Assembly: GCF_029338295.1 (NCBI RefSeq)
Contig: NZ_CP119791.1
Span: 2,666,001-2,730,000, forward strand
DNA: 64,000 nt
Direction of reading: 5' to 3'
DNA from: Haladaptatus sp. QDMS2
Lineage (GTDB): Archaea; Halobacteriota; Halobacteria; Halobacteriales; Halococcaceae
Part shown: positions 1 through 64,000 of the stretch, one piece after another
Layout of the letters: each line of letters starts with the position of its first letter
How positions within the stretch are numbered: the first letter of the stretch is position 1
The notes under the pieces: model-generated
What the model saw: only the letters and a program-made list of their open reading frames with translations
The model's database searches: none
What the model was told of the DNA's origin: nothing
Made by a program: the position numbers and the translations under genes

Positions 1-45
1 CTGTCCCTCCGAGAACCGGTGTGGGTCGCGGTCGGGGTCGGTCAT
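1..45 (-). CDS. N-terminus of an unidentified protein, cut by the window edge
   Basis: An ATG at 45-43 on the minus strand opens a frame that reads MTDPDRDPHRFSEGQ and runs off the left edge with no stop. A TATA-like CCTTAAT sits at about 70-77, close to 30 nt upstream, as expected for a leaderless haloarchaeal transcript. It is divergent from the thpR gene. From memory, haloarchaeal tetratricopeptide-repeat proteins often begin with a similar acidic stretch followed by FSEGQGF, so that is my best guess. Fifteen residues are too few to settle it. Confidence 0.4.
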   Translation of the reverse strand, partial: MTDPDRDPHRFSEGQ

Positions 46-128
46 TGCCGGGCGTAGGCAATCACGCACATTAAGGGCTACGCCATCGCCACCCGCAGAA
101 TAATCGTCTCGAACCGCGAAGTGTCTGT

Positions 129-683
129 ATGCGACTGTTCGTGAGCATCGACCTGGACGGGCTCGCAGCGGCGGTCGCCGCCGTCCAGGAACCCCTCGCG
201 TCGGTAAGTGGACTCGACCTCGTGGACCCGAACCAGACCCACGTCACGCTCAAATTCCTCGGCGAAGTCGGTGAGAAGAGCGTGCCGGAAATCGAAACCG
301 CCGTCAGCGAAGCCGTCAGAACGACGGCGATTCGCCCCTTCACGGCGACGTTCGAGGGGCTCGGCGCGTTTCCGAACAGCGACTACATTCGCGTCGTGTG
401 GCTCGGCGTCTCGGACGGAGCATCGGAATTGACCCGGCTCTACGAGGCCATCGAACGCCGACTCATCGAGGAGGGATTCGAGCCCGAAAGCCACGAGTTC
501 ACGCCGCACGTCACCCTCGGGCGGATGCGCCACGGCGGGGGCAAGGAAAAACTCCAGCGGGCACTCGAAACGGAGGGGGTGACCGCCGGGTCGATGGAGG
601 TACGCGAGGTGCGCCTCAAAGAGAGTCTGCTCTCCGGTGACGCCCCCGAATACGTCACCGTGTCGCGGTTCGAACTGATTTAG
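129..683 (+). CDS. thpR: RNA 2',3'-cyclic phosphodiesterase (2'-5' RNA ligase family)
   Basis: A 184-residue protein of the 2H phosphoesterase superfamily, the usual size for archaeal ThpR/LigT. Both catalytic HxTL tetrapeptides are present: HVTL at residue 38, followed by KFLGEV, and HVTL at residue 127 in the context TPHVTLGR. Members hydrolyse 2',3'-cyclic phosphate ends of RNA to 2'-phosphate and can reversibly join tRNA halves by 2'-5' bonds in vitro. The protein is cytosolic, with no signal or membrane segment. The ATG at 129 follows a short leader. A second, less canonical family member lies at 32683-33159 on the other strand. Confidence 0.9.
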   Translation: MRLFVSIDLDGLAAAVAAVQEPLASVSGLDLVDPNQTHVTLKFLGEVGEKSVPEIETAVSEAVRTTAIRPFTATFEGLGAFPNSDYIRVVWLGVSDGASELTRLYEAIERRLIEEGFEPESHEFTPHVTLGRMRHGGGKEKLQRALETEGVTAGSMEVREVRLKESLLSGDAPEYVTVSRFELI

Positions 684-744
684 GTCGGCCAAAATCTTTC
701 AGTTCAGTGATAATTCTTAAGCCCATCGCGGCGCAAGCACGGAT

Positions 745-1542
745 ATGGGACTGGTCGAGAATCTCATCCTGGTGTTCATCGCGGGGTTTATCACGGCGCT
801 CGCGACCGGCCTCGGCGCGCTGCCGTTCTTTCTCGTCGAGCGCGTGAGCGACCGGTGGAACGTCGTCCTCTGGGGGCTCGCCTCCGGCATCATGGTCTCT
901 GCGTCCCTGTTCGGCCTCATCGGCGAAGGGCTGGCGAACGGGACGCCGACGGAGCTCGCCATTGGCCTGCTCGCCGGCGTCGTCCTCGTCGTCGTCAGCC
1001 ACCGCATCATCTCCGGGACCGAAGTCTCGCCGAAACGCTACGAACAGGCAGACTTTCGCAAACTCGTCTTGATTCTCGGCATCCTCACCGTCCACTCGTT
1101 TCCGGAGGGCGTGGCCATCGGCGTCTCCTTTGCGGACCTGAATCTGGACACGGGCATCGCCCTGCTCGGCTTTAGCGTCCCGCTGCTCGCCGTGTTCATG
1201 ACCGTCGCCATCTCGATTCACAACATCCCGGAGGGCGTGGCCATCTCCATTCCACTCCAGTCGATGGGCGTCTCGAAGTGGCGGATGGTCTGGTGGGCCG
1301 TCTTTTCGAGTCTTCCCCAGCCTCTCGGTGCAGTCATCGCCTTCTACTTCGTCCGCATCGCGCGGGAGTTTCTGCCCTTTGGCTTTGGCTTCGCGGCGGG
1401 GGCGATGATTTACCTCGTGCTCTCTGAGTTCATCCCCGAAGCCCTCGAACTCGGCGAGGAACTGCCCGGCGGCGGGCACACGGAACTCGCCTCCGGCCTC
1501 CTGGTCGGCGTGCTCGTCATGGTTCCCCTCGCGTTCGTCTGA
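745..1542 (+). CDS. ZIP family divalent metal transporter
   Basis: A 265-residue integral membrane protein with about eight hydrophobic segments. The two signature metal-binding helices of the ZIP (SLC39) family are visible as [10 protein letters not shown] and [10 protein letters not shown], each with the conserved His and the PEG-Ala core that line the metal path. Members import Zn2+ or Fe2+, and the substrate cannot be told from sequence alone. A charged cytosolic loop (ERVSDRW) lies between early helices. The gene stands alone between thpR and the ribosomal protein operon. A TATA-like TTCTTAAG lies about 28 nt before the ATG, suggesting a leaderless message. Confidence 0.87.
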
Positions 1543-1606
1543 ATCGGCCGCTAACCTGAGTCAAAGGAACAAGATTTTATGCCGTCGAAGGGTACGCCCG
1601 TGTACT

Positions 1607-1759
1607 ATGGGCAAGAAATCGAAGGCCAAGAAAAAGCGCCTGGCCAAACTCACGCGCCAGAACACGCGCGTTCCCGCCTGGGTTATGATGAAGACGGACA
1701 TGGAAGTCCGACAGAACTACAAGCGCCGCAGCTGGCGGCGAAGCGACACCGACGAGTAA
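1607..1759 (+). CDS. rpl39e: 50S ribosomal protein L39e
   Basis: A 50-residue, very basic protein starting [14 protein letters not shown] and ending [11 protein letters not shown], the full normal length of archaeal/eukaryotic L39e. The central [12 protein letters not shown] segment is diagnostic. L39e is a small tail protein lining the peptide exit tunnel of the large subunit. Its basic composition stands out sharply from the acidic proteome. It is followed after 3 nt by L31e and then aIF6, a conserved archaeal order, so the three are probably cotranscribed. A TATA-like AGATTTTAT lies about 30 nt upstream of the ATG. Confidence 0.96.
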
Positions 1760-1762
1760 GCA

Positions 1763-2041
1763 ATGAGCGCAAGCGATTTCGAGGAGCGCATCATCACCGT
1801 GCCGCTCCGTGACGTTACGGCAGTTGCAAAGCACCAGCGAGCCAACCGCGCGATGAAGATCATCCGCGAACACCTCGCGAAGAACTTCAAAGTCGACCCA
1901 GAAGACGTGCGTCTCGACCCGTCTATCAACGAGGCCATCTGGTCTCGCGGTCAGAAGAAGCCACCGCGCAGACTCCGCGTCCGCGCAGCGCGCTTCGAAG
2001 AGGACGGCGCACGCATCGTCGAAGCCGAACCGGCAGAGTAA
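1763..2041 (+). CDS. rpl31e: 50S ribosomal protein L31e
   Basis: A 92-residue protein with the L31e core [19 protein letters not shown] near the N-terminus and [20 protein letters not shown] in the middle. L31e sits near the exit of the polypeptide tunnel and contributes to the docking site for nascent-chain factors such as SRP. The start ATG lies 3 nt after the L39e stop and the aIF6 GTG follows 4 nt after its own stop, so this is the middle gene of a tight operon. Length and composition are normal for haloarchaea. Confidence 0.95.
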
Positions 2042-2045
2042 CGCT

Positions 2046-2708
2046 GTGTTACGTGCGGCATTCTCCGGTTCCGCGTACGTCGGCATCTTCGCGCGGACCA
2101 CTGACGACTGCGTCGTCGTTCGCCCCGATGTCGACGACTCACTCCTCGCCGACTTAGAGGAGGAACTCGATGTCCCAGCAGTGGCAACCACGGTCGGCGG
2201 GTCGGGTGCGGTCGGCGCACTCGTCACCGGCAACGAGAACGGCCTGCTCGTTTCGAGCCGCATCAGCGACTACGAACGCGAGCGCATCGCGGACGTCGTC
2301 TCCGTTCCGGTGTACGAGTTGCCCGGTCGCATCAACGCCGCCGGGAACGTCATCCTCGCGAACGATACCGGCGCGTACGTCCACCCAGACCTCTCAGATG
2401 CGGCAGTAGAGGCGGTACGTGACGGCCTCGACGTGCCCGTCGAGCGCGGCGACTTGGCCGGCGTCAGAACCGTCGGCGCTGCGGCCGTCGCCACCAACAG
2501 AGGCGTCCTCTGTCACCCGAAAGCTACGGACCAGGAACTCGACGCGCTCGAAGCCGCGCTCGGCGTTCCGGCCGACATCGGGACGGTGAACTACGGGGCT
2601 CCCCTCGTCGGCTCCGGCCTGCTCGCCAACGACGCCGGCTACGTGGCCGGCAAGGACACGACCGGGCCGGAACTCGGTCGCATCGAAGACGCCCTCGGTT
2701 TCATCTAA
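2046..2708 (+). CDS. eif6: translation initiation factor aIF-6 (ribosome anti-association factor)
   Basis: A 220-residue protein built of five repeated pentein modules. The internal repetition shows as [22 protein letters not shown] and NDAGYV, each ending a unit. aIF6 binds the 50S subunit near L14 and the sarcin-ricin loop and blocks joining with 30S until release. The start is taken as GTG at 2046, four nt after the L31e stop, because translation from there gives the family N-terminus [12 protein letters not shown]. The operon order L39e-L31e-aIF6 supports the call. No membrane segments. Confidence 0.95.
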
Positions 2709-2826
2709 GCCGTCGATTCGCCACCGATTCTGCGGATTTTCCGCCGAATCGACGCCCAACTCCGACGAGCGACAGCGCAGCACAGGAAGGGAAGATACTT
2801 CCCGCTCGCTCCCGGTATTCTCTTCC

Positions 2827-3018
2827 ATGAGTCAATTCACCGTGACTGGTCAGTTCAAGACGAGCCGTGGCTGGGAATCGTACACCAAACAAATCGACGC
2901 GCCAAACGAGAACGTCGCACAGGAGCGCATCTTCACGCAGTTCGGCTCCAAACACGGTCTCGACCGCACGAAAATCACCATCGACTCCGTTGAAGAGGCA
3001 GAGGAGGTCGCAGCATGA
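2827..3018 (+). CDS. rplX: 50S ribosomal protein L18Ae (LX/L20a)
   Basis: A 63-residue protein beginning MSQFTVTGQFKTSRGW, the single-domain archaeal form of L18Ae (also called LX or L20a), a minor large-subunit protein. The start ATG is preceded by an AT-poor leader of about 118 nt after aIF6, so a separate promoter is possible. Its last codons overlap the prefoldin alpha start by 4 nt (ATGA), implying coupled translation. This LX-prefoldin pair is conserved in archaea. Length is normal. Confidence 0.93.
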   Translation: MSQFTVTGQFKTSRGWESYTKQIDAPNENVAQERIFTQFGSKHGLDRTKITIDSVEEAEEVAA

Positions 3019-3473
3019 GCGCCCAACAGCAGATGCAGCAGCTCTCCCAGCAGCTGCAGGCACTCGACGAAGAAATCGAAGCGCTCGAAGCCGAAATCGA
3101 GCAGAAGCGCGAAGAAAAACAGTCGATGGACGAGGCAGTCGAAGCCCTCGAACTCTTAGAGAGTGGCTCGACGGTACAGGTGCCACTCGGCGGCGGCGCA
3201 CACGTCCGCGCAGAAGTGCTCGACATCGACGAAGTCGTCGTCACCCTCGGCGGTGGCTACGCAGCAGAGCGCGACCAAGAAGACGCAGTCGAGACGCTCA
3301 AGAACAAGAAAGAGCTCGTCGACGAGGAAATCAGCGACCTGCAGGACGAAGTCGCCGAACTCGAAGAGCAGTCTCAGCAGATCGAACAGCAGGCCCAGCA
3401 GATGCAACAGCAGCAGATGCAACAGCAGATGCAGCAGATGCAACAGCAGCAGGGCGAAGGCGACGAGCAGTAA
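3015..3473 (+). CDS. pfdA: prefoldin subunit alpha
   Basis: A 152-residue subunit of the hexameric chaperone prefoldin (two alpha, four beta), which captures unfolded proteins and hands them to the thermosome. Two long heptad coiled coils (about residues 5-45 and 95-135) flank the beta-hairpin region with the family motif VQVPLGGGAHVRAEV. The C-terminal tail after the second coil is exceptionally rich in Gln and Met (QQMQQQQ repeats). It overlaps L18a by 4 nt and is followed 6 nt later by ftsY, tying folding and targeting into one operon. Confidence 0.93.
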   Translation: MSAQQQMQQLSQQLQALDEEIEALEAEIEQKREEKQSMDEAVEALELLESGSTVQVPLGGGAHVRAEVLDIDEVVVTLGGGYAAERDQEDAVETLKNKKELVDEEISDLQDEVAELEEQSQQIEQQAQQMQQQQMQQQMQQMQQQQGEGDEQ

Positions 3474-3479
3474 GGTGAG

Positions 3480-4769
3480 ATGTTCGACGGACTAAAAGAG
3501 AAGCTTTCGAGCTTCCGAAAGGATGTCGAGGAGTCGGCGGAAGTCGAGGAAGATGTCGACGACTCGCCAGCAGCCGACACGGAATCGGCGGCCGACCCGG
3601 CCACAGCCGAGGCCGACGCCGTCGAAGCCGAACCGGAAGCCCCTGCGGAGGCGGCTCCGGACGCAGCGCCGACCGAGACCCCGGAGCCAGCACCCGAACC
3701 GGTCGCAGACGAACCCGACTCCGCAGACCCCACCGAAACCGTCCCTGCGGAGGTTCCTGAGACGACTGACGAAGTCGAACCGGAAGCCAGTGCCGAAGCG
3801 GAACCCGAGACGGACGAAGGAGACGTCCAAGAGGCAGAGGCAGCCGGGGACGAAACAGACCCCGAGAAGGCGGACAACGGCCGCAGTTTCACCGAACGAG
3901 CGAAACTGTTCGCTACCGGACGGGTCGTCATCGAGGAAGAAGACTTAGAAGACCCACTCTGGAACCTGGAGATGGCGCTCATCCAGAGCGACGTCGAGAT
4001 GAACGTCGCAGAGGAGATTTTAGACCGCATCAAGGAGAAACTCGTCGGCGAAACCCGTGTCCGCGGGCAGTCCACGGGCGACATCGTCGAAGAAGCACTC
4101 CACGATGCCCTCTACGACGTCATCAGCGTCGGGCAGTTCGACTTCGACCAGCGGGTTCGCGACGCCGACAAACCCGTCGTCATCATCTTCACGGGGGTAA
4201 ACGGCGTCGGGAAGACCACGTCCATCGCGAAACTCTCGAAATACTTCGAGAAGCAGGGCCTCTCGACGGTGCTTGCCAACGGTGACACCTACCGCGCCGG
4301 GGCGAACGAGCAACTCGCAGAGCATGCCCGCCGGCTCGACAAGAAAATCATCACCCACGACCAGGGCAGCGACCCGACCGCCGTCATCTACGACGCAGTC
4401 GAGTTCGCGAAAGCCAACGACGTAGACGTCGTGCTCGGCGATACGGCCGGTCGGCTCCACACCAATAACGACCTGATGGCGCAACTCGAGAAGATAGACC
4501 GCGTCGTCGGGCCGGACATGACCATCTTCGTGGACGAAGCCGTGGCCGGACAGGACGCCGTCGAACGCGCCCGCACCTTCAACAACGCAGCGGCCATCGA
4601 CGGTGCCATCCTGACGAAGGCAGATGCCGATTCGAACGGTGGCGCGGCAATCTCCATCGCTCACGTCACCGGAAAGCCGATTCTCTTCCTCGGCGTCGGG
4701 CAGGGGTACGACGACTTAGAGCGCTTCGACCCCGAACAGATGCTCGAACGCCTCCTCGGTGAGGAGTGA
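3480..4769 (+). CDS. ftsY: signal recognition particle receptor FtsY
   Basis: A 429-residue SRP GTPase that docks SRP54-ribosome complexes at the membrane. Residues 1 to about 135 form a long acidic Ala/Glu/Pro-rich A-domain typical of haloarchaeal FtsY. The NG domain follows. The P-loop GVNGVGKTTS has its lysine at residue 245, and DTAGR, TKAD and the closing DLERFDPE motif are all present. FtsY is longer than many homologues only because of the acidic extension. It is downstream of prefoldin by 6 nt. Its partner srp54 is 3.4 kb further on, separated by the sulfite reductase genes. Confidence 0.95.
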   Translation: MFDGLKEKLSSFRKDVEESAEVEEDVDDSPAADTESAADPATAEADAVEAEPEAPAEAAPDAAPTETPEPAPEPVADEPDSADPTETVPAEVPETTDEVEPEASAEAEPETDEGDVQEAEAAGDETDPEKADNGRSFTERAKLFATGRVVIEEEDLEDPLWNLEMALIQSDVEMNVAEEILDRIKEKLVGETRVRGQSTGDIVEEALHDALYDVISVGQFDFDQRVRDADKPVVIIFTGVNGVGKTTSIAKLSKYFEKQGLSTVLANGDTYRAGANEQLAEHARRLDKKIITHDQGSDPTAVIYDAVEFAKANDVDVVLGDTAGRLHTNNDLMAQLEKIDRVVGPDMTIFVDEAVAGQDAVERARTFNNAAAIDGAILTKADADSNGGAAISIAHVTGKPILFLGVGQGYDDLERFDPEQMLERLLGEE

Positions 4770-4785
4770 GCGGCGGATACCAGTC

Positions 4786-4791
4786 TTTTTT
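4786..4791 (+). terminator. oligo-T tract after ftsY
   Basis: Six consecutive T residues 17 nt after the ftsY stop, the simple poly-T form of archaeal intrinsic terminator. The following GGTATCGC is GC-rich. It would close the ribosomal protein-prefoldin-ftsY transcript. Confidence 0.5.
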
Positions 4792-4985
4792 ACCGGTATC
4801 GCGGACAAAACGCAGTGGTAACCAGGGGACGGCCACGGGAAACTGTGGGAAGCAACCAATCGCACAACCAGCAGCGGTCGCGTGTGCCGGTAAAATCTAC
4901 CGCATCATGGGTTGTGGGGATGTTTTCGCCGTGAGACGCGTGTTCAAGATGCTTCCATGATGAACGTCCCGTGAGGGATGTGCAC

Positions 4986-5051
4986 ATGGACCAACCAACT
5001 ACTGTCGATAATGCAGTAGGCGTAGCAGAAAGAAGAGGTGGAGTGGCATGA
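4986..5051 (+). CDS. possible 21-residue upstream ORF of the sulfite reductase
   Basis: An ATG at 4986 opens a 21-codon frame (MDQPTTVDNAVGVAERRGGVA) whose TGA overlaps the ATG of the reductase (ATGA), the same coupling style used across this genome. The Shine-Dalgarno-like GAGGTGGA for the reductase lies inside it. Conservation is unknown to me, so it may be chance or a translated leader. The rest of 4792-5047 holds no other convincing gene or strong hairpin. Confidence 0.25.
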   Translation: MDQPTTVDNAVGVAERRGGVA

Positions 5052-6751
5052 ACACCGTAGAGCAGTGGAAACAGGAACAACATCCACTCGACATAATCGA
5101 CGACGTCGAGCGATTCGCCGCGGAGGGAGTTCCATTCGAGAACCTCGAAGACCGGGCTGGTCCCGGCGTCTGGGAGCGGTTGAAGTGGGCGGGGATGTAC
5201 GCCCACGGCAAGCACACGGGCTACTTCATGCTCCGGACGAAGGTTCCCGGCGGGTACCTCACCCCGGAACAGGCCGCCGTCATCGGTGAGGTTGCAGACG
5301 AGTTCGCAACTGCGCCCGACGAGTTTGGCGGCGCAGAACAGAACGAATTCTGGGGGGATGCGTACCTCGACATCACGACCCGACAGGACGTCCAAATGCA
5401 CTGGATTCGACTCGAAGATGTTCCCGAGATCTGGCGACGGTACGACGCAGTCGGCCTGACGACGATTCAGGGATGTGGCGACGGGGCGCGAAACGTTCTC
5501 GGCTGTCCCGCGGCCGGCCTCGACGACCACGAGTGTTTCAACGCCCAGCCCGTTGTGGATGCCGTCTCTGACTTCTTCACAGGGAATCGTGAGTACGCGA
5601 ACCTCCCCCGGAAGTTCAAGCTGACAATCACCGGATGTAGCCGCGATTGTGCACAGTCACAGATAAACGATATCGGACTCACGCCCGCCCGAAAGGAGTT
5701 CGATGGTGAGTCCTACTACGGCTTCCACGCCCGCGTCGGCGGGGGACTTTCCGACGGCCCTCGAATGGCCTCAGACCTGGATGTGTTCATCCGACCCGAA
5801 GACGCAGTCGAGTTCTGCCGTGCCGTCGCCCAGGTGTTCAAGGAACTTGGTGACCGGCACAACCGTGGCGTCTGTCGGATGCGCTACCTCGTCGAACAGC
5901 TCGGCCCGGAGCGATTCGAGGAGGCGATTCGCGCCCGGTGTGAGTCCCCACTTTACTCACGAGGAACGGACCTGACAACCGGGTACACCGGCGACCACGT
6001 TGGCGTCCACGACCAGAAGCAGGACGGCCTCAGATTCGTCGGCTTCAACGTCATCGCGGGTCGGATGGGCGGCGACGAGTTCGCCGCCGCCGCCCGCGCC
6101 GCCGCGGAGTACGGCACCGACGAGGCGTCGGTTCGCCTCGCCACCGACCAGAACTTCCTCATCTCTCACATCCCCGAGGCGAACGTCGAGGCGCTCGTCG
6201 CAGAACCGTTCGCCGCCGACTATCAGCCCGACCCCGGACCCTTCTCGCGAGGAGCGGTCGGCTGTACCGGCAGCGAGTTCTGTAACTACGGCATCATCGA
6301 GACGAAAAATCGGGTGCGTCGCTGGGCGCGGGAACTCGACGAGCGGGTGGCGGTCCCCGACGGCGTCGACGTGATTCGGATGCACATGAGCGGATGTTCG
6401 GCCTCCTGTGCGCAACCCCAAATCGCCGGCATCGGCTTTCGTGGAGAGACCGTGAAAGTCGAGGACGGTACGAGTACCAACGCTGAAGGTGACGCCATCG
6501 TCGAGGGCATGGACGTGGGCCTCGGGGGAAGTCTCGGAGCGGACAACGACTTCATCGACTGGGTGGAGACCGCCGTCCCCGCCAGTTCGGTGGTACCTGC
6601 GCTCGAACAGCTCTTTTCGGCTTACTCGACGGAGCGAACCGAGGGCGAGCGCTTCTACGAGTGGTGTCGACGCGTGGATAACGACCAACTGCGAACCATC
6701 ATGCAGCACGCGGACGTGAACGTCTCGGGGGGTGTCGCCCATGAGGGATGA
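5048..6751 (+). CDS. siroheme [4Fe-4S] sulfite/nitrite reductase
   Basis: A 567-residue assimilatory-type siroheme reductase with two pseudo-symmetric ferrodoxin-like/siroheme halves. The second half carries the siroheme-[4Fe-4S] signature C406-X5-C412 and C450-X3-C454 (GCTGSEFC and GCSASC). The first half has TIQGCGDGARNVLG and GCSRDCAQ. The reaction is six-electron reduction of sulfite to sulfide or nitrite to ammonia. Length alone fits either substrate. No nitrate reductase, nitrate transporter or molybdenum-cofactor genes are adjacent. Instead the next gene, overlapping by 11-20 nt, is an F420H2 dehydrogenase-like flavoprotein, which favours sulfite as substrate and F420H2 as electron source. 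A GAGGTGGA ribosome site precedes the ATG. Substrate assignment is inference. Confidence 0.85.
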   Translation: MNTVEQWKQEQHPLDIIDDVERFAAEGVPFENLEDRAGPGVWERLKWAGMYAHGKHTGYFMLRTKVPGGYLTPEQAAVIGEVADEFATAPDEFGGAEQNEFWGDAYLDITTRQDVQMHWIRLEDVPEIWRRYDAVGLTTIQGCGDGARNVLGCPAAGLDDHECFNAQPVVDAVSDFFTGNREYANLPRKFKLTITGCSRDCAQSQINDIGLTPARKEFDGESYYGFHARVGGGLSDGPRMASDLDVFIRPEDAVEFCRAVAQVFKELGDRHNRGVCRMRYLVEQLGPERFEEAIRARCESPLYSRGTDLTTGYTGDHVGVHDQKQDGLRFVGFNVIAGRMGGDEFAAAARAAAEYGTDEASVRLATDQNFLISHIPEANVEALVAEPFAADYQPDPGPFSRGAVGCTGSEFCNYGIIETKNRVRRWARELDERVAVPDGVDVIRMHMSGCSASCAQPQIAGIGFRGETVKVEDGTSTNAEGDAIVEGMDVGLGGSLGADNDFIDWVETAVPASSVVPALEQLFSAYSTERTEGERFYEWCRRVDNDQLRTIMQHADVNVSGGVAHEG

Positions 6752-8150
6752 ACCGTTTCCGGGCGTTCCCGGCAGAGAGACCTCGGCGGAAGCACGGACC
6801 GATGGGGGCGCGGTGAACGTAAGCGAGGACGGCAGCCTCGGCGACCTCACATTCACCCGGCCGGCGGAGGGAAAGAGCCAGGACGTAGAGGAGTCCGACC
6901 CGACCGTGCGGTGGGGCGTCCCTGATGGCGTCGATCTGGACACGCCGGGCTACTCGATTCGGGCGTCGATGAACGACATTGAGACACCAGACGAAAAGAC
7001 GTGGTTCATGGAACTCGACGAAGCGGTCATCAGAGAAGACCGGTGTATCCAGTGTGGAACCTGCGTTGCCGCCTGCCCCTCGGACTCGATTGGCATCGGT
7101 GACGACGGTCTGCCAGAACTGGTCAAAATGTGTACCGGTTGTTCGCTGTGCTGGGATTTCTGCCCCCGCGGCGGCCTCCGCTACGAACGTCAGTGGAAGA
7201 TTACCGGTGGCGACGACAACGTGAAAGGCGCGGGAGATCCTCTCACCGAATTCTCGGCGAAAGTGACCGACGACTGGCGCGAGAACGCCCAAGACGGCGG
7301 TGTCGTGACGGGCATCCTCAGTCACTTGCTAGAAGCCGGTGAAATAGATGGAGCGCTCATCGCCACCGAATCCGCAGACGAACCGTGGAAAGCCGAGAGT
7401 TTCCTCGCGACCACTCACGACGAGCTGGTCGCAAACGCCGGAAGCTTCTACAATCAGACGATGGCGCTCGGTAACCTCGACCTCGAACAGTGGGCGCACA
7501 AACTCCCCAACAAGCCGGTTTCCGAGTTGAGCCTCGCCGTGGTCGGGACACCATGCGAAATCGAGGGCATCCGCGCCCTACAGGACTTTGACTGGGATTA
7601 CCAGAGTCAAGAGGAGGGGGTGCGCGCCATTTCCTACACCATCGCGCTGATGTGCACGAAGAACTTCAATTACCAGCGACTCATCGGCGAGCAATTGGAA
7701 GAAAAACGCGGCGTCTCACCGGACGAAATCGGTAAACTCGATGTGCTGCACGGGAAGATGATGGCCTACGACCACGACGGCGACCTCCTGGTCGAAGAGG
7801 ACGTGGCGAACTTCCACGACGCCGCCCTCAAAGGCTGTGACGAGTGTGCCGACTTCACCGGCTACTGCGCGGACCTCACCGTTGGCTCCGTTGGGAGCAG
7901 CGACGAGTTTTCGAGCGTTATCATCCGCACGGAACAGGGGATGCGAGCGTGGGAACTCACCGAACCCGACCTCGAGTACCACGACTTAGAAGACCGGAGC
8001 GCGATTGGCAAACTACAGGGCTGGGACAAGAAGAAGGCCTTCGAGTCGCTAAAGCGACCGTTCGACCCGGACGCCCCACGATTCATCGACTACACCGACC
8101 ACGCCGAGTGGTACGACACGAATCTGAACCCCCACGAATCGGACCACTGA
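6741..8150 (+). CDS. FrhB/FpoF-like coenzyme F420 dehydrogenase subunit with two [4Fe-4S] clusters
   Basis: About 469 residues (472 if GTG 6732 is used). After a variable acidic N-terminus of about 95 residues come two ferredoxin clusters: numbered from the GTG, C105-X2-C108-X2-C111-X3-C115-P and C134-X2-C137-X2-C140-X3-C144-P. The rest is the F420-hydrogenase/dehydrogenase beta subunit fold, with GTPCEIEGIRAL, LMCTKNFNY and GCDECADFTGYCAD supplying its usual cysteines and flavin/F420 site. Such subunits oxidise F420H2 through FAD and pass electrons to Fe-S partners. The gene overlaps the sulfite reductase, so the two products probably form one complex, like the two halves of methanogen Fsr. 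The start ATG 6741 is preferred, with GTG 6732 as the alternative. Confidence 0.85.
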   Translation: MRDEPFPGVPGRETSAEARTDGGAVNVSEDGSLGDLTFTRPAEGKSQDVEESDPTVRWGVPDGVDLDTPGYSIRASMNDIETPDEKTWFMELDEAVIREDRCIQCGTCVAACPSDSIGIGDDGLPELVKMCTGCSLCWDFCPRGGLRYERQWKITGGDDNVKGAGDPLTEFSAKVTDDWRENAQDGGVVTGILSHLLEAGEIDGALIATESADEPWKAESFLATTHDELVANAGSFYNQTMALGNLDLEQWAHKLPNKPVSELSLAVVGTPCEIEGIRALQDFDWDYQSQEEGVRAISYTIALMCTKNFNYQRLIGEQLEEKRGVSPDEIGKLDVLHGKMMAYDHDGDLLVEEDVANFHDAALKGCDECADFTGYCADLTVGSVGSSDEFSSVIIRTEQGMRAWELTEPDLEYHDLEDRSAIGKLQGWDKKKAFESLKRPFDPDAPRFIDYTDHAEWYDTNLNPHESDH

Positions 8151-8216
8151 GCGGAGAATCAGGCCCACTGTCCGAGAAAAAGCCTTTATCACCTGGACCG
8201 CCTATCCTCGCGTAAC

Positions 8217-9605
8217 ATGGTACTTGACAATCTCGGGAGCTCCCTGCGGGGCACCCTCGACAAACTCCGCGGCAAGTCTCGTCTCAGCAAGGAGGACGTC
8301 GAGGAGATCGTCAAGGAGATTCAACGCTCTCTCCTGCAGGCCGACGTCGACGTCGGCCTCGTGATGGAACTCTCCGACAACATCAAAACGCGCGCCCTGG
8401 AGGAAGAACCGCCGGGCGGCACCTCGGCGCGTGACCACGTCCTTCGCATCGTCTACGAGGAACTCGTGGACCTCGTCGGCGAGAGCACCGAACTCCCGCT
8501 CGAAAAACAGACCATCATGCTCGCGGGCCTCCAGGGGTCGGGGAAGACCACCTCCGCCGCGAAGATGGCGTGGTGGTTCTCGAAGAAGGGGCTTCGCCCC
8601 GCGGTCATCCAGACCGACACCTTCCGGCCGGGCGCCTACGACCAGGCCAAGGAGATGTGTCGCCGGGCGGAAGTCGATTTCTACGGCGACCCAGACGAGG
8701 AAGACCCGGTCAAAATCGCCCGCGAGGGCCTCGAAGCGACCAAAGACGCGGACGTGCAGATCGTGGACACCGCCGGTCGCCACGCGCTCGAAGCCAACCT
8801 CATCGACGAAATCGAGGAGATTCGCGCGGAAGTGAAACCCGACCGTTCGCTGCTCGTCTTAGACGCCGCAATCGGGCAGGGTGCAAAGGAACAGGCCCAG
8901 CAGTTCGACGAGTCGGTGGGTATCGACGGCGTCATCATCTCCAAACTCGACGGGACCGCGAAGGGTGGTGGGGCGCTCACCGCCGTCAAGGAGACGAACT
9001 CCTCTATCGCCTTCCTCGGGACGGGCGAGACCGTCCAGGACATCGAACGCTTCGAACCGAGCGGCTTCATCTCTCGCCTGCTCGGGATGGGTGACTTAAA
9101 ACAGCTCACCGAGCGCGTCGAGCGCGCCATGGCGGAAACCCAGGAGGAGGACGAAGACTGGGACCCAGAGGACATGCTGAAAGGCACGTTCACCCTCCGG
9201 GACATGCGCCGGCAGATGCAGGCGATGAACAAGATGGGGCCGCTCGACCAGGTTCTCGACATGATTCCGGGCCTCGGCGGTGGGCTGAAAGACCAGCTGC
9301 CCGACGACGCGATGGACGTGACGAAAGACCGGATGCGCGTCTTCGAGTTCATCATGGACTCGATGACCGAAAACGAACTGGAGAACCCCCGGTCTATCAG
9401 TGCGAGTCAGGTGAAGCGAATCGCCCGCGGTTCTGGCACCTCCGAAGAGCAAGTGCGCGAACTGCTCCAGCAACACAAGATGATGGAGCGGACGCTCAAG
9501 CAGTTCAGCGGGATGGGCGATGGCGACATGCAACGGATGATGAAGCGCATGCAAAAACAGGGCGGTGGCGGAATGGGCGGTATGGGCGGCATGGGGCCGT
9601 TCTGA
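8217..9605 (+). CDS. srp54: signal recognition particle 54 kDa protein
   Basis: A 462-residue SRP54/Ffh GTPase. The N domain (about 1-95) is followed by the G domain with P-loop [10 protein letters not shown] (lysine 110), DTAGRHALE and [10 protein letters not shown]. The Met-rich M domain (from about 320) binds 7S RNA and signal sequences and contains repeated MKRMQKQ-like patches. The tail ends [12 protein letters not shown]. It recognises signal peptides on ribosomes and delivers them to FtsY. A TATA-like CCTTTATC lies about 32 nt upstream of the ATG. Its gene is separated from ftsY by the sulfite reductase pair. Confidence 0.96.
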
Positions 9606-9620
9606 GTCGTTGTAAACTGG

Positions 9621-9626
9621 TTTTTT
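9621..9626 (+). terminator. oligo-T tract after srp54
   Basis: Six T residues 15 nt after the srp54 stop in a GC-rich setting, a typical simple archaeal termination signal. It lies only 25 nt before the MgtE start, so it may overlap that promoter region. Confidence 0.45.
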
Positions 9627-9651
9627 ATTCCTGCGGCGGCACTGTCCTCAC

Positions 9652-10230
9652 ATGAGTGCCCGCGACATCGCGACCGAGGCGTACCGGGAAGCACTCCCGG
9701 CCCTCAGTCTGAGTGTCGTGGGCGGCCTGTTCGCCGGCGTCGTCCTCGGTGGAATGCGTGCTGAACTCCAAGACGTGCCCGGCCTCCTCGTGTTGATTCC
9801 CGCACTGCTCGCCACCCGCGGGAACGTTTACGGGTCGCTCGGTGCGCGAATTGCGACCGGACTCCACCAGGGGCTCGTCGAACCCCACGTGTTCAACGGC
9901 GACCGGAGGCTCCAGTCGGCGGTTGCAGCATCGATGGCGAATGGCATTCTCGCGAGTCTGTTCGCCGCCGCAGTCACGTTCTTCGTCCTCGGTGGTCTCT
10001 CCCGACCAGCCGCCCCCTTGCAAACGCTCCTCGCGATTGCGCTCATCGCGGGTTTGCTGTCGGGAACCGCCCTCTCCGTCGTCGTGGTGACAGTCGTGTT
10101 CGCTGGGTATCGGCGCGGCTACAACCCCGACACGCTCGTCGGTCCCGTCGTCACGACCACGGGCGACGTGTTCGGCCTCGCGTTCCTCCTGCTCGCCGTT
10201 CGAACCGTCCTCACCCTGGGGGTGGGCTGA
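9652..10230 (+). CDS. MgtE-type membrane domain protein, copy A
   Basis: A 192-residue membrane protein made only of the MgtE (SLC41) transmembrane domain, with about five hydrophobic segments. The LLVLIPALLATRGNVYGSLGAR motif near residue 50 matches the conserved pore motif of MgtE Mg2+ channels. It lacks the cytosolic N-domain and CBS pair that gate bacterial MgtE. It abuts a second, half-size paralogue with no gap, so the two halves probably pair in a heterodimer equivalent to SLC41 repeats. Mg2+ or another divalent cation is the likely substrate. Confidence 0.82.
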   Translation: MSARDIATEAYREALPALSLSVVGGLFAGVVLGGMRAELQDVPGLLVLIPALLATRGNVYGSLGARIATGLHQGLVEPHVFNGDRRLQSAVAASMANGILASLFAAAVTFFVLGGLSRPAAPLQTLLAIALIAGLLSGTALSVVVVTVVFAGYRRGYNPDTLVGPVVTTTGDVFGLAFLLLAVRTVLTLGVG

Positions 10231-10788
10231 GTGCCCACCGACTGGACGGTCCGCGCAATTACCCGCGCGCTGCTCCCCGTCTTGCTCCCGCTCACGCTGG
10301 TCGAAATCGGGAGCGGTCTCGTCCTCGGGACCTTCGAGAACACGCTGCTTCGCTATCCCTCGCTGCTCGTCCTCGTGCCCGTGACGATTGGCACCGCCGG
10401 CAACCTCGGAAGCATCCTCGCGGCTAGACTCTCGACCGCCTTCCACCTCGGACTCCTCTCCTTTGGCCGGGCCGACGAGACGCTGCTCGGGAACGCCCTC
10501 GCGACGATTGGCCTCGCCCTCACCGTCTTCCCCGTCGTCGGCGTCGGTGCGTGGCTCCTCTCGTGGCTCACCGTCGGGACCGACCTGCCGCTCAGAACCG
10601 TCTTTCTCGTCTCGCTTTCCAGCGGCGCGACACTAGCCGTCGTCGCCGTCCTCATCACCTTCGTCGCGACGTACGCGGCCTACCGGTTCGAACTCGACCC
10701 CGACGACGTGGTGATTCCCGTCGTGACCAACGCTTCTGACGTGCTCGGGGTCATCATCCTGTTTCTCGCCGTGCGCGTGTTCGTCTGA
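10231..10788 (+). CDS. MgtE-type membrane domain protein, copy B
   Basis: A 185-residue paralogue of the preceding gene, starting with GTG directly after its TGA. The matching pore motif reads LLVLVPVTIGTAGNLGSILAAR, with TAGN replacing the TRGN of copy A, and about five membrane segments follow. The DPDDVVIPVVTNASDVLG helix near the C-terminus parallels the NPDTLVGPVVTTTGDVFG helix of copy A. This is consistent with an ancient duplication kept as separate chains. Regulatory cytosolic domains are absent. Confidence 0.82.
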   Translation: MPTDWTVRAITRALLPVLLPLTLVEIGSGLVLGTFENTLLRYPSLLVLVPVTIGTAGNLGSILAARLSTAFHLGLLSFGRADETLLGNALATIGLALTVFPVVGVGAWLLSWLTVGTDLPLRTVFLVSLSSGATLAVVAVLITFVATYAAYRFELDPDDVVIPVVTNASDVLGVIILFLAVRVFV

Positions 10789-10827
10789 ACCGACGAGCAT
10801 TTGCGGGGTTCGCCCCGAGAGAGAAGT

Positions 10828-11799
10828 GTGCAGTCGCTCGTGGACCTCCTCTGGGTGGTCGGCCCCCGCGTCGCGAAGATTACGCTGTTCATCGCCATCG
10901 GCGTCTTCCTCGCGAATCTGGCGGTGGCGTTCGGCGCGGTGCGGAAGATTGCGGCCCTCTCACGGCCCCTCACCCACCCGGCGAACCTGCCAGAGGAGGT
11001 TGGCACCGCCATTCTGACGACAACGGCCTCGACCACCGCCGGGTACGGGATGCTCGCCGAGTTTCGCGAGTCGGGGATGCTCGACGACCGCGCCACCCTC
11101 GTCGCCGTCACCATAAACACGTTCTTCGGGTTCGCCCAGCACATCTTCACCTTCTACGCACCCGTCCTCATCCCGATTCTCGGGCTCGAAGTCGGGCTCA
11201 TGTACGTCGGGACGCGGGCGCTCATCGCGCTCGCCATCACCCTCGTCGGCATCGCCGCCGGGGCGTTCTTGCTCTCTTCGCACAACGTGAACCACGAGGC
11301 CACGCCAGAAGACGTCGAAGCCCCCGGCCACGAAGCCACCTCGACGCGCGAAAAGCTGGAAGACGCAGGCCAGAACACGGCGTCGAAGATTCGCGACATC
11401 GTCCCCCGTCTGGCCATCATCTACACGCTCGTCGTGTTCCTCACCACACGCTACGATATCGCCGCAGCCACCGCGTTCGCAGACCCCCTCGTCGCCGTCG
11501 TCGGCCTCCCAATCGAAGCCGTCCCCGTCATCGCCGTCCTCACCCTCGACACGACGAACGGCGCACTCGTCCTCGCTCCACTCATCGAGAACGGGACGTT
11601 CACCCCCCGGGCCGCCGTGGCCACCATGCTCGTCGGAAGCATCGTCTCCTTCGCCGTCACCACGTTCAAACGCTCTATCCCCTTCCAGTACGGTATCTGG
11701 GGCGCGGAGTTCGGCTCGAAGGTCATCGCCGTGAACACCGGCCTGAAACTCGTGTTCATCTCTCTCGCTGTCGGTATCCTGCTCGCGCCCATCTGGTGA
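10828..11799 (+). CDS. nucleoside-recognition (Gate domain) membrane protein
   Basis: About 323 residues with eight or more hydrophobic segments. The N-terminal half contains the Gate/nucleoside-recognition pattern TTTASTTAGYGMLAEF, and a related TLDTTNGALVLAPLIENG recurs in the second half, suggesting two inverted Gate modules. Gate-domain proteins occur in nucleoside transporters, FeoB and spore maturation proteins, so transport is likely but the substrate is unknown. The GTG at 10828 is chosen over a TTG at 10801 because the extra residues are hydrophilic and unlike the family. It is 39 nt downstream of the MgtE pair on the same strand. Confidence 0.72.
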   Translation: MQSLVDLLWVVGPRVAKITLFIAIGVFLANLAVAFGAVRKIAALSRPLTHPANLPEEVGTAILTTTASTTAGYGMLAEFRESGMLDDRATLVAVTINTFFGFAQHIFTFYAPVLIPILGLEVGLMYVGTRALIALAITLVGIAAGAFLLSSHNVNHEATPEDVEAPGHEATSTREKLEDAGQNTASKIRDIVPRLAIIYTLVVFLTTRYDIAAATAFADPLVAVVGLPIEAVPVIAVLTLDTTNGALVLAPLIENGTFTPRAAVATMLVGSIVSFAVTTFKRSIPFQYGIWGAEFGSKVIAVNTGLKLVFISLAVGILLAPIW

Positions 11800-11869
11800 C
11801 ACCACAATACATTCACATCATATTTCTTCGAAAACAATTACCACCCCGCCGTCTGTAGCCACACGTGCT

Positions 11870-12694
11870 ATGGACAACGAACTGTCTCGTCGCAGGTTCG
11901 TGACGCTCACTGCTGCGGCCGGCGCTGTGTCGGTCGCTGGCTGTACCTCTGGAAACGATGGTGGGGACACGACGACAACCGACGGCCAAACGACGACTGG
12001 TGACGGCAACGGAAACGGCGACCACTCGGTTCCCGACGACGCGAGCGTCGCCTTCGAGAGCCCAACGGACGGCGCGGCGCTGAAGAGCGCCGCCCAGGTC
12101 GTGATGAGCGCGGAGAACTTCGACATCGAACCTGCAGGCGAAGTCAAACAGGGCGCAGGCCACTTCCACGTCCTCATCGACACAGACCCCGTCGAGACCG
12201 GCGAAGTGATTCCAAACGACGACCAGCACCGCCACTTCGGCGACGGGTCGAAACAGACTGTCATCGACTTAGCATCCGGCGACCACACCCTGACCCTTCA
12301 AGTGGGCAACGGCGCACACGAAGCCCTCCCGCTCACCGACTCCATCGACGTCGCCGTGACTGACAACGCGACCATCAGCATCGACTCTCCCGACGACGGC
12401 GCAGAGAAAGAAAGCCCCGTCTCCGTCATCATGGGCGCAGAGAACTTCGCCATCCAGGAGGCTGGAGAAGTCAAACAGGACACCGGCCACTTCCACATCA
12501 TCGTCGACGGCGAACCAGTAGAGACTGGCAAGCCAATCCCGAACGACGACACCCACCTCCACTACGGCAACGGCTCGAACGAAGTCGAAGTTGAACTCGA
12601 ACCCGGCGAGCACAGGCTCACCGCACAGGCCGGCACCGGCGCTCACCTCGCCCTCCCGCTCACGGACGAGATCTCCGTGACCGTACCCGAGTAA
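11870..12694 (+). CDS. Tat-exported lipoprotein with two DUF4399 domains
   Basis: A 274-residue protein. The N-terminus has a twin-arginine signal (SRRRFV) and ends in a lipobox VAGC, then a Thr/Gly/Asp linker, the standard haloarchaeal arrangement for lipid-anchored extracellular proteins. Two tandem domains of about 100 residues follow. Each carries GHFHVLID or GHFHIIVD, then PxDDxHxHxGxG, then a GDHTLTLQVGNGAHEALP-like end. The His-rich pattern matches DUF4399 and suggests metal binding at the cell surface. The domains are clearly duplicated. No functional partner is adjacent. An AT-rich stretch lies upstream. Confidence 0.82.
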   Translation: MDNELSRRRFVTLTAAAGAVSVAGCTSGNDGGDTTTTDGQTTTGDGNGNGDHSVPDDASVAFESPTDGAALKSAAQVVMSAENFDIEPAGEVKQGAGHFHVLIDTDPVETGEVIPNDDQHRHFGDGSKQTVIDLASGDHTLTLQVGNGAHEALPLTDSIDVAVTDNATISIDSPDDGAEKESPVSVIMGAENFAIQEAGEVKQDTGHFHIIVDGEPVETGKPIPNDDTHLHYGNGSNEVEVELEPGEHRLTAQAGTGAHLALPLTDEISVTVPE

Positions 12695-12975
12695 CCCCGA
12701 GGGTTCGAAGGGGGAGAAAGGGGTTGCAGGCGGTCGGTTTACGCTCTTTTTCGAGACGAAGTGATGCCTCTCTTCGAGCGCTGGCGACTCGACGAAAATG
12801 AACGTGCAATAGATTGTAAACGAGAATACGGGCCGGATGTGAACGCCGGTCGCGATCGTTTGAAAATCACGTCGTGATTTTCATAGCCCATCAGACTGCG
12901 AAGCAGTCTGCGGACGCTCCCTGGTTCACATCCTTGTCTGGTTGCTGTCGCTCACCAGATTGTTCGCGACACGAA
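12695..12975. repeat. intergenic region with two perfect hairpins beside tRNA-Cys
   Basis: No gene is visible. It contains a 9-bp stem with a 3-nt loop at 12862-12882 (GAAAATCAC/GTGATTTTC) and an 8-bp stem with loop GAA at 12892-12910 (CAGACTGC/GCAGTCTG). Similar long-stem, trinucleotide-loop palindromes occur after tRNA-Arg at 22876-22932. They may be a family of small palindromic elements or transcript ends. Confidence 0.5.
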
Positions 12976-13051
12976 AGCCAAGGGCCGGATTTGAACCGGC
13001 GATGGGCGGCTCTGCAGGCCGCTGCGTTTGGCCGGACTCTGCCACCTTGGC
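12976..13051 (-). tRNA. tRNA-Cys (GCA)
   Basis: A complete cloverleaf on the minus strand. Acceptor arms are GCCAAGG/CCTTGGC, the D-arm starts GGCAGAGT, the anticodon stem GCGGC/GCCGC holds loop CTGCAGA with anticodon GCA, and the T-arm is GCCGGTTCAAATCCGGC. The discriminator base is U, the usual cysteine identity base. It is the last gene after the rRNA operon, as in other haloarchaea, but follows a strong terminator and has its own TATA element. CCA is not encoded. Confidence 0.93.
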
Positions 13052-13076
13052 GCATCAATTGGTAGTGGGGTGAGTC

Positions 13077-13084
13077 GCTTAAGC
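13077..13084 (-). promoter_or_regulatory. TATA element for tRNA-Cys
   Basis: GCTTAAGC on the minus strand, about 26 nt before the tRNA-Cys 5' end, matching the TTAAG core of the rRNA promoter boxes. Spacing fits transcription starting at or just before the tRNA. Confidence 0.5.
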
Positions 13085-13142
13085 GTAGCGGTCCACGACG
13101 AACCGCCAGACGCGAGCGTTGCCACTCGTCGTCTGTAAATAC

Positions 13143-13171
13143 AAAAAGCCCAGCGCTCTCGCTACTGGGCT
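13143..13171 (-). terminator. intrinsic terminator of the rRNA operon
   Basis: On the minus strand a 7-bp stem AGCCCAG/CTGGGCT encloses TAGCGAGAGCG and is followed directly by TTTTT. It lies about 20 nt after the 5S 3' end and before tRNA-Cys, so the long rRNA transcript probably ends here. Confidence 0.75.
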
Positions 13172-13190
13172 TGATGAATGAAGTATGAAT

Positions 13191-13420
13191 GGAGGCGGCG
13201 AACCACTGGTTGCAGACCGTTATAACGGACTGTTCTCCAATTCCACCGGGACGAACCCTGCGTGTACTATGGATGGCAGTCCTGGGACTGTACCTTGTCA
13301 CCCTTGCGGGTCAGCTCTCCCAGAGACTCTCGTACTCCAGTACTCACTGGAACGCAGGCGGGCTTATCTTCCGTGTTCGGGATGGGTACGGGAGTTGCCC
13401 CGCCGCTGTGGCCGCCTTAA
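13191..13420 (-). rRNA. rrf: 5S rRNA with a large internal insertion
   Basis: The 5' end reads TTAAGGCGGCCACAGCGG and continues through the invariant CCCGTACCCATCCCGAACACGG. The 3' end GTTCGCCGCCTCC pairs with the 5' GGCGGC to close helix I. The total is about 230 nt, against the usual 122. About 108 extra nt (roughly 13203-13310) interrupt the 3' part between GAGAGCTG and CAGTGGTTCGCC. The insert has four small hairpins, including ACCC-GCAA-GGGT at 13300-13311. An inserted 5S of this size is known from Halococcus morrhuae. Exact ends are estimated. Confidence 0.9.
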
Positions 13421-13492
13421 CGCCGATCTGTGGAATCGAACCACGGGCACCGTGTGTGGTGAACACCAGTTATCGGTGGTTATCGCTGTAAT

Positions 13493-13507
13493 GTACGTGC
13501 AATCCAG
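13493..13507. repeat. 3' arm of the 23S processing stem
   Basis: GTACGTGCAATCCAG (plus strand) is a perfect 15-nt inverted repeat of 16507-16521. Together they flank 23S rRNA and form the long stem cut at a bulge-helix-bulge by tRNA-splicing endonuclease in archaeal rRNA maturation. Confidence 0.8.
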
Positions 13508-13549
13508 TTTACGCCTGGACTCGTTCCGAAGTCCATCCGTAATGCGGTA

Positions 13550-16465
<2,916 letters not shown>

Positions 16466-16506
16466 TGTTTGTTCCGGTTGTGACTCGGAACGCGTCCAGT
16501 GGACGT

Positions 16507-16521
16507 CTGGATTGCACGTAC
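16507..16521. repeat. 5' arm of the 23S processing stem
   Basis: CTGGATTGCACGTAC (plus strand), the exact inverted repeat of 13493-13507. Adjacent complementary stretches extend the stem with bulges. Confidence 0.8.
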
Positions 16522-16633
16522 ACACAGCGTCATCACGCACACATCGGGTAAGATGATGCGTTCAACCCTTCCCACTCGCGCTTACACGGAGTGGTGCATC
16601 GGTTCTTGCAGGGATTCAATCGTAGTGCCGTCT

Positions 16634-16645
16634 CCCACTTAAGGG
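16634..16645 (-). promoter_or_regulatory. internal promoter box in the 16S-23S spacer
   Basis: CCCTTAAGTGGG on the minus strand between tRNA-Ala and 23S is identical to the box at 18654-18665 of the main promoter array. It could start extra 23S-5S transcripts. Confidence 0.6.
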
Positions 16646-16672
16646 ACACGGTTCGGATTGAACCCATTTGCA

Positions 16673-16744
16673 TGGACCCACAGGGATTCGAACCCTGGGC
16701 ATCCTCCTTGCAAAGGAGGCACTCTACCACTGAGCTATGGGCCC
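16673..16744 (-). tRNA. tRNA-Ala (TGC) in the rRNA spacer
   Basis: A 72-nt cloverleaf. Acceptor arms GGGCCCA/TGGGTCC include the G3-U70 wobble that defines alanine identity. The anticodon stem CCTCC/GGAGG has loop TTTGCAA with anticodon TGC, the T-arm is CAGGGTTCGAATCCCTG and the discriminator is A. It lies between 16S and 23S, the standard archaeal position, and is released from the same primary transcript. Confidence 0.96.
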
Positions 16745-16765
16745 GCCTTCCAACTGGAAGGCAGT

Positions 16766-16783
16766 TGTTAGCCTTGATAGTTC
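16766..16783. repeat. 3' arm of the 16S processing stem
   Basis: TGTTAGCCTTGATAGTTC (plus strand) is a perfect 18-nt inverted repeat of 18455-18472. The two arms bracket 16S and form the bulge-helix-bulge precursor stem, with further pairing of CCGGTCGGG and CCCGATCGG. Confidence 0.82.
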
Positions 16784-16863
16784 AAAGGTGCCCGACCGGT
16801 GAAACGCGGTCGAACGGTGAAACCAATTAAGGTGGGTCGGGCCGAAGCCCGATCCCGGTCTTT

Positions 16864-18336
<1,473 letters not shown>

Positions 18337-18454
18337 GTTCCCCTGGTTAGACCAGGGGGGCGTGGCGGGAGCTGTGTAGAACACAGCTACCATATCGCTA
18401 AATCGCTATTGGTATCACAGTTCGACGACACACGATTACCGATCGGGTGTCACC

Positions 18455-18472
18455 GAACTATCAAGGCTAACA
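18455..18472. repeat. 5' arm of the 16S processing stem
   Basis: GAACTATCAAGGCTAACA (plus strand), the inverted repeat of 16766-16783, located 119 nt before the 16S 5' end in the leader. Confidence 0.82.
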
Positions 18473-18653
18473 TCAGATCCCATCTTTACGGCGGACCGCA
18501 GGGGTGGAATCCTCATTTCCTTCGGACCTGAACATACTCCGGGAAGGGTCATAAACCCTTCGAAGGGAGTTCGTCGGCCCATGAGTGGGGACGGGATTCA
18601 ACCGTCGCCCAGTCACGCTTGCTTTCTGTCTGCATTCATTCGGAATGTCCTTA

Positions 18654-18665
18654 CCCACTTAAGGG
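18654..18665 (-). promoter_or_regulatory. rRNA promoter box nearest to 16S
   Basis: CCCTTAAGTGGG on the minus strand, followed downstream by TAAGGACATTCCG. This is the closest of four near-identical TTAAGTG TATA elements spaced 73-95 nt apart, with a predicted start about 25 nt downstream. Confidence 0.7.
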
Positions 18666-18744
18666 CGTCGGATTCCGATTCGAAGTTGGGTGTCGGAGGG
18701 TGGCTCCGACCTCCCGCGCTTCACATTACATCCGAATGCCCTTA

Positions 18745-18756
18745 CACACTTAAGGG
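18745..18756 (-). promoter_or_regulatory. rRNA promoter box 2 upstream of 16S
   Basis: CCCTTAAGTGTG on the minus strand followed by TAAGGGCATTCGG, the same module as at 18827-18838. The repeated unit includes sequence on both sides of the TATA core. Confidence 0.7.
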
Positions 18757-18826
18757 CATCGGAATCAGGCGGCCGCCGGGTGTCGATTTCCCAGCGCACC
18801 GCGCTTATTAATCCCGAATGCCCTTA

Positions 18827-18838
18827 CACACTTAAGGG
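18827..18838 (-). promoter_or_regulatory. rRNA promoter box 3 upstream of 16S
   Basis: CCCTTAAGTGTG followed by TAAGGGCATTCGGG on the minus strand. It is nearly identical over about 25 nt to the 18745 copy, which shows duplication of a promoter module. Confidence 0.7.
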
Positions 18839-18921
18839 CTACGGATGCAATCCGGTGCAACGAGGCCAGGTCGGGGCGTCCGACCCTCCTGCGCTGCTTC
18901 ACATTATTCCGGATGGGGGGG

Positions 18922-18933
18922 TTACACTTAAGG
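18922..18933 (-). promoter_or_regulatory. rRNA promoter box 4, most distal
   Basis: CCTTAAGTGTAA on the minus strand preceded by CGACGG, which resembles the upstream element of haloarchaeal rRNA promoters. The downstream part has diverged to ACCCCCCCATCCGG. Confidence 0.65.
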
Positions 18934-19280
18934 CCGTCGAACGAAGGCCGCTTCGTCATGCGGTTTCATGGGTACTGCAGGCACGACCCGAGAGAGGTTA
19001 CTCACATAGAGGGTCGTCGAGACTGACCCGTCAGCGGGAACGACTGCGCCGGTGCTACTCGAGCTGTACAATGTCCCGATGAATGGTGTCGCGCGGATGG
19101 AGGCCGACCGGTCATCCCTCGCTTGTCGCGTCAGGTCTGGTCGGGTGTTGCCCGCGCATTTATCGATACGAGCAGGCACGGTAAAGGAGACTCGGTCGGG
19201 ATCGACAGCAGTTGGTCACTGGTACATCCCACGTGTACGAGCCCGCACGGTACGCGAGCGTGTGGAAACAAGTACTAGCG
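18934..19280. other. intergenic region without a convincing gene
   Basis: About 350 nt between the rRNA promoter array and the MC1 terminator. Open frames here are short and compositionally random. No tRNA, strong hairpin or repeat was seen. A minus-strand frame at 18928-19179 has a Ser/Thr-rich stretch but no recognisable family. Confidence 0.5.
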
Positions 19281-19293
19281 CCGAAAAAATCGG
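19281..19293 (-). terminator. terminator after MC1
   Basis: CCGATTTTTTCGG on the minus strand, a T6 run inside a short palindrome 13 nt after the MC1 stop. It would separate MC1 transcription from the rRNA promoters downstream. Confidence 0.55.
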
Positions 19294-19305
19294 ATGACTG
19301 CGAGC

Positions 19306-19620
19306 TTAGATTTCTTCTAAGTGCTCGATTCCCTTCTTCGAGACGTTCGCCTCGGTGATGACTTTGGGCATCCAGTTTGGCTTGTCGTCGGGTGCTTCCT
19401 CCTTCCACGCCCACCCATCGTAGATGTGGACCTTGGTTGTCCCCTTCTCACGCAGCCGGAGTTCGGTCTTCTTCGCCGCACTCTCACTTTTGGCTGGTTT
19501 CAGGCGGCGTGCCGCTTTGAGTGCTGCCTGGCGTGGGGTTCGTCCCGAGAAGACGCTCGATTCTTTACCGTTCTTTTCGCGCAGGGCGAAGTTGCGCTTG
19601 GAATCCTCACTACGTGCCAT
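19306..19620 (-). CDS. hmc: non-histone chromosomal protein MC1
   Basis: A 104-residue basic protein with the MC1 core NFALREKNGKESSVFSGRTP at residues 10-29, then RQAALKAARR and TTKVHIYDGW. MC1 is a monomeric archaeal DNA-binding protein that sharply bends DNA and helps organise the chromosome. It is well known from Methanosarcina and haloarchaea. The normal length is about 93-105 residues. It lies just upstream of the rRNA operon on the same strand. A T6 palindrome follows the stop, and a TATA-like TCTTTATTAG sits about 35-44 nt before the start. Confidence 0.94.
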   Translation of the reverse strand: MARSEDSKRNFALREKNGKESSVFSGRTPRQAALKAARRLKPAKSESAAKKTELRLREKGTTKVHIYDGWAWKEEAPDDKPNWMPKVITEANVSKKGIEHLEEI

Positions 19621-19654
19621 GGTTTTGGCTCCATGTCAACCGAGCACATACCGC

Positions 19655-19664
19655 CTAATAAAGA
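19655..19664 (-). promoter_or_regulatory. TATA box for MC1
   Basis: TCTTTATTAG on the minus strand ahead of the MC1 ATG at 19620. A second TATA-like TATATAAAG occurs near 19690-19702. The region 19621-19886 otherwise holds no gene. Confidence 0.45.
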
Positions 19665-19886
19665 TATCCCCAAAATCGGGGGACTCCGACACCATCTTTA
19701 TATAGTGGGTTGGCGCGGAACGGACCTACGAGGGCGAAATCCACCCGAAAACAGATGGCTGCAACCCTTGCACGCACCCCCTGTTTTAAATATGAGGAGC
19801 GATTCAGCGCGCTGAGAGTTCTCAGAAGACTGCTTCACGGTAGACTTAAGTATCCACTACAGCGAACCTGCCCATAAGATACCGCG

Positions 19887-20084
19887 ATGGTACGGAAAAA
19901 GAAGCTCAGTCCGAGCGGGGCAAAAGACGAGAATGGGGAGTACCACAACGTACACCTGAACCTCCACGAAGACGAGTTGAAGGTTGCGGGGATGGACATC
20001 GGCGACGAAGTGTTCGTTCGCGTCCGCGAGGGAAAGATCATTATCCAGAAAGCAGACCAGGACAAGGTCGAACACGAGTTCTAG
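19887..20084 (+). CDS. small AbrB-like (swapped-hairpin) protein
   Basis: A 65-residue protein. The N-terminus MVRKKKLSPSGAKDENGEYH is basic and the rest acidic. The segment LKVAGMDIGDEVFVRVREGK followed by IIIQKAD has the pattern of the SpoVT/AbrB swapped-hairpin DNA-binding fold: short strand, GD turn, strand, then a hydrophobic strand. Such proteins are usually dimeric DNA-binding regulators or antitoxins, but no toxin gene is adjacent. Function is inferred from the pattern only. Confidence 0.6.
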   Translation: MVRKKKLSPSGAKDENGEYHNVHLNLHEDELKVAGMDIGDEVFVRVREGKIIIQKADQDKVEHEF

Positions 20085-20193
20085 GGGTTCACAACCTTCC
20101 CACAAACCGCACCGACTGAGCCACGGCGTTCCGCACGCGGGCCGCGTTAGGGACAGGAGGGCTAAATTCGTCCGCCCCCTACAGGGAGGAGAG

Positions 20194-21270
20194 ATGGTGC
20201 GCTCCCGGTTCGAACCCTCCGCCCGAACCCTCGACTGGACGCTGTTTCTCGTCGTGGCGCTCGAAGCCGCAACCGGCCTCGTGAGCCTCGTCTCCGGACG
20301 ACCATCGGACGCTATCGTCTTCACCGTTCACGGCGTCGGTGGGTTCGTCCTGACCGTCCTCGTCCTCTGGAAATTACGGCGCGTCGCCCCACGCGTGAAG
20401 TCCCAAGTCGCAGGAACGAGGACGACTGCATTCTCACTCCTTCTCACCGTCGTGACCCTCGCCGCACTCGCGACAGGCATCTTCTGGGTGTTCGGTGGAG
20501 ACTTCAGATTCCTACTCTGGAACGCGCTCAACGTCCACGTCGCCCTCGGATTACTCCTCGTTCCCATCCTCCTCCTACACCTACGGAGTCACTTCCATCG
20601 TCCCCGGCAGACCGACTTTACCAGCCGACGAACCGCCCTCCAGTACGGCGCACTCCTCGTGTTCGGCGCACTCGTCTGGCGCGTCCAGCAGGCGACAAAC
20701 CGGTTGCTCTCGCTTCCCGGGGCGTCCCGACGGTTCACCGGGTCACGAGAACGGGGAAGTCTCGCCGGGAACGCCTTCCCCCTGACCAGCTGGGTCGCAG
20801 ACGACCCCGACCCAATCGATATCGACGCGTGGACGCTCTCGGTTACGGGCCTCGTCGGGACACCACGGACATTGGCCTACGACGAGCTCACGCTCGACGC
20901 AGAGACACGAGCTGTCCTCGATTGCACGAGCGGCTGGTACTCCGACCACGACTGGCAAGGCGTACGCGTCGGGTCGCTGCTCGACCTCGCAGAATCAGGT
21001 CAGAACGCCCGCTGGGTGTCATTTCGCTCCGTGACGGGCTATCGCTGGAGCCTTCCCATCGCCGAGGCACGAGACGCGCTTCTCGCGACCCACGTAGACG
21101 GCGAACCGCTCGCCCACGGCCACGGCGCGCCGCTCAGGCTGGTCGCTCCGGGTCGGCGTGGCTTCCAGTGGGTCAAGTGGGTCACCGCAGTAGAAGTACG
21201 AGAAACGAGAGACGTGAGCGAGTGGCTCGCGATTTTCGTGAGCGGATTTACCGACGCTCCTCGGGAGTGA
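20194..21270 (+). CDS. membrane-anchored molybdopterin oxidoreductase with cytochrome b-like N-terminus
   Basis: 358 residues from ATG 20194, which has a strong AGGGAGGAGAG ribosome site. Residues 1-150 contain four hydrophobic helices with histidines in FTVHGVGGF, NVHVALGL and LLHLRSHFH, resembling a b-type cytochrome membrane domain. Residues from about 190 form a sulfite oxidase-type molybdopterin domain. The likely Mo-ligand Cys244 sits in VLDCTSGWYSDHDWQG, and GHGAPLRL and GFQWVKWV follow. Such fusions should move electrons between a periplasmic Mo site and the membrane quinone pool. The substrate is unknown: sulfite, or repair of methionine sulfoxide as in MsrPQ, are options. Confidence 0.8.
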   Translation: MVRSRFEPSARTLDWTLFLVVALEAATGLVSLVSGRPSDAIVFTVHGVGGFVLTVLVLWKLRRVAPRVKSQVAGTRTTAFSLLLTVVTLAALATGIFWVFGGDFRFLLWNALNVHVALGLLLVPILLLHLRSHFHRPRQTDFTSRRTALQYGALLVFGALVWRVQQATNRLLSLPGASRRFTGSRERGSLAGNAFPLTSWVADDPDPIDIDAWTLSVTGLVGTPRTLAYDELTLDAETRAVLDCTSGWYSDHDWQGVRVGSLLDLAESGQNARWVSFRSVTGYRWSLPIAEARDALLATHVDGEPLAHGHGAPLRLVAPGRRGFQWVKWVTAVEVRETRDVSEWLAIFVSGFTDAPRE

Positions 21271-21667
21271 CCGGCTTGCCGTCCTCCGTCGGAGGCGCGA
21301 TGTGGTCGATGAAGGTCTCAGCATCCGGTTCACGCACGCGCACGCGAACCGACAAATCGCCCAATTCGCCGGGCTTTCCCACGGAGAAGTTGACGATGCC
21401 CTTGAACGCCGCCTGCTTCTTCAGGTCGAACGAGAACTTGTCGCCCTCGAGCGTGGCGAAGAACTCCCCACGGGCCGTGTCCAGAATCTGCTGTTTGTGC
21501 AGGCACTCCGAAAAGTGGTCCATGCTGTGGGCCTCGGCGACGAGTTCGCCAGGGTGGGTCGTCACCTCCGCCTCTGGAAAGAGCTTCGTGATGGCGTCCG
21601 CGACGCGGTCCGTTACCTCCGTCTGCTTTACTGGGGCCGTGATTTCGACGTCGACTGCGTAGATCAT
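21248..21667 (-). CDS. UPF0201 family RNA-binding-like protein
   Basis: A 139-residue protein of the archaeal UPF0201 family, starting MIYAVDVEITAPVKQTE, with ITKLFPEAEVTTHPGELVAEAHSMDHF in the middle. The family has two alpha/beta domains related to RNA-binding folds, and its cellular role is not established. The start overlaps the stop of the upstream UPF0200 kinase-like gene by 4 nt, so they form an operon, a pairing conserved in archaea. Its 3' end overlaps the convergent Mo oxidoreductase gene by 23 nt. Confidence 0.85.
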   Translation of the reverse strand: MIYAVDVEITAPVKQTEVTDRVADAITKLFPEAEVTTHPGELVAEAHSMDHFSECLHKQQILDTARGEFFATLEGDKFSFDLKKQAAFKGIVNFSVGKPGELGDLSVRVRVREPDAETFIDHIAPPTEDGKPVTPEERR

Positions 21668-22254
21668 TCGTTGGTCTCCTTCGTGTTCGGATGGTCGTCG
21701 ACTGCGTCGAGTCCGCCTTCGAGAAGGCGCCGAATCGTCTCGTGGAAGGCGTCGAGCGTCGCCGTGTTCTCGATGACCACGTCCGCACGCTCCATCGCCT
21801 CACCCATGCCGTAGCCAAGTTCTCGCTCGTCGCGTTCGCGGAGGTCTGCGCTGGCCTCCGCCGTCGGGTCGCGCCCCCGGTCTCGAATTCGAGCGAGGCG
21901 AGTCTCGAACGGCACCTCGATGCTCGCGAGGACGAACTGGTCGCCAAAAGCTTCCTCGAATCGTTCGACCTCCGCTCCACCGCGAATCCCATCGACTAGC
22001 ACCACGTCACTGTCCGCCAAGTGCGCCTCGATGAGCGGGAGCGACCGGTCAGCGATGGCCGCGAGGCCGCCCTTCTCGCGAAGGTCCGTCGCCACCATCC
22101 CCATGTTGTCCTCCGTGATGTCGAGGCCGCGCTCGCGACACTCAGCCCGAATGACGTCCCCCATGGTCAACACGGGGATGTCGAGTTCGGCGGCGACGGT
22201 GGCCGCCTCGCTCTTCCCGCTTCCCGGCAATCCGACGATACCGATAACACGCAT
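21664..22254 (-). CDS. UPF0200 family P-loop kinase-like protein
   Basis: 196 residues from ATG 22254, chosen because it places the P-loop GLPGSGKSEAA at residues 7-17 as usual. The protein resembles dephospho-CoA kinase/adenylate kinase-like NMP kinases: DVIRAECRERG, VLVDGIRGGAEVERF and a lid region RDRGRDPT. UPF0200 proteins are universal in archaea but the phosphorylated substrate is not established. It is cotranscribed with UPF0201. An upstream frame would add 18 residues without family support. Confidence 0.85.
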   Translation of the reverse strand: MRVIGIVGLPGSGKSEAATVAAELDIPVLTMGDVIRAECRERGLDITEDNMGMVATDLREKGGLAAIADRSLPLIEAHLADSDVVLVDGIRGGAEVERFEEAFGDQFVLASIEVPFETRLARIRDRGRDPTAEASADLRERDERELGYGMGEAMERADVVIENTATLDAFHETIRRLLEGGLDAVDDHPNTKETNE

Positions 22255-22338
22255 TACGTCGGCGTACTCGTGAGATGCGCATAAGCCCTCTGCTCCGGTC
22301 CAGCACACCTTTTCTCTCCGTCCCCCCTACAGGGTACG

Positions 22339-22716
22339 ATGACTCAACGCTCCCTCCTCGTCCGCGCCCTCTGGTTCGTCGCCATCGGCTGGTGGCTCAC
22401 CCCCGCCCTCATCAACATCGCCTGGGCACTCAACGCGACCATCATCCTCCTCCCACTGGGTATCAAGCTCATCAACCTCGTTCCAACCGCCCTCACGCTT
22501 AAAGAACCGCGCTCGCTCACGGTGCCGGAATCGGGCCGCGGGCAGTACTCGCTGCTATTGCGCCTCGTCTACTTCGTCCTCGTTGGCTGGTGGCTCAGTC
22601 TCGCGTGGGCCAACATTGCAGCCTTCTTCGCCATCACCATCATCGGCCTCCCGATTGCCTACTGGATGTTCAACCTGCTCCCGTTCGTCACCTCGCTGTA
22701 TCGTTTCGACGGCTGA
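22339..22716 (+). CDS. YccF-like domain membrane protein
   Basis: A 125-residue protein with two repeated modules. Each has an aromatic GWWLxxxxxNIAW helix followed by a hydrophobic TIILLPLGI or TIIGLPIAY helix, which matches the YccF inner membrane domain duplicated in tandem. About four membrane segments are predicted. No enzyme motif is visible. It stands alone between the divergent UPF0200 gene and tRNA-Arg. Confidence 0.7.
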   Translation: MTQRSLLVRALWFVAIGWWLTPALINIAWALNATIILLPLGIKLINLVPTALTLKEPRSLTVPESGRGQYSLLLRLVYFVLVGWWLSLAWANIAAFFAITIIGLPIAYWMFNLLPFVTSLYRFDG

Positions 22717-22763
22717 AATCACGGACCGCTACAATTTTTGGTCGTCACCGAGAACGACCGGTA

Positions 22764-22870
22764 GGGCACGTAGCTCAGTCCGGATAGAGCGTCGGACTTC
22801 TATCCCTGTCAGCGTCACGCTGGAAGGGGAAGACATCCGACGGTCGTGGGTTCAAATCCCATCGTGCTCG
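22764..22870 (+). tRNA. tRNA-Arg (TCT) with intron
   Basis: Mature length is 75 nt after removal of a 32-nt intron. Acceptor arms are GGGCACG/CGTGCTC with discriminator G, the D-arm is GCTCAGTCCGGATAGAGC, and the spliced anticodon stem GTCGGA/TCCGAC has loop CTTCTAA with anticodon TCT. The T-arm is CGTGGGTTCAAATCCCATCG-like. The intron follows position 37, the canonical archaeal site. The 3' end of the tRNA is repeated twice downstream. Confidence 0.92.
22803..22834 (+). other. tRNA-Arg intron
   Basis: Exon ends and intron form a bulge-helix-bulge. The central helix CTTC/GAAG is flanked by 3-nt bulges TAT and ACA, and an inner stem CCC/GGG leads to a TCAGCGTCACGCTGG hairpin. Cuts two nt into each bulge give exons ending CTTCTA and starting ATCCGAC. 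Confidence 0.85.
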
Positions 22871-23074
22871 TTCGAAAATCGCTCCGCGATTTCTCACTCG
22901 CACGATGTACCTCGCAAACGCTTCGCGTTTGCTCAGTCCCATCGTGCTCGTCATCTCCGACGAACGACAGTGAGTCGTGAGTGACGACTCTCGTGGGGTT
23001 CGAATCCAGGAACAAGAGGTGAGCGAAGCGACGAAGTCACACTCGCGTCGCTCGCGTGACTCCCATCGTGCCCG
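22857..23074. repeat. repeated tRNA-Arg 3' tails with palindromic spacers
   Basis: TCCCATCGTGCTCG, the tRNA 3' end, recurs exactly at 22937-22950 and with one change at 23061-23074. Between them lie an AAATCGC/GCGATTT stem (22876-22892), a GCAAACGC/GCGTTTGC stem (22914-22932), a GAGTCGT/ACGACTC stem and a T-arm-like GGGGTTCGAATCC near 22995. This looks like remnants of site-specific insertions at the tRNA. No integrase gene is present. Confidence 0.7.
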
Positions 23075-23113
23075 CATGAACTTTTTGTTAGTCGGTTGAT
23101 TAGTTACGGATGA

Positions 23114-23545
23114 ATGGCCCTCCCTCACCTGCTGGTGCGGTCGGTTCACGTCCTCGCGATGGCGGTGGCCGTGGGCGGTGCGGTGGTCGTCTGGTGGCTG
23201 CTCAGAGCGAACGGCGGCCGAACGGAAGCCGTCCGCATCGCGACCGGCTACGAGTGGCTCTTCTGGGCGGCGATGGGCGTGTTGGTGGCGACGGGCGTGG
23301 GCAACCTCGGGGCGCTCGCTCCCGGCGTCCCCGGACCCGGAACCCAGTGGGGTGTCGTCTTCAATACGAAACTCCTCGCGGTGCTCGGCTTGCTCCTGCT
23401 CTCACTCGGTCGGACGGTCATCGTCGTCGAAATTCGGAAGCGAGTGGACACCGGAGCGAACCGCTTCCTCTCGCAGGCCTACGCCGTCACGACACTCTAC
23501 TTACTCTCCCTGCTCGCGCTCGCGGAGGTGCTCGCCCATGGCTGA
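23114..23545 (+). CDS. CopD-like four-helix membrane protein
   Basis: A 143-residue protein with four hydrophobic helices. The N-terminal HLLVRSVHVLAMAVAVGGAV pattern, with a His in the first helix, resembles the CopD/DUF2269-type cytochrome-like membrane family. A short periplasmic loop (GVPGPGTQWG) separates helices 2 and 3. It overlaps the next membrane gene by 8 nt. The biochemical role is unknown, and copper or heme handling is only suggested by family resemblance. ATG 23114 is preferred over 23110, which is in another frame. Confidence 0.65.
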   Translation: MALPHLLVRSVHVLAMAVAVGGAVVVWWLLRANGGRTEAVRIATGYEWLFWAAMGVLVATGVGNLGALAPGVPGPGTQWGVVFNTKLLAVLGLLLLSLGRTVIVVEIRKRVDTGANRFLSQAYAVTTLYLLSLLALAEVLAHG

Positions 23546-24047
23546 AGCCGACGCCGGAACCGTGACAGCTGAACGACCCCCGGACACACTACTCACCTTC
23601 GCGCTCGCCACATTCCACGTCTCGCTGCTCGGCGCTGTCGCCCTCGTCATTCTCCACTCGTCGGGCTCGGTAGGACGGTTGCTGGTCGGCCTCGATACGG
23701 CCGCCGGCCTCCTGCTGTTTCTCGCTCTCTGGGGCATCACATGGTGGACGACGCGATGGGTGCTCACCCACGCTCCGCTTGCTCCCGACGACCCGGACGG
23801 CGGAGTTGGACGAGCGCTGCTCTGGGGCTTCCTCGGCGGGGCCGTGACCGGCATCGGCTTCCTCCCGGTAGCGTTCGTCCTCTTCTTCCTCACCGCATTC
23901 GGCCTCGCCGTGTTTGCCAACCTCGCATCGTTCATCTTCCTCCTCTTTGGCATCCCCGTCGCCGCCATCGCAGGCGGACTCCTCGGCGCAACATTCGGCC
24001 TGCTCGACGCACTCGTCTACCGGGCGGCCACCGCGTTCGTCGCCTGA
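23538..24047 (+). CDS. membrane protein of unknown function
   Basis: A 169-residue protein with four or five hydrophobic segments, starting at ATG 23538 inside the end of the previous gene, so the two are translationally coupled. The middle has a WWTTRWVLTHAPLAPDDPDG loop. The last third is almost wholly hydrophobic and Gly/Ala/Phe-rich. I do not recognise the family. Partnership with the CopD-like protein is inferred from overlap. Confidence 0.6.
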   Translation: MAEADAGTVTAERPPDTLLTFALATFHVSLLGAVALVILHSSGSVGRLLVGLDTAAGLLLFLALWGITWWTTRWVLTHAPLAPDDPDGGVGRALLWGFLGGAVTGIGFLPVAFVLFFLTAFGLAVFANLASFIFLLFGIPVAAIAGGLLGATFGLLDALVYRAATAFVA

Positions 24048-24060
24048 CCGCCCGAGGGCA

Positions 24061-24078
24061 AGTTACCGGCCGGTAACT
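24061..24078. promoter_or_regulatory. 18-bp perfect palindrome, candidate operator
   Basis: AGTTACCGGCCGGTAACT is a perfect palindrome 30 nt upstream of the DUF6069-like gene. TTACC-NNNN-GGTAA sites are typical of TetR-type dimeric repressors. No regulator gene is adjacent. Confidence 0.55.
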
Positions 24079-24107
24079 CCCACGTTATCCAAATTGGGGT
24101 GGTACGT

Positions 24108-24575
24108 ATGGCCATGGCATCTACCACCGTCAGCCCGATAGCCCGTACGAATCTCACGATGGGCGACCTCGCGAGGCGGGGAGTGCTCGCCCTCGTGATT
24201 TCACTCGTCGCCGTCCTGATTGCCCGCGGAATCATCGGAGCACTGCTCACCGTCCCGACGGGGTTCGACCCCCTCAACTGGGGCGCAATCGTGTTCGTCA
24301 CGACAATCTCAGCGGTGGGTGCGACAATCGTCTACGGGCTCTTAGACCGGTTCACGAAGCGGGTAACGCGGAACTTCCTCGTCGCCGCCGCAATCGCGTT
24401 CGTCGTCGAGACCATCCCGTTGTTCACGGTTGCCCCGCTGTTCCCGGGTGCTACCTCGACACTCATCGCGGTGACGTTGGGGCTGCACATCATCGTAGCC
24501 GTCGGCATCGTCGCATCGCTGCTTCGCGGCCCGGAACTGGTGAGGCGGCGACGGACAGCGACCTCTGTCGAGTGA
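24108..24575 (+). CDS. four-helix membrane protein (DUF6069-like)
   Basis: About 155 residues from ATG 24108. Four hydrophobic helices with a TRNFLVAAAIAFVVETIPLF segment and a basic C-terminus (RGPELVRRRRTA) match small DUF6069-type membrane proteins common in haloarchaea and actinobacteria. No catalytic motif is visible. Its promoter region contains the palindrome at 24061-24078, so expression is probably controlled by a repressor acting on that site. GTG 24099 is an alternative start. Confidence 0.65.
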   Translation: MAMASTTVSPIARTNLTMGDLARRGVLALVISLVAVLIARGIIGALLTVPTGFDPLNWGAIVFVTTISAVGATIVYGLLDRFTKRVTRNFLVAAAIAFVVETIPLFTVAPLFPGATSTLIAVTLGLHIIVAVGIVASLLRGPELVRRRRTATSVE

Positions 24576-24617
24576 GGGAAAAAGACAGCTCGCCCGAAAA
24601 AACGCGGTGAGAGCAGG

Positions 24618-25709
24618 TTACCCTTCGAACCCGTCCTCGAAAATAAACGTCCCGTTGCGCTGGACGACTTCTCCATCGACCTCGATGAAGGAGTTCTCGC
24701 TCATGTCTACGATCATGTCGACGTGGGTCGCGCTCTGGTTCGCCTCTTGGCCTTCGCCCACGCATTCGTCGTAGGCGCGGCCGACGGCCATGTGGACGGT
24801 GTCGCCCATCTTCTCGTCGAACAGCATGTTGTACGTGAATCGGTCGATATCACGGTTCATCCCGATGCCCAGTTCGCCGAGCCGCCGGGCTCCGTCGTCC
24901 GTGTTGAGGATGTTGGTGAGGACCTCCTCGTTCTTGTCCGCGGCGTGGTCTACCACTTTGCCGCCCTCGAATTTGAGCCACGCGCCGTTGACCTCGCGGC
25001 CCTGATGATAGAGCGGAAGGTCGAACAGAACCTCACCCTCGACCGAATCGGGGACGGGCGCGGTGAACACCTCGCCGCCGGGCATGTTGTGCTCGCCCCA
25101 GTCGTTAATGGTCTTCATCCCGTCCAGACGCATCGTCAAGTCGGTCGTGTCGCCGCTCACGATGCGAATCTCCGAGGCCGGGTCGAGAATCTCGACCATC
25201 TGCTCTTGGTGGGCGCGCTGGGCGTCCCAGTCTTTGTTGATGGCGTCCCAGACGAAGTTCTCGTAGCCTTCGAGGCTCATCTCCGCGAGTTGCGCGCTCC
25301 CGGTGCCCGGATACTGCGTCGCGACCCACCGCTTCGACAGGCGCTCTTCTAAGGTCGGCGACATGGCACGCGAGAACGCAGCCATGATTTCGGGACGCAC
25401 GTCGCTCGTCTCAGTGGCGTTCACTTCGGTTCGAATCGAGATGTAGACGTCCATCTCTTCGTAGAGGGCCATGAGGTGGCTCGGCGTCTCGAAGTCCTCG
25501 GGATCGGAGGCGCGGAGGTACGCCCGAGAGGCGCGCGAGTCGCTCGCCATGTACACCGGGTTCGCTCCCTTGTCACCGACCAGTTCGTGGACAGCGACGG
25601 CGAGGTCCTGTGCGACGGCGGGTGCGACGATGACGACGTTGTCACCTTTTTCGACGCGCGTCGAGTGTTCGACGATGACCTGTGCGTGTTCGCGGATTCG
25701 CGGGTCCAT
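24618..25709 (-). CDS. M29 family aminopeptidase
   Basis: A 363-residue metallo-aminopeptidase of family M29 (thermophilic aminopeptidase T/AmpS type). Recognisable blocks are a Rossmann-like N-terminal domain, NMPGGEVFTAPVPDS, the metal-binding GELGIGMN and DEKMGDTVHMAVGRAY, and ATHVDMIVDM near the end. These supply the conserved Glu and His/Asp metal ligands. It removes N-terminal residues from peptides in the cytosol and fits the family length. It is transcribed from a promoter shared with the divergent DUF3267 gene. Confidence 0.9.
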   Translation of the reverse strand: MDPRIREHAQVIVEHSTRVEKGDNVVIVAPAVAQDLAVAVHELVGDKGANPVYMASDSRASRAYLRASDPEDFETPSHLMALYEEMDVYISIRTEVNATETSDVRPEIMAAFSRAMSPTLEERLSKRWVATQYPGTGSAQLAEMSLEGYENFVWDAINKDWDAQRAHQEQMVEILDPASEIRIVSGDTTDLTMRLDGMKTINDWGEHNMPGGEVFTAPVPDSVEGEVLFDLPLYHQGREVNGAWLKFEGGKVVDHAADKNEEVLTNILNTDDGARRLGELGIGMNRDIDRFTYNMLFDEKMGDTVHMAVGRAYDECVGEGQEANQSATHVDMIVDMSENSFIEVDGEVVQRNGTFIFEDGFEG

Positions 25710-25833
25710 ACCGGATATTCATGCAGGTTCCGGATACCCCTTTCGGGTTTTGCCCTCTACCGGGGAGGAAGGCTGTACGCACGGGTCACGGTACGATTAT
25801 CACGACAACCAGCGAACAGTATGGCAGTACAAC

Positions 25834-26703
25834 ATGGACTCCAATGCTGACTCGCCGCTCGCCACGTTCGCCGTCTCGCGGAGCGTTGCAGTCGAGTGGG
25901 CGGCACTCGGCACGGCGGGGTTCGTCGTCGCGCTGTTCGCCCTCGGCGGTCTCTACGCCACCGTCACAGGGCAGTCGGAAGCGGGCTTCTCGTTTTCCCT
26001 CTCCGACACGCACGGAGCGCTCGTGAACCTCGCGCTCGCCCTCCTGCTCAGTGGCGGGGTCATCGTCGTCCACGAACTCGTCCACGGCGTCGTGATGTCC
26101 CACTACGGCGGCCGCCCGAGCTACGGAGCGGGGGTGGCCCACTTCGTCCTGCCGTACGCCTACGCCACCAGTGACACCGCATTTTCCCGCAACCAGTTCA
26201 TCGTCATCGCGCTCGCCCCCGTGGTCGTCATCACCGCCGTCGGCGTCCCGGTCATGTTCGCCCTCTCGTGGCCCGCGTTGCTGTTGCCCCTCGCGTTGAA
26301 CATCGGCGGTGCGGTGGGTGATCTCTGGATGGTCACCACCCTCCGACGCTTCCCCACCAGCGTGACCGTGGTAGACGACGCGACCGGCCTCTCGGTCTAC
26401 GGAGATGCGGCGGACACACCACCGGCACAGCCACGCGGTGTGGTTCGTGCCGCAGCGATGGGCTTTGGCGTGTCTGTCGGAATCCTCATCCTGCTTGCGC
26501 TCCTCGCGCCGATTCTCCTCGACGTAGCGGGCGTCACCGCGCTCAGCCTCGGCCCGCCGGAGACGCCCTGGAGCATCTTCCAATTCGAGAGCGGTCCCGA
26601 CGGGTTTTCCTCCTCGCTCGGCCTCGGTGGCATTCTCGGGGTAAGCGGCGCGGTGGGCCTCGCCTACGGCCTGTTCGCCGCCGGTCGCACGCCGACCGCC
26701 TGA
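25834..26703 (+). CDS. DUF3267-type membrane metalloprotease-like protein
   Basis: 289 residues from ATG 25834. About five to six membrane helices. A zinc-protease HELVH motif lies at residues 80-84 within a hydrophobic helix, followed by [15 protein letters not shown], the pattern of DUF3267 and site-2-protease-like integral membrane proteins. A later [12 protein letters not shown] helix could carry the third metal ligand. The substrate is unknown. An upstream in-frame extension lacks homology-like features and overlaps the divergent peptidase, so it was rejected. Confidence 0.75.
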
Positions 26704-26745
26704 CTGGACCACGACCTATTTCCACTGGCGCTCGAATCGTCTGAT

Positions 26746-27756
26746 ATGCTCGATTTACGAAGTGACACCGTGACGCGCCCCGACGACGCGATGCGGGAGG
26801 CGGCCGCGAACGCAGCGGTCGGCGACGACGTGTACGGCGAGGACCCGACGGTCAACGAACTCGAAGCCCGCGCCGCCGACGTCATCGGGAAGGAAGCGGC
26901 CCTGTTCGTCCCCTCCGGGACGATGGGCAACCAGATTGCAGCGAAGGTTCACACAGAGCCGGGCGACGAAGTGCTCGTCGAACGCGAGAGCCACATCTAC
27001 AAGTGGGAACTCGGTGGCCTCGCCCAGCACTCCCAATTGCAGGTTCGCACCGTAGACGGCGGCGAGCGCGGCGTGCTCACGCCCGCAGCGATTCGGGAGA
27101 ATTACGTCGAGGCGGACGATCACATGGCCGGCACCGGCCTCGTCTGCGTCGAAAACACCCACAACGCGAAGGGCGGTGTCGTCGTCTCACCCGACCAGAT
27201 GGACGCGGCCGGGAAGGCGGCCCACAACCACGGCGTCCCGCTCCACGTGGACGGCGCACGCATCTTCAACGCCGCCGCGGCCGCCGACGTGCCCGCCAGT
27301 CGGTTAGTCGCGGAAGCCGACTCGGTCATGTTCTGCCTCTCGAAGGGCCTCGGAGCGCCCGTCGGGTCGATGCTCGCCGGCGACGAGGCGTTCATCGAAG
27401 CGGCCCGTCGCGTGCGAAAACTCATGGGCGGCGGCATGCGACAGGCGGGGATGATTGCCGCACCGGGCCTGCTGGCGCTCGAAAACCGCACGCGCCTCGC
27501 CGAGGACCACGAGAACGCGACGCGACTGGCCGCAGGGTTGCGAGGGCAGGGTTTCACCGTCCAGGAACCGGAGACGAACATCGTCCTCGTCGAGACGGGC
27601 GACCGGACGACCGACGAGTTCCTCGCAGCCTGTGAGGAAGCGGGCGTCCTCGGCGTCCCATTCGCGGCGGGCGTCGTGCGATTCTGTACGCACTGGGACG
27701 TCTCTCGTGAGGACGTAGACACAGCAATCGACGCCGTCGGGCGGGCGCTCGCCTAA
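26746..27756 (+). CDS. ltaE: low-specificity L-threonine aldolase (GntG-type PLP lyase)
   Basis: A 336-residue fold-type I PLP enzyme, the usual length. [20 protein letters not shown] at the N-terminus is diagnostic, [16 protein letters not shown] follows, [12 protein letters not shown] carries the PLP-binding Asp, and the Schiff-base lysine is in [12 protein letters not shown]. It cleaves L-threonine or allo-threonine to glycine and acetaldehyde. In haloarchaea this may matter for glycine supply. Its stop overlaps a small convergent gene by 4 nt. Confidence 0.9.
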
Positions 27757-27893
27757 CGCCGGCCGCCGTCCATCCCCTCGCGGAAGGCGAGGAGCGTTCG
27801 TCGCATGAACAGATAGACAGCGAGGATGAACGAGAGGAACACCACGACGAGTCCGACGAGGACGAGCGTATTGGCGTCCATGCCAAATATCAT
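27753..27893 (-). CDS. small single-pass membrane protein
   Basis: A 46-residue protein beginning [15 protein letters not shown], with one hydrophobic helix (about residues 8-30) and a basic, cytosolic-looking tail [16 protein letters not shown]. The +inside topology and the length resemble small haloarchaeal membrane proteins found beside metabolic genes. An internal ATG at 27881 is an alternative start. It overlaps the ltaE stop tail-to-tail. Function is unknown. Confidence 0.55.
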
Positions 27894-27981
27894 GCAATTT
27901 CGTTCCCGCTACGCGGGGAAAGTCGTTTCGGGGTCGATCATGTGCAAACATTGATAGCTCCTGGCTCGAAACCGAGAGACG

Positions 27982-28713
27982 ATGCCTTTGCTGCCCTCCT
28001 CCCCCTCGTCCGAGGCCGGCGACGATGCCGTCCCTCGCGTCATCGGCGTCGACAGCGAGGACGCAGACGCTCTCCTCGGGGCGCTCTCCTCGGAGACCGC
28101 CCGCCGAATCCTGACGGAACTGCACGACGAACCGGCCCACCCCTCTGCGCTCGCAGCCCGTATCGACTCGTCGCTCCAGAACGTCCAGTACCACCTGGAA
28201 CGCCTCGAATCTGCGGGGGCGATTTCGGTCGTAGACACCATTTACTCGGAGAAGGGCCGTGAGATGAAGGTGTACGCTCCCGCGGACAAACCGCTGGTCA
28301 TTTTCGCCGGGCGCGAACAGGAGACCGGCGGCCTGCGAAACGCCGTCGCCCGCCTGTTCTCCGGCGTCGCGATTCTCGCGGGTGCGAGTCTCGCCGTCCA
28401 GGCGTGGGCCGGTCGAAACGGCCTGGGACTGGGCGGCGGGAGCGACGAAAGCGCGACCCAGACGGCGACGACGGCCGCCCAGACGGCAACCGCCTCGGCA
28501 GACGGAGGCGGTGCCGGCGGCTTCAGCGTTGCCGAGGCAACGACGGAGGCCACGACGGAAACGGCCACACAGACCGCAGAAGCCGCGACGTACGCGACGG
28601 ACGCCGCGACCACGGCGACACAGGGAGTTGGCCTTCCCCCCGGAGCCCTCTTCTTTGCCGGTGGGGCTATCGTGCTGCTCGCGTGGGCAGTAGTGACCTA
28701 CAGGGATAGGTAA
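27982..28713 (+). CDS. winged-helix regulator with two C-terminal membrane segments
   Basis: 243 residues. Residues 20-100 form an ArsR-like winged helix: LLGALSSETARRILTELHDE, then NVQYHLERLESAGAI as recognition helix, then a wing with GREMKVYAPADKP. A membrane helix follows (NAVARLFSGVAILAGASLAV), then an 80-residue Ala/Thr-rich, probably extracellular and glycosylated stretch, then a final membrane helix before a basic tail. This is a membrane-tethered transcription factor, able to link an outside signal to DNA. No sensory domain is otherwise visible. Confidence 0.8.
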   Translation: MPLLPSSPSSEAGDDAVPRVIGVDSEDADALLGALSSETARRILTELHDEPAHPSALAARIDSSLQNVQYHLERLESAGAISVVDTIYSEKGREMKVYAPADKPLVIFAGREQETGGLRNAVARLFSGVAILAGASLAVQAWAGRNGLGLGGGSDESATQTATTAAQTATASADGGGAGGFSVAEATTEATTETATQTAEAATYATDAATTATQGVGLPPGALFFAGGAIVLLAWAVVTYRDR

Positions 28714-28795
28714 AATCCCTCTTTGACCTTACCGAGATTACATTTGCACAGGTTGCATACAGAGAACTGCGGCTGAAAAATGCCGGCCCGTACCC

Positions 28796-28827
28796 GCTGA
28801 CGTCCGACCGTGTGGGGTCACGTCAGC
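28796..28827. terminator. strong hairpin between convergent genes
   Basis: GCTGACGT pairs with ACGTCAGC, and inside it GACC pairs with GGTC, giving about 12 bp with a 2-nt bulge. It lies between the regulator gene and the minus-strand phosphodiesterase, so it could stop transcription from both sides, although no T tract follows. Confidence 0.4.
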
Positions 28828-28912
28828 CCTCCAAACGGACCTGCTGGCCGGTCACCCAGACGCCCTCGACATCACGGTGTCGAACGGCTCGTGGCGACCA
28901 CCCAGCAGCACA

Positions 28913-29422
28913 TCATCTCTCTATCGAAAACGTGTCGAAGGCCGCCCCGGTTGGTTCGATGAGGCGGCCTTCCACGTGGTCATCGAAAACCTCGAGCTCC
29001 GCGTGCGCCGGCCGATACCAGCGCGGGTCCGCGTGGCTGCCCGGATTCAGAAACCCGATGTCACCCCGTACTTCGTAGCCCGGCTGATGGGAGTGGCCGA
29101 ATACGACGAGGTCCGCGTTCGACTGTCGTCCGAACATCGTGAGCGACGTGTCCGTGTGGCGATGGCCGTGCGTGAGGGCGATTCTGAGGCCGTCGAACTC
29201 AACGACGCGCTCTGCGGGGAGTCGCTCGCGGACGGCGCTCACGTCCGAGTTTCCGTACACCCCTTCGAGCCGCGTTGCTTCTTCCTCGAAGGCGTCGAGT
29301 GCGGCGGCGGTGTAGAAGTCGCCCGCGTGGAGCACGAGGTCGGCCTCGGCGACGGCGTCGAGCGTGCGCCCGCTGAGGCAGTGGCCCGCGTCGCCGTGGG
29401 TGTCTGAGACGACCGTAATCAT
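28913..29422 (-). CDS. YfcE-type metallophosphodiesterase
   Basis: 169 residues from ATG 29422, the usual size. All five metal-binding motifs of the calcineurin-like YfcE/MJ0936 family are present: SDTHG, LHAGDF, VYGNSD, LTHGH and FGHSH. Members use Mn2+ or similar metals to hydrolyse phosphodiesters, and the natural substrate is uncertain. An open frame continues upstream to 30457 but only as an antisense shadow of the CDF transporter, so it was cut at this start. Confidence 0.9.
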   Translation of the reverse strand: MITVVSDTHGDAGHCLSGRTLDAVAEADLVLHAGDFYTAAALDAFEEEATRLEGVYGNSDVSAVRERLPAERVVEFDGLRIALTHGHRHTDTSLTMFGRQSNADLVVFGHSHQPGYEVRGDIGFLNPGSHADPRWYRPAHAELEVFDDHVEGRLIEPTGAAFDTFSIER

Positions 29423-29494
29423 GCCGGTTACTACGCATCGGTGACACATGACTCCCCCGGAACGATTTTTGCCCCGGGATGACAGGTATCGATA

Positions 29495-30442
29495 ATGGCC
29501 GGAAGCAAATCCGTCGTCTACGCCGCTCTGTTCGCGAACGGAGCGATTTCTGTGCTCAAGTTCTTCGGCTTCCTGCTCACGGGAAGCCCCGCGATGCTCT
29601 CCGAGACGTACCACTCGATTTCCGACACCGGGAATCAAGTGTTCCTCCTCATCGGCATTCGTTACGGCGAGAAAGAAGCCAGTCGCGACCACCCCTTCGG
29701 TTACGGGAAAGCGCAGTTCTTCTACTCGTTTCTCGTGAGCGTTCTTCTGTTCGGCATCGCCGGATGGGAGAGCGCGCGCCACGGTTACGACGCCATCATG
29801 CACCCGCATGTCCCGAGCACCGGGTCTGTCACCTTGCTCGGCGCGACCGTCCCCTCCGTCTGGGTGAACTACGCAGTCCTCATCGGCGCGATTCTGTTCG
29901 AGAGTTACGCGTTCAAGAAAGCCTACGACGCGATGAAAAAGCAAATCGACCAGCACGAGTGGTCTGGCTTCCGTGAAGCGTTCAAAAAGACGAGCGACGT
30001 GACGACGCTGACGGCGCTCACCGAGGACACCATCGCGCTCGGCGGGGCCGGTATCGCCCTCGGGGGTATCTATCTCACTCGCGTGACCGGAAACCCGATT
30101 TACGACGCCACCGCCGCGCTCCTCATCGGCCTCATGCTCATGTCCTTCGCCGTCGCCCTCGCGTGGGAGAACAAGCGTCTGCTGCTCGGCGAGAGCCTCC
30201 CGATGACCGAAGAACAGGACCTGCGGGACATCGTCCGCAACTGGAAGGGCGTCGAGAAAATCGAAGACTTTCGGACGGTCTACTTCGGCCCCGAGCAGCT
30301 CATCGTGGTCGCAGACGTGGCCTTTAGAAATGGCTTCGACACCGAGGAAATCGACGATATCATCACCGAGATGGAGGACGCCCTCAAGGCCGAAGAACCG
30401 GGCGTGAAGAAGGTGTACATCGAGCCCGAAGTGCTCGAGTGA
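29495..30442 (+). CDS. cation diffusion facilitator (CDF) transporter
   Basis: A 315-residue CDF family exporter. About six membrane helices span residues 1-215. Metal-site residues appear in SETYHSISDTGNQ of helix 2 and in the helix-5 region LTEDTIALGGAGIA, and DHPFGYGKAQ precedes helix 3. The C-terminal cytosolic domain (about 220-315) has the ferredoxin-like fold of CDF regulators. It exchanges Zn2+, Mn2+ or Fe2+ for protons. The altered helix-2 motif (HSISD rather than HxxxD with two Asp) leaves the metal unclear. Confidence 0.87.
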   Translation: MAGSKSVVYAALFANGAISVLKFFGFLLTGSPAMLSETYHSISDTGNQVFLLIGIRYGEKEASRDHPFGYGKAQFFYSFLVSVLLFGIAGWESARHGYDAIMHPHVPSTGSVTLLGATVPSVWVNYAVLIGAILFESYAFKKAYDAMKKQIDQHEWSGFREAFKKTSDVTTLTALTEDTIALGGAGIALGGIYLTRVTGNPIYDATAALLIGLMLMSFAVALAWENKRLLLGESLPMTEEQDLRDIVRNWKGVEKIEDFRTVYFGPEQLIVVADVAFRNGFDTEEIDDIITEMEDALKAEEPGVKKVYIEPEVLE

Positions 30443-30511
30443 ACCGGTGGCGGCCACTTCCGTTCCGGTCGGCGAAGTGTTTTAACCGATTGCGGCGAAG
30501 TTTTTGCCAAC

Positions 30512-32686
30512 GTGGCAGACGAAGGGTACCTGCGGTTCTTCCCGTACGACGCGCCCTACGAGAACCAGCACGAGGCGATGGACCGCATCTACAACTCGCT
30601 CGCCCGCGAGCAGGACGTCCTCTTCGAGGGGGCCTGCGGGACTGGCAAGACCCTCTCTGCGCTCGTCCCTGCTCTCGAATACGCCCGCGAAACGGGCAAA
30701 ACCGTCGTCATCACGACCAACGTCCACCAGCAGATGCGTCAGTTCATCGCCGAGGCGCGGGCGATTACGCGCAAAGAACCGATTCGCGCCGTCGTGTTCA
30801 AGGGCAAACGCTCGATGTGCCACATCGACGTGGGCTACGAGGAGTGTCAGGTGCTTCGGGACACCACCCGCGAGTACGTCGAAACCGAGCAGGACAGAGA
30901 GCAGTTAGAGGACCGCCAGCAGGAACTGCTCGAAGCCAGCCAGTCGGGCGAGGAAGGGGCCGCAGAAGCGAGAAGCGCCGTCATGGACGAACTCGAAACC
31001 CTCGGCGACGACCTCGCAGACCTCGAATCGAACGTCTGTGAACACTACTACAACAACCTCACCGCGGACACGAGCGAGTTCTTCTCGTGGCTGTTCGCGG
31101 ACGTGCGCACCCCGGACGACGTGTACGACTACGCAGAGCAGCGAAAGCTGTGTGGCTACGAACTTCTGAAGGAGGGAATGGAGGGCGTCGACCTCGTCGT
31201 CTGTAACTACCACCACCTGCTTGACCCGATGATTCGCGAGCAGTTTTTCCGGTGGTTAGACCGCGACCCCGAGGACATCATCGTCGCCTTCGACGAGGCG
31301 CACAACATCGAGGACGCCGCCCGCAAACACGCCTCGAAGACGCTCACCCAGAACACGCTCGACCAGGCGCTCGACGAACTCGAAGACGCAGACGACCCGC
31401 GCAAGCAACCGGCGAAGAACGTCATCGGAGCGTTCCGCCGGGCGCTCGAAAACGTCCTCGACGACAACCTCAGCTACGGTGAGAAAAAACGCATCAAAGA
31501 GAACTGGAAAGACGTCACCATCGCCAACGACGACAGGCGCGACGATCTGACGCTCGCGTTCCTCCAGCAGTATTCCGGACAGGGCATCTCACAGGACCTA
31601 GAGCAGGCACAGGCGCTCGGGGCCGCGCTGGACCAGACGTACGAGGACAACTACAAGAACGGCGACACCACCACGCGACAGGAGTGTCAGACCCTGCAGG
31701 CCGCCCGCTTCATCGCCCTCTGGATGGAGGAAGGCGCGAAAGGCGGCCAGCATCCGGTCCTTTCGGTGCGGCGCAACGAACAGACAAACGAGGTGTACGC
31801 CCGCGCCGAACTCTACACCTGCATCCCCCAGCAGGTCACCCGGACGCTGTTCGAAGAGGTTCACGCGAGCATCCTGATGAGCGCGACTCTGCGCCCGTTC
31901 GACGTGTTCGAGGACGTGGTCGGCCTCGAAGACCCGGCGACGATGGCCTACGGCCTCCAGTTCCCCGAAGCGAACCGCCGCACGTTCGCCGTGGAGACGC
32001 CCGCACTGTTTTCGAGCGAGCGCGACAACCCCGAAACGCAGGCCGAGATTGCAGACGTGCTCAGAGACGCGATTCGGATGACGCCCGGCAACACGCTCGT
32101 CTTCTTCCCGAGTTATTCGGAGGCCGAACGCTACTTCGGGATGGTGAACGGAACGGTGGACGCGAAACTGTTCCGCGACGAGCCTGGCCAGTCGGTCGAA
32201 GAGATGCGAAAGGCGTTCTCGAGTCACGACCACGCCGCCCTCTTTACCTCGCTCTGGGGAACCTTGACCGAGGGAGTGAGCTTCGACGGCAACGACGCCC
32301 GCTCTGTCGTCGTCGTCGGCGTCCCGTACCCGCACCTGAACGACCGGATGGAGGCGGTGCAGGCGGCCTACGACGCCGCCTTCTCCGACCGTGGCCGCGA
32401 CGCTGGCTGGGAGTACGCCGTCGAGATTCCGACAGTCAGAAAGACCCGGCAGGCGCTCGGGCGCGTGATTCGGTCGCCCGAAGACTTCGGAGTGCGGGCG
32501 CTCGTGGATAAACGCTACACGGAGGCCGCCCGCCGCGACATGGGCAAGTACAGCGTGCGGGGGACGTTCCCGCCAGAAGAGCGCAGCGAGATGCTTGACA
32601 TCGCGCCGGACAAACTCAAGTTCGCGATGCTCAACTTCTACGGAGACATGGACGCCTGGGGGCCGGACGGCCCGCCCGCACCCTAG
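30512..32686 (+). CDS. XPD/DinG-like Fe-S superfamily 2 DNA helicase
   Basis: A 724-residue 5'-3' DNA helicase of the Rad3/XPD family. The Walker A motif GACGTGKT has lysine 46, the DEAH box D261-EAH is present, and ILMSATLRPF marks motif III-like region. VGVPYPHLNDR and QALGRVIRSPEDFG are motifs V-VI. Four cysteines, C103, C112, C176 and C214, fit the inserted [4Fe-4S] domain. Likely roles are DNA repair or replication-conflict resolution. A GTG start is used, with a TTTTAA TATA element about 27 nt upstream. Confidence 0.92.
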   Translation: MADEGYLRFFPYDAPYENQHEAMDRIYNSLAREQDVLFEGACGTGKTLSALVPALEYARETGKTVVITTNVHQQMRQFIAEARAITRKEPIRAVVFKGKRSMCHIDVGYEECQVLRDTTREYVETEQDREQLEDRQQELLEASQSGEEGAAEARSAVMDELETLGDDLADLESNVCEHYYNNLTADTSEFFSWLFADVRTPDDVYDYAEQRKLCGYELLKEGMEGVDLVVCNYHHLLDPMIREQFFRWLDRDPEDIIVAFDEAHNIEDAARKHASKTLTQNTLDQALDELEDADDPRKQPAKNVIGAFRRALENVLDDNLSYGEKKRIKENWKDVTIANDDRRDDLTLAFLQQYSGQGISQDLEQAQALGAALDQTYEDNYKNGDTTTRQECQTLQAARFIALWMEEGAKGGQHPVLSVRRNEQTNEVYARAELYTCIPQQVTRTLFEEVHASILMSATLRPFDVFEDVVGLEDPATMAYGLQFPEANRRTFAVETPALFSSERDNPETQAEIADVLRDAIRMTPGNTLVFFPSYSEAERYFGMVNGTVDAKLFRDEPGQSVEEMRKAFSSHDHAALFTSLWGTLTEGVSFDGNDARSVVVVGVPYPHLNDRMEAVQAAYDAAFSDRGRDAGWEYAVEIPTVRKTRQALGRVIRSPEDFGVRALVDKRYTEAARRDMGKYSVRGTFPPEERSEMLDIAPDKLKFAMLNFYGDMDAWGPDGPPAP

Positions 32687-33159
32687 GCCGGAAGCCGAAT
32701 CCTGCTCGCGACCTCGCGGTGTTTCGCGTCGAACAGTTCCAACTGCGAGACGGTCCACGTTATCGGGTCGATGTCGACGTCGAGCGACCCGCCTCGCCCG
32801 AGCGTGATGTGTGGAGTGTAGTCGTCGCCTTCGAGGCCGGCGACCGGTTCGAAGGTCGCGGCGAGGCGCTTGTGGAGTTCGACGAGGCCGGGGCTCTCGA
32901 TGGCGAGGTAGACGACCGGCCCTGGGCCGCGAGGCGGTTGCTCGAAGGAATCGATGCCCGTCACCCGCGCCTCGAAGGCGGGTGCGCCGGCGAGCGCCTG
33001 CCGAAGACGCGATTCGAGCGTGTAGAAGTCTTCGTCACCCAGCCGTTTGACGAGCAGTGTGTGGCGCTCGCGGACCCGGTCGAAGCCCACGAGCTGTGGA
33101 AAGAGGTCCGCGGCGAGGCGCGAAACCTCACCGGGAACTGGAACGTTCAGGCTGTACAC
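32683..33159 (-). CDS. 2'-5' RNA ligase-like (2H phosphoesterase) protein with an altered first motif
   Basis: A 158-residue LigT-like protein. The second motif is canonical: H117-ITLGRG preceded by DDYTP. The first reads RHTLLVKRLG at H33, one residue out of register with HxTx, so the Thr at +2 is replaced by Leu. It could be a distinct YjcG-like subfamily or have reduced activity. It overlaps the helicase 3' end by 4 nt tail-to-tail and is followed directly by a small membrane protein gene upstream on its strand. Confidence 0.8.
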   Translation of the reverse strand: MYSLNVPVPGEVSRLAADLFPQLVGFDRVRERHTLLVKRLGDEDFYTLESRLRQALAGAPAFEARVTGIDSFEQPPRGPGPVVYLAIESPGLVELHKRLAATFEPVAGLEGDDYTPHITLGRGGSLDVDIDPITWTVSQLELFDAKHREVASRIRLPA

Positions 33160-33345
33160 TCAGATAGTGTCGAGGAACCAGAGAACGATAAGCGCGATGA
33201 TGATGAGGCCCATGATAGAGCTCATGAATTCGAAGGCGAAATCGAGGACACTGAGGACGATTTCGAGGACGACCCAGACCACGACGAGGCCCAGAATGAG
33301 CTTTAGCAGGTCCTCTACGTTTATCGAACGGAGTGCATCTGACAT
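33160..33345 (-). CDS. small two-helix membrane protein (DUF7554-like)
   Basis: 61 residues from ATG 33345, with in-frame ATGs at 33348 and 33351 just upstream. A short N-terminal SDALRSINVEDLLK segment leads into hydrophobic helices LILGLVVVWVVLEIVLSV and MGLIIIALIVLWFLD. I have seen similar small haloarchaeal proteins annotated as DUF7554. Its stop abuts the LigT-like start, so they are probably cotranscribed. Confidence 0.65.
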   Translation of the reverse strand: MSDALRSINVEDLLKLILGLVVVWVVLEIVLSVLDFAFEFMSSIMGLIIIALIVLWFLDTI

Positions 33346-33506
33346 AGTCAACGTTTCTCACGATTAGATAAAAATTCTCCGGGAAATGAATGTCAGCGTG
33401 AGTGTTCACGGTGATGAGATGGCAAACGACAGTCGGGTTCCCGGGAGAAGTCAACGAAAGATTATAATGAACGATGACGTACGACTACGCGAACGGACGA
33501 GTTACC

Positions 33507-33941
33507 ATGGTACAAGTCGAATCCCTACTCCTGCCGTTGTTGATGGGGGTGTTTCTGGCTGGCGTCGTCGCCTACCTCCTTCGCAACGGACCAGTGCGGT
33601 CCCTCTCGACGCCGGACCGCGACGTGACGACCCGTCTGACCAACTTCGCACACCATCCCGCGACATGGGTGCTCGGCTTCCTCGTCCTCGCCGTGGGCTT
33701 TGGCGGCGGCATCATCCTCTACATCAGCGACGATATGGTGTCGTCGGAGGTCAACCAGGCCGTCGGCATCGTGCTGGCCGTCGCCGCGGTCGGCACGTTC
33801 GCAGGATTCCTCTTTTCTGGCGTGTACGGCTCTGCCCGCGCTCGCGGGTTGACCAGTGCACAGGCGACGATGGTCGGTGGCTGGGGCATCGCGCTCCTGT
33901 TTCTCGGCGCAATCGTCCTGAAACTCGTCACCGCCGGGTGA
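33507..33941 (+). CDS. four-helix membrane protein, unknown function
   Basis: 144 residues from ATG 33507. Four hydrophobic helices: LLLPLLMGVFLAGVVAYLL, TWVLGFLVLAVGFGGGI, VGIVLAVAAVGTFAGFLF and GIALLFLGAIVLKLV. A YGSARARGLTSAQA cytosolic loop lies between helices 3 and 4. It ends 1 nt before the convergent oxidase-cluster gene. Its location beside the cytochrome oxidase genes suggests but does not prove a respiratory link. Family not recognised. Confidence 0.65.
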   Translation: MVQVESLLLPLLMGVFLAGVVAYLLRNGPVRSLSTPDRDVTTRLTNFAHHPATWVLGFLVLAVGFGGGIILYISDDMVSSEVNQAVGIVLAVAAVGTFAGFLFSGVYGSARARGLTSAQATMVGGWGIALLFLGAIVLKLVTAG

Positions 33942-33942
33942 T

Positions 33943-34611
33943 TCACACCCGGCCGGGCCGCCAGTACAGTAGCGTCGCAGCGACGAGGAACGCCGCCGTC
34001 GAGATGTCGAGTGAGTAAATCGACGCGGAGGCGAGCAGCCCGGCCGACCCACCGACGCCCGCGACGAGCGTGGCGAGCAGGGGGAAGCTACAGGCGAGAC
34101 AAGAGACGAGGCCAAACACGGCCGAGACGGCGGCGCGGGTCGCATCGAGCAACGTGACGTAGAACAGGTAGGCGAGTGCGAGGTAGCCGATGACGCGATA
34201 CGGGATGAACGAGACGTGCCCCCACGGAGCGGTGTAGAAGACTCGCGGGCCGAAGCCCGGAGCCGACATCGTCAGTTGAAGGCCGCTCGGCAGGTGACTG
34301 TGACCCACCTGGAGCGCGGCGATTTCGACCAGTCCCGTGAGGAACGCGAGGACGAAGAAATAGACGCCCGCGATGCAGAGTGCGAGTATCCTGACGGGGC
34401 GAGTCGGCCGAATCGGCTTCGCGTGGACGACGGCCCAGAGACCCACGTTGATCCAGAGAAACGGGTAGACGAGGTAGCGATAGCTGCTCACGGTGGTCGT
34501 CGGCAGGGTGAGGTAGGCGAGCACCGCGAGGAGTTCGATGGCAAACAGCGCCGCCCAGAACGTCACGCCCATTGGCAAGGCGCGGCGGGCCTGTGCGACC
34601 GTCGGCGTCAT
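33943..34611 (-). CDS. multi-helix membrane protein in the oxidase cluster (DUF7546-like)
   Basis: 222 residues from ATG 34611, which overlaps the stop of the subunit IV-like gene by 4 nt. Six to seven hydrophobic helices. A loop reads GHSHLPSGLQLTMSAPGFGP. A late helix contains GLVSCLACSFPLLATL with two closely spaced Cys, which could bind copper or heme. As the last gene of the oxidase cluster it may be an assembly factor. The function is inferred only from position. Confidence 0.65.
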   Translation of the reverse strand: MTPTVAQARRALPMGVTFWAALFAIELLAVLAYLTLPTTTVSSYRYLVYPFLWINVGLWAVVHAKPIRPTRPVRILALCIAGVYFFVLAFLTGLVEIAALQVGHSHLPSGLQLTMSAPGFGPRVFYTAPWGHVSFIPYRVIGYLALAYLFYVTLLDATRAAVSAVFGLVSCLACSFPLLATLVAGVGGSAGLLASASIYSLDISTAAFLVAATLLYWRPGRV

Positions 34612-34868
34612 GTAATCGAGTACGACGCCGCGAGCGTCAGCGCGAGCGCGGCAAGCAACCCGATGAGCACGACCACGGTCACGGCCCGCGGTTCGGTCAA
34701 CAGGTGCTGGTAGTAGCCCGCGACGAACAGCGCCTTCACGAACGAGAGGACGATGATGACCGCGAACGCCGTCCAGTAGGCGAGGCCGGCGAATTCGATT
34801 AACACCTGTGCCGTCGCCATCACGAAGAGGACGACGTAAATCGCTGCGTAGAGTTTTGTTGAGGTCAT
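34608..34868 (-). CDS. cytochrome c oxidase subunit IV-like small protein
   Basis: 86 residues with three helices: KLYAAIYVVLFVMATAQVLIE, WTAFAVIIVLSFVKALFVAGYYQHL and VTVVVLIGLLAALALTL. The VKALFVAGYYQHL segment is typical of prokaryotic COX4/CyoD-type subunits. It lies 10 nt downstream of the fused I+III gene and overlaps the next gene. It likely stabilises subunit I-III in the membrane. Confidence 0.8.
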   Translation of the reverse strand: MTSTKLYAAIYVVLFVMATAQVLIEFAGLAYWTAFAVIIVLSFVKALFVAGYYQHLLTEPRAVTVVVLIGLLAALALTLAASYSIT

Positions 34869-34878
34869 ATTTGTTCAC

Positions 34879-37386
34879 CTACAGGATGTAGAACAGCGGG
34901 AAGAGGAACAGCCAGACGATGTCCACGAAGTGCCAGTACAGCCCGAAGTACTCGATGGACCGGCCTTCACCCATGTACGCCCCCCGCCAGGTGCGTGCGA
35001 GCAGGTAGAGGATGATGACGAGGCCGACGATGACGTGGGCCGCGTGCAGTCCCGTCGTCAGGAAGAACGTCGAGGTTCGGACGTTCGTCGAGAGCCAGAG
35101 TCCCTCGTGGAACAGTTCGACCCACTCGATACCCTTGTTGATGAGGAAGCCAATACCGAGCAGGAACGTCGCTGTAAGGGCGGCGAGCAGGCCGCGGCGA
35201 CTCTTCTTGTGGGCGGCCACGAGCGCGAGCACGATGCTGAAACTGCTCGTGAGCAAGAGGTAGGTGTTCACCAGCCCCGGGATAGGGTCGTGGGGAACTG
35301 GTTCCCACTCTACCCAGCCGAAGGCGACGCGGATGAACACGTACGACCCGATGAACGCGCCGAACAGGACGACGTCGGAGGCGAGGAAGATCCAGACCCC
35401 GAGTTTCGTGTTCTCGATGTTGGCGAAGGGCCAGCGCTCGCCCATCGGTTCCGCTGGGCCGTGGAACTCCTCTAAACCCATGTACACGAGCGCGGCGAGG
35501 CCGAGGACGAACCCGGTGACGCCGACGACAACGTAGAAGCCCCCGGCGAAGCCCGGTTCGAGTTCGCCCTGATGGAACCCGGAGAGACCGAGGAACGTAA
35601 AGAACGCCGCGACGCCGATGACGAACGGCCAGATGCTCGCGTGGCTCGCGTGGTGGTCGTGGGCATCGACGACGCCGCCGTCGGTGACCTCACCGCCGTC
35701 GGTCGCCTCGGGCGTCTTATCGAAGGTGAGGATGCCGGAGCCGTAACTCGGCGTGCCGGGGAAGTTGTCGAGCGGTGGCGGCGAAGAAACGGCCCATTCG
35801 GCCGTCGTCGCGTACGTCCACGGGTTGTCGTCTGCCTTCTCACCCGCCCAGAGGCTCGTCGTGAGGTTGTAGAACATCACGAGGAACGACGCTCCGAGGA
35901 TGAAGCCACCGACCGTCGCGAGCTGGTGCCAGGTGATGAGCGCGACGTTGTACTCGAAGACGCGCCGGGGGGTCTCCCACGCGATGAACATCGGGAAGTA
36001 GAGCAGGTTGAACCCGACGAAGTAGAGCACGAAGTGGACCTTTCCGAGGAACTCGTTGTACATCCGCCCACTCATCTTGGGGAACCAGTAGTAGAGGCCG
36101 CCGAACAGTGCCGTCACCCCACCGACCATCACGTAGTGGAAGTGAGCGACCACCCAGTAGGTACCGCGGAACTCGTAGTCGAGGACGACTGCGCCGAGGA
36201 ACACCCCGGTGATGCCGCCGATGATGAACAGCAACAGCGCCCCGAACGAGAACAGGAAGGGCGTCGTAAAGCGTATTCTCCCCTTTATCATCGTATAGAT
36301 GAGCGCGAACACCATCAGGTCGAACGGCAGCGAGATGCCGATGGTGGTCGCCATGAACAGCGTCTTAATCTGGAGGTTAATCGAGGTGAGGAACATGTGG
36401 TGCATCCACACCATGAAGCTCTGGATCGCGACGAGCACCATCGCGGCGATGAACCAGCGTCGACCCACCAGCCGTCGGCCGGTGAACGTCTGGAACGTCT
36501 CTGCCATCACGCCGAGGGCGGGGAAGAAGACGATGTACACCTCGGGGTGACCGAAGAACCAGAACAGGTGCGCCCAGAGGACGGACCCCGCCGGGTTGTC
36601 GAAGAAGTACGTCGTCCCGAGCAGGCGGTCAGAGAGCAGGATGATGAGCGCCGCGAGCAGTGCCGCGAACGCGAACAGCATCATCCAGACGGTGAGCAGG
36701 ATGGTCCAGGAGAAAAGCGGCATCCGCCGGAGGGTAAGCCCTTTCGCGCGCATCCGGTGCATCGTCGTGAGGAAGTTCACCGAGGAGACGGTGACGGAGG
36801 CGACGAACAGCATGAGCGCGAGAATCGCGGTGCTGGCCCCGACTTCGGGGGTGAACACCGGCGCGTTGAGCGGGGCGTACATCGTCCAGCCGCCCGAGAA
36901 CGTCCCCTCCTGGAAGAACGAGACGCCGAGCAGGAGGCCCGAGGCGAGGTAGAGCCAGTAAGAGAGGGAGTTGAGTCGCGGGAAGGCGAGGTCTTTCGCC
37001 CCGAGTTGCAGCGGTACGACGTAGTTCGCAAAGCCGAACGCGAGCGGCGAGAGGAACCAGAACACCATGATGAGGCCGTGCAGCGAGACCGTCTGGTTGT
37101 ACGCCGACGCAGAGAGGATGCTCGGGCCGGGCGTCCACAACTGCACGCGGATGAGCAGTGCGAGGATGCCCCCGAACACGAGGAAGAACAGCGCCGTGAC
37201 GGTGTAGAGGATCCCGATGTCCTTGTGGTTCGTCGTGACGAGCCAGCGTTTGACCGAGGAGGTGGGCGGGAGCCCCGTCTCTGTCTCTGCGGGTTCGAGG
37301 TCGCGCTCTGCGTCCGTCGTCGGCAGGCCGCCGTCGGTTTCCACCCCGTTCGCCTCGTCAGTCGTCGGTCGGTCGTCGAATGTCAT
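34879..37386 (-). CDS. coxAC: fused cytochrome c oxidase subunits I and III
   Basis: 835 residues. Residues about 50-560 are heme-copper oxidase subunit I. They include [24 protein letters not shown] with a low-spin heme His, [14 protein letters not shown] with the Cu-B His, the tyrosine and the glutamate of type A1 oxidases, MHHMF with two more Cu-B His, and HFHYVMVGG with the heme a3/a ligands. From about 600 a subunit III domain follows ([18 protein letters not shown] to [15 protein letters not shown]). It reduces O2 to water while pumping protons. Its start overlaps the coxB stop by 4 nt. Confidence 0.94.
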
Positions 37387-38147
37387 GCAATCACCTTCGC
37401 AGTCGTCGTCTGATTTGCGGGCGTCGTCTCATTGGTCGCCGTCGTGTTCGCGTACCAGGCGTCGAACGCGGCGCGCTCCATGACGATGATGTCAGCGCTC
37501 ATGGCCGAATGACCGGTGCCACAGAGCTCGAAACACTCAGCGCGGTAGGTTCCCGGTTCCTCTGCGAGCCCCCAGGTCGTCGTCTCCTGACCGGGGATGG
37601 CGTCAGTTTTCACTCGCAAACCGGGAATGCCAAAGGCGTGGAACACGTCCTCAGATGTCACGACGAACCGGACGCGCTGGTCTTCTGGAATCCGGAGTTC
37701 GCCCGACGTCGTGTGGCCGTTTGGATACTCGAACTTCCAGCCGAACTGGAAGCCGGTGACCTTCACGACCATCTCGTCGTTCGGTTGGGCGGCCGCTGGC
37801 TGTTCGACGAACAGGAGCGTGCCGTAGGTCCAGGCAATGAGGGAGAGAACGATGACCGAACTGAGGAAGAACGAGAGGAAGAGTTTCCGACCGCCGCCAC
37901 CGCCGGTGGGGAGTTCGCCGAGCATCGGCCGGTCTACGGCCTCGTCCGTGCGCCCCGGCGTGTCGCGGTACTTGTACGCGTTGTAGAGCATGTATGAGAT
38001 GACGACCACGCCAACGAGCGTCCCGAGAACGAGAAACACGAGGAAGATTTGCTGGAAAACGTTGGCTCTCGTACCACCTGGAATTAGCCCACCGGGACCC
38101 CCGTTGAGGAAGATGCCGAGGACCGCTGTCACCCCATTCATTGTCAC
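37383..38147 (-). CDS. coxB: cytochrome c oxidase subunit II
   Basis: 254 residues with two membrane helices (about 30-55 and 85-110) followed by an extracellular cupredoxin domain. The binuclear CuA site reads [12 protein letters not shown] with both Cys and the His and Met ligands, and the earlier His is in VFHAFGIPG. It accepts electrons, probably from halocyanin-type blue copper proteins, and passes them to subunit I. The C-terminus is a Thr/Asn-rich tail with NxT sequons. The second ATG at 38141 is an alternative start. Confidence 0.93.
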
Positions 38148-38308
38148 AATCGATTATTACATTGATTTTACCACACTTATTGATTTCGGGGGACAGCACC
38201 AATCTGCGGTCGTTTCTGACAGTGTTCGCCCTGTAAACTGGACGCACGTGTAGTTCAGTCGGGGCAGGCAGGCGAACACTTTTGCCAGTTGTCGTGCAAT
38301 GGAACCCC

Positions 38309-38830
38309 ATGGCTGACAATGACACTCAATATGTTCCGGAGCTATCGGACGACCTCTCGGAGACTGACTTCGACCGGTTGACCGGTGTTATTACGGACGG
38401 GTTCATCGGTGCCATCGGCGGACTGGTCGGGACTGCCGTGATGACGGTGGTGCTGGTCGTGGCCGCGAGCCTCGGCGCGTTCGAAATCAACCAGTTCGCC
38501 TTGTTCGCTTCGCTGTTCGGCGCGGACTTCCTGCTCCCGAACAATCCGACCGCAATCGGGTACGGGGCGTTCCTCATCGGCGGGATGGTGTTCTGGCCGC
38601 TGATGCTCGCCTCGCTCGGCGCGTATCTGCCCGGCGAGAAGTACGCGACGAAGGGCCTCTCCTTTGGTTTCGTCCTCTGGACGGGCTTCGCGCCAGCGTT
38701 CTACACTGGCTTTGGCGGCCTCGCGCTCGCGCTCTACCTCCTGTTGACGCTCATTGGCCACTTCGCCTACGGATTCACGCTCGGGTCGGTGTTCGACTAC
38801 TTCTCGACCCGGCCAAGCACGCTCGTCTGA
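38309..38830 (+). CDS. DUF6789-type membrane protein
   Basis: 173 residues from ATG 38309. An acidic cytosolic N-terminus of about 30 residues precedes four or five helices: FIGAIGGLVGTAVMTVVLVVAAS, FLIGGMVFWPLMLASLGAYL, LSFGFVLWTGFAPAFYTGF and LALYLLLTLIGHFAYGFTLG. Such proteins sit divergently to haloarchaeal terminal oxidase genes, as here with coxB 161 nt away, hinting at coregulation. No catalytic motif is seen. Confidence 0.7.
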   Translation: MADNDTQYVPELSDDLSETDFDRLTGVITDGFIGAIGGLVGTAVMTVVLVVAASLGAFEINQFALFASLFGADFLLPNNPTAIGYGAFLIGGMVFWPLMLASLGAYLPGEKYATKGLSFGFVLWTGFAPAFYTGFGGLALALYLLLTLIGHFAYGFTLGSVFDYFSTRPSTLV

Positions 38831-38840
38831 ACCCGCAACC

Positions 38841-38848
38841 TTTTTGTA
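38841..38848 (+). promoter_or_regulatory. TATA element ahead of the argG leader ORF
   Basis: TTTTTGTA lies about 28-30 nt before the ATG at 38873, the spacing of a leaderless start. The T run could also end the upstream DUF6789 transcript. Confidence 0.45.
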
Positions 38849-38872
38849 CGACACCCCCAAGGAATTCAACAC

Positions 38873-38959
38873 ATGCAACGGACTGCCGTCGTTGGCTCAC
38901 GCGTCTCTGTGAGCACGGCGTCCGTCTCCTTCTCCGTGCGACCGCGACCGGGCCTCTAG
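38873..38959 (+). CDS. candidate 28-residue leader peptide of the arginine genes
   Basis: The frame begins MQRTAVVGSRVSVST and ends FSVRPRPGL before TAG. Four of 28 residues are Arg, two of them in adjacent CGA-CCG pairs just before the stop. A GGGCC/GGCCC hairpin (38950-38963) overlaps the stop, and a second perfect hairpin follows before argG. A TATA element sits about 28 nt upstream of its ATG. Arg codons at the end of a short ORF ahead of arginine genes is the layout of transcription attenuation leaders. This is inference, and conservation was not tested. Confidence 0.5.
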   Translation: MQRTAVVGSRVSVSTASVSFSVRPRPGL

Positions 38960-39029
38960 GCCCTTAATCACATTTCTCCATCGTCCGGTTCGCATCACGT
39001 CCTCAGAACTCACAACCGCTGGTTCTGAG
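38950..39029 (+). promoter_or_regulatory. paired hairpins in the argG leader
   Basis: GGGCCTCTAGGCCC at 38950-38963 and CTCAGAAC/GTTCTGAG at 39002-39029 (8-bp stem, 12-nt loop). They lie between the leader stop and the argG start, where ribosome position could decide between structures. Confidence 0.45.
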
Positions 39030-39058
39030 CGTCATCACCCATCGTACACACCACACCA

Positions 39059-40297
39059 ATGACAACAGAATCCACCAAAGTCGCCCTCGCCTTCTCCGGC
39101 GGGCTCGACACGACCGTTTGCGTCCCACTGCTCGAAGAAGAATACGGCTACGACGAAGTCGTCGGCATCACCGTCGACGTCGGCCAGCCAGCAGAAGAGT
39201 TCGCGGAAGCCGAAGAGACCGCAGAAGCCCTCGACTTAGAACACTACGTCATCGACGCGAAAGCCGAGTTCGCGAACCTCTGTCTCGACTCCGTGAAGGC
39301 CAACGCCGACTACCAGGGCTACCCGCTCGGCACGGCGCTCGCCCGCCCGATCATCGCCGAAGCCATCCTCGAAAAGGCCCTCGACGTCGGCTGTACCGGC
39401 ATCGCCCACGGCTGTACGGGCAAGGGCAACGACCAACTGCGCTTCGAGGCCGTCTGGCGCGAATCAGACCTCGAAGTCATCGCCCCCGTCCGCGAACTCG
39501 GCCTCACCCGCGAGTGGGAAATCGAGTACGCAGCGGAGAAGAACCTCCCCGTAGAGGGCGGCAACGAGGGCGCGTGGAGTATCGACACGAACCTCTGGAG
39601 TCGCTCCGTCGAGGGCGACGACTTAGAGGACCCCGCCTACATCCCACCCGAGGACATCTACGAGTGGACCACTGCGCCCACTGGCGAGACAGAACTCGTC
39701 GAAATCGAATTCGAGAACGGCTATCCCGTCGCCATCGACGACGAGGAGATGGACGCCGTCTCCGTCATCGAGTACCTGAACGAGTTCGCCGGGAAGTTCG
39801 GCATCGGCCGCACCGACATGATGGAAGACCGCATGCTCGGCCTGAAAGTGCGCGAGAACTACGAGCACCCCGCCGCGACGGTGCTGCTCAACGCCCACGA
39901 GGGCTTAGAGCAACTCGTCCTCACCAAAGAGGAACGCTCGTTCAAGCAGCAAATCGACGCCCAGTGGTCCGAGAAGGCCTACGAGGGCCTCGTGAACGCT
40001 CCGCTCGTGAAGGCGCTCGAAGGCTTCATCGACACGACCCAGGAGCGCGTCACCGGCACGGTGACGGTGAAGTTCCAGGGCGGACAGGCCCGCGTCGTCG
40101 CGCGCGAGAGCGAGTACGCGGTGTACTCTGAGTCGGCCGCCTCGTTCAACACCGAGACGGTCGACGGCATCACGCAGGCCGATGCGACGGGCGTCGCGAA
40201 GTACCACGGCTTCCAGTCGCGCCTCGCGAACTCGATTCTCGCGGAGGCTAAGCAGGAAGCACCCACCCCGATGGCGGACGGCGGCGAGGACCAGTGA
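39059..40297 (+). CDS. argG: argininosuccinate synthase
   Basis: A 412-residue ATP pyrophosphatase. The PP-loop ALAFSGGLDTTVCVP is at residues 9-23, followed by ITVDVGQP. LGTALARPIIAEA and GIAHGCTGKGNDQLRFE form the citrulline and aspartate sites. It condenses citrulline with aspartate using ATP to argininosuccinate. The length is normal. A leader of about 100 nt separates it from a short Arg-rich ORF. The argH start overlaps its stop, so argGH are coupled. Confidence 0.96.
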   Translation: MTTESTKVALAFSGGLDTTVCVPLLEEEYGYDEVVGITVDVGQPAEEFAEAEETAEALDLEHYVIDAKAEFANLCLDSVKANADYQGYPLGTALARPIIAEAILEKALDVGCTGIAHGCTGKGNDQLRFEAVWRESDLEVIAPVRELGLTREWEIEYAAEKNLPVEGGNEGAWSIDTNLWSRSVEGDDLEDPAYIPPEDIYEWTTAPTGETELVEIEFENGYPVAIDDEEMDAVSVIEYLNEFAGKFGIGRTDMMEDRMLGLKVRENYEHPAATVLLNAHEGLEQLVLTKEERSFKQQIDAQWSEKAYEGLVNAPLVKALEGFIDTTQERVTGTVTVKFQGGQARVVARESEYAVYSESAASFNTETVDGITQADATGVAKYHGFQSRLANSILAEAKQEAPTPMADGGEDQ

Positions 40298-41754
40298 AGA
40301 TGGTAGAGGAGTTCGCAGACGGTGACGTCGTTCGGCGGGAACGCTTCAGCGGCGGCCCCGCCCGCGGATTCCTCTCCTCGATGGACGCAGACGCTCGCAT
40401 CTTCACCGCCGACCTCGAAGTCGACCGCGCCCACGTCCTGATGCTCGCAGAGCAGGGCATCATCGACGAGACGGAGGCGGGCCAGATTCTGCAGGCGTTG
40501 AACGTCGTCGAAGTGGAGGGCTTCGCGGCCCTGCCCGACGGCGAGGACATCCACGCCGCCATCGAGACGGCAGTCATCAACCAAATCGGTCCCGTCGGCG
40601 GGAAGATGCACACCGCACGCAGTCGCAACGACGAGGTAGCGGCGTGCATCCGCCACCGCTTCCGCGCGGACCTGCTCGATGCCGCCGAGGCGACGCTCGC
40701 GTTCCGCGAGGTGCTCGTGGAGGTGGCCGAGAAACACGCAACGACGCTCATGCCCGGATTCACGCACCTCCAGCCCGCCCAGCCGACGACGGTTGGTCAC
40801 TACCTGCTCAGCTACGAGCAGGCGCTGTCACGGGATACAGCGCGTCTCATGGACGCCTACTCGCGTGTAAACCAGTCGCCCCTCGGCGGGGCGGCCTTTG
40901 CGGGCACTCCGTTCGACATCGACCGCGAGCGCACCGCGGAACTGCTCGGGTTCGACGGCGTCCTCGAAAACTCGATGGACGCCAGTTCCACGCGGGATTT
41001 CCTCGTGGAGGGCGTGAGCGCCCTCGCGAACCTCGCGACGACGCTCTCGGGACTCGCAGAAGACATCGTCGTCTTCGCGAACAAGGGGTACGTCGAACTG
41101 TCTGACGACTACTCTTCGACGTCCTCCATCATGCCCCAGAAGAAGAACCCCGACACGCTCGAACTCGTCCGCTCGACGGCGGGCAACGCGAGCGCGGGCC
41201 TGAACGGGCTGCTCACGACGCTCAAGGGACTGCCCCGGGCGTACAACCGCGACTTACAGAACGCGACGCCCCACGCCTGGGCCGCCGCGGACGCCGTGCT
41301 CGAAGCGACGAACGTCGCCGCGGGCGCGGTGGCGACGGCGACGTGGCAAGAGGAAACACTTGCTGCTGAGGCGGGGGCCGGGTTCTCCACGGCGACCGGC
41401 GTCGCGGACCTGCTCGCGATGTCCGGCGTCCCCTTCCGCACGGCCCACGAGGTCGTGGCGACCGCCGCGGAGGAGGGCCAGGACTACGAGACGATCGCGG
41501 CGGCCGCCGAGGACCTGCTCGGCGCGCCCCTCACGGACTATGTCTCCAAAGAAGCCGTCGAGGGGGCACTCGACCCCGCACAGAGCGTCGAGAGCCGTGA
41601 TTCGCAGGGTGGGCCTGCCGTGAAGGCGGTCACTTCCCAACTCGAGACGGCCACTGACGAACTCGAATCAGACGGCGAGTGCGTAGCGTTCCACCGCGAG
41701 AACCTCCAGGAGAGCCACGACGTACTCCACGACGAGGTGAGCCAGTATGCTTGA
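40294..41754 (+). CDS. argH: argininosuccinate lyase
   Basis: A 486-residue member of the fumarase/aspartase superfamily. TARSRNDEVA and GFTHLQPAQPTT are conserved active-site blocks, and SSIMPQKKNPD is the family signature holding the catalytic serine. It splits argininosuccinate to arginine and fumarate. GTG 40294 overlaps the argG stop by 4 nt, with ATG 40300 as an alternative. A low-complexity AT-rich region of about 170 nt follows before lysW. Confidence 0.95.
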   Translation: MKMVEEFADGDVVRRERFSGGPARGFLSSMDADARIFTADLEVDRAHVLMLAEQGIIDETEAGQILQALNVVEVEGFAALPDGEDIHAAIETAVINQIGPVGGKMHTARSRNDEVAACIRHRFRADLLDAAEATLAFREVLVEVAEKHATTLMPGFTHLQPAQPTTVGHYLLSYEQALSRDTARLMDAYSRVNQSPLGGAAFAGTPFDIDRERTAELLGFDGVLENSMDASSTRDFLVEGVSALANLATTLSGLAEDIVVFANKGYVELSDDYSSTSSIMPQKKNPDTLELVRSTAGNASAGLNGLLTTLKGLPRAYNRDLQNATPHAWAAADAVLEATNVAAGAVATATWQEETLAAEAGAGFSTATGVADLLAMSGVPFRTAHEVVATAAEEGQDYETIAAAAEDLLGAPLTDYVSKEAVEGALDPAQSVESRDSQGGPAVKAVTSQLETATDELESDGECVAFHRENLQESHDVLHDEVSQYA

Positions 41755-41922
41755 ACGACCGCCGTCCCCTCGAGGGGCGAATAACACATCTGGAATTTGA
41801 TAATGCGAATTCAGAAAACGCGAATATTGCCAGTTCGTTGCGGTTAGACGGCAGTCTGTTCATTATTTTTCCTTGACAAGTTCGATGGATTTATAGGGGT
41901 TCGGGGAGGAGGAGCAACCACC
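41755..41922 (+). promoter_or_regulatory. promoter region of the lysW-argF operon
   Basis: An AT-rich stretch unlike its surroundings, with CATTATTTTTCC possibly ending argGH transcription. A TATA-like TTTATAGG at 41889-41896 lies about 30 nt before lysW. GGGGAGGAGGAG just before the ATG could be a ribosome site. Confidence 0.55.
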
Positions 41923-42087
41923 ATGGCAGAATGTGTCGAATGTGGAGCCGACGTGGCGCTTCACGACGACTTGGAAGTGGGAGAGATCGTCGATTGTACA
42001 ACCTGCGGAGCCGAACTCGAAGTAGTGGACGTAAACCCGCCAGTCCTCGAGAAGGCCCCCGAGCTGGAAGAGGACTGGGGGGAGTAA
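41923..42087 (+). CDS. lysW: amino-group carrier protein LysW/ArgW
   Basis: A 54-residue very acidic protein. A zinc-ribbon half is formed by C4-X2-C7 and C25-X2-C28. The C-terminus ends EEDWGE, the EDWGE tail whose terminal Glu54 gamma-carboxyl is ligated to the amino group of glutamate (or aminoadipate). LysW protects and carries intermediates through the next four enzymes. Haloarchaea make lysine by the diaminopimelate route, so here it serves arginine. It is too short for many gene finders. It is followed by argX after 48 nt. Confidence 0.95.
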   Translation: MAECVECGADVALHDDLEVGEIVDCTTCGAELEVVDVNPPVLEKAPELEEDWGE

Positions 42088-42135
42088 ATTGCAGGCCACG
42101 AACTCCCAGCTGACGATGGCTCAGAGGTGGCTCGC

Positions 42136-42996
42136 ATGAACGTCGGCATCCTCTACTCGCGCATCCGCAAGGACGAGAAACTCCTGCTCGCGGAACTGCG
42201 CGACCGCGGTCACGACGTGACGAAAATCGACGTCCGCAAGGTGCAGTTTGGCCTCGACGAGGCCCCCGCCATCTTCGACGACGTGGACATCGTGCTCGAC
42301 CGCTGTCTCGCGACCAGCCGGAGCAAGTACGCGACCCAGTACGTCGCCGCCTACGGCATTCCGGTCGTGAACAGCCCGGAGACCGCCGAGGTCTGTGCGG
42401 ACAAGGCGAAAAACAGCCTCGCACTCGCACAGGCGGGCGTGCCGACGCCCGCGACGGACGTGGCGTTCACCAAGGAGGCCGCGATGGCGTCCATCGAGCA
42501 GTTCGGTTACCCGTGCGTCCTCAAACCCGTCGTTGGGTCGTGGGGCCGTCTGATGGCCAAAATCGACTCGCGGGACGCCGCCGAAGCTATCTTAGAACAC
42601 AAGGCGACGCTCGGGCACTACGAGCACAAGGTGTTCTACATCCAGGAGTTCGTGGACAAACCGGGTCGCGACATCCGCGTGCTCGCGACCGATGGCGAAC
42701 CCGTCGCCGCGATGGTCCGCAGTTCAGAGCACTGGCTGACCAACGCCGCGAAAGGGGCGAAGACGGAATCGTTCGAACTCGACGACGAGGCCAAAGAACT
42801 CGTGAAGAAGGCCAGCGACGCCGTCGGCGGCGGACTACTCGGTATCGACCTCATGGAAACGGGAGCCGGATACACGGTCCACGAGGTCAACCACACCGTC
42901 GAATTCAAGGCACTTACTGACGCCACCGACGTGGACGTGCCCGCGGCCGTCGTCGATTGGCTCGAATCCAAAGTGAAGGTCGAGGTTCCCGCCTGA
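42136..42996 (+). CDS. argX: glutamate--LysW ligase ArgX
   Basis: 286 residues, an ATP-grasp enzyme related to RimK. The N-terminal MNVGILYSRIRKDEKLL and the loop VLKPVVGSWGRLMAKI with GIDLMETGAGYTVHEVNHTVEF near the end supply the ATP-Mg site. It attaches the glutamate amino group to LysW Glu54. ATG 42136 with GAGGTGG just upstream is preferred over GTG 42127. Its stop overlaps the argC start (TGATG). LysX-type use of aminoadipate is less likely in haloarchaea. Confidence 0.93.
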   Translation: MNVGILYSRIRKDEKLLLAELRDRGHDVTKIDVRKVQFGLDEAPAIFDDVDIVLDRCLATSRSKYATQYVAAYGIPVVNSPETAEVCADKAKNSLALAQAGVPTPATDVAFTKEAAMASIEQFGYPCVLKPVVGSWGRLMAKIDSRDAAEAILEHKATLGHYEHKVFYIQEFVDKPGRDIRVLATDGEPVAAMVRSSEHWLTNAAKGAKTESFELDDEAKELVKKASDAVGGGLLGIDLMETGAGYTVHEVNHTVEFKALTDATDVDVPAAVVDWLESKVKVEVPA

Positions 42997-44039
42997 TGAG
43001 CGAGCACCTCTCTGCCGCCGTCGTCGGCGGCTCCGGCTTCACCGGCGGCGAACTCCTGCGCCTGCTCACCGGCCACCCCGACTTCGAGGTGGCCCAGGCC
43101 ACGAGTCGCGAGTACGCAAACAAGTCCGTCGGCTCCGTCCACCCGAACCTCCGGGGGACGGACCTCCGCTTTACGCAACCTGACGACCTGGAGAGCGTGG
43201 ACATCCTGTTCGCCGCGACGCCCCACGGCGTCTCGATGCAGCACATCGACGGCTTCCAGGAGGCCGCGGACACCGTCGTGGACCTGAGCGCGGACTTCCG
43301 CCTCCAGACCACGGAACAGTACGACCAGTGGTACGACGGCCACGAACGTCCCGAGTTGCTCGAAAAGTCGGTGTACGCGCTGCCGGAACTCCACCGCGCG
43401 GACCTCCCCGGCGCGGACCTGATTGCCGCTGGTGGCTGCAACGCTACGGCGACGATTATGGGGCTCTACCCGCTGTTCGAGGCGGGCATCCTCAGCGGCG
43501 ACGAGCAGGTCGTCGTCGACGTGAAAGTCGGGTCCTCTGAGGGTGGTGCGAGCGGTGGGAAAGCCTCCTCGCACGCAGAACGCTCGGGCATCGTCCGCCC
43601 CTACGCGCCCATCACGCACCGCCACGAAGCCGAAATCGAGCAGGAACTCGGCCTGCGCGTCTCCTTTACCGTCCACGCCGTGGACATGATTCGCGGCGCG
43701 GCGGCCACCTGTCACGTCTTCCCGAACGAACCCGTCTCGAAGGGTGACCTCTGGAAGGCCTATCGTGGAAGCTACGAGGACGAACCGTTCGTCCGCATGG
43801 CTTCCGGCGGCGGTGGCGTCTATCGCTACCCCGAACCCAAGGCGGTGGCCGGGACGAACTTCGCCGAAGTCGGCTTCGAACTCGACGCCCGCAACAAGCG
43901 CCTCGTCGTGTTCTCGGCCATCGACAACATGATGAAAGGCTCCGCCGGGCAGGCGATTCACGCGGCCAACATCGCCCTCGGCTTAGAAGAGACCGCAGGC
44001 TTAGACTTCCTCGGCCTGCACCCCGTGGGGGCCCCGTAG
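42996..44039 (+). CDS. argC: LysW-glutamyl phosphate reductase
   Basis: 347 residues from ATG 42996. The NADPH-binding AAVVGGSGFTGGELLRLL is at the N-terminus and the catalytic cysteine lies in AAGGCNATATIMGLYPL. SSEGGASGGKASSHAERSG is typical of the LysY/ArgC subgroup that acts on LysW-bound substrates. It reduces LysW-gamma-glutamyl phosphate to the semialdehyde. It is third in the operon, and argB follows immediately after its stop. Confidence 0.95.
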   Translation: MSEHLSAAVVGGSGFTGGELLRLLTGHPDFEVAQATSREYANKSVGSVHPNLRGTDLRFTQPDDLESVDILFAATPHGVSMQHIDGFQEAADTVVDLSADFRLQTTEQYDQWYDGHERPELLEKSVYALPELHRADLPGADLIAAGGCNATATIMGLYPLFEAGILSGDEQVVVDVKVGSSEGGASGGKASSHAERSGIVRPYAPITHRHEAEIEQELGLRVSFTVHAVDMIRGAAATCHVFPNEPVSKGDLWKAYRGSYEDEPFVRMASGGGGVYRYPEPKAVAGTNFAEVGFELDARNKRLVVFSAIDNMMKGSAGQAIHAANIALGLEETAGLDFLGLHPVGAP

Positions 44040-44864
44040 ATGACGACGGTCGTTAAGATAGGCGGCGCACGTGCCGTCAACCCCGAGGGCGCAGTTGCAG
44101 ACATCGCGTCTCTCGTCGAGGGAGGCGAACAGGTCGTCGTCGTCCACGGCGGCTCTACCGCCGTCGACGACACCTTAGAACGCCTCGGCGAGCAACCCGA
44201 GTACGTCGAGACCCCCGGTGGCGTCGTCGGGCGCTTTACCGACGAGACCACCATCGAGGTGTTCAAGATGGTCATGCCCGGCCTGCTAAACACCGACCTC
44301 ACGACGCTCTTGCAGAACGCAGGCGTCAACGCAGTCGGCCTCTCCGGCGTGGACGGAAAACTGCTTTCCGGCCCCCGGAAGTCGGCCGTCCGCGTGCTCG
44401 AAGACGGCAAGAAGAAGATTCGCCGCGGCGACCACTCGGGGAAGATTACCGACGTGAACGCCGACCTGCTCGAAACGCTGCTCGCGGGCGGCTACACGCC
44501 CGTCGCGACGGTTCCCATGCTCGCAGACGACGGAGTTCCCGTCAACGCAGACGCAGACCGGGCGGCGGCCGCCATCGCGGGCGCACTCGGTGCGACGCTC
44601 GTCGTCCTCACGGACGTGCCGGGCGTTCTCGCCGACCCGGACGACGCATCGACACTCATCTCGCGGGCGACGACGCCCGAGGAGTTCGCCACCATCGAAG
44701 ACGCCGCGGAAGGGTTCATGACGAAGAAGGTCATGGCCGCGACCGAGGCGCTCTCCGGCGGGGCGGCCGAAGTCGTCGTCGCAGACGCGAACGCAGAGGC
44801 ACCCCTCACCGCCGCGGTCAACGGCGGTGGGACCCACATCACTCCCGGCGCACTCCAGTCATGA
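44040..44864 (+). CDS. argB: LysW-glutamate kinase (ArgB/LysZ)
   Basis: A 274-residue amino acid kinase. Conserved blocks are TTVVKIGGARAVNP for the phosphate site, VVVHGGSTAVDDTLE, NTDLTTLLQNAGVNAVGLSG, DADRAAAAIAGAL, LVVLTDVPGV and TKKVMAATEAL near the end. It phosphorylates the gamma-carboxyl of LysW-bound glutamate. Adjacent to argC without a gap and overlapping argD by 4 nt. Length is normal for LysZ/ArgB. Confidence 0.94.
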   Translation: MTTVVKIGGARAVNPEGAVADIASLVEGGEQVVVVHGGSTAVDDTLERLGEQPEYVETPGGVVGRFTDETTIEVFKMVMPGLLNTDLTTLLQNAGVNAVGLSGVDGKLLSGPRKSAVRVLEDGKKKIRRGDHSGKITDVNADLLETLLAGGYTPVATVPMLADDGVPVNADADRAAAAIAGALGATLVVLTDVPGVLADPDDASTLISRATTPEEFATIEDAAEGFMTKKVMAATEALSGGAAEVVVADANAEAPLTAAVNGGGTHITPGALQS

Positions 44865-45988
44865 GCGGCTTCGTCTTTTCAGAAAAACCGATTCGTATCG
44901 ACTCCGGCAGCGGCGTCACTCTCACCGACGAGGGCGGCACCGAGTACCTCGATTTCGGTGCAAGCTACGCCTGTACCCCGCTCGGACACAGCCACCCGGC
45001 GGTCACGGAAGCCGTCTCCGCCCAAGCCGAGCAACTGACCTACGTGCAGGCGTCCTACCCGGTTTCCGCCCGCGACGACCTGTACGACCGGCTCGCGGAC
45101 CTCGCTCCCGGCGACATCTCGAACGTCTGGCTCTGTAACTCCGGAACGGAGGCGAACGAGGCGGCCATCAAGTTCGCTCGCAGCGCCACCGACAGCACGA
45201 AAATCGTCGCGACGACGCGCAGTTTCCACGGCCGCACCGCCGGCGCACTGTCCGCGACGTGGAAGAAGAAGTACAAAGCGCCCTTCGAACCGCTCATGGA
45301 CGGCGTGGAGTTCGTCCCCTACGGCGACGAAGCAGCGCTCGCCGAGGCGGTGGACAACGAGACGGCGGCCGTACTCCTCGAACCGATTCAGGGGGAGGGT
45401 GGCATCAATCCCGCACCCGAAGGCTACCTCCAGGCGGCCCGTGAAGTTACCGAGGAGACGGGTGCGGCGCTCGTCTTCGACGAGATTCAGACCGGCCTCG
45501 GCCGGACGGGGACGCTCTGGGCCTGCGAGCAGGCGGGCGTCGTCCCGGACATCCTGACCAGCGCGAAGGGGCTCGCAAACGGCCTCCCCATTGGCGCGAC
45601 GCTCGTCGCCGACTGGATTGCCGAGGACGCCGGACCACACGGTTCGACGTTCAGCGGCGGCCCGGTCATCTGCGCGGCGGCGAACGCCACGCTCTCGACG
45701 CTCGTCGACGAGGAGATACCAGCCCACGCCGCCGAAATGGGCGACTACCTCACGAGCCAACTGGAGGCGAAAGTCGGCGACGAGGTCCGCGACATCCGCG
45801 GCGAAGGCCTGATGGTCGGCGTCGAAGTCAAACGCGGGGCGAACCGGATGCTCCGCGACTTCGCCCTCGACCACCAGATTCTCGCGCTGCCCGCCGGACG
45901 GACCGTCGTCCGGTTCCTGCCGCCGCTCGTCATCGACGAGTCGCACGCAGACACGGTTGTAGACGCCCTCGCCGAGATACTGAAATGA
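44861..45988 (+). CDS. argD: LysW-glutamate-semialdehyde aminotransferase
   Basis: A 375-residue class III PLP aminotransferase. NVWLCNSGTEANEAAIKFAR binds the phosphate, FHGRTAGALSATWKKKYK is the substrate-side loop, ALVFDEIQTGLGRTG holds the PLP Asp, and the Schiff-base lysine is in LTSAKGLANGLPIGA. It transaminates LysW-bound glutamate semialdehyde to LysW-ornithine. Both ends overlap neighbouring genes by 4 nt. Confidence 0.94.
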   Translation: MSGFVFSEKPIRIDSGSGVTLTDEGGTEYLDFGASYACTPLGHSHPAVTEAVSAQAEQLTYVQASYPVSARDDLYDRLADLAPGDISNVWLCNSGTEANEAAIKFARSATDSTKIVATTRSFHGRTAGALSATWKKKYKAPFEPLMDGVEFVPYGDEAALAEAVDNETAAVLLEPIQGEGGINPAPEGYLQAAREVTEETGAALVFDEIQTGLGRTGTLWACEQAGVVPDILTSAKGLANGLPIGATLVADWIAEDAGPHGSTFSGGPVICAAANATLSTLVDEEIPAHAAEMGDYLTSQLEAKVGDEVRDIRGEGLMVGVEVKRGANRMLRDFALDHQILALPAGRTVVRFLPPLVIDESHADTVVDALAEILK

Positions 45989-47022
45989 CCGACCCACAGA
46001 CCCTCCTCGCGGACCTCGTCTCGATTCCCTCGGTGAGTGGCGACGAGGCCGCAGCCGCAGAGCGCCTCGCTGCCTACTTCGAAGAACACGACCGCGAGGT
46101 CTGGATTGACGAGGTTGGCAACGTCCGCGCGCCGGGCGACGACAGCGTTCTGCTCACCTCGCACATCGACACCGTGCCCGGCGAGATACCCGTGGAAATT
46201 GCGCCCGCAGAAGACGGCTCCGGAGACGCCCTCTGGGGCCGCGGCAGCGTGGACGCGACCGGTCCGCTCGCCGCGATGGCGGCTGCCGCCGTTTCGACCG
46301 GCGCGAGTTTCGTCGGCGTGGTGCGCGAAGAGACCGACTCCCTCGGCGCGCGCCACCTCGTCGAGACCCGCGAGTCGGTTCCCGACGCGGTGGTGAACGG
46401 CGAACCGAGCGGCTCGAACGGCATCACGCTCGGCTACCGCGGGTTCCTGCCCGGGACGTACATCGCGACGAGCGAGTCCGGGCACACCTCCCGGCCCGAG
46501 AACAACGCACTCCAGGACGCCATCGCGTGGTGGAGCGCGGTGGCCGAGGAGTTCGCCGTCCCCGAAGACACGCCCGTCTTCGAGCAAGTGACGGCGAAAC
46601 CAACCGCCTTCCACGGCGGGACGACCGAAGACGGCCTCGCGGTGGAAGCGACCGCCACCATCCAGTTTCGCATCCCGCCGAGTCTCACCGCGGACGACAT
46701 CCGCGAGATTGCGGAGTCGCACCTCCACACGGGAACCATCACCTGGCGTCGCCACATCCCGCCCGTGATGATGAGTCCCCGGACGCCAATCGCCCGGGCG
46801 TTTCGGGTGGCGATTCGCAAAGAAAGCATGAAACCGCGCTTGCTCCGGAAGACCGGCACGAGCGACATGAACATCTTCGCCGGCGAGTGGGACTGCCCGA
46901 TGGTGACCTACGGACCCGGGAACTCTGACCTGGACCACGCGCCGAACGAACACCTCCCCCTCGCGGAGTTCGACCGCGCCGTGTCGGTGCTCGAATCCGT
47001 CTGTGAGAACTTGCAATCATGA
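45985..47022 (+). CDS. argE: LysW-ornithine hydrolase
   Basis: A 345-residue M20 family metallopeptidase, the LysK/ArgE type. LLTSHIDTVPGEIPVE carries the first metal ligands, WGRGSVDATGPLAAM the bridging Asp, VVREETDSLGARHL the catalytic Glu pair, and GTSDMNIFAG the late ligand. It cleaves the LysW-ornithine isopeptide bond to free ornithine and recycle LysW. Overlaps both neighbours by 4 nt. Confidence 0.94.
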   Translation: MTDPQTLLADLVSIPSVSGDEAAAAERLAAYFEEHDREVWIDEVGNVRAPGDDSVLLTSHIDTVPGEIPVEIAPAEDGSGDALWGRGSVDATGPLAAMAAAAVSTGASFVGVVREETDSLGARHLVETRESVPDAVVNGEPSGSNGITLGYRGFLPGTYIATSESGHTSRPENNALQDAIAWWSAVAEEFAVPEDTPVFEQVTAKPTAFHGGTTEDGLAVEATATIQFRIPPSLTADDIREIAESHLHTGTITWRRHIPPVMMSPRTPIARAFRVAIRKESMKPRLLRKTGTSDMNIFAGEWDCPMVTYGPGNSDLDHAPNEHLPLAEFDRAVSVLESVCENLQS

Positions 47023-47924
47023 CCCGTCACTTCCTCGATATCGACGACCTCTCGACCGACGAACTGTCCGACGTGCTCGACACGGCGACCGAACTGAAAG
47101 CCGCCGTCGAAGCCGGCGAGCAACACGAGTGGCTCTCGAACCAGACGCTCGGGATGCTGTTCGAGAAGCCGAGCACGCGAACGCGAATCTCTTTCGAGAC
47201 GGGGATGACCCAGTTGGGCGGACACGCCATCTTCCTCGGTCCCGACGACATCCAGTTGAGCCGCGGCGAACCGCTCAAGGACACCTCACGAGCGGTCTCG
47301 CGGTACGTCGATTTCCTCATGGCGCGCGTGTTCGACCACGCCGACCTCGTGGAACTCGCGACGTATTCGGACGTGCCCGTGGTGAACGGCCTCACCGACG
47401 ACGCCCACCCCTGCCAGACGCTCGCCGACCTGCTCACCATCAAAGAGCAGTTCGGTGGCTTCGACGACGTGTCGGTCGCATGGGTCGGCGACGGGAACAA
47501 CGTCGCCCAGTCGTTCGTCCTCGGCGCGGCGATGGTCGGCCTCGACGTGACGGTGGCGACGCCCGAAGATTACGAACTCGACGAGGCCGTCGTCGGCACG
47601 GCGGCCGGCCTCGGGCAAGCCCCCGACATCACGACCGATCCGCAGGAGGCAGTTGCGGGCGCGGACGTGGTCTACACCGACGTCTGGGTCAGCATGGGCC
47701 AGGAGAACCAGCGGGCGATGAAGTTGGAGGCGTTCGACGGCTTCCAGTTGAACGAGACGCTGCTCGACGACGAGACGCTCGTCATGCACTGCCTGCCCGC
47801 CCACCGCGGCGAGGAGATTACCGACGCCGTGATGGAATCCGAGCGCTCCATCGTCTGGCAGCAGGCCGAAAATCGCATGCACGCCCAGAAGGCGCTGCTC
47901 ACCTTCCTCGCCGACGCCGAGTGA
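47019..47924 (+). CDS. argF: ornithine carbamoyltransferase
   Basis: 301 residues. The carbamoyl phosphate loop S52-TRTR-ISFE, then HPCQTLADLLTI, DVWVSMGQE and HCLPAHRGEEIT are the standard OTCase signatures. It converts ornithine plus carbamoyl phosphate to citrulline, which ArgG then uses. Last gene of the lysW-argF operon, linking it functionally to argGH upstream, so the window contains every step from glutamate to arginine. Confidence 0.95.
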   Translation: MTRHFLDIDDLSTDELSDVLDTATELKAAVEAGEQHEWLSNQTLGMLFEKPSTRTRISFETGMTQLGGHAIFLGPDDIQLSRGEPLKDTSRAVSRYVDFLMARVFDHADLVELATYSDVPVVNGLTDDAHPCQTLADLLTIKEQFGGFDDVSVAWVGDGNNVAQSFVLGAAMVGLDVTVATPEDYELDEAVVGTAAGLGQAPDITTDPQEAVAGADVVYTDVWVSMGQENQRAMKLEAFDGFQLNETLLDDETLVMHCLPAHRGEEITDAVMESERSIVWQQAENRMHAQKALLTFLADAE

Positions 47925-47955
47925 CTGATAACGGTTGCTCGCGTCGTCTCCGCCA

Positions 47956-48216
47956 ATGGCGTCACCCCTCGTCGTCGATGCAGGCGAACTGACCGCAGAC
48001 GAGATTCTCACCGCAATCCGCGACGGCCAGCGCGTCGTGGTCAAAACGTCGATGCTCGGCACGCCGAAGCAAGTCACCCTCCGGTACGACGGCGACGTCT
48101 TCTACTGCGATACGCCGACCCGACTGCACAAACACACGACCGAAGAGGAGATGCGAACGTGCATCCTCAAAAACGGCTACACCCGCGACGCGGCGGAAGC
48201 CGACGAATCGGGGTAA
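47956..48216 (+). CDS. conserved small haloarchaeal-type protein, unknown function
   Basis: 86 residues from ATG 47956, cytosolic and acidic. The pattern GELTADEILTAIRDGQRVVVKTSM followed by a strand-rich LRYDGDVFYCDTPTRLHKHTTEEEMRTCILKNGY suggests a small alpha/beta domain, with two Cys that could pair or bind metal. It follows argF by 31 nt and precedes a winged-helix regulator by 48 nt. I do not recognise a named family. Confidence 0.65.
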   Translation: MASPLVVDAGELTADEILTAIRDGQRVVVKTSMLGTPKQVTLRYDGDVFYCDTPTRLHKHTTEEEMRTCILKNGYTRDAAEADESG

Positions 48217-48264
48217 GCCACCGGTAACGCCGGGTTTTATTCGCATCCCGGACATATTGCGGGC

Positions 48265-48657
48265 ATGGTATCGGCCGATCCAGACCCCCAGCGATTTCGC
48301 GATTTGATGGTCGGCGGCGAGCCGGGCTTCGAGGGCGTCATGACCTGCGTCTTCGACATCCAGACCCACGAGAGCCGCACCTATCTCATGTTGCTCGACA
48401 ATCCCGGCAGCACCGTCGCCGAACTGGCAGAGCAGATGGAGCGCGACCGGAGTAACGTCAATCGCTCGCTCGCCACGCTACTGGAAAAAGGCCTCGCAAA
48501 CCGCGAGCGCCGCCTGCTCGACGGTGGTGGCCACGTCTATCAGTACACGGCAACCGACCTCCCCGAAGCCCGTGAACTCATGCACGAGACACTCGATGAG
48601 TGGGCCGCCTACGTCCACAGTCGCATCGACGAGTTCGGCGAGGAGAAAGAGGGGTAA
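48265..48657 (+). CDS. winged-helix transcription regulator (TrmB/MarR-like)
   Basis: A 130-residue protein. Residues 35-100 are a winged helix: TYLMLLDNPGSTVAELAEQMERDRSNVNRSLATLLEKGLANRERR, with a wing ending GGHVYQYTATDLP, then a C-terminal helix for dimerisation. TrmB-type helix spacing is the best match. No ligand domain is present. A position between the arginine operon and thrC invites a role in amino-acid gene control, but that is speculation. Confidence 0.75.
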   Translation: MVSADPDPQRFRDLMVGGEPGFEGVMTCVFDIQTHESRTYLMLLDNPGSTVAELAEQMERDRSNVNRSLATLLEKGLANRERRLLDGGGHVYQYTATDLPEARELMHETLDEWAAYVHSRIDEFGEEKEG

Positions 48658-48720
48658 TTCGGCGCCCGATTCTTACACCAATCGCCTCCTTTTTGCATCC
48701 ACACTGCTTTGGCGCGAACA

Positions 48721-49980
48721 ATGACGAATCTCCAGCTGGAACCAGAACCCGAGGTTCCCGACGTCGCCGACGACGGCGTCTGGCTCGCGTGTATCGAGTG
48801 CGGTGAGGCCCACGCACCCTTCGACGACATCCTCTACACCTGTCCCGAGTGCGACGGCCTGCTCGAAGCCCGCTACGACGAGTACCCGACGTTCGACGAC
48901 TTCTCGGGCCGAGGAGTCTGGCGCTACAGCGCGACCATGCCCGTCGAGATGGGCGTCACGCTGCAAGAGGGCGACACGCCGCTCTACCCGGTTCCTGAAA
49001 TCGAGGACGAAGTCGGCGTTTCGTACCTCCGCATCAAGCACGAGGGCATGAACCCGACGGGCAGTTTCAAGGACCGCGGCATGACCGTGGGCGTGCAGGT
49101 CGCCCGCGTCCTCGGCGTGGACCGCCTCGCGTGTGCGAGCACGGGGAACACGTCTGCGGCACTCGCCGCCTACGGAACCCGCGCCGGACTCGAAACGCTC
49201 GTCTTGCTGCCAGCCGGCAAGGTCGCCGCGGGCAAGGTCGCACAGGCAAGCCTCCACGGGGCACGCATTTTGGAAGTCGATGGCAACTTCGACACCTGCC
49301 TCGACATCGTCTCGGACCTCGCAGACCGCGGCGAAGCCTACTTACTGAACTCGCTGAACCCGTTCCGCTTAGAGGGCCAGAAGACGATTGGTCTCGAAAT
49401 TCTCGAATCCGTCCGCGACGAGACCGGAGAATTCCCCGACCGAATCGTCCTGCCCGTCGGCAACGCCGGGAACACGGCGGCGCTCTACAAGGCGTTCCGC
49501 GAACTCGTTGCCTCGGGCGAACTTCCGGAAGACGAAGTGCCGAAACTGACTGGCGTGCAGGCCGAGGGTGCAGCACCGATGGTCGAGGCCATCGAAAACG
49601 GCGCGGACGAGGTGACGCGCTGGGACGAAGTCGAGACGAAGGCGACGGCCATCCGCATCGGGAACCCGGTGAACGCGCCAAAGGCACTCCCCGGAATTCG
49701 CGCGACGGGCGGGACGGCCATCGCCGTTTCGGACGAGGAGATTACCGACGCTCAGCGCTCCCTTGCAGAGGAAGGCGTGGGCGTCGAACCCGCGAGTGCG
49801 GCCTCCGTCGCGGGCCTCCGAAAGCTTCGTGAGCAGGGCGTCATTTCTGCTGATGAGCGCGTGGTCTGTCTCACGACGGGCCACCTGCTCAAGGACCCCG
49901 ACGCGGCGGCGGCCGCGGGCCGCGACCCCGAGCCAGTGCCGGGCACGACCGAGGGCGTTCTCTCGCATCTCTCGGAGTAA
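48721..49980 (+). CDS. thrC: threonine synthase
   Basis: 419 residues from ATG 48721. An N-terminal zinc-ribbon-like half, LACIECGEAHAPF and YTCPECDGLLEARYD, precedes the fold-type II PLP domain. The Schiff-base lysine is in NPTGSFKDRGMT, the phosphate loop is LPVGNAGNTAALY, and ASTGNTSAALAAYG binds substrate. It converts O-phosphohomoserine to threonine. The two CxxC knuckles are characteristic of archaeal ThrC. A TATA-like element (CTTTTTGCA) lies about 28 nt upstream. Confidence 0.93.
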   Translation: MTNLQLEPEPEVPDVADDGVWLACIECGEAHAPFDDILYTCPECDGLLEARYDEYPTFDDFSGRGVWRYSATMPVEMGVTLQEGDTPLYPVPEIEDEVGVSYLRIKHEGMNPTGSFKDRGMTVGVQVARVLGVDRLACASTGNTSAALAAYGTRAGLETLVLLPAGKVAAGKVAQASLHGARILEVDGNFDTCLDIVSDLADRGEAYLLNSLNPFRLEGQKTIGLEILESVRDETGEFPDRIVLPVGNAGNTAALYKAFRELVASGELPEDEVPKLTGVQAEGAAPMVEAIENGADEVTRWDEVETKATAIRIGNPVNAPKALPGIRATGGTAIAVSDEEITDAQRSLAEEGVGVEPASAASVAGLRKLREQGVISADERVVCLTTGHLLKDPDAAAAAGRDPEPVPGTTEGVLSHLSE

Positions 49981-50085
49981 ACCGAGAGACGGCGGCGGTT
50001 CGTGAGACGTGCGTGTGCTCCGCGTCTCACGTCCGTCTGACTCACATTCATGTGGGAGTGTGACATAGTGTGTAATCCCCGAATC

Positions 50086-50376
50086 ATGTCACAGCGAAGT
50101 CGGCTCGATAGTCCGCGTGGGGTGGACGACGACCTCTCTCCCAACAAACGCGCAATGTACCAGACGAGAATCGCCGCGCTGAAATCAGAAATCAAGAGCC
50201 TCGAAGCAGAGCTCAAGGCCGCAGAACAGCGTACTGAGGCCATCGTCGACCAGTACGAGCAGATTCTCGAAGCACGCACGAGTGCCCCTCGTGAGGCAGA
50301 CACGGATGCAGACCCAGATTCCCACCAGACAGCGCAGACCGCGAAAGAACGCGTCCAACAGTTCCTGACTCGGTAG
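50086..50376 (+). CDS. small coiled-coil protein, unknown function
   Basis: 96 residues from ATG 50086. Residues 25-65 (KRAMYQTRIAALKSEIKSLEAELKAAEQRTEAIV) form a clear heptad coiled coil. The remainder is polar, rich in Asp, Thr and Gln. No membrane segment or catalytic motif. It is monocistronic between thrC and the convergent serA. Confidence 0.6.
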   Translation: MSQRSRLDSPRGVDDDLSPNKRAMYQTRIAALKSEIKSLEAELKAAEQRTEAIVDQYEQILEARTSAPREADTDADPDSHQTAQTAKERVQQFLTR

Positions 50377-50457
50377 CCCCCACTGTAAGCGACTCCCACC
50401 TCGGTTCGGGGCCGTTCTCACCCCCCCTTCCTCCAATACTCGTCCGCCAGAGAGCGC

Positions 50458-52041
50458 TCAGTCGTCGAGCGTAATCGTCCGAATCTCGATGATGCGCTCG
50501 TCGTTCTCGATGGTTTCCTTGCTTTCGGCCGTGAGTTCGTCGTCTAAGTTGTAGACCGAAAGCGCCTCTCCGCCGATGGTTTCGCGGGCGTTGAACATCC
50601 CCGCGATGTTGATGCCGGCGTCGCCGAGGACCGTCCCGATGAACCCGATGACACCCGGCGCGTCGTAGTTGCGGGCGACGAGCATCTGGCCGTGCGGGAT
50701 GGCGTCCACGCGGTAGCCGTCGATGCGGACGATGCGCGGGTCGTTACCCGCAAAGAGCGTTCCGGAAACGGCGAGTTCGTCGCCGTCTTCGTTCCCGACG
50801 GTGACCGTGATGAGACTCTGGAAGTCCTCAGACTGGTGAGACTTCGACTCGACTACGTCGATGCCGCGCTCGTCTGCGATACGCGGGGCGTTTACGGCGT
50901 TGACCTGCCATTCGAGCGGTTCGAACACACCCTTGAGCGCGCTCGCCGTCACGAGGTCGATGTCCTCTGCGGCGATGTCCCCAGCGTAGGTGACCTCGAC
51001 CTTCCCGATACGGTCGCCGTAGAGCTGGGCTGCGACCTTGCCCGCCGTCTCCGCGAGGTCGATGTACGGCTTGACCCGCGGGAAGGCACTCTCGTCCATC
51101 GACGGCGCGTTGAGCGCGTTCATGACCGGTTCTTCTGCGAAGGCGGCGAGAATCTGGTCTGCGATGCTCGTCGAGACGCTCTCCTGGGCGGCTTCCGTGC
51201 TCGCACCGAGATGTGGCGTGACGACGACGTTATCGACCGAGAGCAGCGGGTTGTCCGGCGAGATTGGCTCGTCCGCAAACACGTCGAGGGCCGCGCCCTT
51301 GAGCACGCCGTCGGCGCAGGCCGCTGCGAGCGCCTCCTCGTCTACGATGCCGCCGCGGGCGCAGTTGACGACGTAGCCGCCTTCTAACTGGGCGAGTTCT
51401 GCTTCGCCGATGAGGTTCGCCGTCTCGGGCGTGAGCGGCGTGTGAATCGTGAGGAAATCCGCCTTCGAAAGACAATCAGAGAGGTCCACGAGTTCCGCGC
51501 CAATCTGGGCGGCGCGGTCCTCGGAGATGTAGGGGTCGTAGGCGACGAGGTCCATGCCGAGCGCCCCGAGGCGCTTTGCGACTTCCTGGCCGACCCGCCC
51601 GAGGCCGAGGATGCCGAGGGTCTTGCCGTTGAGTTCCGTCCCGAGGTAGTCGCCCTTGGCCCACTCGCCCGCTTTCAGGCGGATGTGTGCCTGCGGGATG
51701 TTCCGGGCAGCGGCGAAGGCCATCGCGACGGTGTGCTCTGCAGCGGCTCGCACGTTCCCTTCGGGTGCGTTCGCGACGATGACGCCGTGTTCGGTGGCGG
51801 CGTCGATGTCGATGTTGTCCACGCCGATGCCGGCTCGCCCGACGATGATGAGGTCGGTTGCAGCCTCGAACACGGCGGCAGAAACGTCAGTTCCAGACCG
51901 GACGACGAGTGCGTGTGCGTCAGAAACAGCGTCGAGGAGTGCATCACCTTCGACGTCGTAAGCCGTCTCTACATCGTGGCCCGCTTCACGGAGTTGCTGA
52001 AGCCCTGCCTCAGCGATGGGGTCCGTGACGAGTACGTTCAT
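50458..52041 (-). CDS. serA: D-3-phosphoglycerate dehydrogenase
   Basis: 527 residues from ATG 52041. The N-terminal substrate domain and NAD domain (GILGLGRVGQEVAKRLGALGM, then NCARGGIVDEEAL and TPHLGASTEAAQ with the catalytic His-Glu pair) are followed by an intervening ASB-like domain and a C-terminal ACT domain (ARNYDAPGVIGFIGTVLGDAGINIAGM) for serine feedback. First step of serine synthesis. A 30-residue upstream extension was rejected because MNVLVTDPIAEAG is the family start. serB lies 0.9 kb away. Confidence 0.95.
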   Translation of the reverse strand: MNVLVTDPIAEAGLQQLREAGHDVETAYDVEGDALLDAVSDAHALVVRSGTDVSAAVFEAATDLIIVGRAGIGVDNIDIDAATEHGVIVANAPEGNVRAAAEHTVAMAFAAARNIPQAHIRLKAGEWAKGDYLGTELNGKTLGILGLGRVGQEVAKRLGALGMDLVAYDPYISEDRAAQIGAELVDLSDCLSKADFLTIHTPLTPETANLIGEAELAQLEGGYVVNCARGGIVDEEALAAACADGVLKGAALDVFADEPISPDNPLLSVDNVVVTPHLGASTEAAQESVSTSIADQILAAFAEEPVMNALNAPSMDESAFPRVKPYIDLAETAGKVAAQLYGDRIGKVEVTYAGDIAAEDIDLVTASALKGVFEPLEWQVNAVNAPRIADERGIDVVESKSHQSEDFQSLITVTVGNEDGDELAVSGTLFAGNDPRIVRIDGYRVDAIPHGQMLVARNYDAPGVIGFIGTVLGDAGINIAGMFNARETIGGEALSVYNLDDELTAESKETIENDERIIEIRTITLDD

Positions 52042-52170
52042 GTCTCGGCAGAACGGGGCGTGAAGGTTAACGCTTTCTCCACTCGCTACAAATGCCGCCT
52101 TCTCCCGGTAGTAGCACGACGCTCTGTGCATCGTGACCTTTTATATGACTGACTCGAAGGACAACATGAC

Positions 52171-52845
52171 GTGAGGGATTCTGAGCGCGGCGACGGTGCT
52201 GATTCACGCACGTCTGAGTCCCTACTCCGTGCCGACGCCGTCACCGAGGGAACGAACGTTCTCATCGCAGGCCCAGCGATGACCGAAAAGCGCCGTCTCG
52301 CGCTCTCGCTCGTCGGCGGCGCAGACGACAACGGCGCACTGTTCATCACCACGAGCAAGAACGCGACCCAAATTCGCCGCGAGTTCGAAGCGGTCACGGG
52401 CGGGTCTGGCGATGCCCTCCGCGTCGTCGACTGTGTGGGCGGCGACCAGCAGTTCGGCCGGGAGAGCGACGACAGGCGGACGAGTTACGTCTCGTCTGCG
52501 GCGGACATGACCGGCATCGGCATCGCGGCGACCGGCATGATGCAACAACTGTACCGCGACGACTCGGTAGAAGACGTGCGCGTCGGCCTGAGTTCGCTTT
52601 CGACGATTCTCATGTTCGCGGACCTGAAACGGCTGTACCAGTTCACGCACGTGCTCACCGGCCGCATCGAGAGCGTCGGCTTTCGCGGGGTGTTCACGCT
52701 CGATTCGACGGCCGCGGACGAAGAGACCCTCAACATTCTCAAGCAACTGTTCGACGTGTACGTAGAGACCAGAGACACCGACGACGGCCTCGAACTCCGC
52801 GTGCGCGGCGACGACATCGGCCCCCGTGAGTGGACGCCGTACTAA
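52171..52845 (+). CDS. RecA/KaiC-like ATPase homologue with a degenerate P-loop (DUF7504-like)
   Basis: 224 residues from GTG 52171. The fold pattern is that of RecA/KaiC-type ATPases: GTNVLIAGPAMTEKRRLALSLV replaces the Walker A GxxxxGKT, so nucleotide binding is doubtful. A later FITTSKNATQIRREFE and LSSLSTILMFADLKRLYQFTHVLTGRI correspond to the following strands and helices. Haloarchaea have many such proteins near regulatory genes. Function is unknown. Confidence 0.65.
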   Translation: MRDSERGDGADSRTSESLLRADAVTEGTNVLIAGPAMTEKRRLALSLVGGADDNGALFITTSKNATQIRREFEAVTGGSGDALRVVDCVGGDQQFGRESDDRRTSYVSSAADMTGIGIAATGMMQQLYRDDSVEDVRVGLSSLSTILMFADLKRLYQFTHVLTGRIESVGFRGVFTLDSTAADEETLNILKQLFDVYVETRDTDDGLELRVRGDDIGPREWTPY

Positions 52846-52941
52846 TTTCGAACGAGCAATTCCTGCCCGGTTGACGAAGTCATTCTCGCTAACGTCTGCC
52901 GAAGACGGAACGCTCAAGTCCCATCGCCCGGCGGATTGCGT

Positions 52942-53577
52942 ATGGAACTGGTCGCATTCGACTTCGACGGGACGCTCTCCGATTCGGAGATGACGGTCCT
53001 GCTCGGAGACCGCTGTGGCGTCGCCGCCGAGATGGCGGACATCACGGAACGGGCGATGAACAACGAACTCAGCTACGCTGAGAGCCTTCGCTCGCGGGCA
53101 GAACTGCTCGCCGGCCTCGCAGACGAAGAAGCGCAGACGGCCTTCGACGCGGTTCGCCTGCGTCCTGGCGCGGCCGACCTCATCCGCAAACTCCGCGAGG
53201 CGGGCGTCCACGTCGCCATCCTCACCGGCGGATTCGAACGCGGCGTCGAGGCGGCGCTCGCCCGTGAAGGCGTCTCCGTCGATACCATCGTCGCGAACCG
53301 CCTGCTCGTCGAAGACGGTGAATTGACGGGGGAAGTCGAAGGGCCGCTCATCGAGGGCACGAAAGACACGGCGCTCGAAAACCTGACCACAGACCTCGGC
53401 ATCGACCTCCGAGACACCGTGGCCGTCGGCGACGGCGCGAACGACCTGCCGATGCTCAAAGTCGCGGGCCTCGCGGTTGGCTACCTGCCGAAACCGGCGG
53501 TCAGGCCGCACTGTCAAATCGTCGTCGCGCGGATGGACCGCCTCGAAAAAGTGCTTACAGAAGACGGCGTCCTCTAG
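52942..53577 (+). CDS. serB: phosphoserine phosphatase
   Basis: A 211-residue HAD hydrolase. The catalytic FDFDGTLSDSE is at residues 6-16 with nucleophile Asp, LTGGFERGVE is motif II, and VAVGDGANDLPML is motif IV. The cap region between is of the SerB type. It converts phosphoserine to serine. Between it and serA only the DUF7504-like gene intervenes. Its stop overlaps the convergent metY by 4 nt. Confidence 0.92.
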   Translation: MELVAFDFDGTLSDSEMTVLLGDRCGVAAEMADITERAMNNELSYAESLRSRAELLAGLADEEAQTAFDAVRLRPGAADLIRKLREAGVHVAILTGGFERGVEAALAREGVSVDTIVANRLLVEDGELTGEVEGPLIEGTKDTALENLTTDLGIDLRDTVAVGDGANDLPMLKVAGLAVGYLPKPAVRPHCQIVVARMDRLEKVLTEDGVL

Positions 53578-54863
53578 TTCGAGGCTGCGTCTATCGCCTG
53601 GTCTAGGTCCGCGAGGATGTCCGCTGGGTCTTCGAGACCCACGGAGAGGCGGACGAGGTCCGGCCTGACGCCGCTCGATTCCTTTTCCTCCTCGGTGAGT
53701 TGCTGGTGGGTCGTACTCGCCGGGTGGATAATGAGCGTCTTCGCGTCGCCGACGTTCGCGAGCAGACTCGCGAGTTGCGTCGATTCGGTCATCTTCTTGG
53801 CCGTCTCGTAGCCGCCTTCGAGGCCGAAGGTGAGCATGCCGCCGTAACCGCCGTCTAAATACTTCGTCGCGTTGTCGTGGGTCTCGTGACTTTCGAGACC
53901 GGGGTAGGTCACCCACGCCACGTCCGGGTGGTCGTCTAAGTACTCGGCGACGATCTGGGCGTTCTCGCAGTGGCGCTCCATGCGCAGTGGCAGCGTCTCC
54001 AGTTTCTGGAGCGTGGTCCACGCGTCGAACGGCGACTGTGGGTTACCGAGGTCGCGTAGGCCGCGGGCGAGCGCCGTCACGGTGAACGCCGCCTCGCCGA
54101 AGCGTTCGCGGAAGTTCACGCCGTGGTAGGCGGGGTTGTCTTCGGTGATTTCTGGGTAGTCGCCGTCCTCCCACGGGAAGGTTCCCGAGTCGATGAGTGC
54201 GCCGCCAACCGTCGTCCCCGCGCCGGTAATCCACTTGGTCGTGGAGTGCCAGATGAGGTCTGCGCCGTGGTCGAACGGGTTGCACAGATACGGCGTCGCG
54301 AACGTGTTGTCCACGAACAGCGGCACGTTGTTCTCGTGCGCGATATCGGCAAGACGCTCGAAGTCCGGCGTCACGAGCGCGGGGTTGCCGATGGTCTCGA
54401 CGTGGACGTAGGCGGTATCCTCGTCGATGGCTTCCGCGTAGCCCTCGTAGTCGAGTGGGTCGACGAAGCGCGTGGTGACGCCACGGCGCGGCGCGGAGTG
54501 GCTGAGGTAGGTGTGGGTGCCGCCGTAGATGGCCGACGACGACACGACGTTCTTGCCCGCCTCCGCGAGGATGAAGTTCGCGAGGTCGAACGACGCCATG
54601 CCCGAGGAGGTGGCGAGTGCGCCGACGCCGCCTTCGAGTGCGGCGAGGCGTTCCTGCAGCATCGTCACGGTCGGGTTCATCAGCCGCGAGTAGATGTTGC
54701 CCTCCTCTTCGAGCGCGAAGAGGCGTGCTGCGTGGTCTGCGTCGTCGAAGACGTACGAGGTCGTCTGGTGAATCGGTGGTGCGCGTGCGCCCGTCGCCGG
54801 GTCGGGGTCCTGTCCCGCGTGCAGGCTCTGGGTCGCAAAGCGCGGCGAATGCTCGTCTGTCAT
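53574..54863 (-). CDS. metY: O-acetylhomoserine sulfhydrylase, copy 1
   Basis: A 429-residue Cys/Met-metabolism PLP enzyme starting at ATG 54863. [20 protein letters not shown] and QTTSYVFDDAD are N-terminal blocks, YSRLMNPTVTMLQERLAALEGG follows, [14 protein letters not shown] gives the PLP Asp, and the Schiff-base lysine is in [13 protein letters not shown]. It uses sulfide with O-acetylhomoserine to form homocysteine. A TATA box TTTTATATTA sits about 30 nt upstream, so the message is leaderless. Copy 2 is at 56431-57702. Confidence 0.9.
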   Translation of the reverse strand: MTDEHSPRFATQSLHAGQDPDPATGARAPPIHQTTSYVFDDADHAARLFALEEEGNIYSRLMNPTVTMLQERLAALEGGVGALATSSGMASFDLANFILAEAGKNVVSSSAIYGGTHTYLSHSAPRRGVTTRFVDPLDYEGYAEAIDEDTAYVHVETIGNPALVTPDFERLADIAHENNVPLFVDNTFATPYLCNPFDHGADLIWHSTTKWITGAGTTVGGALIDSGTFPWEDGDYPEITEDNPAYHGVNFRERFGEAAFTVTALARGLRDLGNPQSPFDAWTTLQKLETLPLRMERHCENAQIVAEYLDDHPDVAWVTYPGLESHETHDNATKYLDGGYGGMLTFGLEGGYETAKKMTESTQLASLLANVGDAKTLIIHPASTTHQQLTEEEKESSGVRPDLVRLSVGLEDPADILADLDQAIDAASN

Positions 54864-54914
54864 TGTTCGTGCCCCAGTTATTTCTACAAGTAATATAAAA
54901 GTATGCAATATGCC

Positions 54915-54929
54915 GGGCAATAATTGCCC
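54915..54929. promoter_or_regulatory. 15-nt palindrome in the metY divergent promoter region
   Basis: GGGCAAT-A-ATTGCCC, seven-base arms around one central base, lies just upstream of the metY TATA box and between divergent genes. Candidate repressor site. A related TTGCC-N6-GGCA arrangement occurs before metY copy 2 near 57745. Confidence 0.45.
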
Positions 54930-54979
54930 CGGGCTACGACAGACGATTGGATTGACAAGTTATACGAACCGTCCCGCCG

Positions 54980-55237
54980 ATGAGAATGACTATGCTTCGG
55001 GCGATTTCGCGACGACTGGTCGGGTTCGTGAGCGACTACCCACTCAAAACGACTGGTGCCGTGGCGGCCCTCGTCGCTGGCGCAGTCGCCTACCGGTCGC
55101 TTACAGCAGTCGCGACTGCCGGCGGCACGAGCACGATGGGCCTCACGCCGACCCACCTCCTCGAATTCGCGAGCACCCACCCGGCCTACGTGCTCGCCCT
55201 CGTTGTCGGTCTCGGGTTCGTCGCGCTCGCGGAGTAG
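54980..55237 (+). CDS. small two-helix membrane protein
   Basis: 85 residues with two hydrophobic segments (TGAVAALVAGAVAYRSLTAV and YVLALVVGLGFVALA) joined by a Gly/Thr loop. In-frame ATGs at 54980, 54986 and 54992 are all possible starts. It is divergent to metY copy 1 and its stop abuts the convergent metX stop. Function unknown. Confidence 0.55.
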   Translation: MRMTMLRAISRRLVGFVSDYPLKTTGAVAALVAGAVAYRSLTAVATAGGTSTMGLTPTHLLEFASTHPAYVLALVVGLGFVALAE

Positions 55238-56434
55238 TCAGTTCCCGAAGAGACTCGTGTGGACGGGCGCAAACTGGCGGTCTGATTTGTCCGTGACGGT
55301 GTCGGTCACGGCCCGCCCACCGACGCCCGCTTCGAGGAAGTCGGCGAGTGGCGGGCCGACCTTCTCGGGTTCGACAAGGAACGCGTCGTGGCCGTGGTCG
55401 GACGTGATTTTGTGGTGGGCCGTCGGCGTGTCGTTCTGTCTGAACGCGACTGCGAGGTCCTCCGCTTGCTCGGTGGTGAAGTGCCAGTCACCGGTAAACG
55501 AGAGGAGGAGCGCCTCGCCGGTGAACGCGCCGAGCGCGTCCGCATCGGACTCGTAGCCCGCAGACAGGTCGTAGTTGTCCATCGCCCGCGTCAGGTAGAG
55601 ATAGCTGTTGGCGTCGAAGCGTTCGACGAACTTCTCGGCCTGATAGTCGAGGTAGGATTCGACGTCGCGGTAGGGGAAGAACGCGGCCGCCGGGTCCACT
55701 GGGAACGAGTCGCGAGCGGCGTCTCTGCCGGCCGACCGGCGACCGAACTTGCGCTCCATCGAGTGCTTCGAGAGGTACATCGTGTGCCCAATCTGACGGG
55801 CGAGCGCGAGGCCGTCTTTCGGCGCGGGGCCGTCGTAGTAGTCCCCGCCGTTCCAGTTCGCGTCGGTCGTAATCGCTCGCCGCGCGATGGCATCGAGGGC
55901 GAGACACTGGGAGTCGAGCCGGGCGGCGGTGGCGACGGCCACGACGAGGTCCACCTGGTCGGGATGGCGCTTGGCCCAGTCGAGGGCGTTCATGCCGCCG
56001 ACGCTCCCGCCGACGACGGCGTGTAGATTCGGGACGCCGAGGTGGTCGAGCAGTTCGCGCTGGGCACGGGTCCAGTCGCCGACGGTCACCGGCGGGAAGT
56101 CGGTCCCCCACGGGTCGCCCTCGGGACCTTCGCTCGCCGGGCCGGTCGAGCCGTAACACGACCCCGGAACGTTCGCGCAGACGACGTAATATTCGGTGGT
56201 GTCGATAGCCTTGCCGGGGCCGACGATGTCGTCCCACCACGCCGTCGCCTGGCCGCCGTGGCTCCCCCGGCGGAGGCCCGAGACGTGAGCACTCCCAGTG
56301 AGAGCGTGACAGACCAGTACCGCGTTTTCGCCCGTGAACTCGCCGTAGGTCTCGTAGGCGAGCTCGAGATTCGGAATCGACTCGCCACACTCGAATTCGA
56401 ACGCGCCGAGTTCGGCGACGTCGTGGGTGTTCAT
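55238..56434 (-). CDS. metX: homoserine O-acetyltransferase
   Basis: A 398-residue alpha/beta hydrolase. The nucleophile elbow VVGGSVGGM has Ser144, ALTGSAH forms the oxyanion side, and the late [11 protein letters not shown] supplies the catalytic His with a preceding Asp. [14 protein letters not shown] is a MetX signature. It acetylates homoserine for the MetY enzymes. Its start overlaps metY copy 2 by 4 nt, so the two are translated together. Confidence 0.93.
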
Positions 56435-57702
56435 GGCAGTGCCTCGGCTAAATCTGCGATGATGTCGTCCACGTCCTCGATGCCGACCGAGAGCCGAATC
56501 AGGTCCGGCAGGACGCCGCTTTCTAACTGTTCTTCCTCCGTGAGCTGGGCGTGGGTCGTGCTCGCCGGGTGGATGAGCAGCGTCTTCGCGTCGCCGACGT
56601 TCGCGAGGAAACTCGCGAGATCGGTGCGCTCACAGACGCCCTTGGCCGCGTCGTAGCCGCCTTTCGGGCCGAAGGCAATCATGCCGCCGTAGCCTCCCGA
56701 AAGGTACTTCGAGGCGTTGTCGTGGGTCTCGTGGTCGGGGAGTCCGGGATACGTCACCCACTCGACGCCGGGGTGGTCTGCGAGGAACTCGGCGACCGCC
56801 TGGGCGTTCTCGCAGTGGCGCTCCATCCGAAGGGGGAGGGTTTCGATGCCCTGGAGCGTGACCCACGCGTTAAACGGTGACTGCCCGCTTCCCGTGCTCC
56901 TGACGGCGCGGTGGCGGGCCGTCTCCACGAGTGCCCGGTCGCCAAAGCGCTCCGCGAAGTTCGTCCCGTGGAAGGCCGGATTCGGCTGGCCCACTTCAGG
57001 ATAGTCGTGCCAATCGAACTCGCCGCCGGCGATGAGTGCGCCGCCAACCGTCGTTCCCGACCCGTGAAGCCACTTGGTCGTCGAGTGCCAGATGAGGTCT
57101 GCGCCGTGGTCGAACGGGTTGCACAGATACGGCGTCGCGAACGTGTTGTCGACGAAGAGCGGTGCGCCGCGTTCGTGCGCAATCTCCGCGATGCGTGCTA
57201 AATCGGGCGTCACGAGCGCCGGGTTCGAGATGCTCTCGACGTGGACGTAGGCGGTGTCCTCGTCGATTGCCTCGGCGTAGGCGTCGTAATCGAGCGTCGG
57301 AACGAACCGCGGTTCGATGCCTCGATTCCCCGCCGTGTTCGAGAAGTACGAATGAGTACCGCCGTAGATGGAAGCCGCGGAGACGATGTTGTCGCCGGGG
57401 CGGGCGAGCGTCGTGGTGGCGGCGTCGAGGGCGGCCATCCCCGCCGACGTGGCGAGTGCCGCGCTCCCGCCTTCGAGCGAGGCGAGACGGGCTTCGAGCA
57501 TGGCCGTCGTGGGGTTCGAAAAGCGCGAGTAGATGTTACCGTCGTCTTCGAGCGAGAACCGGGCGGCGGCCGTCGCCGCGTCCGGGAAGACGTACGATGT
57601 CGTCTGGTAGATGGGCGGGGCACGCGCCCCTGTCGCAGGGTCCGGCTCCTGGCCCGCGTGCAGACAGCGCGTGGCAAAGCCCGGCCGCTCTGAGTCAGTC
57701 AT
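56431..57702 (-). CDS. metY: O-acetylhomoserine sulfhydrylase, copy 2
   Basis: A 423-residue paralogue of the enzyme at 53574-54863, sharing [62 protein letters not shown] and the lysine in [11 protein letters not shown]. It differs in the region after TVGGALI ([14 protein letters not shown] against an SGTFPWEDGDYPE type). It is directly coupled to metX, so it is the more likely dedicated homocysteine-forming enzyme, while copy 1 may be specialised or differently regulated. Confidence 0.9.
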
Positions 57703-58033
57703 GTGTCTGACTCATATTTCTCTACGTTTCTATAACTGCCAGTATAGGCAATACCTGCTGGGTGCGGATTCGGAGGTGTAAAAGGTGGGTCAGCGCACGA
57801 ATTCGGAAGCTGCGAGCAGACGATGGTGCGCTGGGAACGCACTTCTGAAATCGGGTAGACGACTTCCTCCGCGGGGAGTTCTTCTTGCTCACTGAGTTTC
57901 GAGAGAGTTACAGAGCAACTAACGCGCCTGATAGTCACTCTATTGAGAATGTCCGGAGTGCGTCTTTTGGCGGTGAATGGCTCATTATTCGCCAAGCACA
58001 GAGGTTTAGCCCGTACAGGTGCTTCCTACTCGT
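57703..58033. other. intergenic region with promoter of metY copy 2 and a possible gene remnant
   Basis: On the minus strand a TATA-like GTTATAGA lies near 57730-57737. A minus frame at 57699-57995 contains LSEQEELPAEEVVYPISEVRSQ, which looks like part of a haloarchaeal winged-helix domain (DUF7344 type), but the rest does not, so it may be a decayed gene. No RNA gene was seen. Confidence 0.35.
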
Positions 58034-59233
58034 ATGGTCGGGTCCGACCGATTTCGCCTCGCGCTCGTGGTATTCGTCGTCCTGTTCGCCCAGGTCCTCC
58101 TGTACCCTGGCGTCCCGGACCTGCTCGCCGCGCTCGGCGCGACTACCAGCCTCGACGCTGGGATGTGGTTTCTCACCGCCGAGTTCCTCGGCTTCGTGCT
58201 GTTCGCCGGCCTCTGGGGCACGCTGAGCGACGCCACCGGCCGCAGAGCCCCCTACATCGCGCTCGGCGCACTCGGCGGAGCCGTCGGCTACGCCCTGCTC
58301 GCGTCGCTTCCGGTCGTGGGCGTCTCCGCCTTCGGCGCGGTGCTCGTCCTCCGATTCCTCCAGGGAGCCGTCACCATCGCCGCCTTCTCGCTCGCGATGA
58401 CAATGCTCATGGACTTAGACGGCGGTCACGGCAAGAACATGGGTGCTGCGGGCATCGCCATCGGCCTCGGCACCGCACTCGGCGCACCGCTCGGCGGCCG
58501 GCTCACGACAATTGACCCGCTCGCGCCGCTCTATCTGGCGAGCGGCCTCCTCACCGTGGTCGCCTTCCTCACGATATTCGTCACCGACCGCGCCCCGAAG
58601 AATCACGACGGCCTCGCCGCGGCTCTCGCCGGTCTCCGCGCGAAACCCGTCCTCCTCCTGCCCTACGCCTTCGGCTTCATCGACCGCCTGACGGCGGGCT
58701 TTTTCGCCCTCGTCGGGACGTTCTACTTCCGGACGGCCTTCGGCCTCGACGCCGCCCAGACCGGTCTCATCCTCGCGCTGTTTTTCGTCCCGTTCGCCCT
58801 GCTCCAGTATCCCTTCGGCATCCTCTCTGACCGCATCGGCCGGGTCGGGCCGGTCGTCGTCGGGTCGGGCCTCTACGGCGTGGCCGTCATCGCCGTCGGC
58901 GTCGTTCCGACGCTGGACGCCGCCCGCGCTGGAATGGTCGTCGTCGGCATCCTCGGCGCGCTCATGGCCCCGGCGACGATGGCGCTCGTAAACGACCTCT
59001 CGCGGGACACCGAACGCGGCATCGCCATGGGCGGGTTCAACATCTTCGGGAGTATCGGCTTCCTCACCGGCATCGTGGTCGGCGGGGCCGTCGCGGACAC
59101 CTACGGCTTCCTCGCCGCCTTCCTCGTCGCTGGTGGCCTCGAAATCGTCGTCGCACTGGTCGCGCTACCGGTGTTCGTGCGACTGAACCTGGAGAAAAAA
59201 TCGCTGTTCGGCGCGGAACCCGACGCAGATTAG
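58034..59233 (+). CDS. major facilitator superfamily transporter
   Basis: 399 residues from ATG 58034 with twelve predicted helices. The MFS loop 2-3 motif appears as LWGTLSDATGRRAPY, and its second-half counterpart as PFGILSDRIGRVGP. Gly- and Ala-rich helices 5 and 11 follow the usual antiporter-like pattern. The substrate is not identifiable, though drug or metabolite efflux is common for this subtype. The 3' end overlaps a convergent DsrE-like gene by 4 nt. Confidence 0.88.
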   Translation: MVGSDRFRLALVVFVVLFAQVLLYPGVPDLLAALGATTSLDAGMWFLTAEFLGFVLFAGLWGTLSDATGRRAPYIALGALGGAVGYALLASLPVVGVSAFGAVLVLRFLQGAVTIAAFSLAMTMLMDLDGGHGKNMGAAGIAIGLGTALGAPLGGRLTTIDPLAPLYLASGLLTVVAFLTIFVTDRAPKNHDGLAAALAGLRAKPVLLLPYAFGFIDRLTAGFFALVGTFYFRTAFGLDAAQTGLILALFFVPFALLQYPFGILSDRIGRVGPVVVGSGLYGVAVIAVGVVPTLDAARAGMVVVGILGALMAPATMALVNDLSRDTERGIAMGGFNIFGSIGFLTGIVVGGAVADTYGFLAAFLVAGGLEIVVALVALPVFVRLNLEKKSLFGAEPDAD

Positions 59234-59598
59234 CCGACCGTGATGAGTTCGTAGCCCCCGGAGACGAGTTCGCCCACGTCCGGGCCGTGGTTTTCCCGTC
59301 CGCCGAGGAGTTCGACGCCCGCCACTTCGACGTCGTCGTAGACGCCGAAGGCGTTTGCACAGTAGCCACACGCACCAGCGATGAGGCCGCGCTCTCGTGC
59401 CTCGTCGTAGTACGTGTTCACCGGGTTGTCCGGCTTTTCATCGAGGACGGCGGGCCACTCGGTCGCCGCGCCGTCGAAGTAGACTTCTGCGGTGTACCCG
59501 GCGTCGTCTAAGTCCAGCGCGTACTCAATGCCGTTCGCTGCGGGTCCGATGCTCTTTTTGTCCGCGTTCAGGAGAATCGCGAATTTCTTGTCGGCCAT
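59230..59598 (-). CDS. DsrE/DsrF-like sulfur-relay family protein
   Basis: 122 residues from ATG 59598. The N-terminal strand KFAILLNADKKSIGPAANGIEYALDL and AEVYFDGAATEWPAVL are typical of the DsrE fold. A CGYCANAFGVYDDV segment places two Cys (CxxC) near the position of the family's active cysteine, and it ends VSGGYELITVG. DsrE-type proteins carry sulfur as persulfide. Partners are not adjacent, but the window has sulfite reduction and homocysteine synthesis genes. Confidence 0.82.
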   Translation of the reverse strand: MADKKFAILLNADKKSIGPAANGIEYALDLDDAGYTAEVYFDGAATEWPAVLDEKPDNPVNTYYDEARERGLIAGACGYCANAFGVYDDVEVAGVELLGGRENHGPDVGELVSGGYELITVG

Positions 59599-59689
59599 TT
59601 GCGTCCGGGCCTGTGGACGGTCGAGAGGTAAGTGGCAGGCGGGTGGACGACGTGTTCGCACAACCAACCCAGGTAAAAGAGCCGCGTGT

Positions 59690-60862
59690 TCAGCCGTCCA
59701 GTTCGGCGCGAGCCGCGTCGAGTCCGGCTTCCGTGTCGGCGTCGAATCCGGCGTCGTTCATAGCCTCGCCGACCGTCCGAATGCCTCGGAGAATCTGGTC
59801 GTCATCTAAGTTCCCCATGTTCGAGACGCGGAAGATACGCCCGCCGAGGTGGGCCTGCCCGCCGCTGATGGAGACGTTGCGCTCTTTGACGGCGTCGAAG
59901 AAATCGCTCGGCGATTCTTTGATGCTCTCGGGTAGCGAGACGGCGGTGAGCGTGTTCGAGTAGCTCGAGTCGTCGTTGAGTGCGGCGAACAGCGAGAGAC
60001 CCATCGCCTCGAATCCGGCGCGGAAGGCGGCCGACTGACGGCGGTGGCGGGCGATGCGCGTCGACATCGTCTCGTCTTCGATTTGTTCGACGGCGACCGC
60101 GAGCGCCCGAAACAGCGGGACGGCGCTCGTAAACGGCGTCTGATGGGAGTCGGCCTTGCGCAGATGCCACTCCAGGTCCTCGTAGAAGGGAGCGCTTTCG
60201 CCGTCCAGATGCTCGACGGCGCGGTCTGCGACGTACATCGCGCTCACGCCGGGCGGTGCGGCGAGCGCCTTCTGGGAGTCGGTGATGGCGATATCGACGT
60301 TCCAGTCGTCGATTTTGAACTCGTCGCCGCCGATGCTGGTGACGCCGTCCACGACGAAGCGAGCGTCCGCGGCGGCGACGAGTTCGCCGACCTGCTCGAC
60401 CGGGTTCAGAATCCCCGTCGAGGTTTCGTTGTGAACCATCGTCACCACGTCCGTCTCGTCGGTGATGACGTCGGCGACGGCGTCGAGGTCGAACGATTCA
60501 CCCCAGTCGACTTCGACGGCCGAAACCTGCGCGTGGCGGTCTGCGATGCGCTTGAACCGACGACCGAACTTGCCGTTTACGAGCGCGACGACCTCGCTGT
60601 CGTCGTGGGTGAGGTTCGCGACGGCGGCTTCCATGCCCATCGTCGCCGTGCCGTTCAGAATGAGGCTCGTTCCTCCCGCGGACGTACAGGACCCGTCGAG
60701 CGTCGAACATTCGAAGATGTAGTCGAGCCCGGACTGCGCGCGGGCGTAGGTCGCTTCGAACTCGGCCGAGCGGTGAGAGACCATAGACCCATCCATGGCT
60801 CGTCGCACGGCGTCGGTTATCGGGACTGGTCCTGGGTTCAGCAGGAGGAACTCCTCCGACAT
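59690..60862 (-). CDS. class V aminotransferase (alanine/serine--glyoxylate type)
   Basis: 390 residues from ATG 60862. LLLNPGPVPITDAVRRAM and SHRSAEFEATYARAQ at the start, GTATMGMEAAVANL for phosphate binding, NETSTGILNPVE, VVDGVTSIGGDEF with the PLP Asp, and the Schiff-base lysine in TDSQKALAAPPGVS. Family members transaminate alanine, serine or aspartate with glyoxylate or 2-oxoacids. No serC is visible here although serA and serB are 7-10 kb away, and in Methanocaldococcus a class V enzyme supplies phosphoserine. That role is a reasonable inference. Confidence 0.85.
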   Translation of the reverse strand: MSEEFLLLNPGPVPITDAVRRAMDGSMVSHRSAEFEATYARAQSGLDYIFECSTLDGSCTSAGGTSLILNGTATMGMEAAVANLTHDDSEVVALVNGKFGRRFKRIADRHAQVSAVEVDWGESFDLDAVADVITDETDVVTMVHNETSTGILNPVEQVGELVAAADARFVVDGVTSIGGDEFKIDDWNVDIAITDSQKALAAPPGVSAMYVADRAVEHLDGESAPFYEDLEWHLRKADSHQTPFTSAVPLFRALAVAVEQIEDETMSTRIARHRRQSAAFRAGFEAMGLSLFAALNDDSSYSNTLTAVSLPESIKESPSDFFDAVKERNVSISGGQAHLGGRIFRVSNMGNLDDDQILRGIRTVGEAMNDAGFDADTEAGLDAARAELDG

Positions 60863-60971
60863 ATCTCCCACTTCGAGGCCCAACAGATAACCCCTGTGGG
60901 TTTGGCCAAGTCTCGCCAGTGTTCAGGCATGTTCACACGCGACTGTCGGCGCCGTGCCCCGGAGATTTTAG

Positions 60972-63423
<2,452 letters not shown>

Positions 63424-63468
63424 CAGTGGCGGAGGCCACGAAGGCGGGAAAGAAAGGTGTTGTGCGCC

Positions 63469-64000
63469 TCAGAGGTCGGCGTTCTCGAAGCGATAGTAGC
63501 CAATCGCGAGAGGGACGGCGGCCCAGACGAGCAGGACGAGCAGGCCGAACCACGGTTCCATGAATACCGACGGCACGTTTCCAGCGGACTGGATGCCCGC
63601 GTTCGCCGGAAGCACCAGGCCAATCGCGTTGCTGTAGGCCGAACTCGGACTGATGTTCGCAATGAACAGGTACCAGTCAGGCGGATTCGGGGTGAAAAAC
63701 ACTCCTTCAATCGCGTAGAGGAGCAGCGACGGGATGAACCCCCAGACGAACTCGAAGAGGACGAAGAAGGCGAACACGAGTGCCGTGGCCTTCGACGCAG
63801 AGCCGGTCGCGCCGGAGATGCCGACGCCGACGCTCACGAACACGACGCCGAACAGGAGCGTGAGCAGGGTGAAGCCGACGAACGCCGACGCGGAGAACGA
63901 ACTGTAGAGCACGACCACGACGACGGCCGCGAGGACGAACCCGGCGAGGATGGCCGTCGCGAGGACGCCAGAACGACCGAGCAGTTTCCCGAGAACCACG
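63469..64000 (-). CDS. ABC-2 type transporter permease, C-terminal part, cut by the window edge
   Basis: At least 176 residues with five or more helices, ending FENADL. The order of helices, with an ISPSSAYSNAIGLVLP extracellular loop and a final VPLAIGYYRFENADL, matches haloarchaeal ABC-2 permeases that partner with a separate ATPase. The N-terminus and any ATPase gene are beyond the right edge, so substrate and direction are unknown. Confidence 0.78.
   Translation of the reverse strand, partial: VVLGKLLGRSGVLATAILAGFVLAAVVVVVLYSSFSASAFVGFTLLTLLFGVVFVSVGVGISGATGSASKATALVFAFFVLFEFVWGFIPSLLLYAIEGVFFTPNPPDWYLFIANISPSSAYSNAIGLVLPANAGIQSAGNVPSVFMEPWFGLLVLLVWAAVPLAIGYYRFENADL

Follow-up and report, generated by a model that had tools for sequence, protein, structure and literature searches.

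Two overlapping genes in a 64,000-nucleotide window of the Haladaptatus sp. QDMS2 genome (the whole stretch of DNA analysed here) probably encode, judging from their sequence, the haloarchaeal assimilatory F420H2-dependent sulfite reductase that has been predicted under the name aFsr. The sequence-only reading of this DNA had inferred an F420H2-dependent enzyme made of two subunits. This idea is not new: a putative haloarchaeal aFsr was put forward in 2012, combining an 'aSir type' alpha subunit with a beta subunit of the Fsr-N type (Susanti and Mukhopadhyay, 2012; PMC3448663), and the prediction was cited again in 2022 (PMC9295563). The QDMS2 pair has the same make-up and the same proposed function: its alpha subunit is a siroheme reductase subunit of the aSir type, its beta subunit a homologue of Fsr-N with two N-terminal ferredoxin clusters, encoded in the same genomic context. 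Nothing essential differs; it is another orthologue of a pair already known, as a prediction, and the genera named in 2012 (Halogeometricum, Halorhabdus, Halalkalicoccus and Haloterrigena) are also among the named loci that we recovered. A literature search, conducted mostly without subscription papers, found no biochemical or genetic test of the enzyme. What is added here is a quantification of the gene overlap, of its reading frame and of its distribution, a rhodanese-bearing sister lineage, the case for a single origin, a set of genomes in which aFsr is the sole siroheme reductase, and the correction that the pair is not a split Fsr.

Layout and conservation of the gene pair

The alpha gene (positions 5048..6751 of the window, + strand) starts with ATG and codes for a siroheme/[4Fe-4S] sulfite reductase subunit of the NirA/aSiR type, 567 residues long. 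The beta gene, on the same strand and ending at 8150, codes for an F420H2 dehydrogenase subunit resembling Fsr-N and FpoF, and may start at a GTG at 6732 (472 residues) or at an ATG at 6741 (469 residues). Stop codon included, the genes share 20 nt from the GTG (6732..6751) or 11 nt from the ATG, exactly the 11-20 nt overlap that had been claimed, and translational coupling through it is probable on the face of this arrangement. Two separate subunits, encoded in the reverse of the order found in Fsr, had likewise been correctly read: there are indeed two genes here, and that of the reductase comes first.

This arrangement is conserved. Among 145 Halobacteria genomes, with thresholds of at least 75% identity for alpha and at least 70% for beta, orthologues of both subunits are found in an identical set of 39 genomes, adjacent every time. 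In 80 named haloarchaeal loci fetched with beta, a set that shares genomes with the former sample and is not independent of it, alpha lies directly upstream of beta in 79, including two directly overlapping pairs that a script had flagged as 'not adjacent' and that were counted by eye. Beta is in the +1 frame relative to alpha in all 79 pairs, and 78 of these offer beta a start codon within alpha; at one locus (L199) there is no alpha within 4 kb of beta. In Haloferax mediterranei the pair sits on a plasmid, with an annotated overlap of 11 nt, its members being labelled ferredoxin--nitrite reductase and F420 hydrogenase beta subunit. The adjacency of alpha and beta is far beyond chance, and the objection raised beforehand, that the pair might be found mostly apart in relatives, does not hold (39/39 adjacent; 79/80 named loci).

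The surroundings say less. The QDMS2 pair is flanked by ftsY and an srp54-like gene (window 3480-4769 and 8217-9605), and further on, on the minus strand, lies an rRNA operon (16S, tRNA, 23S, 5S, tRNA; 12976-18336). The FtsY gene is found upstream of the pair in 38/80 named loci, as its sole frequent neighbour: the position is conserved, while a functional link has no obvious basis. No recurrent sulfur genes were seen among the neighbours of pairs of this kind, hereafter type I, in the 80 named loci, and the MetY context invoked in support of an assimilatory role falls away: the two Cys_Met_Meta_PP enzymes sit at 53.6-57.7 kb, some 45 kb off. A fragment of a type I alpha gene (residues 1-83, 61% identity), probably a remnant, lies on another QDMS2 replicon (G000:C3:100815-101063; L112 3816-4064, minus strand).

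A NirA/aSiR-type reductase and its F420 module

Pfam finds in alpha two repeats of NIR_SIR (1e-48) plus NIR_SIR_ferr (2.9e-31) and no ferredoxin domain, unlike the Dsr-like reductase of Fsr, which has one inserted. Against PDB sequences, the best matches are plant nitrite reductase (NiR; E 2.8e-84) and Mycobacterium tuberculosis NirA, with Fsr at 8.5e-7; an AlphaFold2 model (pLDDT 90) has 1ZJ8 as its best fold match, with a query-normalised TM of 0.84 to M. tuberculosis NirA (1ZJ8) and 0.37 to Fsr. Because both E-values and TM favour NirA/NiR over Fsr, sequence and model place alpha in the NirA/aSiR family and rule out that it is the reductase half of Fsr. The split Fsr of the sequence-only reading must accordingly be given up: only beta is homologous to Fsr, and the F420 module would have joined a different siroheme family, Fsr itself never having been split.

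It is worth setting out what the pair shares with these relatives. With NirA (1ZJ8) and the plant ferredoxin-dependent NiR/SiR, alpha shares the fold, two pseudo-symmetric halves and the catalytic cysteines, siroheme-[4Fe-4S] ligands included; those enzymes, however, depend on soluble ferredoxin for their electrons and lack an F420 partner, which the present pair has. With methanogen Fsr (7NP8, 7NPA) the pair has in common a homologous F420H2-oxidase/ferredoxin module, three cluster motifs, siroheme chemistry and a Lys/Arg anion site; yet Fsr is a single polypeptide, with the F420H2-oxidase fused at the N-terminus of a Dsr-like reductase that carries an inserted ferredoxin domain, whereas here a separate NirA/aSiR-type subunit without insert is encoded by the first of two genes.

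Both cysteine motifs that had been noticed in alpha are present: alignment identifies C406-X5-C412 and C450-X3-C454 (6263..6409, +) as ligands of the catalytic, siroheme-coupled [4Fe-4S] cluster, and all four residues are shared by the type I orthologues (30/30) and every other member aligned. The alignment shows conservation of the residues that bind the anion, R63, R148, K189 and K191, and the motif K189-F-K191 (5612..5620, +), with Lys and not Asn at 191, is that of a sulfite-type site. Plant nitrite reductases carry Asn at the matching position, and Lys there favours sulfite. Types I and II, the SiR3 reductases and the archaeal outgroups all have Lys as residue 191, with Asn confined to the clade of nas-cluster nitrite reductases; alpha does not bear the mark of assimilatory nitrite reductases, in which Asn replaces the second active-site lysine. 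The structure of the tobacco N226K mutant is among the fold matches of the alpha model.

The N-terminal half of alpha holds a further set of cysteines, C143, C153 and C197-X3-C201 (5474..5650, +), invariant in type I alphas (30/30), of which C197-X3-C201 is matched by hhalign, across the pseudo-twofold, to the catalytic CX3C in the C-terminal half. In DsrAB, each of the two subunits binds one [4Fe-4S] cluster. By analogy, the N-terminal half of alpha may hold a second cluster, and these cysteines are its candidate ligands. C153, C197 and C201 are retained in most archaeal members, outgroups included, and lost in some SiR3 proteins; tobacco NiR lacks them. We rejected the set as a hallmark of aFsr, since most archaeal relatives, nas nitrite reductases and outgroups among them, carry it; as a feature of most archaeal NirA/aSiR members it is possibly described here for the first time.

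In beta, Pfam recognises a Fer4 dicluster followed by FrhB_FdhB_N (4e-22) and FrhB_FdhB_C (2.6e-33). The best PDB sequences are 8riu_B (3.6e-42) and Fsr (7np8, 1.3e-36), and Foldseek puts 8riu, Fsr and Frh at the top, the query being a low-confidence model whose pLDDT stays below 50 over residues 1-167, the ferredoxin part, and whose quality does not suffice for a judgement on docking. Two ferredoxin-type [4Fe-4S] motifs (C105, C108, C111, C115 and C134, C137, C140, C144; 7044..7163, +) are followed by a third, P274-C275-X32-C308-X60-C369-X2-C372 (7551..7847, +), and the twelve cysteines, eight and four respectively, are invariant in 47/47 paired betas. Cluster 1 of methanogen Fsr, next to the flavin, has the motif PCX40CX54CX2C (PMC10229431), and since P274-C275...C369-X2-C372 fits this pattern, the third cluster of beta would be its flavin-proximal counterpart. 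Two ferredoxin clusters and an FrhB domain had thus been rightly read in beta; a total of two clusters had not, as there are ligands for three. The N-terminal extension of beta is variable (about 90 residues or more) and displays, in several orthologues, Cys- or His-rich stretches, such as CGCGSCGC or HGHSHDHADHSDH (L081, L084, L085, L038). Copies of beta with no alpha nearby occur in L076 (4301-7386), where beta adjoins an FAD_binding_2 oxidoreductase, in L199 and on plasmid pHALXA01 of Halopiger xanaduensis (435163-436305).

We may take these elements as a starting point to understand how the enzyme, probably a two-subunit F420H2-dependent sulfite reductase, would work. Beta would oxidise F420H2 at its FAD, single electrons then running through the flavin-proximal [4Fe-4S] cluster and the two N-terminal ferredoxin clusters. 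The ferredoxin domain of beta would dock on alpha where soluble ferredoxin docks on ordinary NirA/SiR, turning a ferredoxin-dependent reductase into an F420H2-dependent one, and the siroheme-[4Fe-4S] centre of alpha would reduce sulfite to sulfide with six electrons. That the subunits form such a complex, with F420H2 as donor, we infer. In the F420-reducing CO dehydrogenase, a ferredoxin-FrhB module is anchored by its ferredoxin domain, and F420 is preferred about eightfold over ferredoxin (PMC11493965). The zeta subunit of this enzyme from Ca. Ethanoperedens thermophilum (8RIU) is the closest solved relative of beta, with the same module appended to a ferredoxin-dependent enzyme, differing in its partner enzyme and in the opposite direction of electron flow; by analogy, it may serve as the best available model for the action of beta on alpha. 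The conserved F420 partner argues against soluble ferredoxin as sole donor to alpha.

A sister lineage and the origin of the pairing

A second kind of pair, type II, is present in 18/145 Halobacteria genomes (L069-L075, L078, L127-L135), with an alpha of about 800 residues followed directly by a beta of about 410-440 residues; in the two type II alphas whose domain content was examined, two rhodanese domains precede the reductase. In the alpha tree, types I and II form one clade (support 100/98), the sister clade consisting of SiR3 and the nas nitrite reductases, for neither of which was an F420 partner seen in the 145 genomes. Since both types belong to a single clade, and related archaeal alphas outside Halobacteria have no FrhB neighbour (11 loci from related phylum members), the simplest reading is that the pairing arose once, inside Halobacteria. 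At the type II locus L073 there are, in addition, genes for a uroporphyrinogen-III methyltransferase, a siroheme-synthase-like NAD-binding protein and a CysD-like protein; another observation is that one type II locus adjoins nosZ.

A fusion of rhodanese and sulfite reductase has been noted earlier (PMC11237513), and our literature search found no mention of an F420 partner for it; the rhodanese-bearing sister lineage with its own F420 subunit, and the single origin of the pairing, are possibly new here. A more encompassing proposal, put forward tentatively and with a modest chance of being right, is that aFsr comprises two sister lineages stemming from one pairing event, type II being an F420H2-driven sulfide synthase fed by thiosulfate or persulfide, and that in both lineages a second cluster in the N-terminal half of alpha may extend the wire between beta and siroheme.

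Substrate, role and meaning for haloarchaea

Several observations, taken together, favour sulfite as the substrate. In seven near-complete genomes (G039, G043, G064, G071, G092, G107, G136) aFsr is the sole NIR_SIR protein; unpaired SiR3 is rarer in aFsr carriers (14/39 as against 81/106 of the others; Fisher p 1e-5, from a tally made by hand on the match list and with a test that ignores relatedness); the QDMS2 genome has CofD and F420:NADP oxidoreductase; and the nearest alphas outside Halobacteria adjoin ATP sulfurylase (Sat) and CysH. The role would be assimilatory. It must be counted against this reading of the pair that canonical ATP sulfurylase (PF01747) is absent from QDMS2 and from 142/145 Halobacteria. 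Co-distribution with sulfate activation is uninformative, with PF01747 in 3/145 and matches to PF01507 that are mostly weak and, where examined, CysD-like; clear CysH-like genes are found in three aFsr carriers only (G064, G130, G132). QDMS2 has tandem CysD-like genes of about 320 residues, below NCBIfam cut-offs (L093 4984-7188; C1:1868k-1870k), and a relative of these adjoins the type II pair of L073; they are possibly unusual sulfate-activation enzymes of haloarchaea devoid of the canonical one. The pair might then be a system for detoxification of sulfite or thiosulfate, or for redox balancing, as the missing activation route and the sulfite-detoxifying methanogen Fsr (PMC10229431) would suggest. 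We consider this unlikely, given the genomes that rely on aFsr as their only siroheme reductase and its distribution, complementary to that of SiR3, although both facts remain compatible with a dual role.

It is improbable that the same complex is instead an F420H2-dependent nitrite reductase, assimilatory or detoxifying. Methanogen Fsr also reduces nitrite, and with a lower Km (PMC10229431), so that the substrate of aFsr cannot be read from homology alone; MtFsr prefers nitrite, FsrII of ANME archaea is a nitrite reductase (PMC9295563), the H. mediterranei orthologue bears that annotation, and nosZ lies beside one type II locus. Yet alpha has Lys191 where the nas clade has Asn, QDMS2 possesses a dedicated, Asn-bearing nas-type nitrite reductase whose gene has molybdopterin oxidoreductase and MFS genes as neighbours, and seven genomes have no other siroheme reductase; the rhodanese fusion of type II, with siroheme and CysD-like genes at one locus, also points to sulfur. 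Nitrite as main substrate thus appears less likely on these sequence grounds. Quite improbable, finally, is an arrangement without stable complex, in which alpha would be an ordinary ferredoxin-dependent sulfite reductase and beta an oxidoreductase of the F420:ferredoxin type, either confined to supplying ferredoxin or working for another enzyme. Alpha does belong to the ferredoxin-dependent NirA family, and isolated betas exist (L076, L199), that of L076 suggesting by its neighbour that the F420 module may work with a different enzyme; against this stand the invariant co-occurrence, the overlapping genes with their conserved frame, and the unpaired sister reductases, never found with a beta gene.

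Sulfite reduction by aFsr, if confirmed, would have consequences for a little-charted part of haloarchaeal metabolism. Natrinema sp. J7-2 was reported to lack the canonical sulfate-activation route, yet it grows with sulfate as sole sulfur source (PMC3402447), and the authors of PMC8305020 knew of only one F420-dependent reaction in haloarchaea. The genomes where aFsr is the sole siroheme reductase allow a clean genetic test. With aFsr confirmed, the final step of haloarchaeal sulfide formation and its electron donor would be identified, the annotation as ferredoxin--nitrite reductase corrected, and F420 given a concrete role in these organisms.

Follow-up and report, generated by a model that had tools for sequence, protein, structure and literature searches.

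Based on comparison of sequences from many genomes, we propose that the argG operon of Haladaptatus sp. QDMS2 is gated by a ribosome-based, cis-acting amino-acid sensor whose preferred output is premature termination of transcription, a reading that we hold to be probable. We further think it likely that the locus belongs to a general ribosome-mediated leader-peptide attenuation system with which haloarchaea control arginine and branched-chain operons, a system of distinct design and apparently the first in Archaea. The sensor side of this proposal is strongly supported by comparison, and the output step, termination, is inferred without expression data.

The window, i.e. the whole stretch of 64,000 nucleotides that was analysed (contig NZ_CP119791.1, positions 2,666,001 to 2,730,000), carries the following elements ahead of argG, all read from the sequence:

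38841..38848, + strand: TATA-like box TTTTTGTA of the putative promoter P1, starting 32 nt before the leader ATG
38873..38959, + strand: leader ORF MQRTAVVGSRVSVSTASVSFSVRPRPGL, 28 codons, stop codon TAG
38939..38947, + strand: putative regulatory block Arg-Pro-Arg (CGA CCG CGA), with CGA at 38939-38941 and 38945-38947
38950..38963, + strand: hairpin 1, GGGCC-TCTA-GGCCC
38964..38982, + strand: G-free pyrimidine-rich tract directly 3' of hairpin 1
39002..39029, + strand: hairpin 2, a perfect 8-bp stem CTCAGAAC/GTTCTGAG with a 12-nt loop

An earlier note on this DNA had described a 28-codon ORF with the TATA spacing of a leaderless transcript, a GGGCC/GGCCC hairpin overlapping its stop and a perfect 8-bp hairpin before argG, and all three are confirmed at these positions. 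The spacing of the P1 box predicts that the leader mRNA is leaderless or nearly so. The leader stop codon (38957-38959) sits in the loop of hairpin 1 and takes in the first base of its 3' arm, placing it inside a GC hairpin 99 nt upstream of argG. Taken alone this leader is a weak case, since only two Arg codons lie near its end (both CGA; two others are found further up), and it is passed over by a caller requiring three Arg among the last 12 codons; once its relatives are compared, the sequence stands far above chance. A scan for sigma-70 promoters and terminators found nothing, archaeal promoters being outside its coverage, and Rfam searches gave no match near the gathering score in 38700-39200 of the window and no match up to E=1 at 11 argG/ilvB loci. 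The + strand also carries, shortly before P1, a 182-codon ORF of membrane-protein-like sequence (38282-38830), for which no NCBIfam match at E<=1e-10 was found.

Downstream of the leader, NCBIfam models identify the arginine genes:

39059..40297, + strand: argG, argininosuccinate synthase, which opens the operon (NF010392, 660.6 bits; TIGR00032, 453.3 bits; both over cut-off)
40294..41754, + strand: argH, argininosuccinate lyase with an uncertain start codon (TIGR00838, 471.3 bits, over cut-off)
41923-42087, + strand: lysW/argW
42127-42996, + strand: argX/lysX-like
42957-44039, + strand: argC
44040-44864, + strand: argB
44861-45988, + strand: argD-like (TIGR00707, 408.3 bits, just below the 410.05 cut-off)
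45985-47022, + strand: argE/lysK-like

Within the 41923..47022 cluster the models over cut-off were TIGR01206, TIGR02144, TIGR01850, NF010661 and NF003367. As the arginine genes all lie on one strand, a single attenuator could govern nearly the whole pathway, provided that the cluster from argG to the argE/lysK-like gene is co-transcribed, as we presume.

ArgG is present in 292/292 genomes of the class. We compared 130 argG upstream regions (the window, 29 loci and 100 fetched stretches, oriented by the ArgG motif) from 129 genomes and 59 genera; family, genus and genome labels such as f1, f5, g43 and G206 are anonymous codes. The strict detector called for an ORF of 8-70 codons with a TATA-like box 25-36 nt ahead of its start codon and a stop codon enclosed by a hairpin of 5 bp or more, with no more than one G among the 12 nt that follow. 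It was designed after the argG and ilvB leaders had been seen, and hit rates at these genes are not independent of its design; its zeros at other genes and its genome-wide background are. It found leaders at 104/130 argG loci in 46/59 genera, and at 97/123 when seven loci chosen by a leader-DNA search match were left out. An Arg-rich ORF with TATA spacing was recovered by a relaxed rule at 22 of the 26 misses; in G136 and G174 this rule picked the wrong ORF and the leader is visible by inspection or in other scans, and in G288 the leader is present and a good TATA is absent. With strict, relaxed and by-eye cases taken together, a recognisable leader precedes 127/130 argG loci in 57/59 genera, and the leader ORF with its Arg codons is conserved in nine of the eleven families sampled. 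The loci without one are G013 (f2), G020 (f9) and the second argG copy of G206, a full-length gene at C78:38483-39718 (locus L156) that lies directly downstream of another gene. Outside the class, the strict detector gave 0/20 at argG loci of the same phylum (20 of the 53 such genomes listed).

GC-rich genomes yield many small ORFs and GC hairpins, and the leader of the window is short with two terminal Arg codons, so that chance or an artefact of base composition had to be weighed. A looser rule (at least three Arg codons and a hairpin) is satisfied by 117/130 real regions compared to 8.4% of 2,600 dinucleotide shuffles, and with at least five Arg codons by 56 of the 130 compared to 1.1% of shuffles. 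In the window's own genome the strict detector matches eight places in 1.73 million strand-bases, including the leaders of argG and ilvB, and in control regions upstream of leuA (30), hom (29), trpC (30), trpE (30) and hisG (30) it matches none (0/149). These controls, the sparse background, the shuffles and the 57/59 genera refute the chance reading, and we set it aside.

The same zeros led us to reject the notion that every amino-acid operon has such a leader, as far as leuA, hom, trpC, trpE and hisG are concerned. Many haloarchaeal trpC promoters (L206-L218) carry a GTACA...TGTACA dyad around the predicted start, beside a CTTATG-like box; the dyad looks like a repressor operator, and no leader peptide is found there. 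One further weak detector match, MCIHKSFQKVFCA*, lies at G000 C1:310416 on the - strand (in L379), has an imperfect TATA and may be due to chance; the ORF 265 nt downstream of it begins like what we take to be purQ. A scan of genome contigs for the literal leader-end pattern returned six bacterial contigs, with no bearing on the question.

In the 104 strict argG leaders the P1 box lies 30-35 nt before the leader ATG and matches at 6/6 positions in 89, the box itself being a criterion of the detector. Leader length varies from 21 to 57 codons and the body of the peptide is unrelated between families. Two genomes of the window's genus carry a leader of the same length and frame, in which each of the three codon positions takes a similar share of the nucleotide differences (4/4/4 and 5/4/3) while the last seven codons are free of them, and therefore selection acts on the terminal codons and not on the peptide body. 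CGA accounts for 308/379 Arg codons (81%) at positions -11 to -4 before the stop of the 104 leaders; outside this block it makes up 26/271 (Fisher p 2e-80, without correction for relatedness), and in the argG genes of 30 genomes 1% of the 421 Arg codons. Judged from these counts, the CGA-rich terminal block is conserved while the leader body drifts. Counting Arg codons by frame (443, 303 and 203) is only mildly informative because CCGCGACGG reads Arg in another frame too. We did not find tRNA-Arg(UCG) among the tRNAs of the 0.86 Mb scanned, the rest of the genome lying outside the scan. The expectation that the ending RPRPGL would be conserved before argG did not hold: the ends vary with the sequence of the hairpin (PGR, PGL, PAL, RAL, RAR, PGSP) and RPRPGL was rejected as a motif, the constant unit at argG being, by the sequences at hand, CGA-rich Arg codons abutting the hairpin. 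The broader suggestion of control by a ribosome stalling on the leader, in turn, gains support from the retention of ORF and Arg codons across nine of eleven families and 57 of 59 genera, so that the refuting outcome named in the note, their loss in relatives, did not occur, and from the CGA bias confined to the block beside the hairpin.

A second leader, absent from the earlier note, precedes ilvB. It was first noticed by eye, as a criterion of at least eight Ile/Leu/Val in the last 14 codons had missed it. In the window's genome it lies between leuA and ilvB:

G000 C1:1188293-1188388 (locus L176), - strand: ilvB leader MQALAATTQSQATSGAAVQLIIVGV, with Ile/Val codons, stop in a hairpin and a G-poor tract

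Counterparts are found at L177-L203. Among 30 ilvB upstream loci from 29 genomes, the strict detector finds 25, and 27/29 genomes carry the leader when two by-eye cases are included, so that at both operons a short ORF stands between an inferred promoter (by TATA spacing) and the first structural gene. The ilvB leaders end in IIVGV, RIVGAL and similar, their stop lies inside a hairpin of the GGGG/CCCC type, and the tract after the hairpin contains 4% G. Ile and Val make up 40% of the last ten codons of ilvB leaders as compared to 7% in argG leaders, and Arg 3% as compared to 43%. The regulatory codons are thus cognate to the product of the pathway, Arg before argG and Ile/Val before ilvB, and are not exchanged. 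They are also rare synonymous codons (CGA, ATT, GTA): ATT makes up 62% of Ile codons in ilvB leaders versus 8% in ilvB genes, and GTA 38% of Val codons versus 1%, although the GTA bias may be partly structural because GTA is often part of the stem; sensitivity to tRNA charging is not part of this evidence. The twin shares no sequence with the argG leader. A genome-wide search with hairpin patterns, confined to stems starting GGGS, gave seven distinct places, of which only argG and ilvB are convincing. We regard the ilvB twin, in which the same frame serves another pathway and that pathway's amino acid, as the strongest evidence for a system. What comparison establishes at this level is the ORF, the cognate rare codons, the hairpin, the tract, their geometry and their recurrence at a second operon. 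At L176-L188, some ilvB genes were seen by eye to have, a few nt ahead of the ATG, a GGAGG or GGGAGG motif, in keeping with translation from a long 5' UTR.

It is conceivable that the ORF encodes a functional Arg-rich microprotein acting in trans, as its position, promoter and Arg-rich end are all conserved. The variation in length and the unrelated bodies speak against it, and so do within-genus substitutions that fall evenly over codon positions; the choice among synonymous rare codons would be irrelevant to a peptide, and the ilvB twin repeats the design without shared sequence. We therefore give this idea hardly any credence and return to a leader that acts through its translation.

In each of the 104 strict argG leaders hairpin 1 starts 7-11 nt ahead of the stop codon, and it is conserved across families with 13 different arm pairs among 104/130 relatives, including GGGCC/GGCCC, GGCCC/GGGCC, GGGGC/GCCCC, GGGGTC/GACCCC and CGGGCTC/GAGCCCG. 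Each hairpin's own arms are complementary, as the detector requires, while arms swapped between genomes pair in 26%; by this measure the stem sequence shifts between families and the pairing is kept. The predicted fold is firm, with a mean pairing probability of 0.92-0.98. The end of the last cognate codon lies at -2 to +2 nt relative to the stem at argG and at -1 to +3 nt at ilvB. Such a palindromic, GC-rich repeat, ~80-90 bp after the predicted P1 start, could instead be the DNA operator of a repressor with the small ORF incidental, and in f5 and f7 another palindrome stands before a second promoter (P2, below). An operator would not be expected to exchange the sequence of its arms between families and stay paired, to be locked in position to an in-frame stop, or to be accompanied by codons matching the pathway amino acid at two operons, and we judge this explanation very improbable.

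Variant leaders with CGG-rich Arg codons were observed upstream of argG in g43/g44 of f5 (L125, L142, L123, L127, L136). Their hairpin (CGGCCATACGTGGCCG in g44) lies inside the ORF, some ten codons before the stop, and therefore the ribosome must cross it.

The stretch that follows hairpin 1 is almost devoid of G. At positions +1 to +15 the G frequency is 1-3% in relatives (n=114), and 110/111 hairpins called without any tract filter have no more than one G in the next 12 nt. The tract contains ~30% U, with C exceeding U, and is mostly unstructured (77% of 24-nt tracts have an MFE of 0). No U-run was found after hairpin 1 in the window, and in its family the longest T run is mostly 2-3. In this genome T5 runs mark gene ends (25/144 convergent ends versus 4/89 operon-internal ends), and a hairpin with a G-poor tract as an ordinary haloarchaeal gene-end terminator was rejected, being found at 7/144 and 4/89, respectively. 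As the U-run was looked for and is absent, we do not count the leader among canonical attenuators with an intrinsic terminator; it would act in the same manner, and falls within the wider group of cis-acting leader peptides as a new variant. In a Haloferax volcanii reporter a hairpin motif terminated 59% of transcripts (PMC7237163), and therefore termination without a U-run is plausible.

The tract may, alternatively, be the site of factor-dependent termination. We know of no Rho in archaea, and therefore FttA (aCPSF1) would have to serve in its place: a departing ribosome would expose the tract, whereas a stalled one would exclude FttA. A nearly G-free and mostly unstructured tract suits this scheme; steric exclusion of FttA by the archaeal ribosome has been put forward as a hypothesis (PMC11616081), and mycobacterial cys leaders with polyY motifs have been proposed to work with Rho (PMC1262725). 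Yet FttA is described as preferring U-rich RNA (PMC11616081), which the C-richer tract is not, and the tract would lie beyond the reach of a ribosome stalled on the Arg codons, so that the hairpin would still need a part. We consider factor-dependent termination unlikely, without dismissing it, and keep to a switch that operates at the hairpin.

The earlier note had suggested checking whether both hairpins are conserved; hairpin 1 is, across families, and hairpin 2 is not general. The stem of hairpin 2 is identical and its loop diverged in two genomes of the same genus, and stems of different sequence occupy its position in the sister genus. Its mean folding z is -1.49 in the window's family (n=11) and near zero in most others, and as a universal element it was rejected as clade-specific. 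Pairing of the Arg segment with downstream RNA has a mean z of -0.9 and is strong by z-score only in f10 and f4, and in consensus folds an outer helix joining the Arg codons to downstream RNA appears in f10 and f12 only. We found no alternative antiterminator helix and no mutually exclusive pair of hairpins that is universal across families.

These observations bear on whether the same sensor might have another output, the stalled ribosome altering translation or stability of the argG or ilvB mRNA rather than causing premature termination, for example by shielding the RNA from nuclease cutting beside hairpin 1 or by refolding it near the gene start. The lack of a U-run is in its favour, as is the finding that genes of this genome do not characteristically end in hairpin and tract; the segment of Arg codons can, in f10 and f12, pair with RNA that lies 25-60 nt downstream and closer to the start of argG, and the GGAGG seen by eye before some ilvB ATGs could be masked. 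Against it, argG lacks the GGAGG motif and yet shares the hairpin and tract, the distance from hairpin 1 to the argG start codon is 64-180 nt across loci, and no conserved structure covering the start is common to all families. Such an output remains possible, though we doubt it, and termination is the output that we prefer.

How much of argG transcription the leader could control differs between families. Full TATA matches lie 24-42 nt upstream of the argG ATG in f5 (35/48), f7 (24/36), f13 (5/6) and f6 (2/2), and are rare or missing in f12 (1/7), f1 (0/11), f4 (0/11), f10 (0/6) and f3 (0/1). In f5, f7, f13 and f6 (66/92 with the box) a second promoter, P2, thus probably bypasses the leader, and for f5 and f7 probably just one of the two promoters is under the control of the leader, as far as box spacing can tell. 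In the window's family a TATA-like box at the right distance before argG was found in 0/11, and therefore all argG transcription in this family would have to pass the leader. At argG loci of f7 (L120, L134, L122 and others) a palindrome of type TTAGAGTNNACTCTAA stands just before the second TATA-like box; in the families with P2 it is probably the operator of an arginine regulator or a general amino-acid regulator.

Based on these data we propose the following course of events. The P1 transcript would begin at or near the leader ATG, as TATA spacing suggests, and therefore the first ribosome is inferred to follow RNA polymerase closely. When the charged tRNA-Arg reading CGA is scarce, the ribosome would stall on the terminal CGA-rich codons, which end 0-2 nt ahead of hairpin 1. 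As the last cognate codon lies within ~3 nt of the hairpin, the leading edge of the waiting ribosome should cover the 5' arm (the size of the ribosome footprint being general knowledge), leaving hairpin 1 open and allowing read-through to argG and the arginine genes. When arginine is ample, the ribosome would reach the stop inside the hairpin and leave, and hairpin 1 would fold beside the G-free tract, leading to an early end of transcription, which we prefer, or to a cut in the RNA. The same device, with Ile/Val codons, would control ilvB. The design would be distinct in that the leader mRNA is leaderless, rare CGA or ATT/GTA codons abut a hairpin containing the leader's own stop, a G-free tract replaces the U-run, and the switch itself lies in whether the ribosome is present on the hairpin or has been released. 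Translation of the leader, the transcript ends, the response to starvation and the rise in read-through are all inferred here, in the absence of RNA-seq or Ribo-seq data.

In bacteria, attenuation by a leader peptide is textbook knowledge, and it relies on transcription being closely coupled to translation. The enterobacterial trp, his, leu and ilv attenuators share with the haloarchaeal leaders a promoter, a short ORF, a cluster of codons cognate to the product near its end and a hairpin before the first structural gene, as well as regulatory codons that are rare in general use; they differ from the haloarchaeal leader in its leaderless mRNA, its stop codon inside the hairpin, its archaeal host, the G-free tract in place of a U-run and the failure to find universal mutually exclusive hairpins. 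E. coli tnaC is a Rho-coupled leader in which tryptophan is sensed by nascent-chain arrest; unlike in tnaC, the sequence of the haloarchaeal leader peptide is not conserved beyond the codons. Rho-coupled leaders such as tnaC and the mycobacterial cys leaders resemble ours in that the ORF precedes a pyrimidine-rich stretch without structure, on which a termination factor could act (for cys, PMC1262725). The closest bacterial design is that of the actinobacterial ilvB leaders (Corynebacterium, Mycobacterium, Streptomyces), short ORFs with runs of Ile/Val/Leu codons overlapping a candidate terminator hairpin; their hairpins are followed by polyU runs (both points from PMC1262725), whereas the haloarchaeal ones are followed by a G-free C/U/A tract, and the hosts belong to different domains. 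Motif S12 of H. volcanii is similar in being a coding-region hairpin that ends 59% of reporter transcripts without a T-stretch motif, and dissimilar in that the available part of its description ties it neither to a leader peptide nor to amino-acid control (PMC7237163). In the open-access literature, judged from titles and the beginnings of abstracts, we found no archaeal leader-peptide attenuator; the words 'attenuation' and 'leader peptide' are absent from a review of archaeal coupling (PMC8116511), and PMC8303175 and PMC5852579 contain nothing on the argG/ilvB leader loci.

That rare regulatory codons raise the sensitivity of attenuation is established theory (PMC1183508), and this rare-codon rule appears here outside the bacterial domain. 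Archaea are reported to couple transcription to translation, and yet we found no regulatory circuit using it in print. The Arg leader and the independent Ile/Val leader suggest that archaea sense shortage of amino acids by stalled ribosomes, as bacteria do. They make it directly testable in H. volcanii whether the archaeal ribosome gates RNA polymerase in response to tRNA charging, and offer a natural substrate for studying how archaeal RNA polymerase and FttA respond to a ribosome that is stalled or released.
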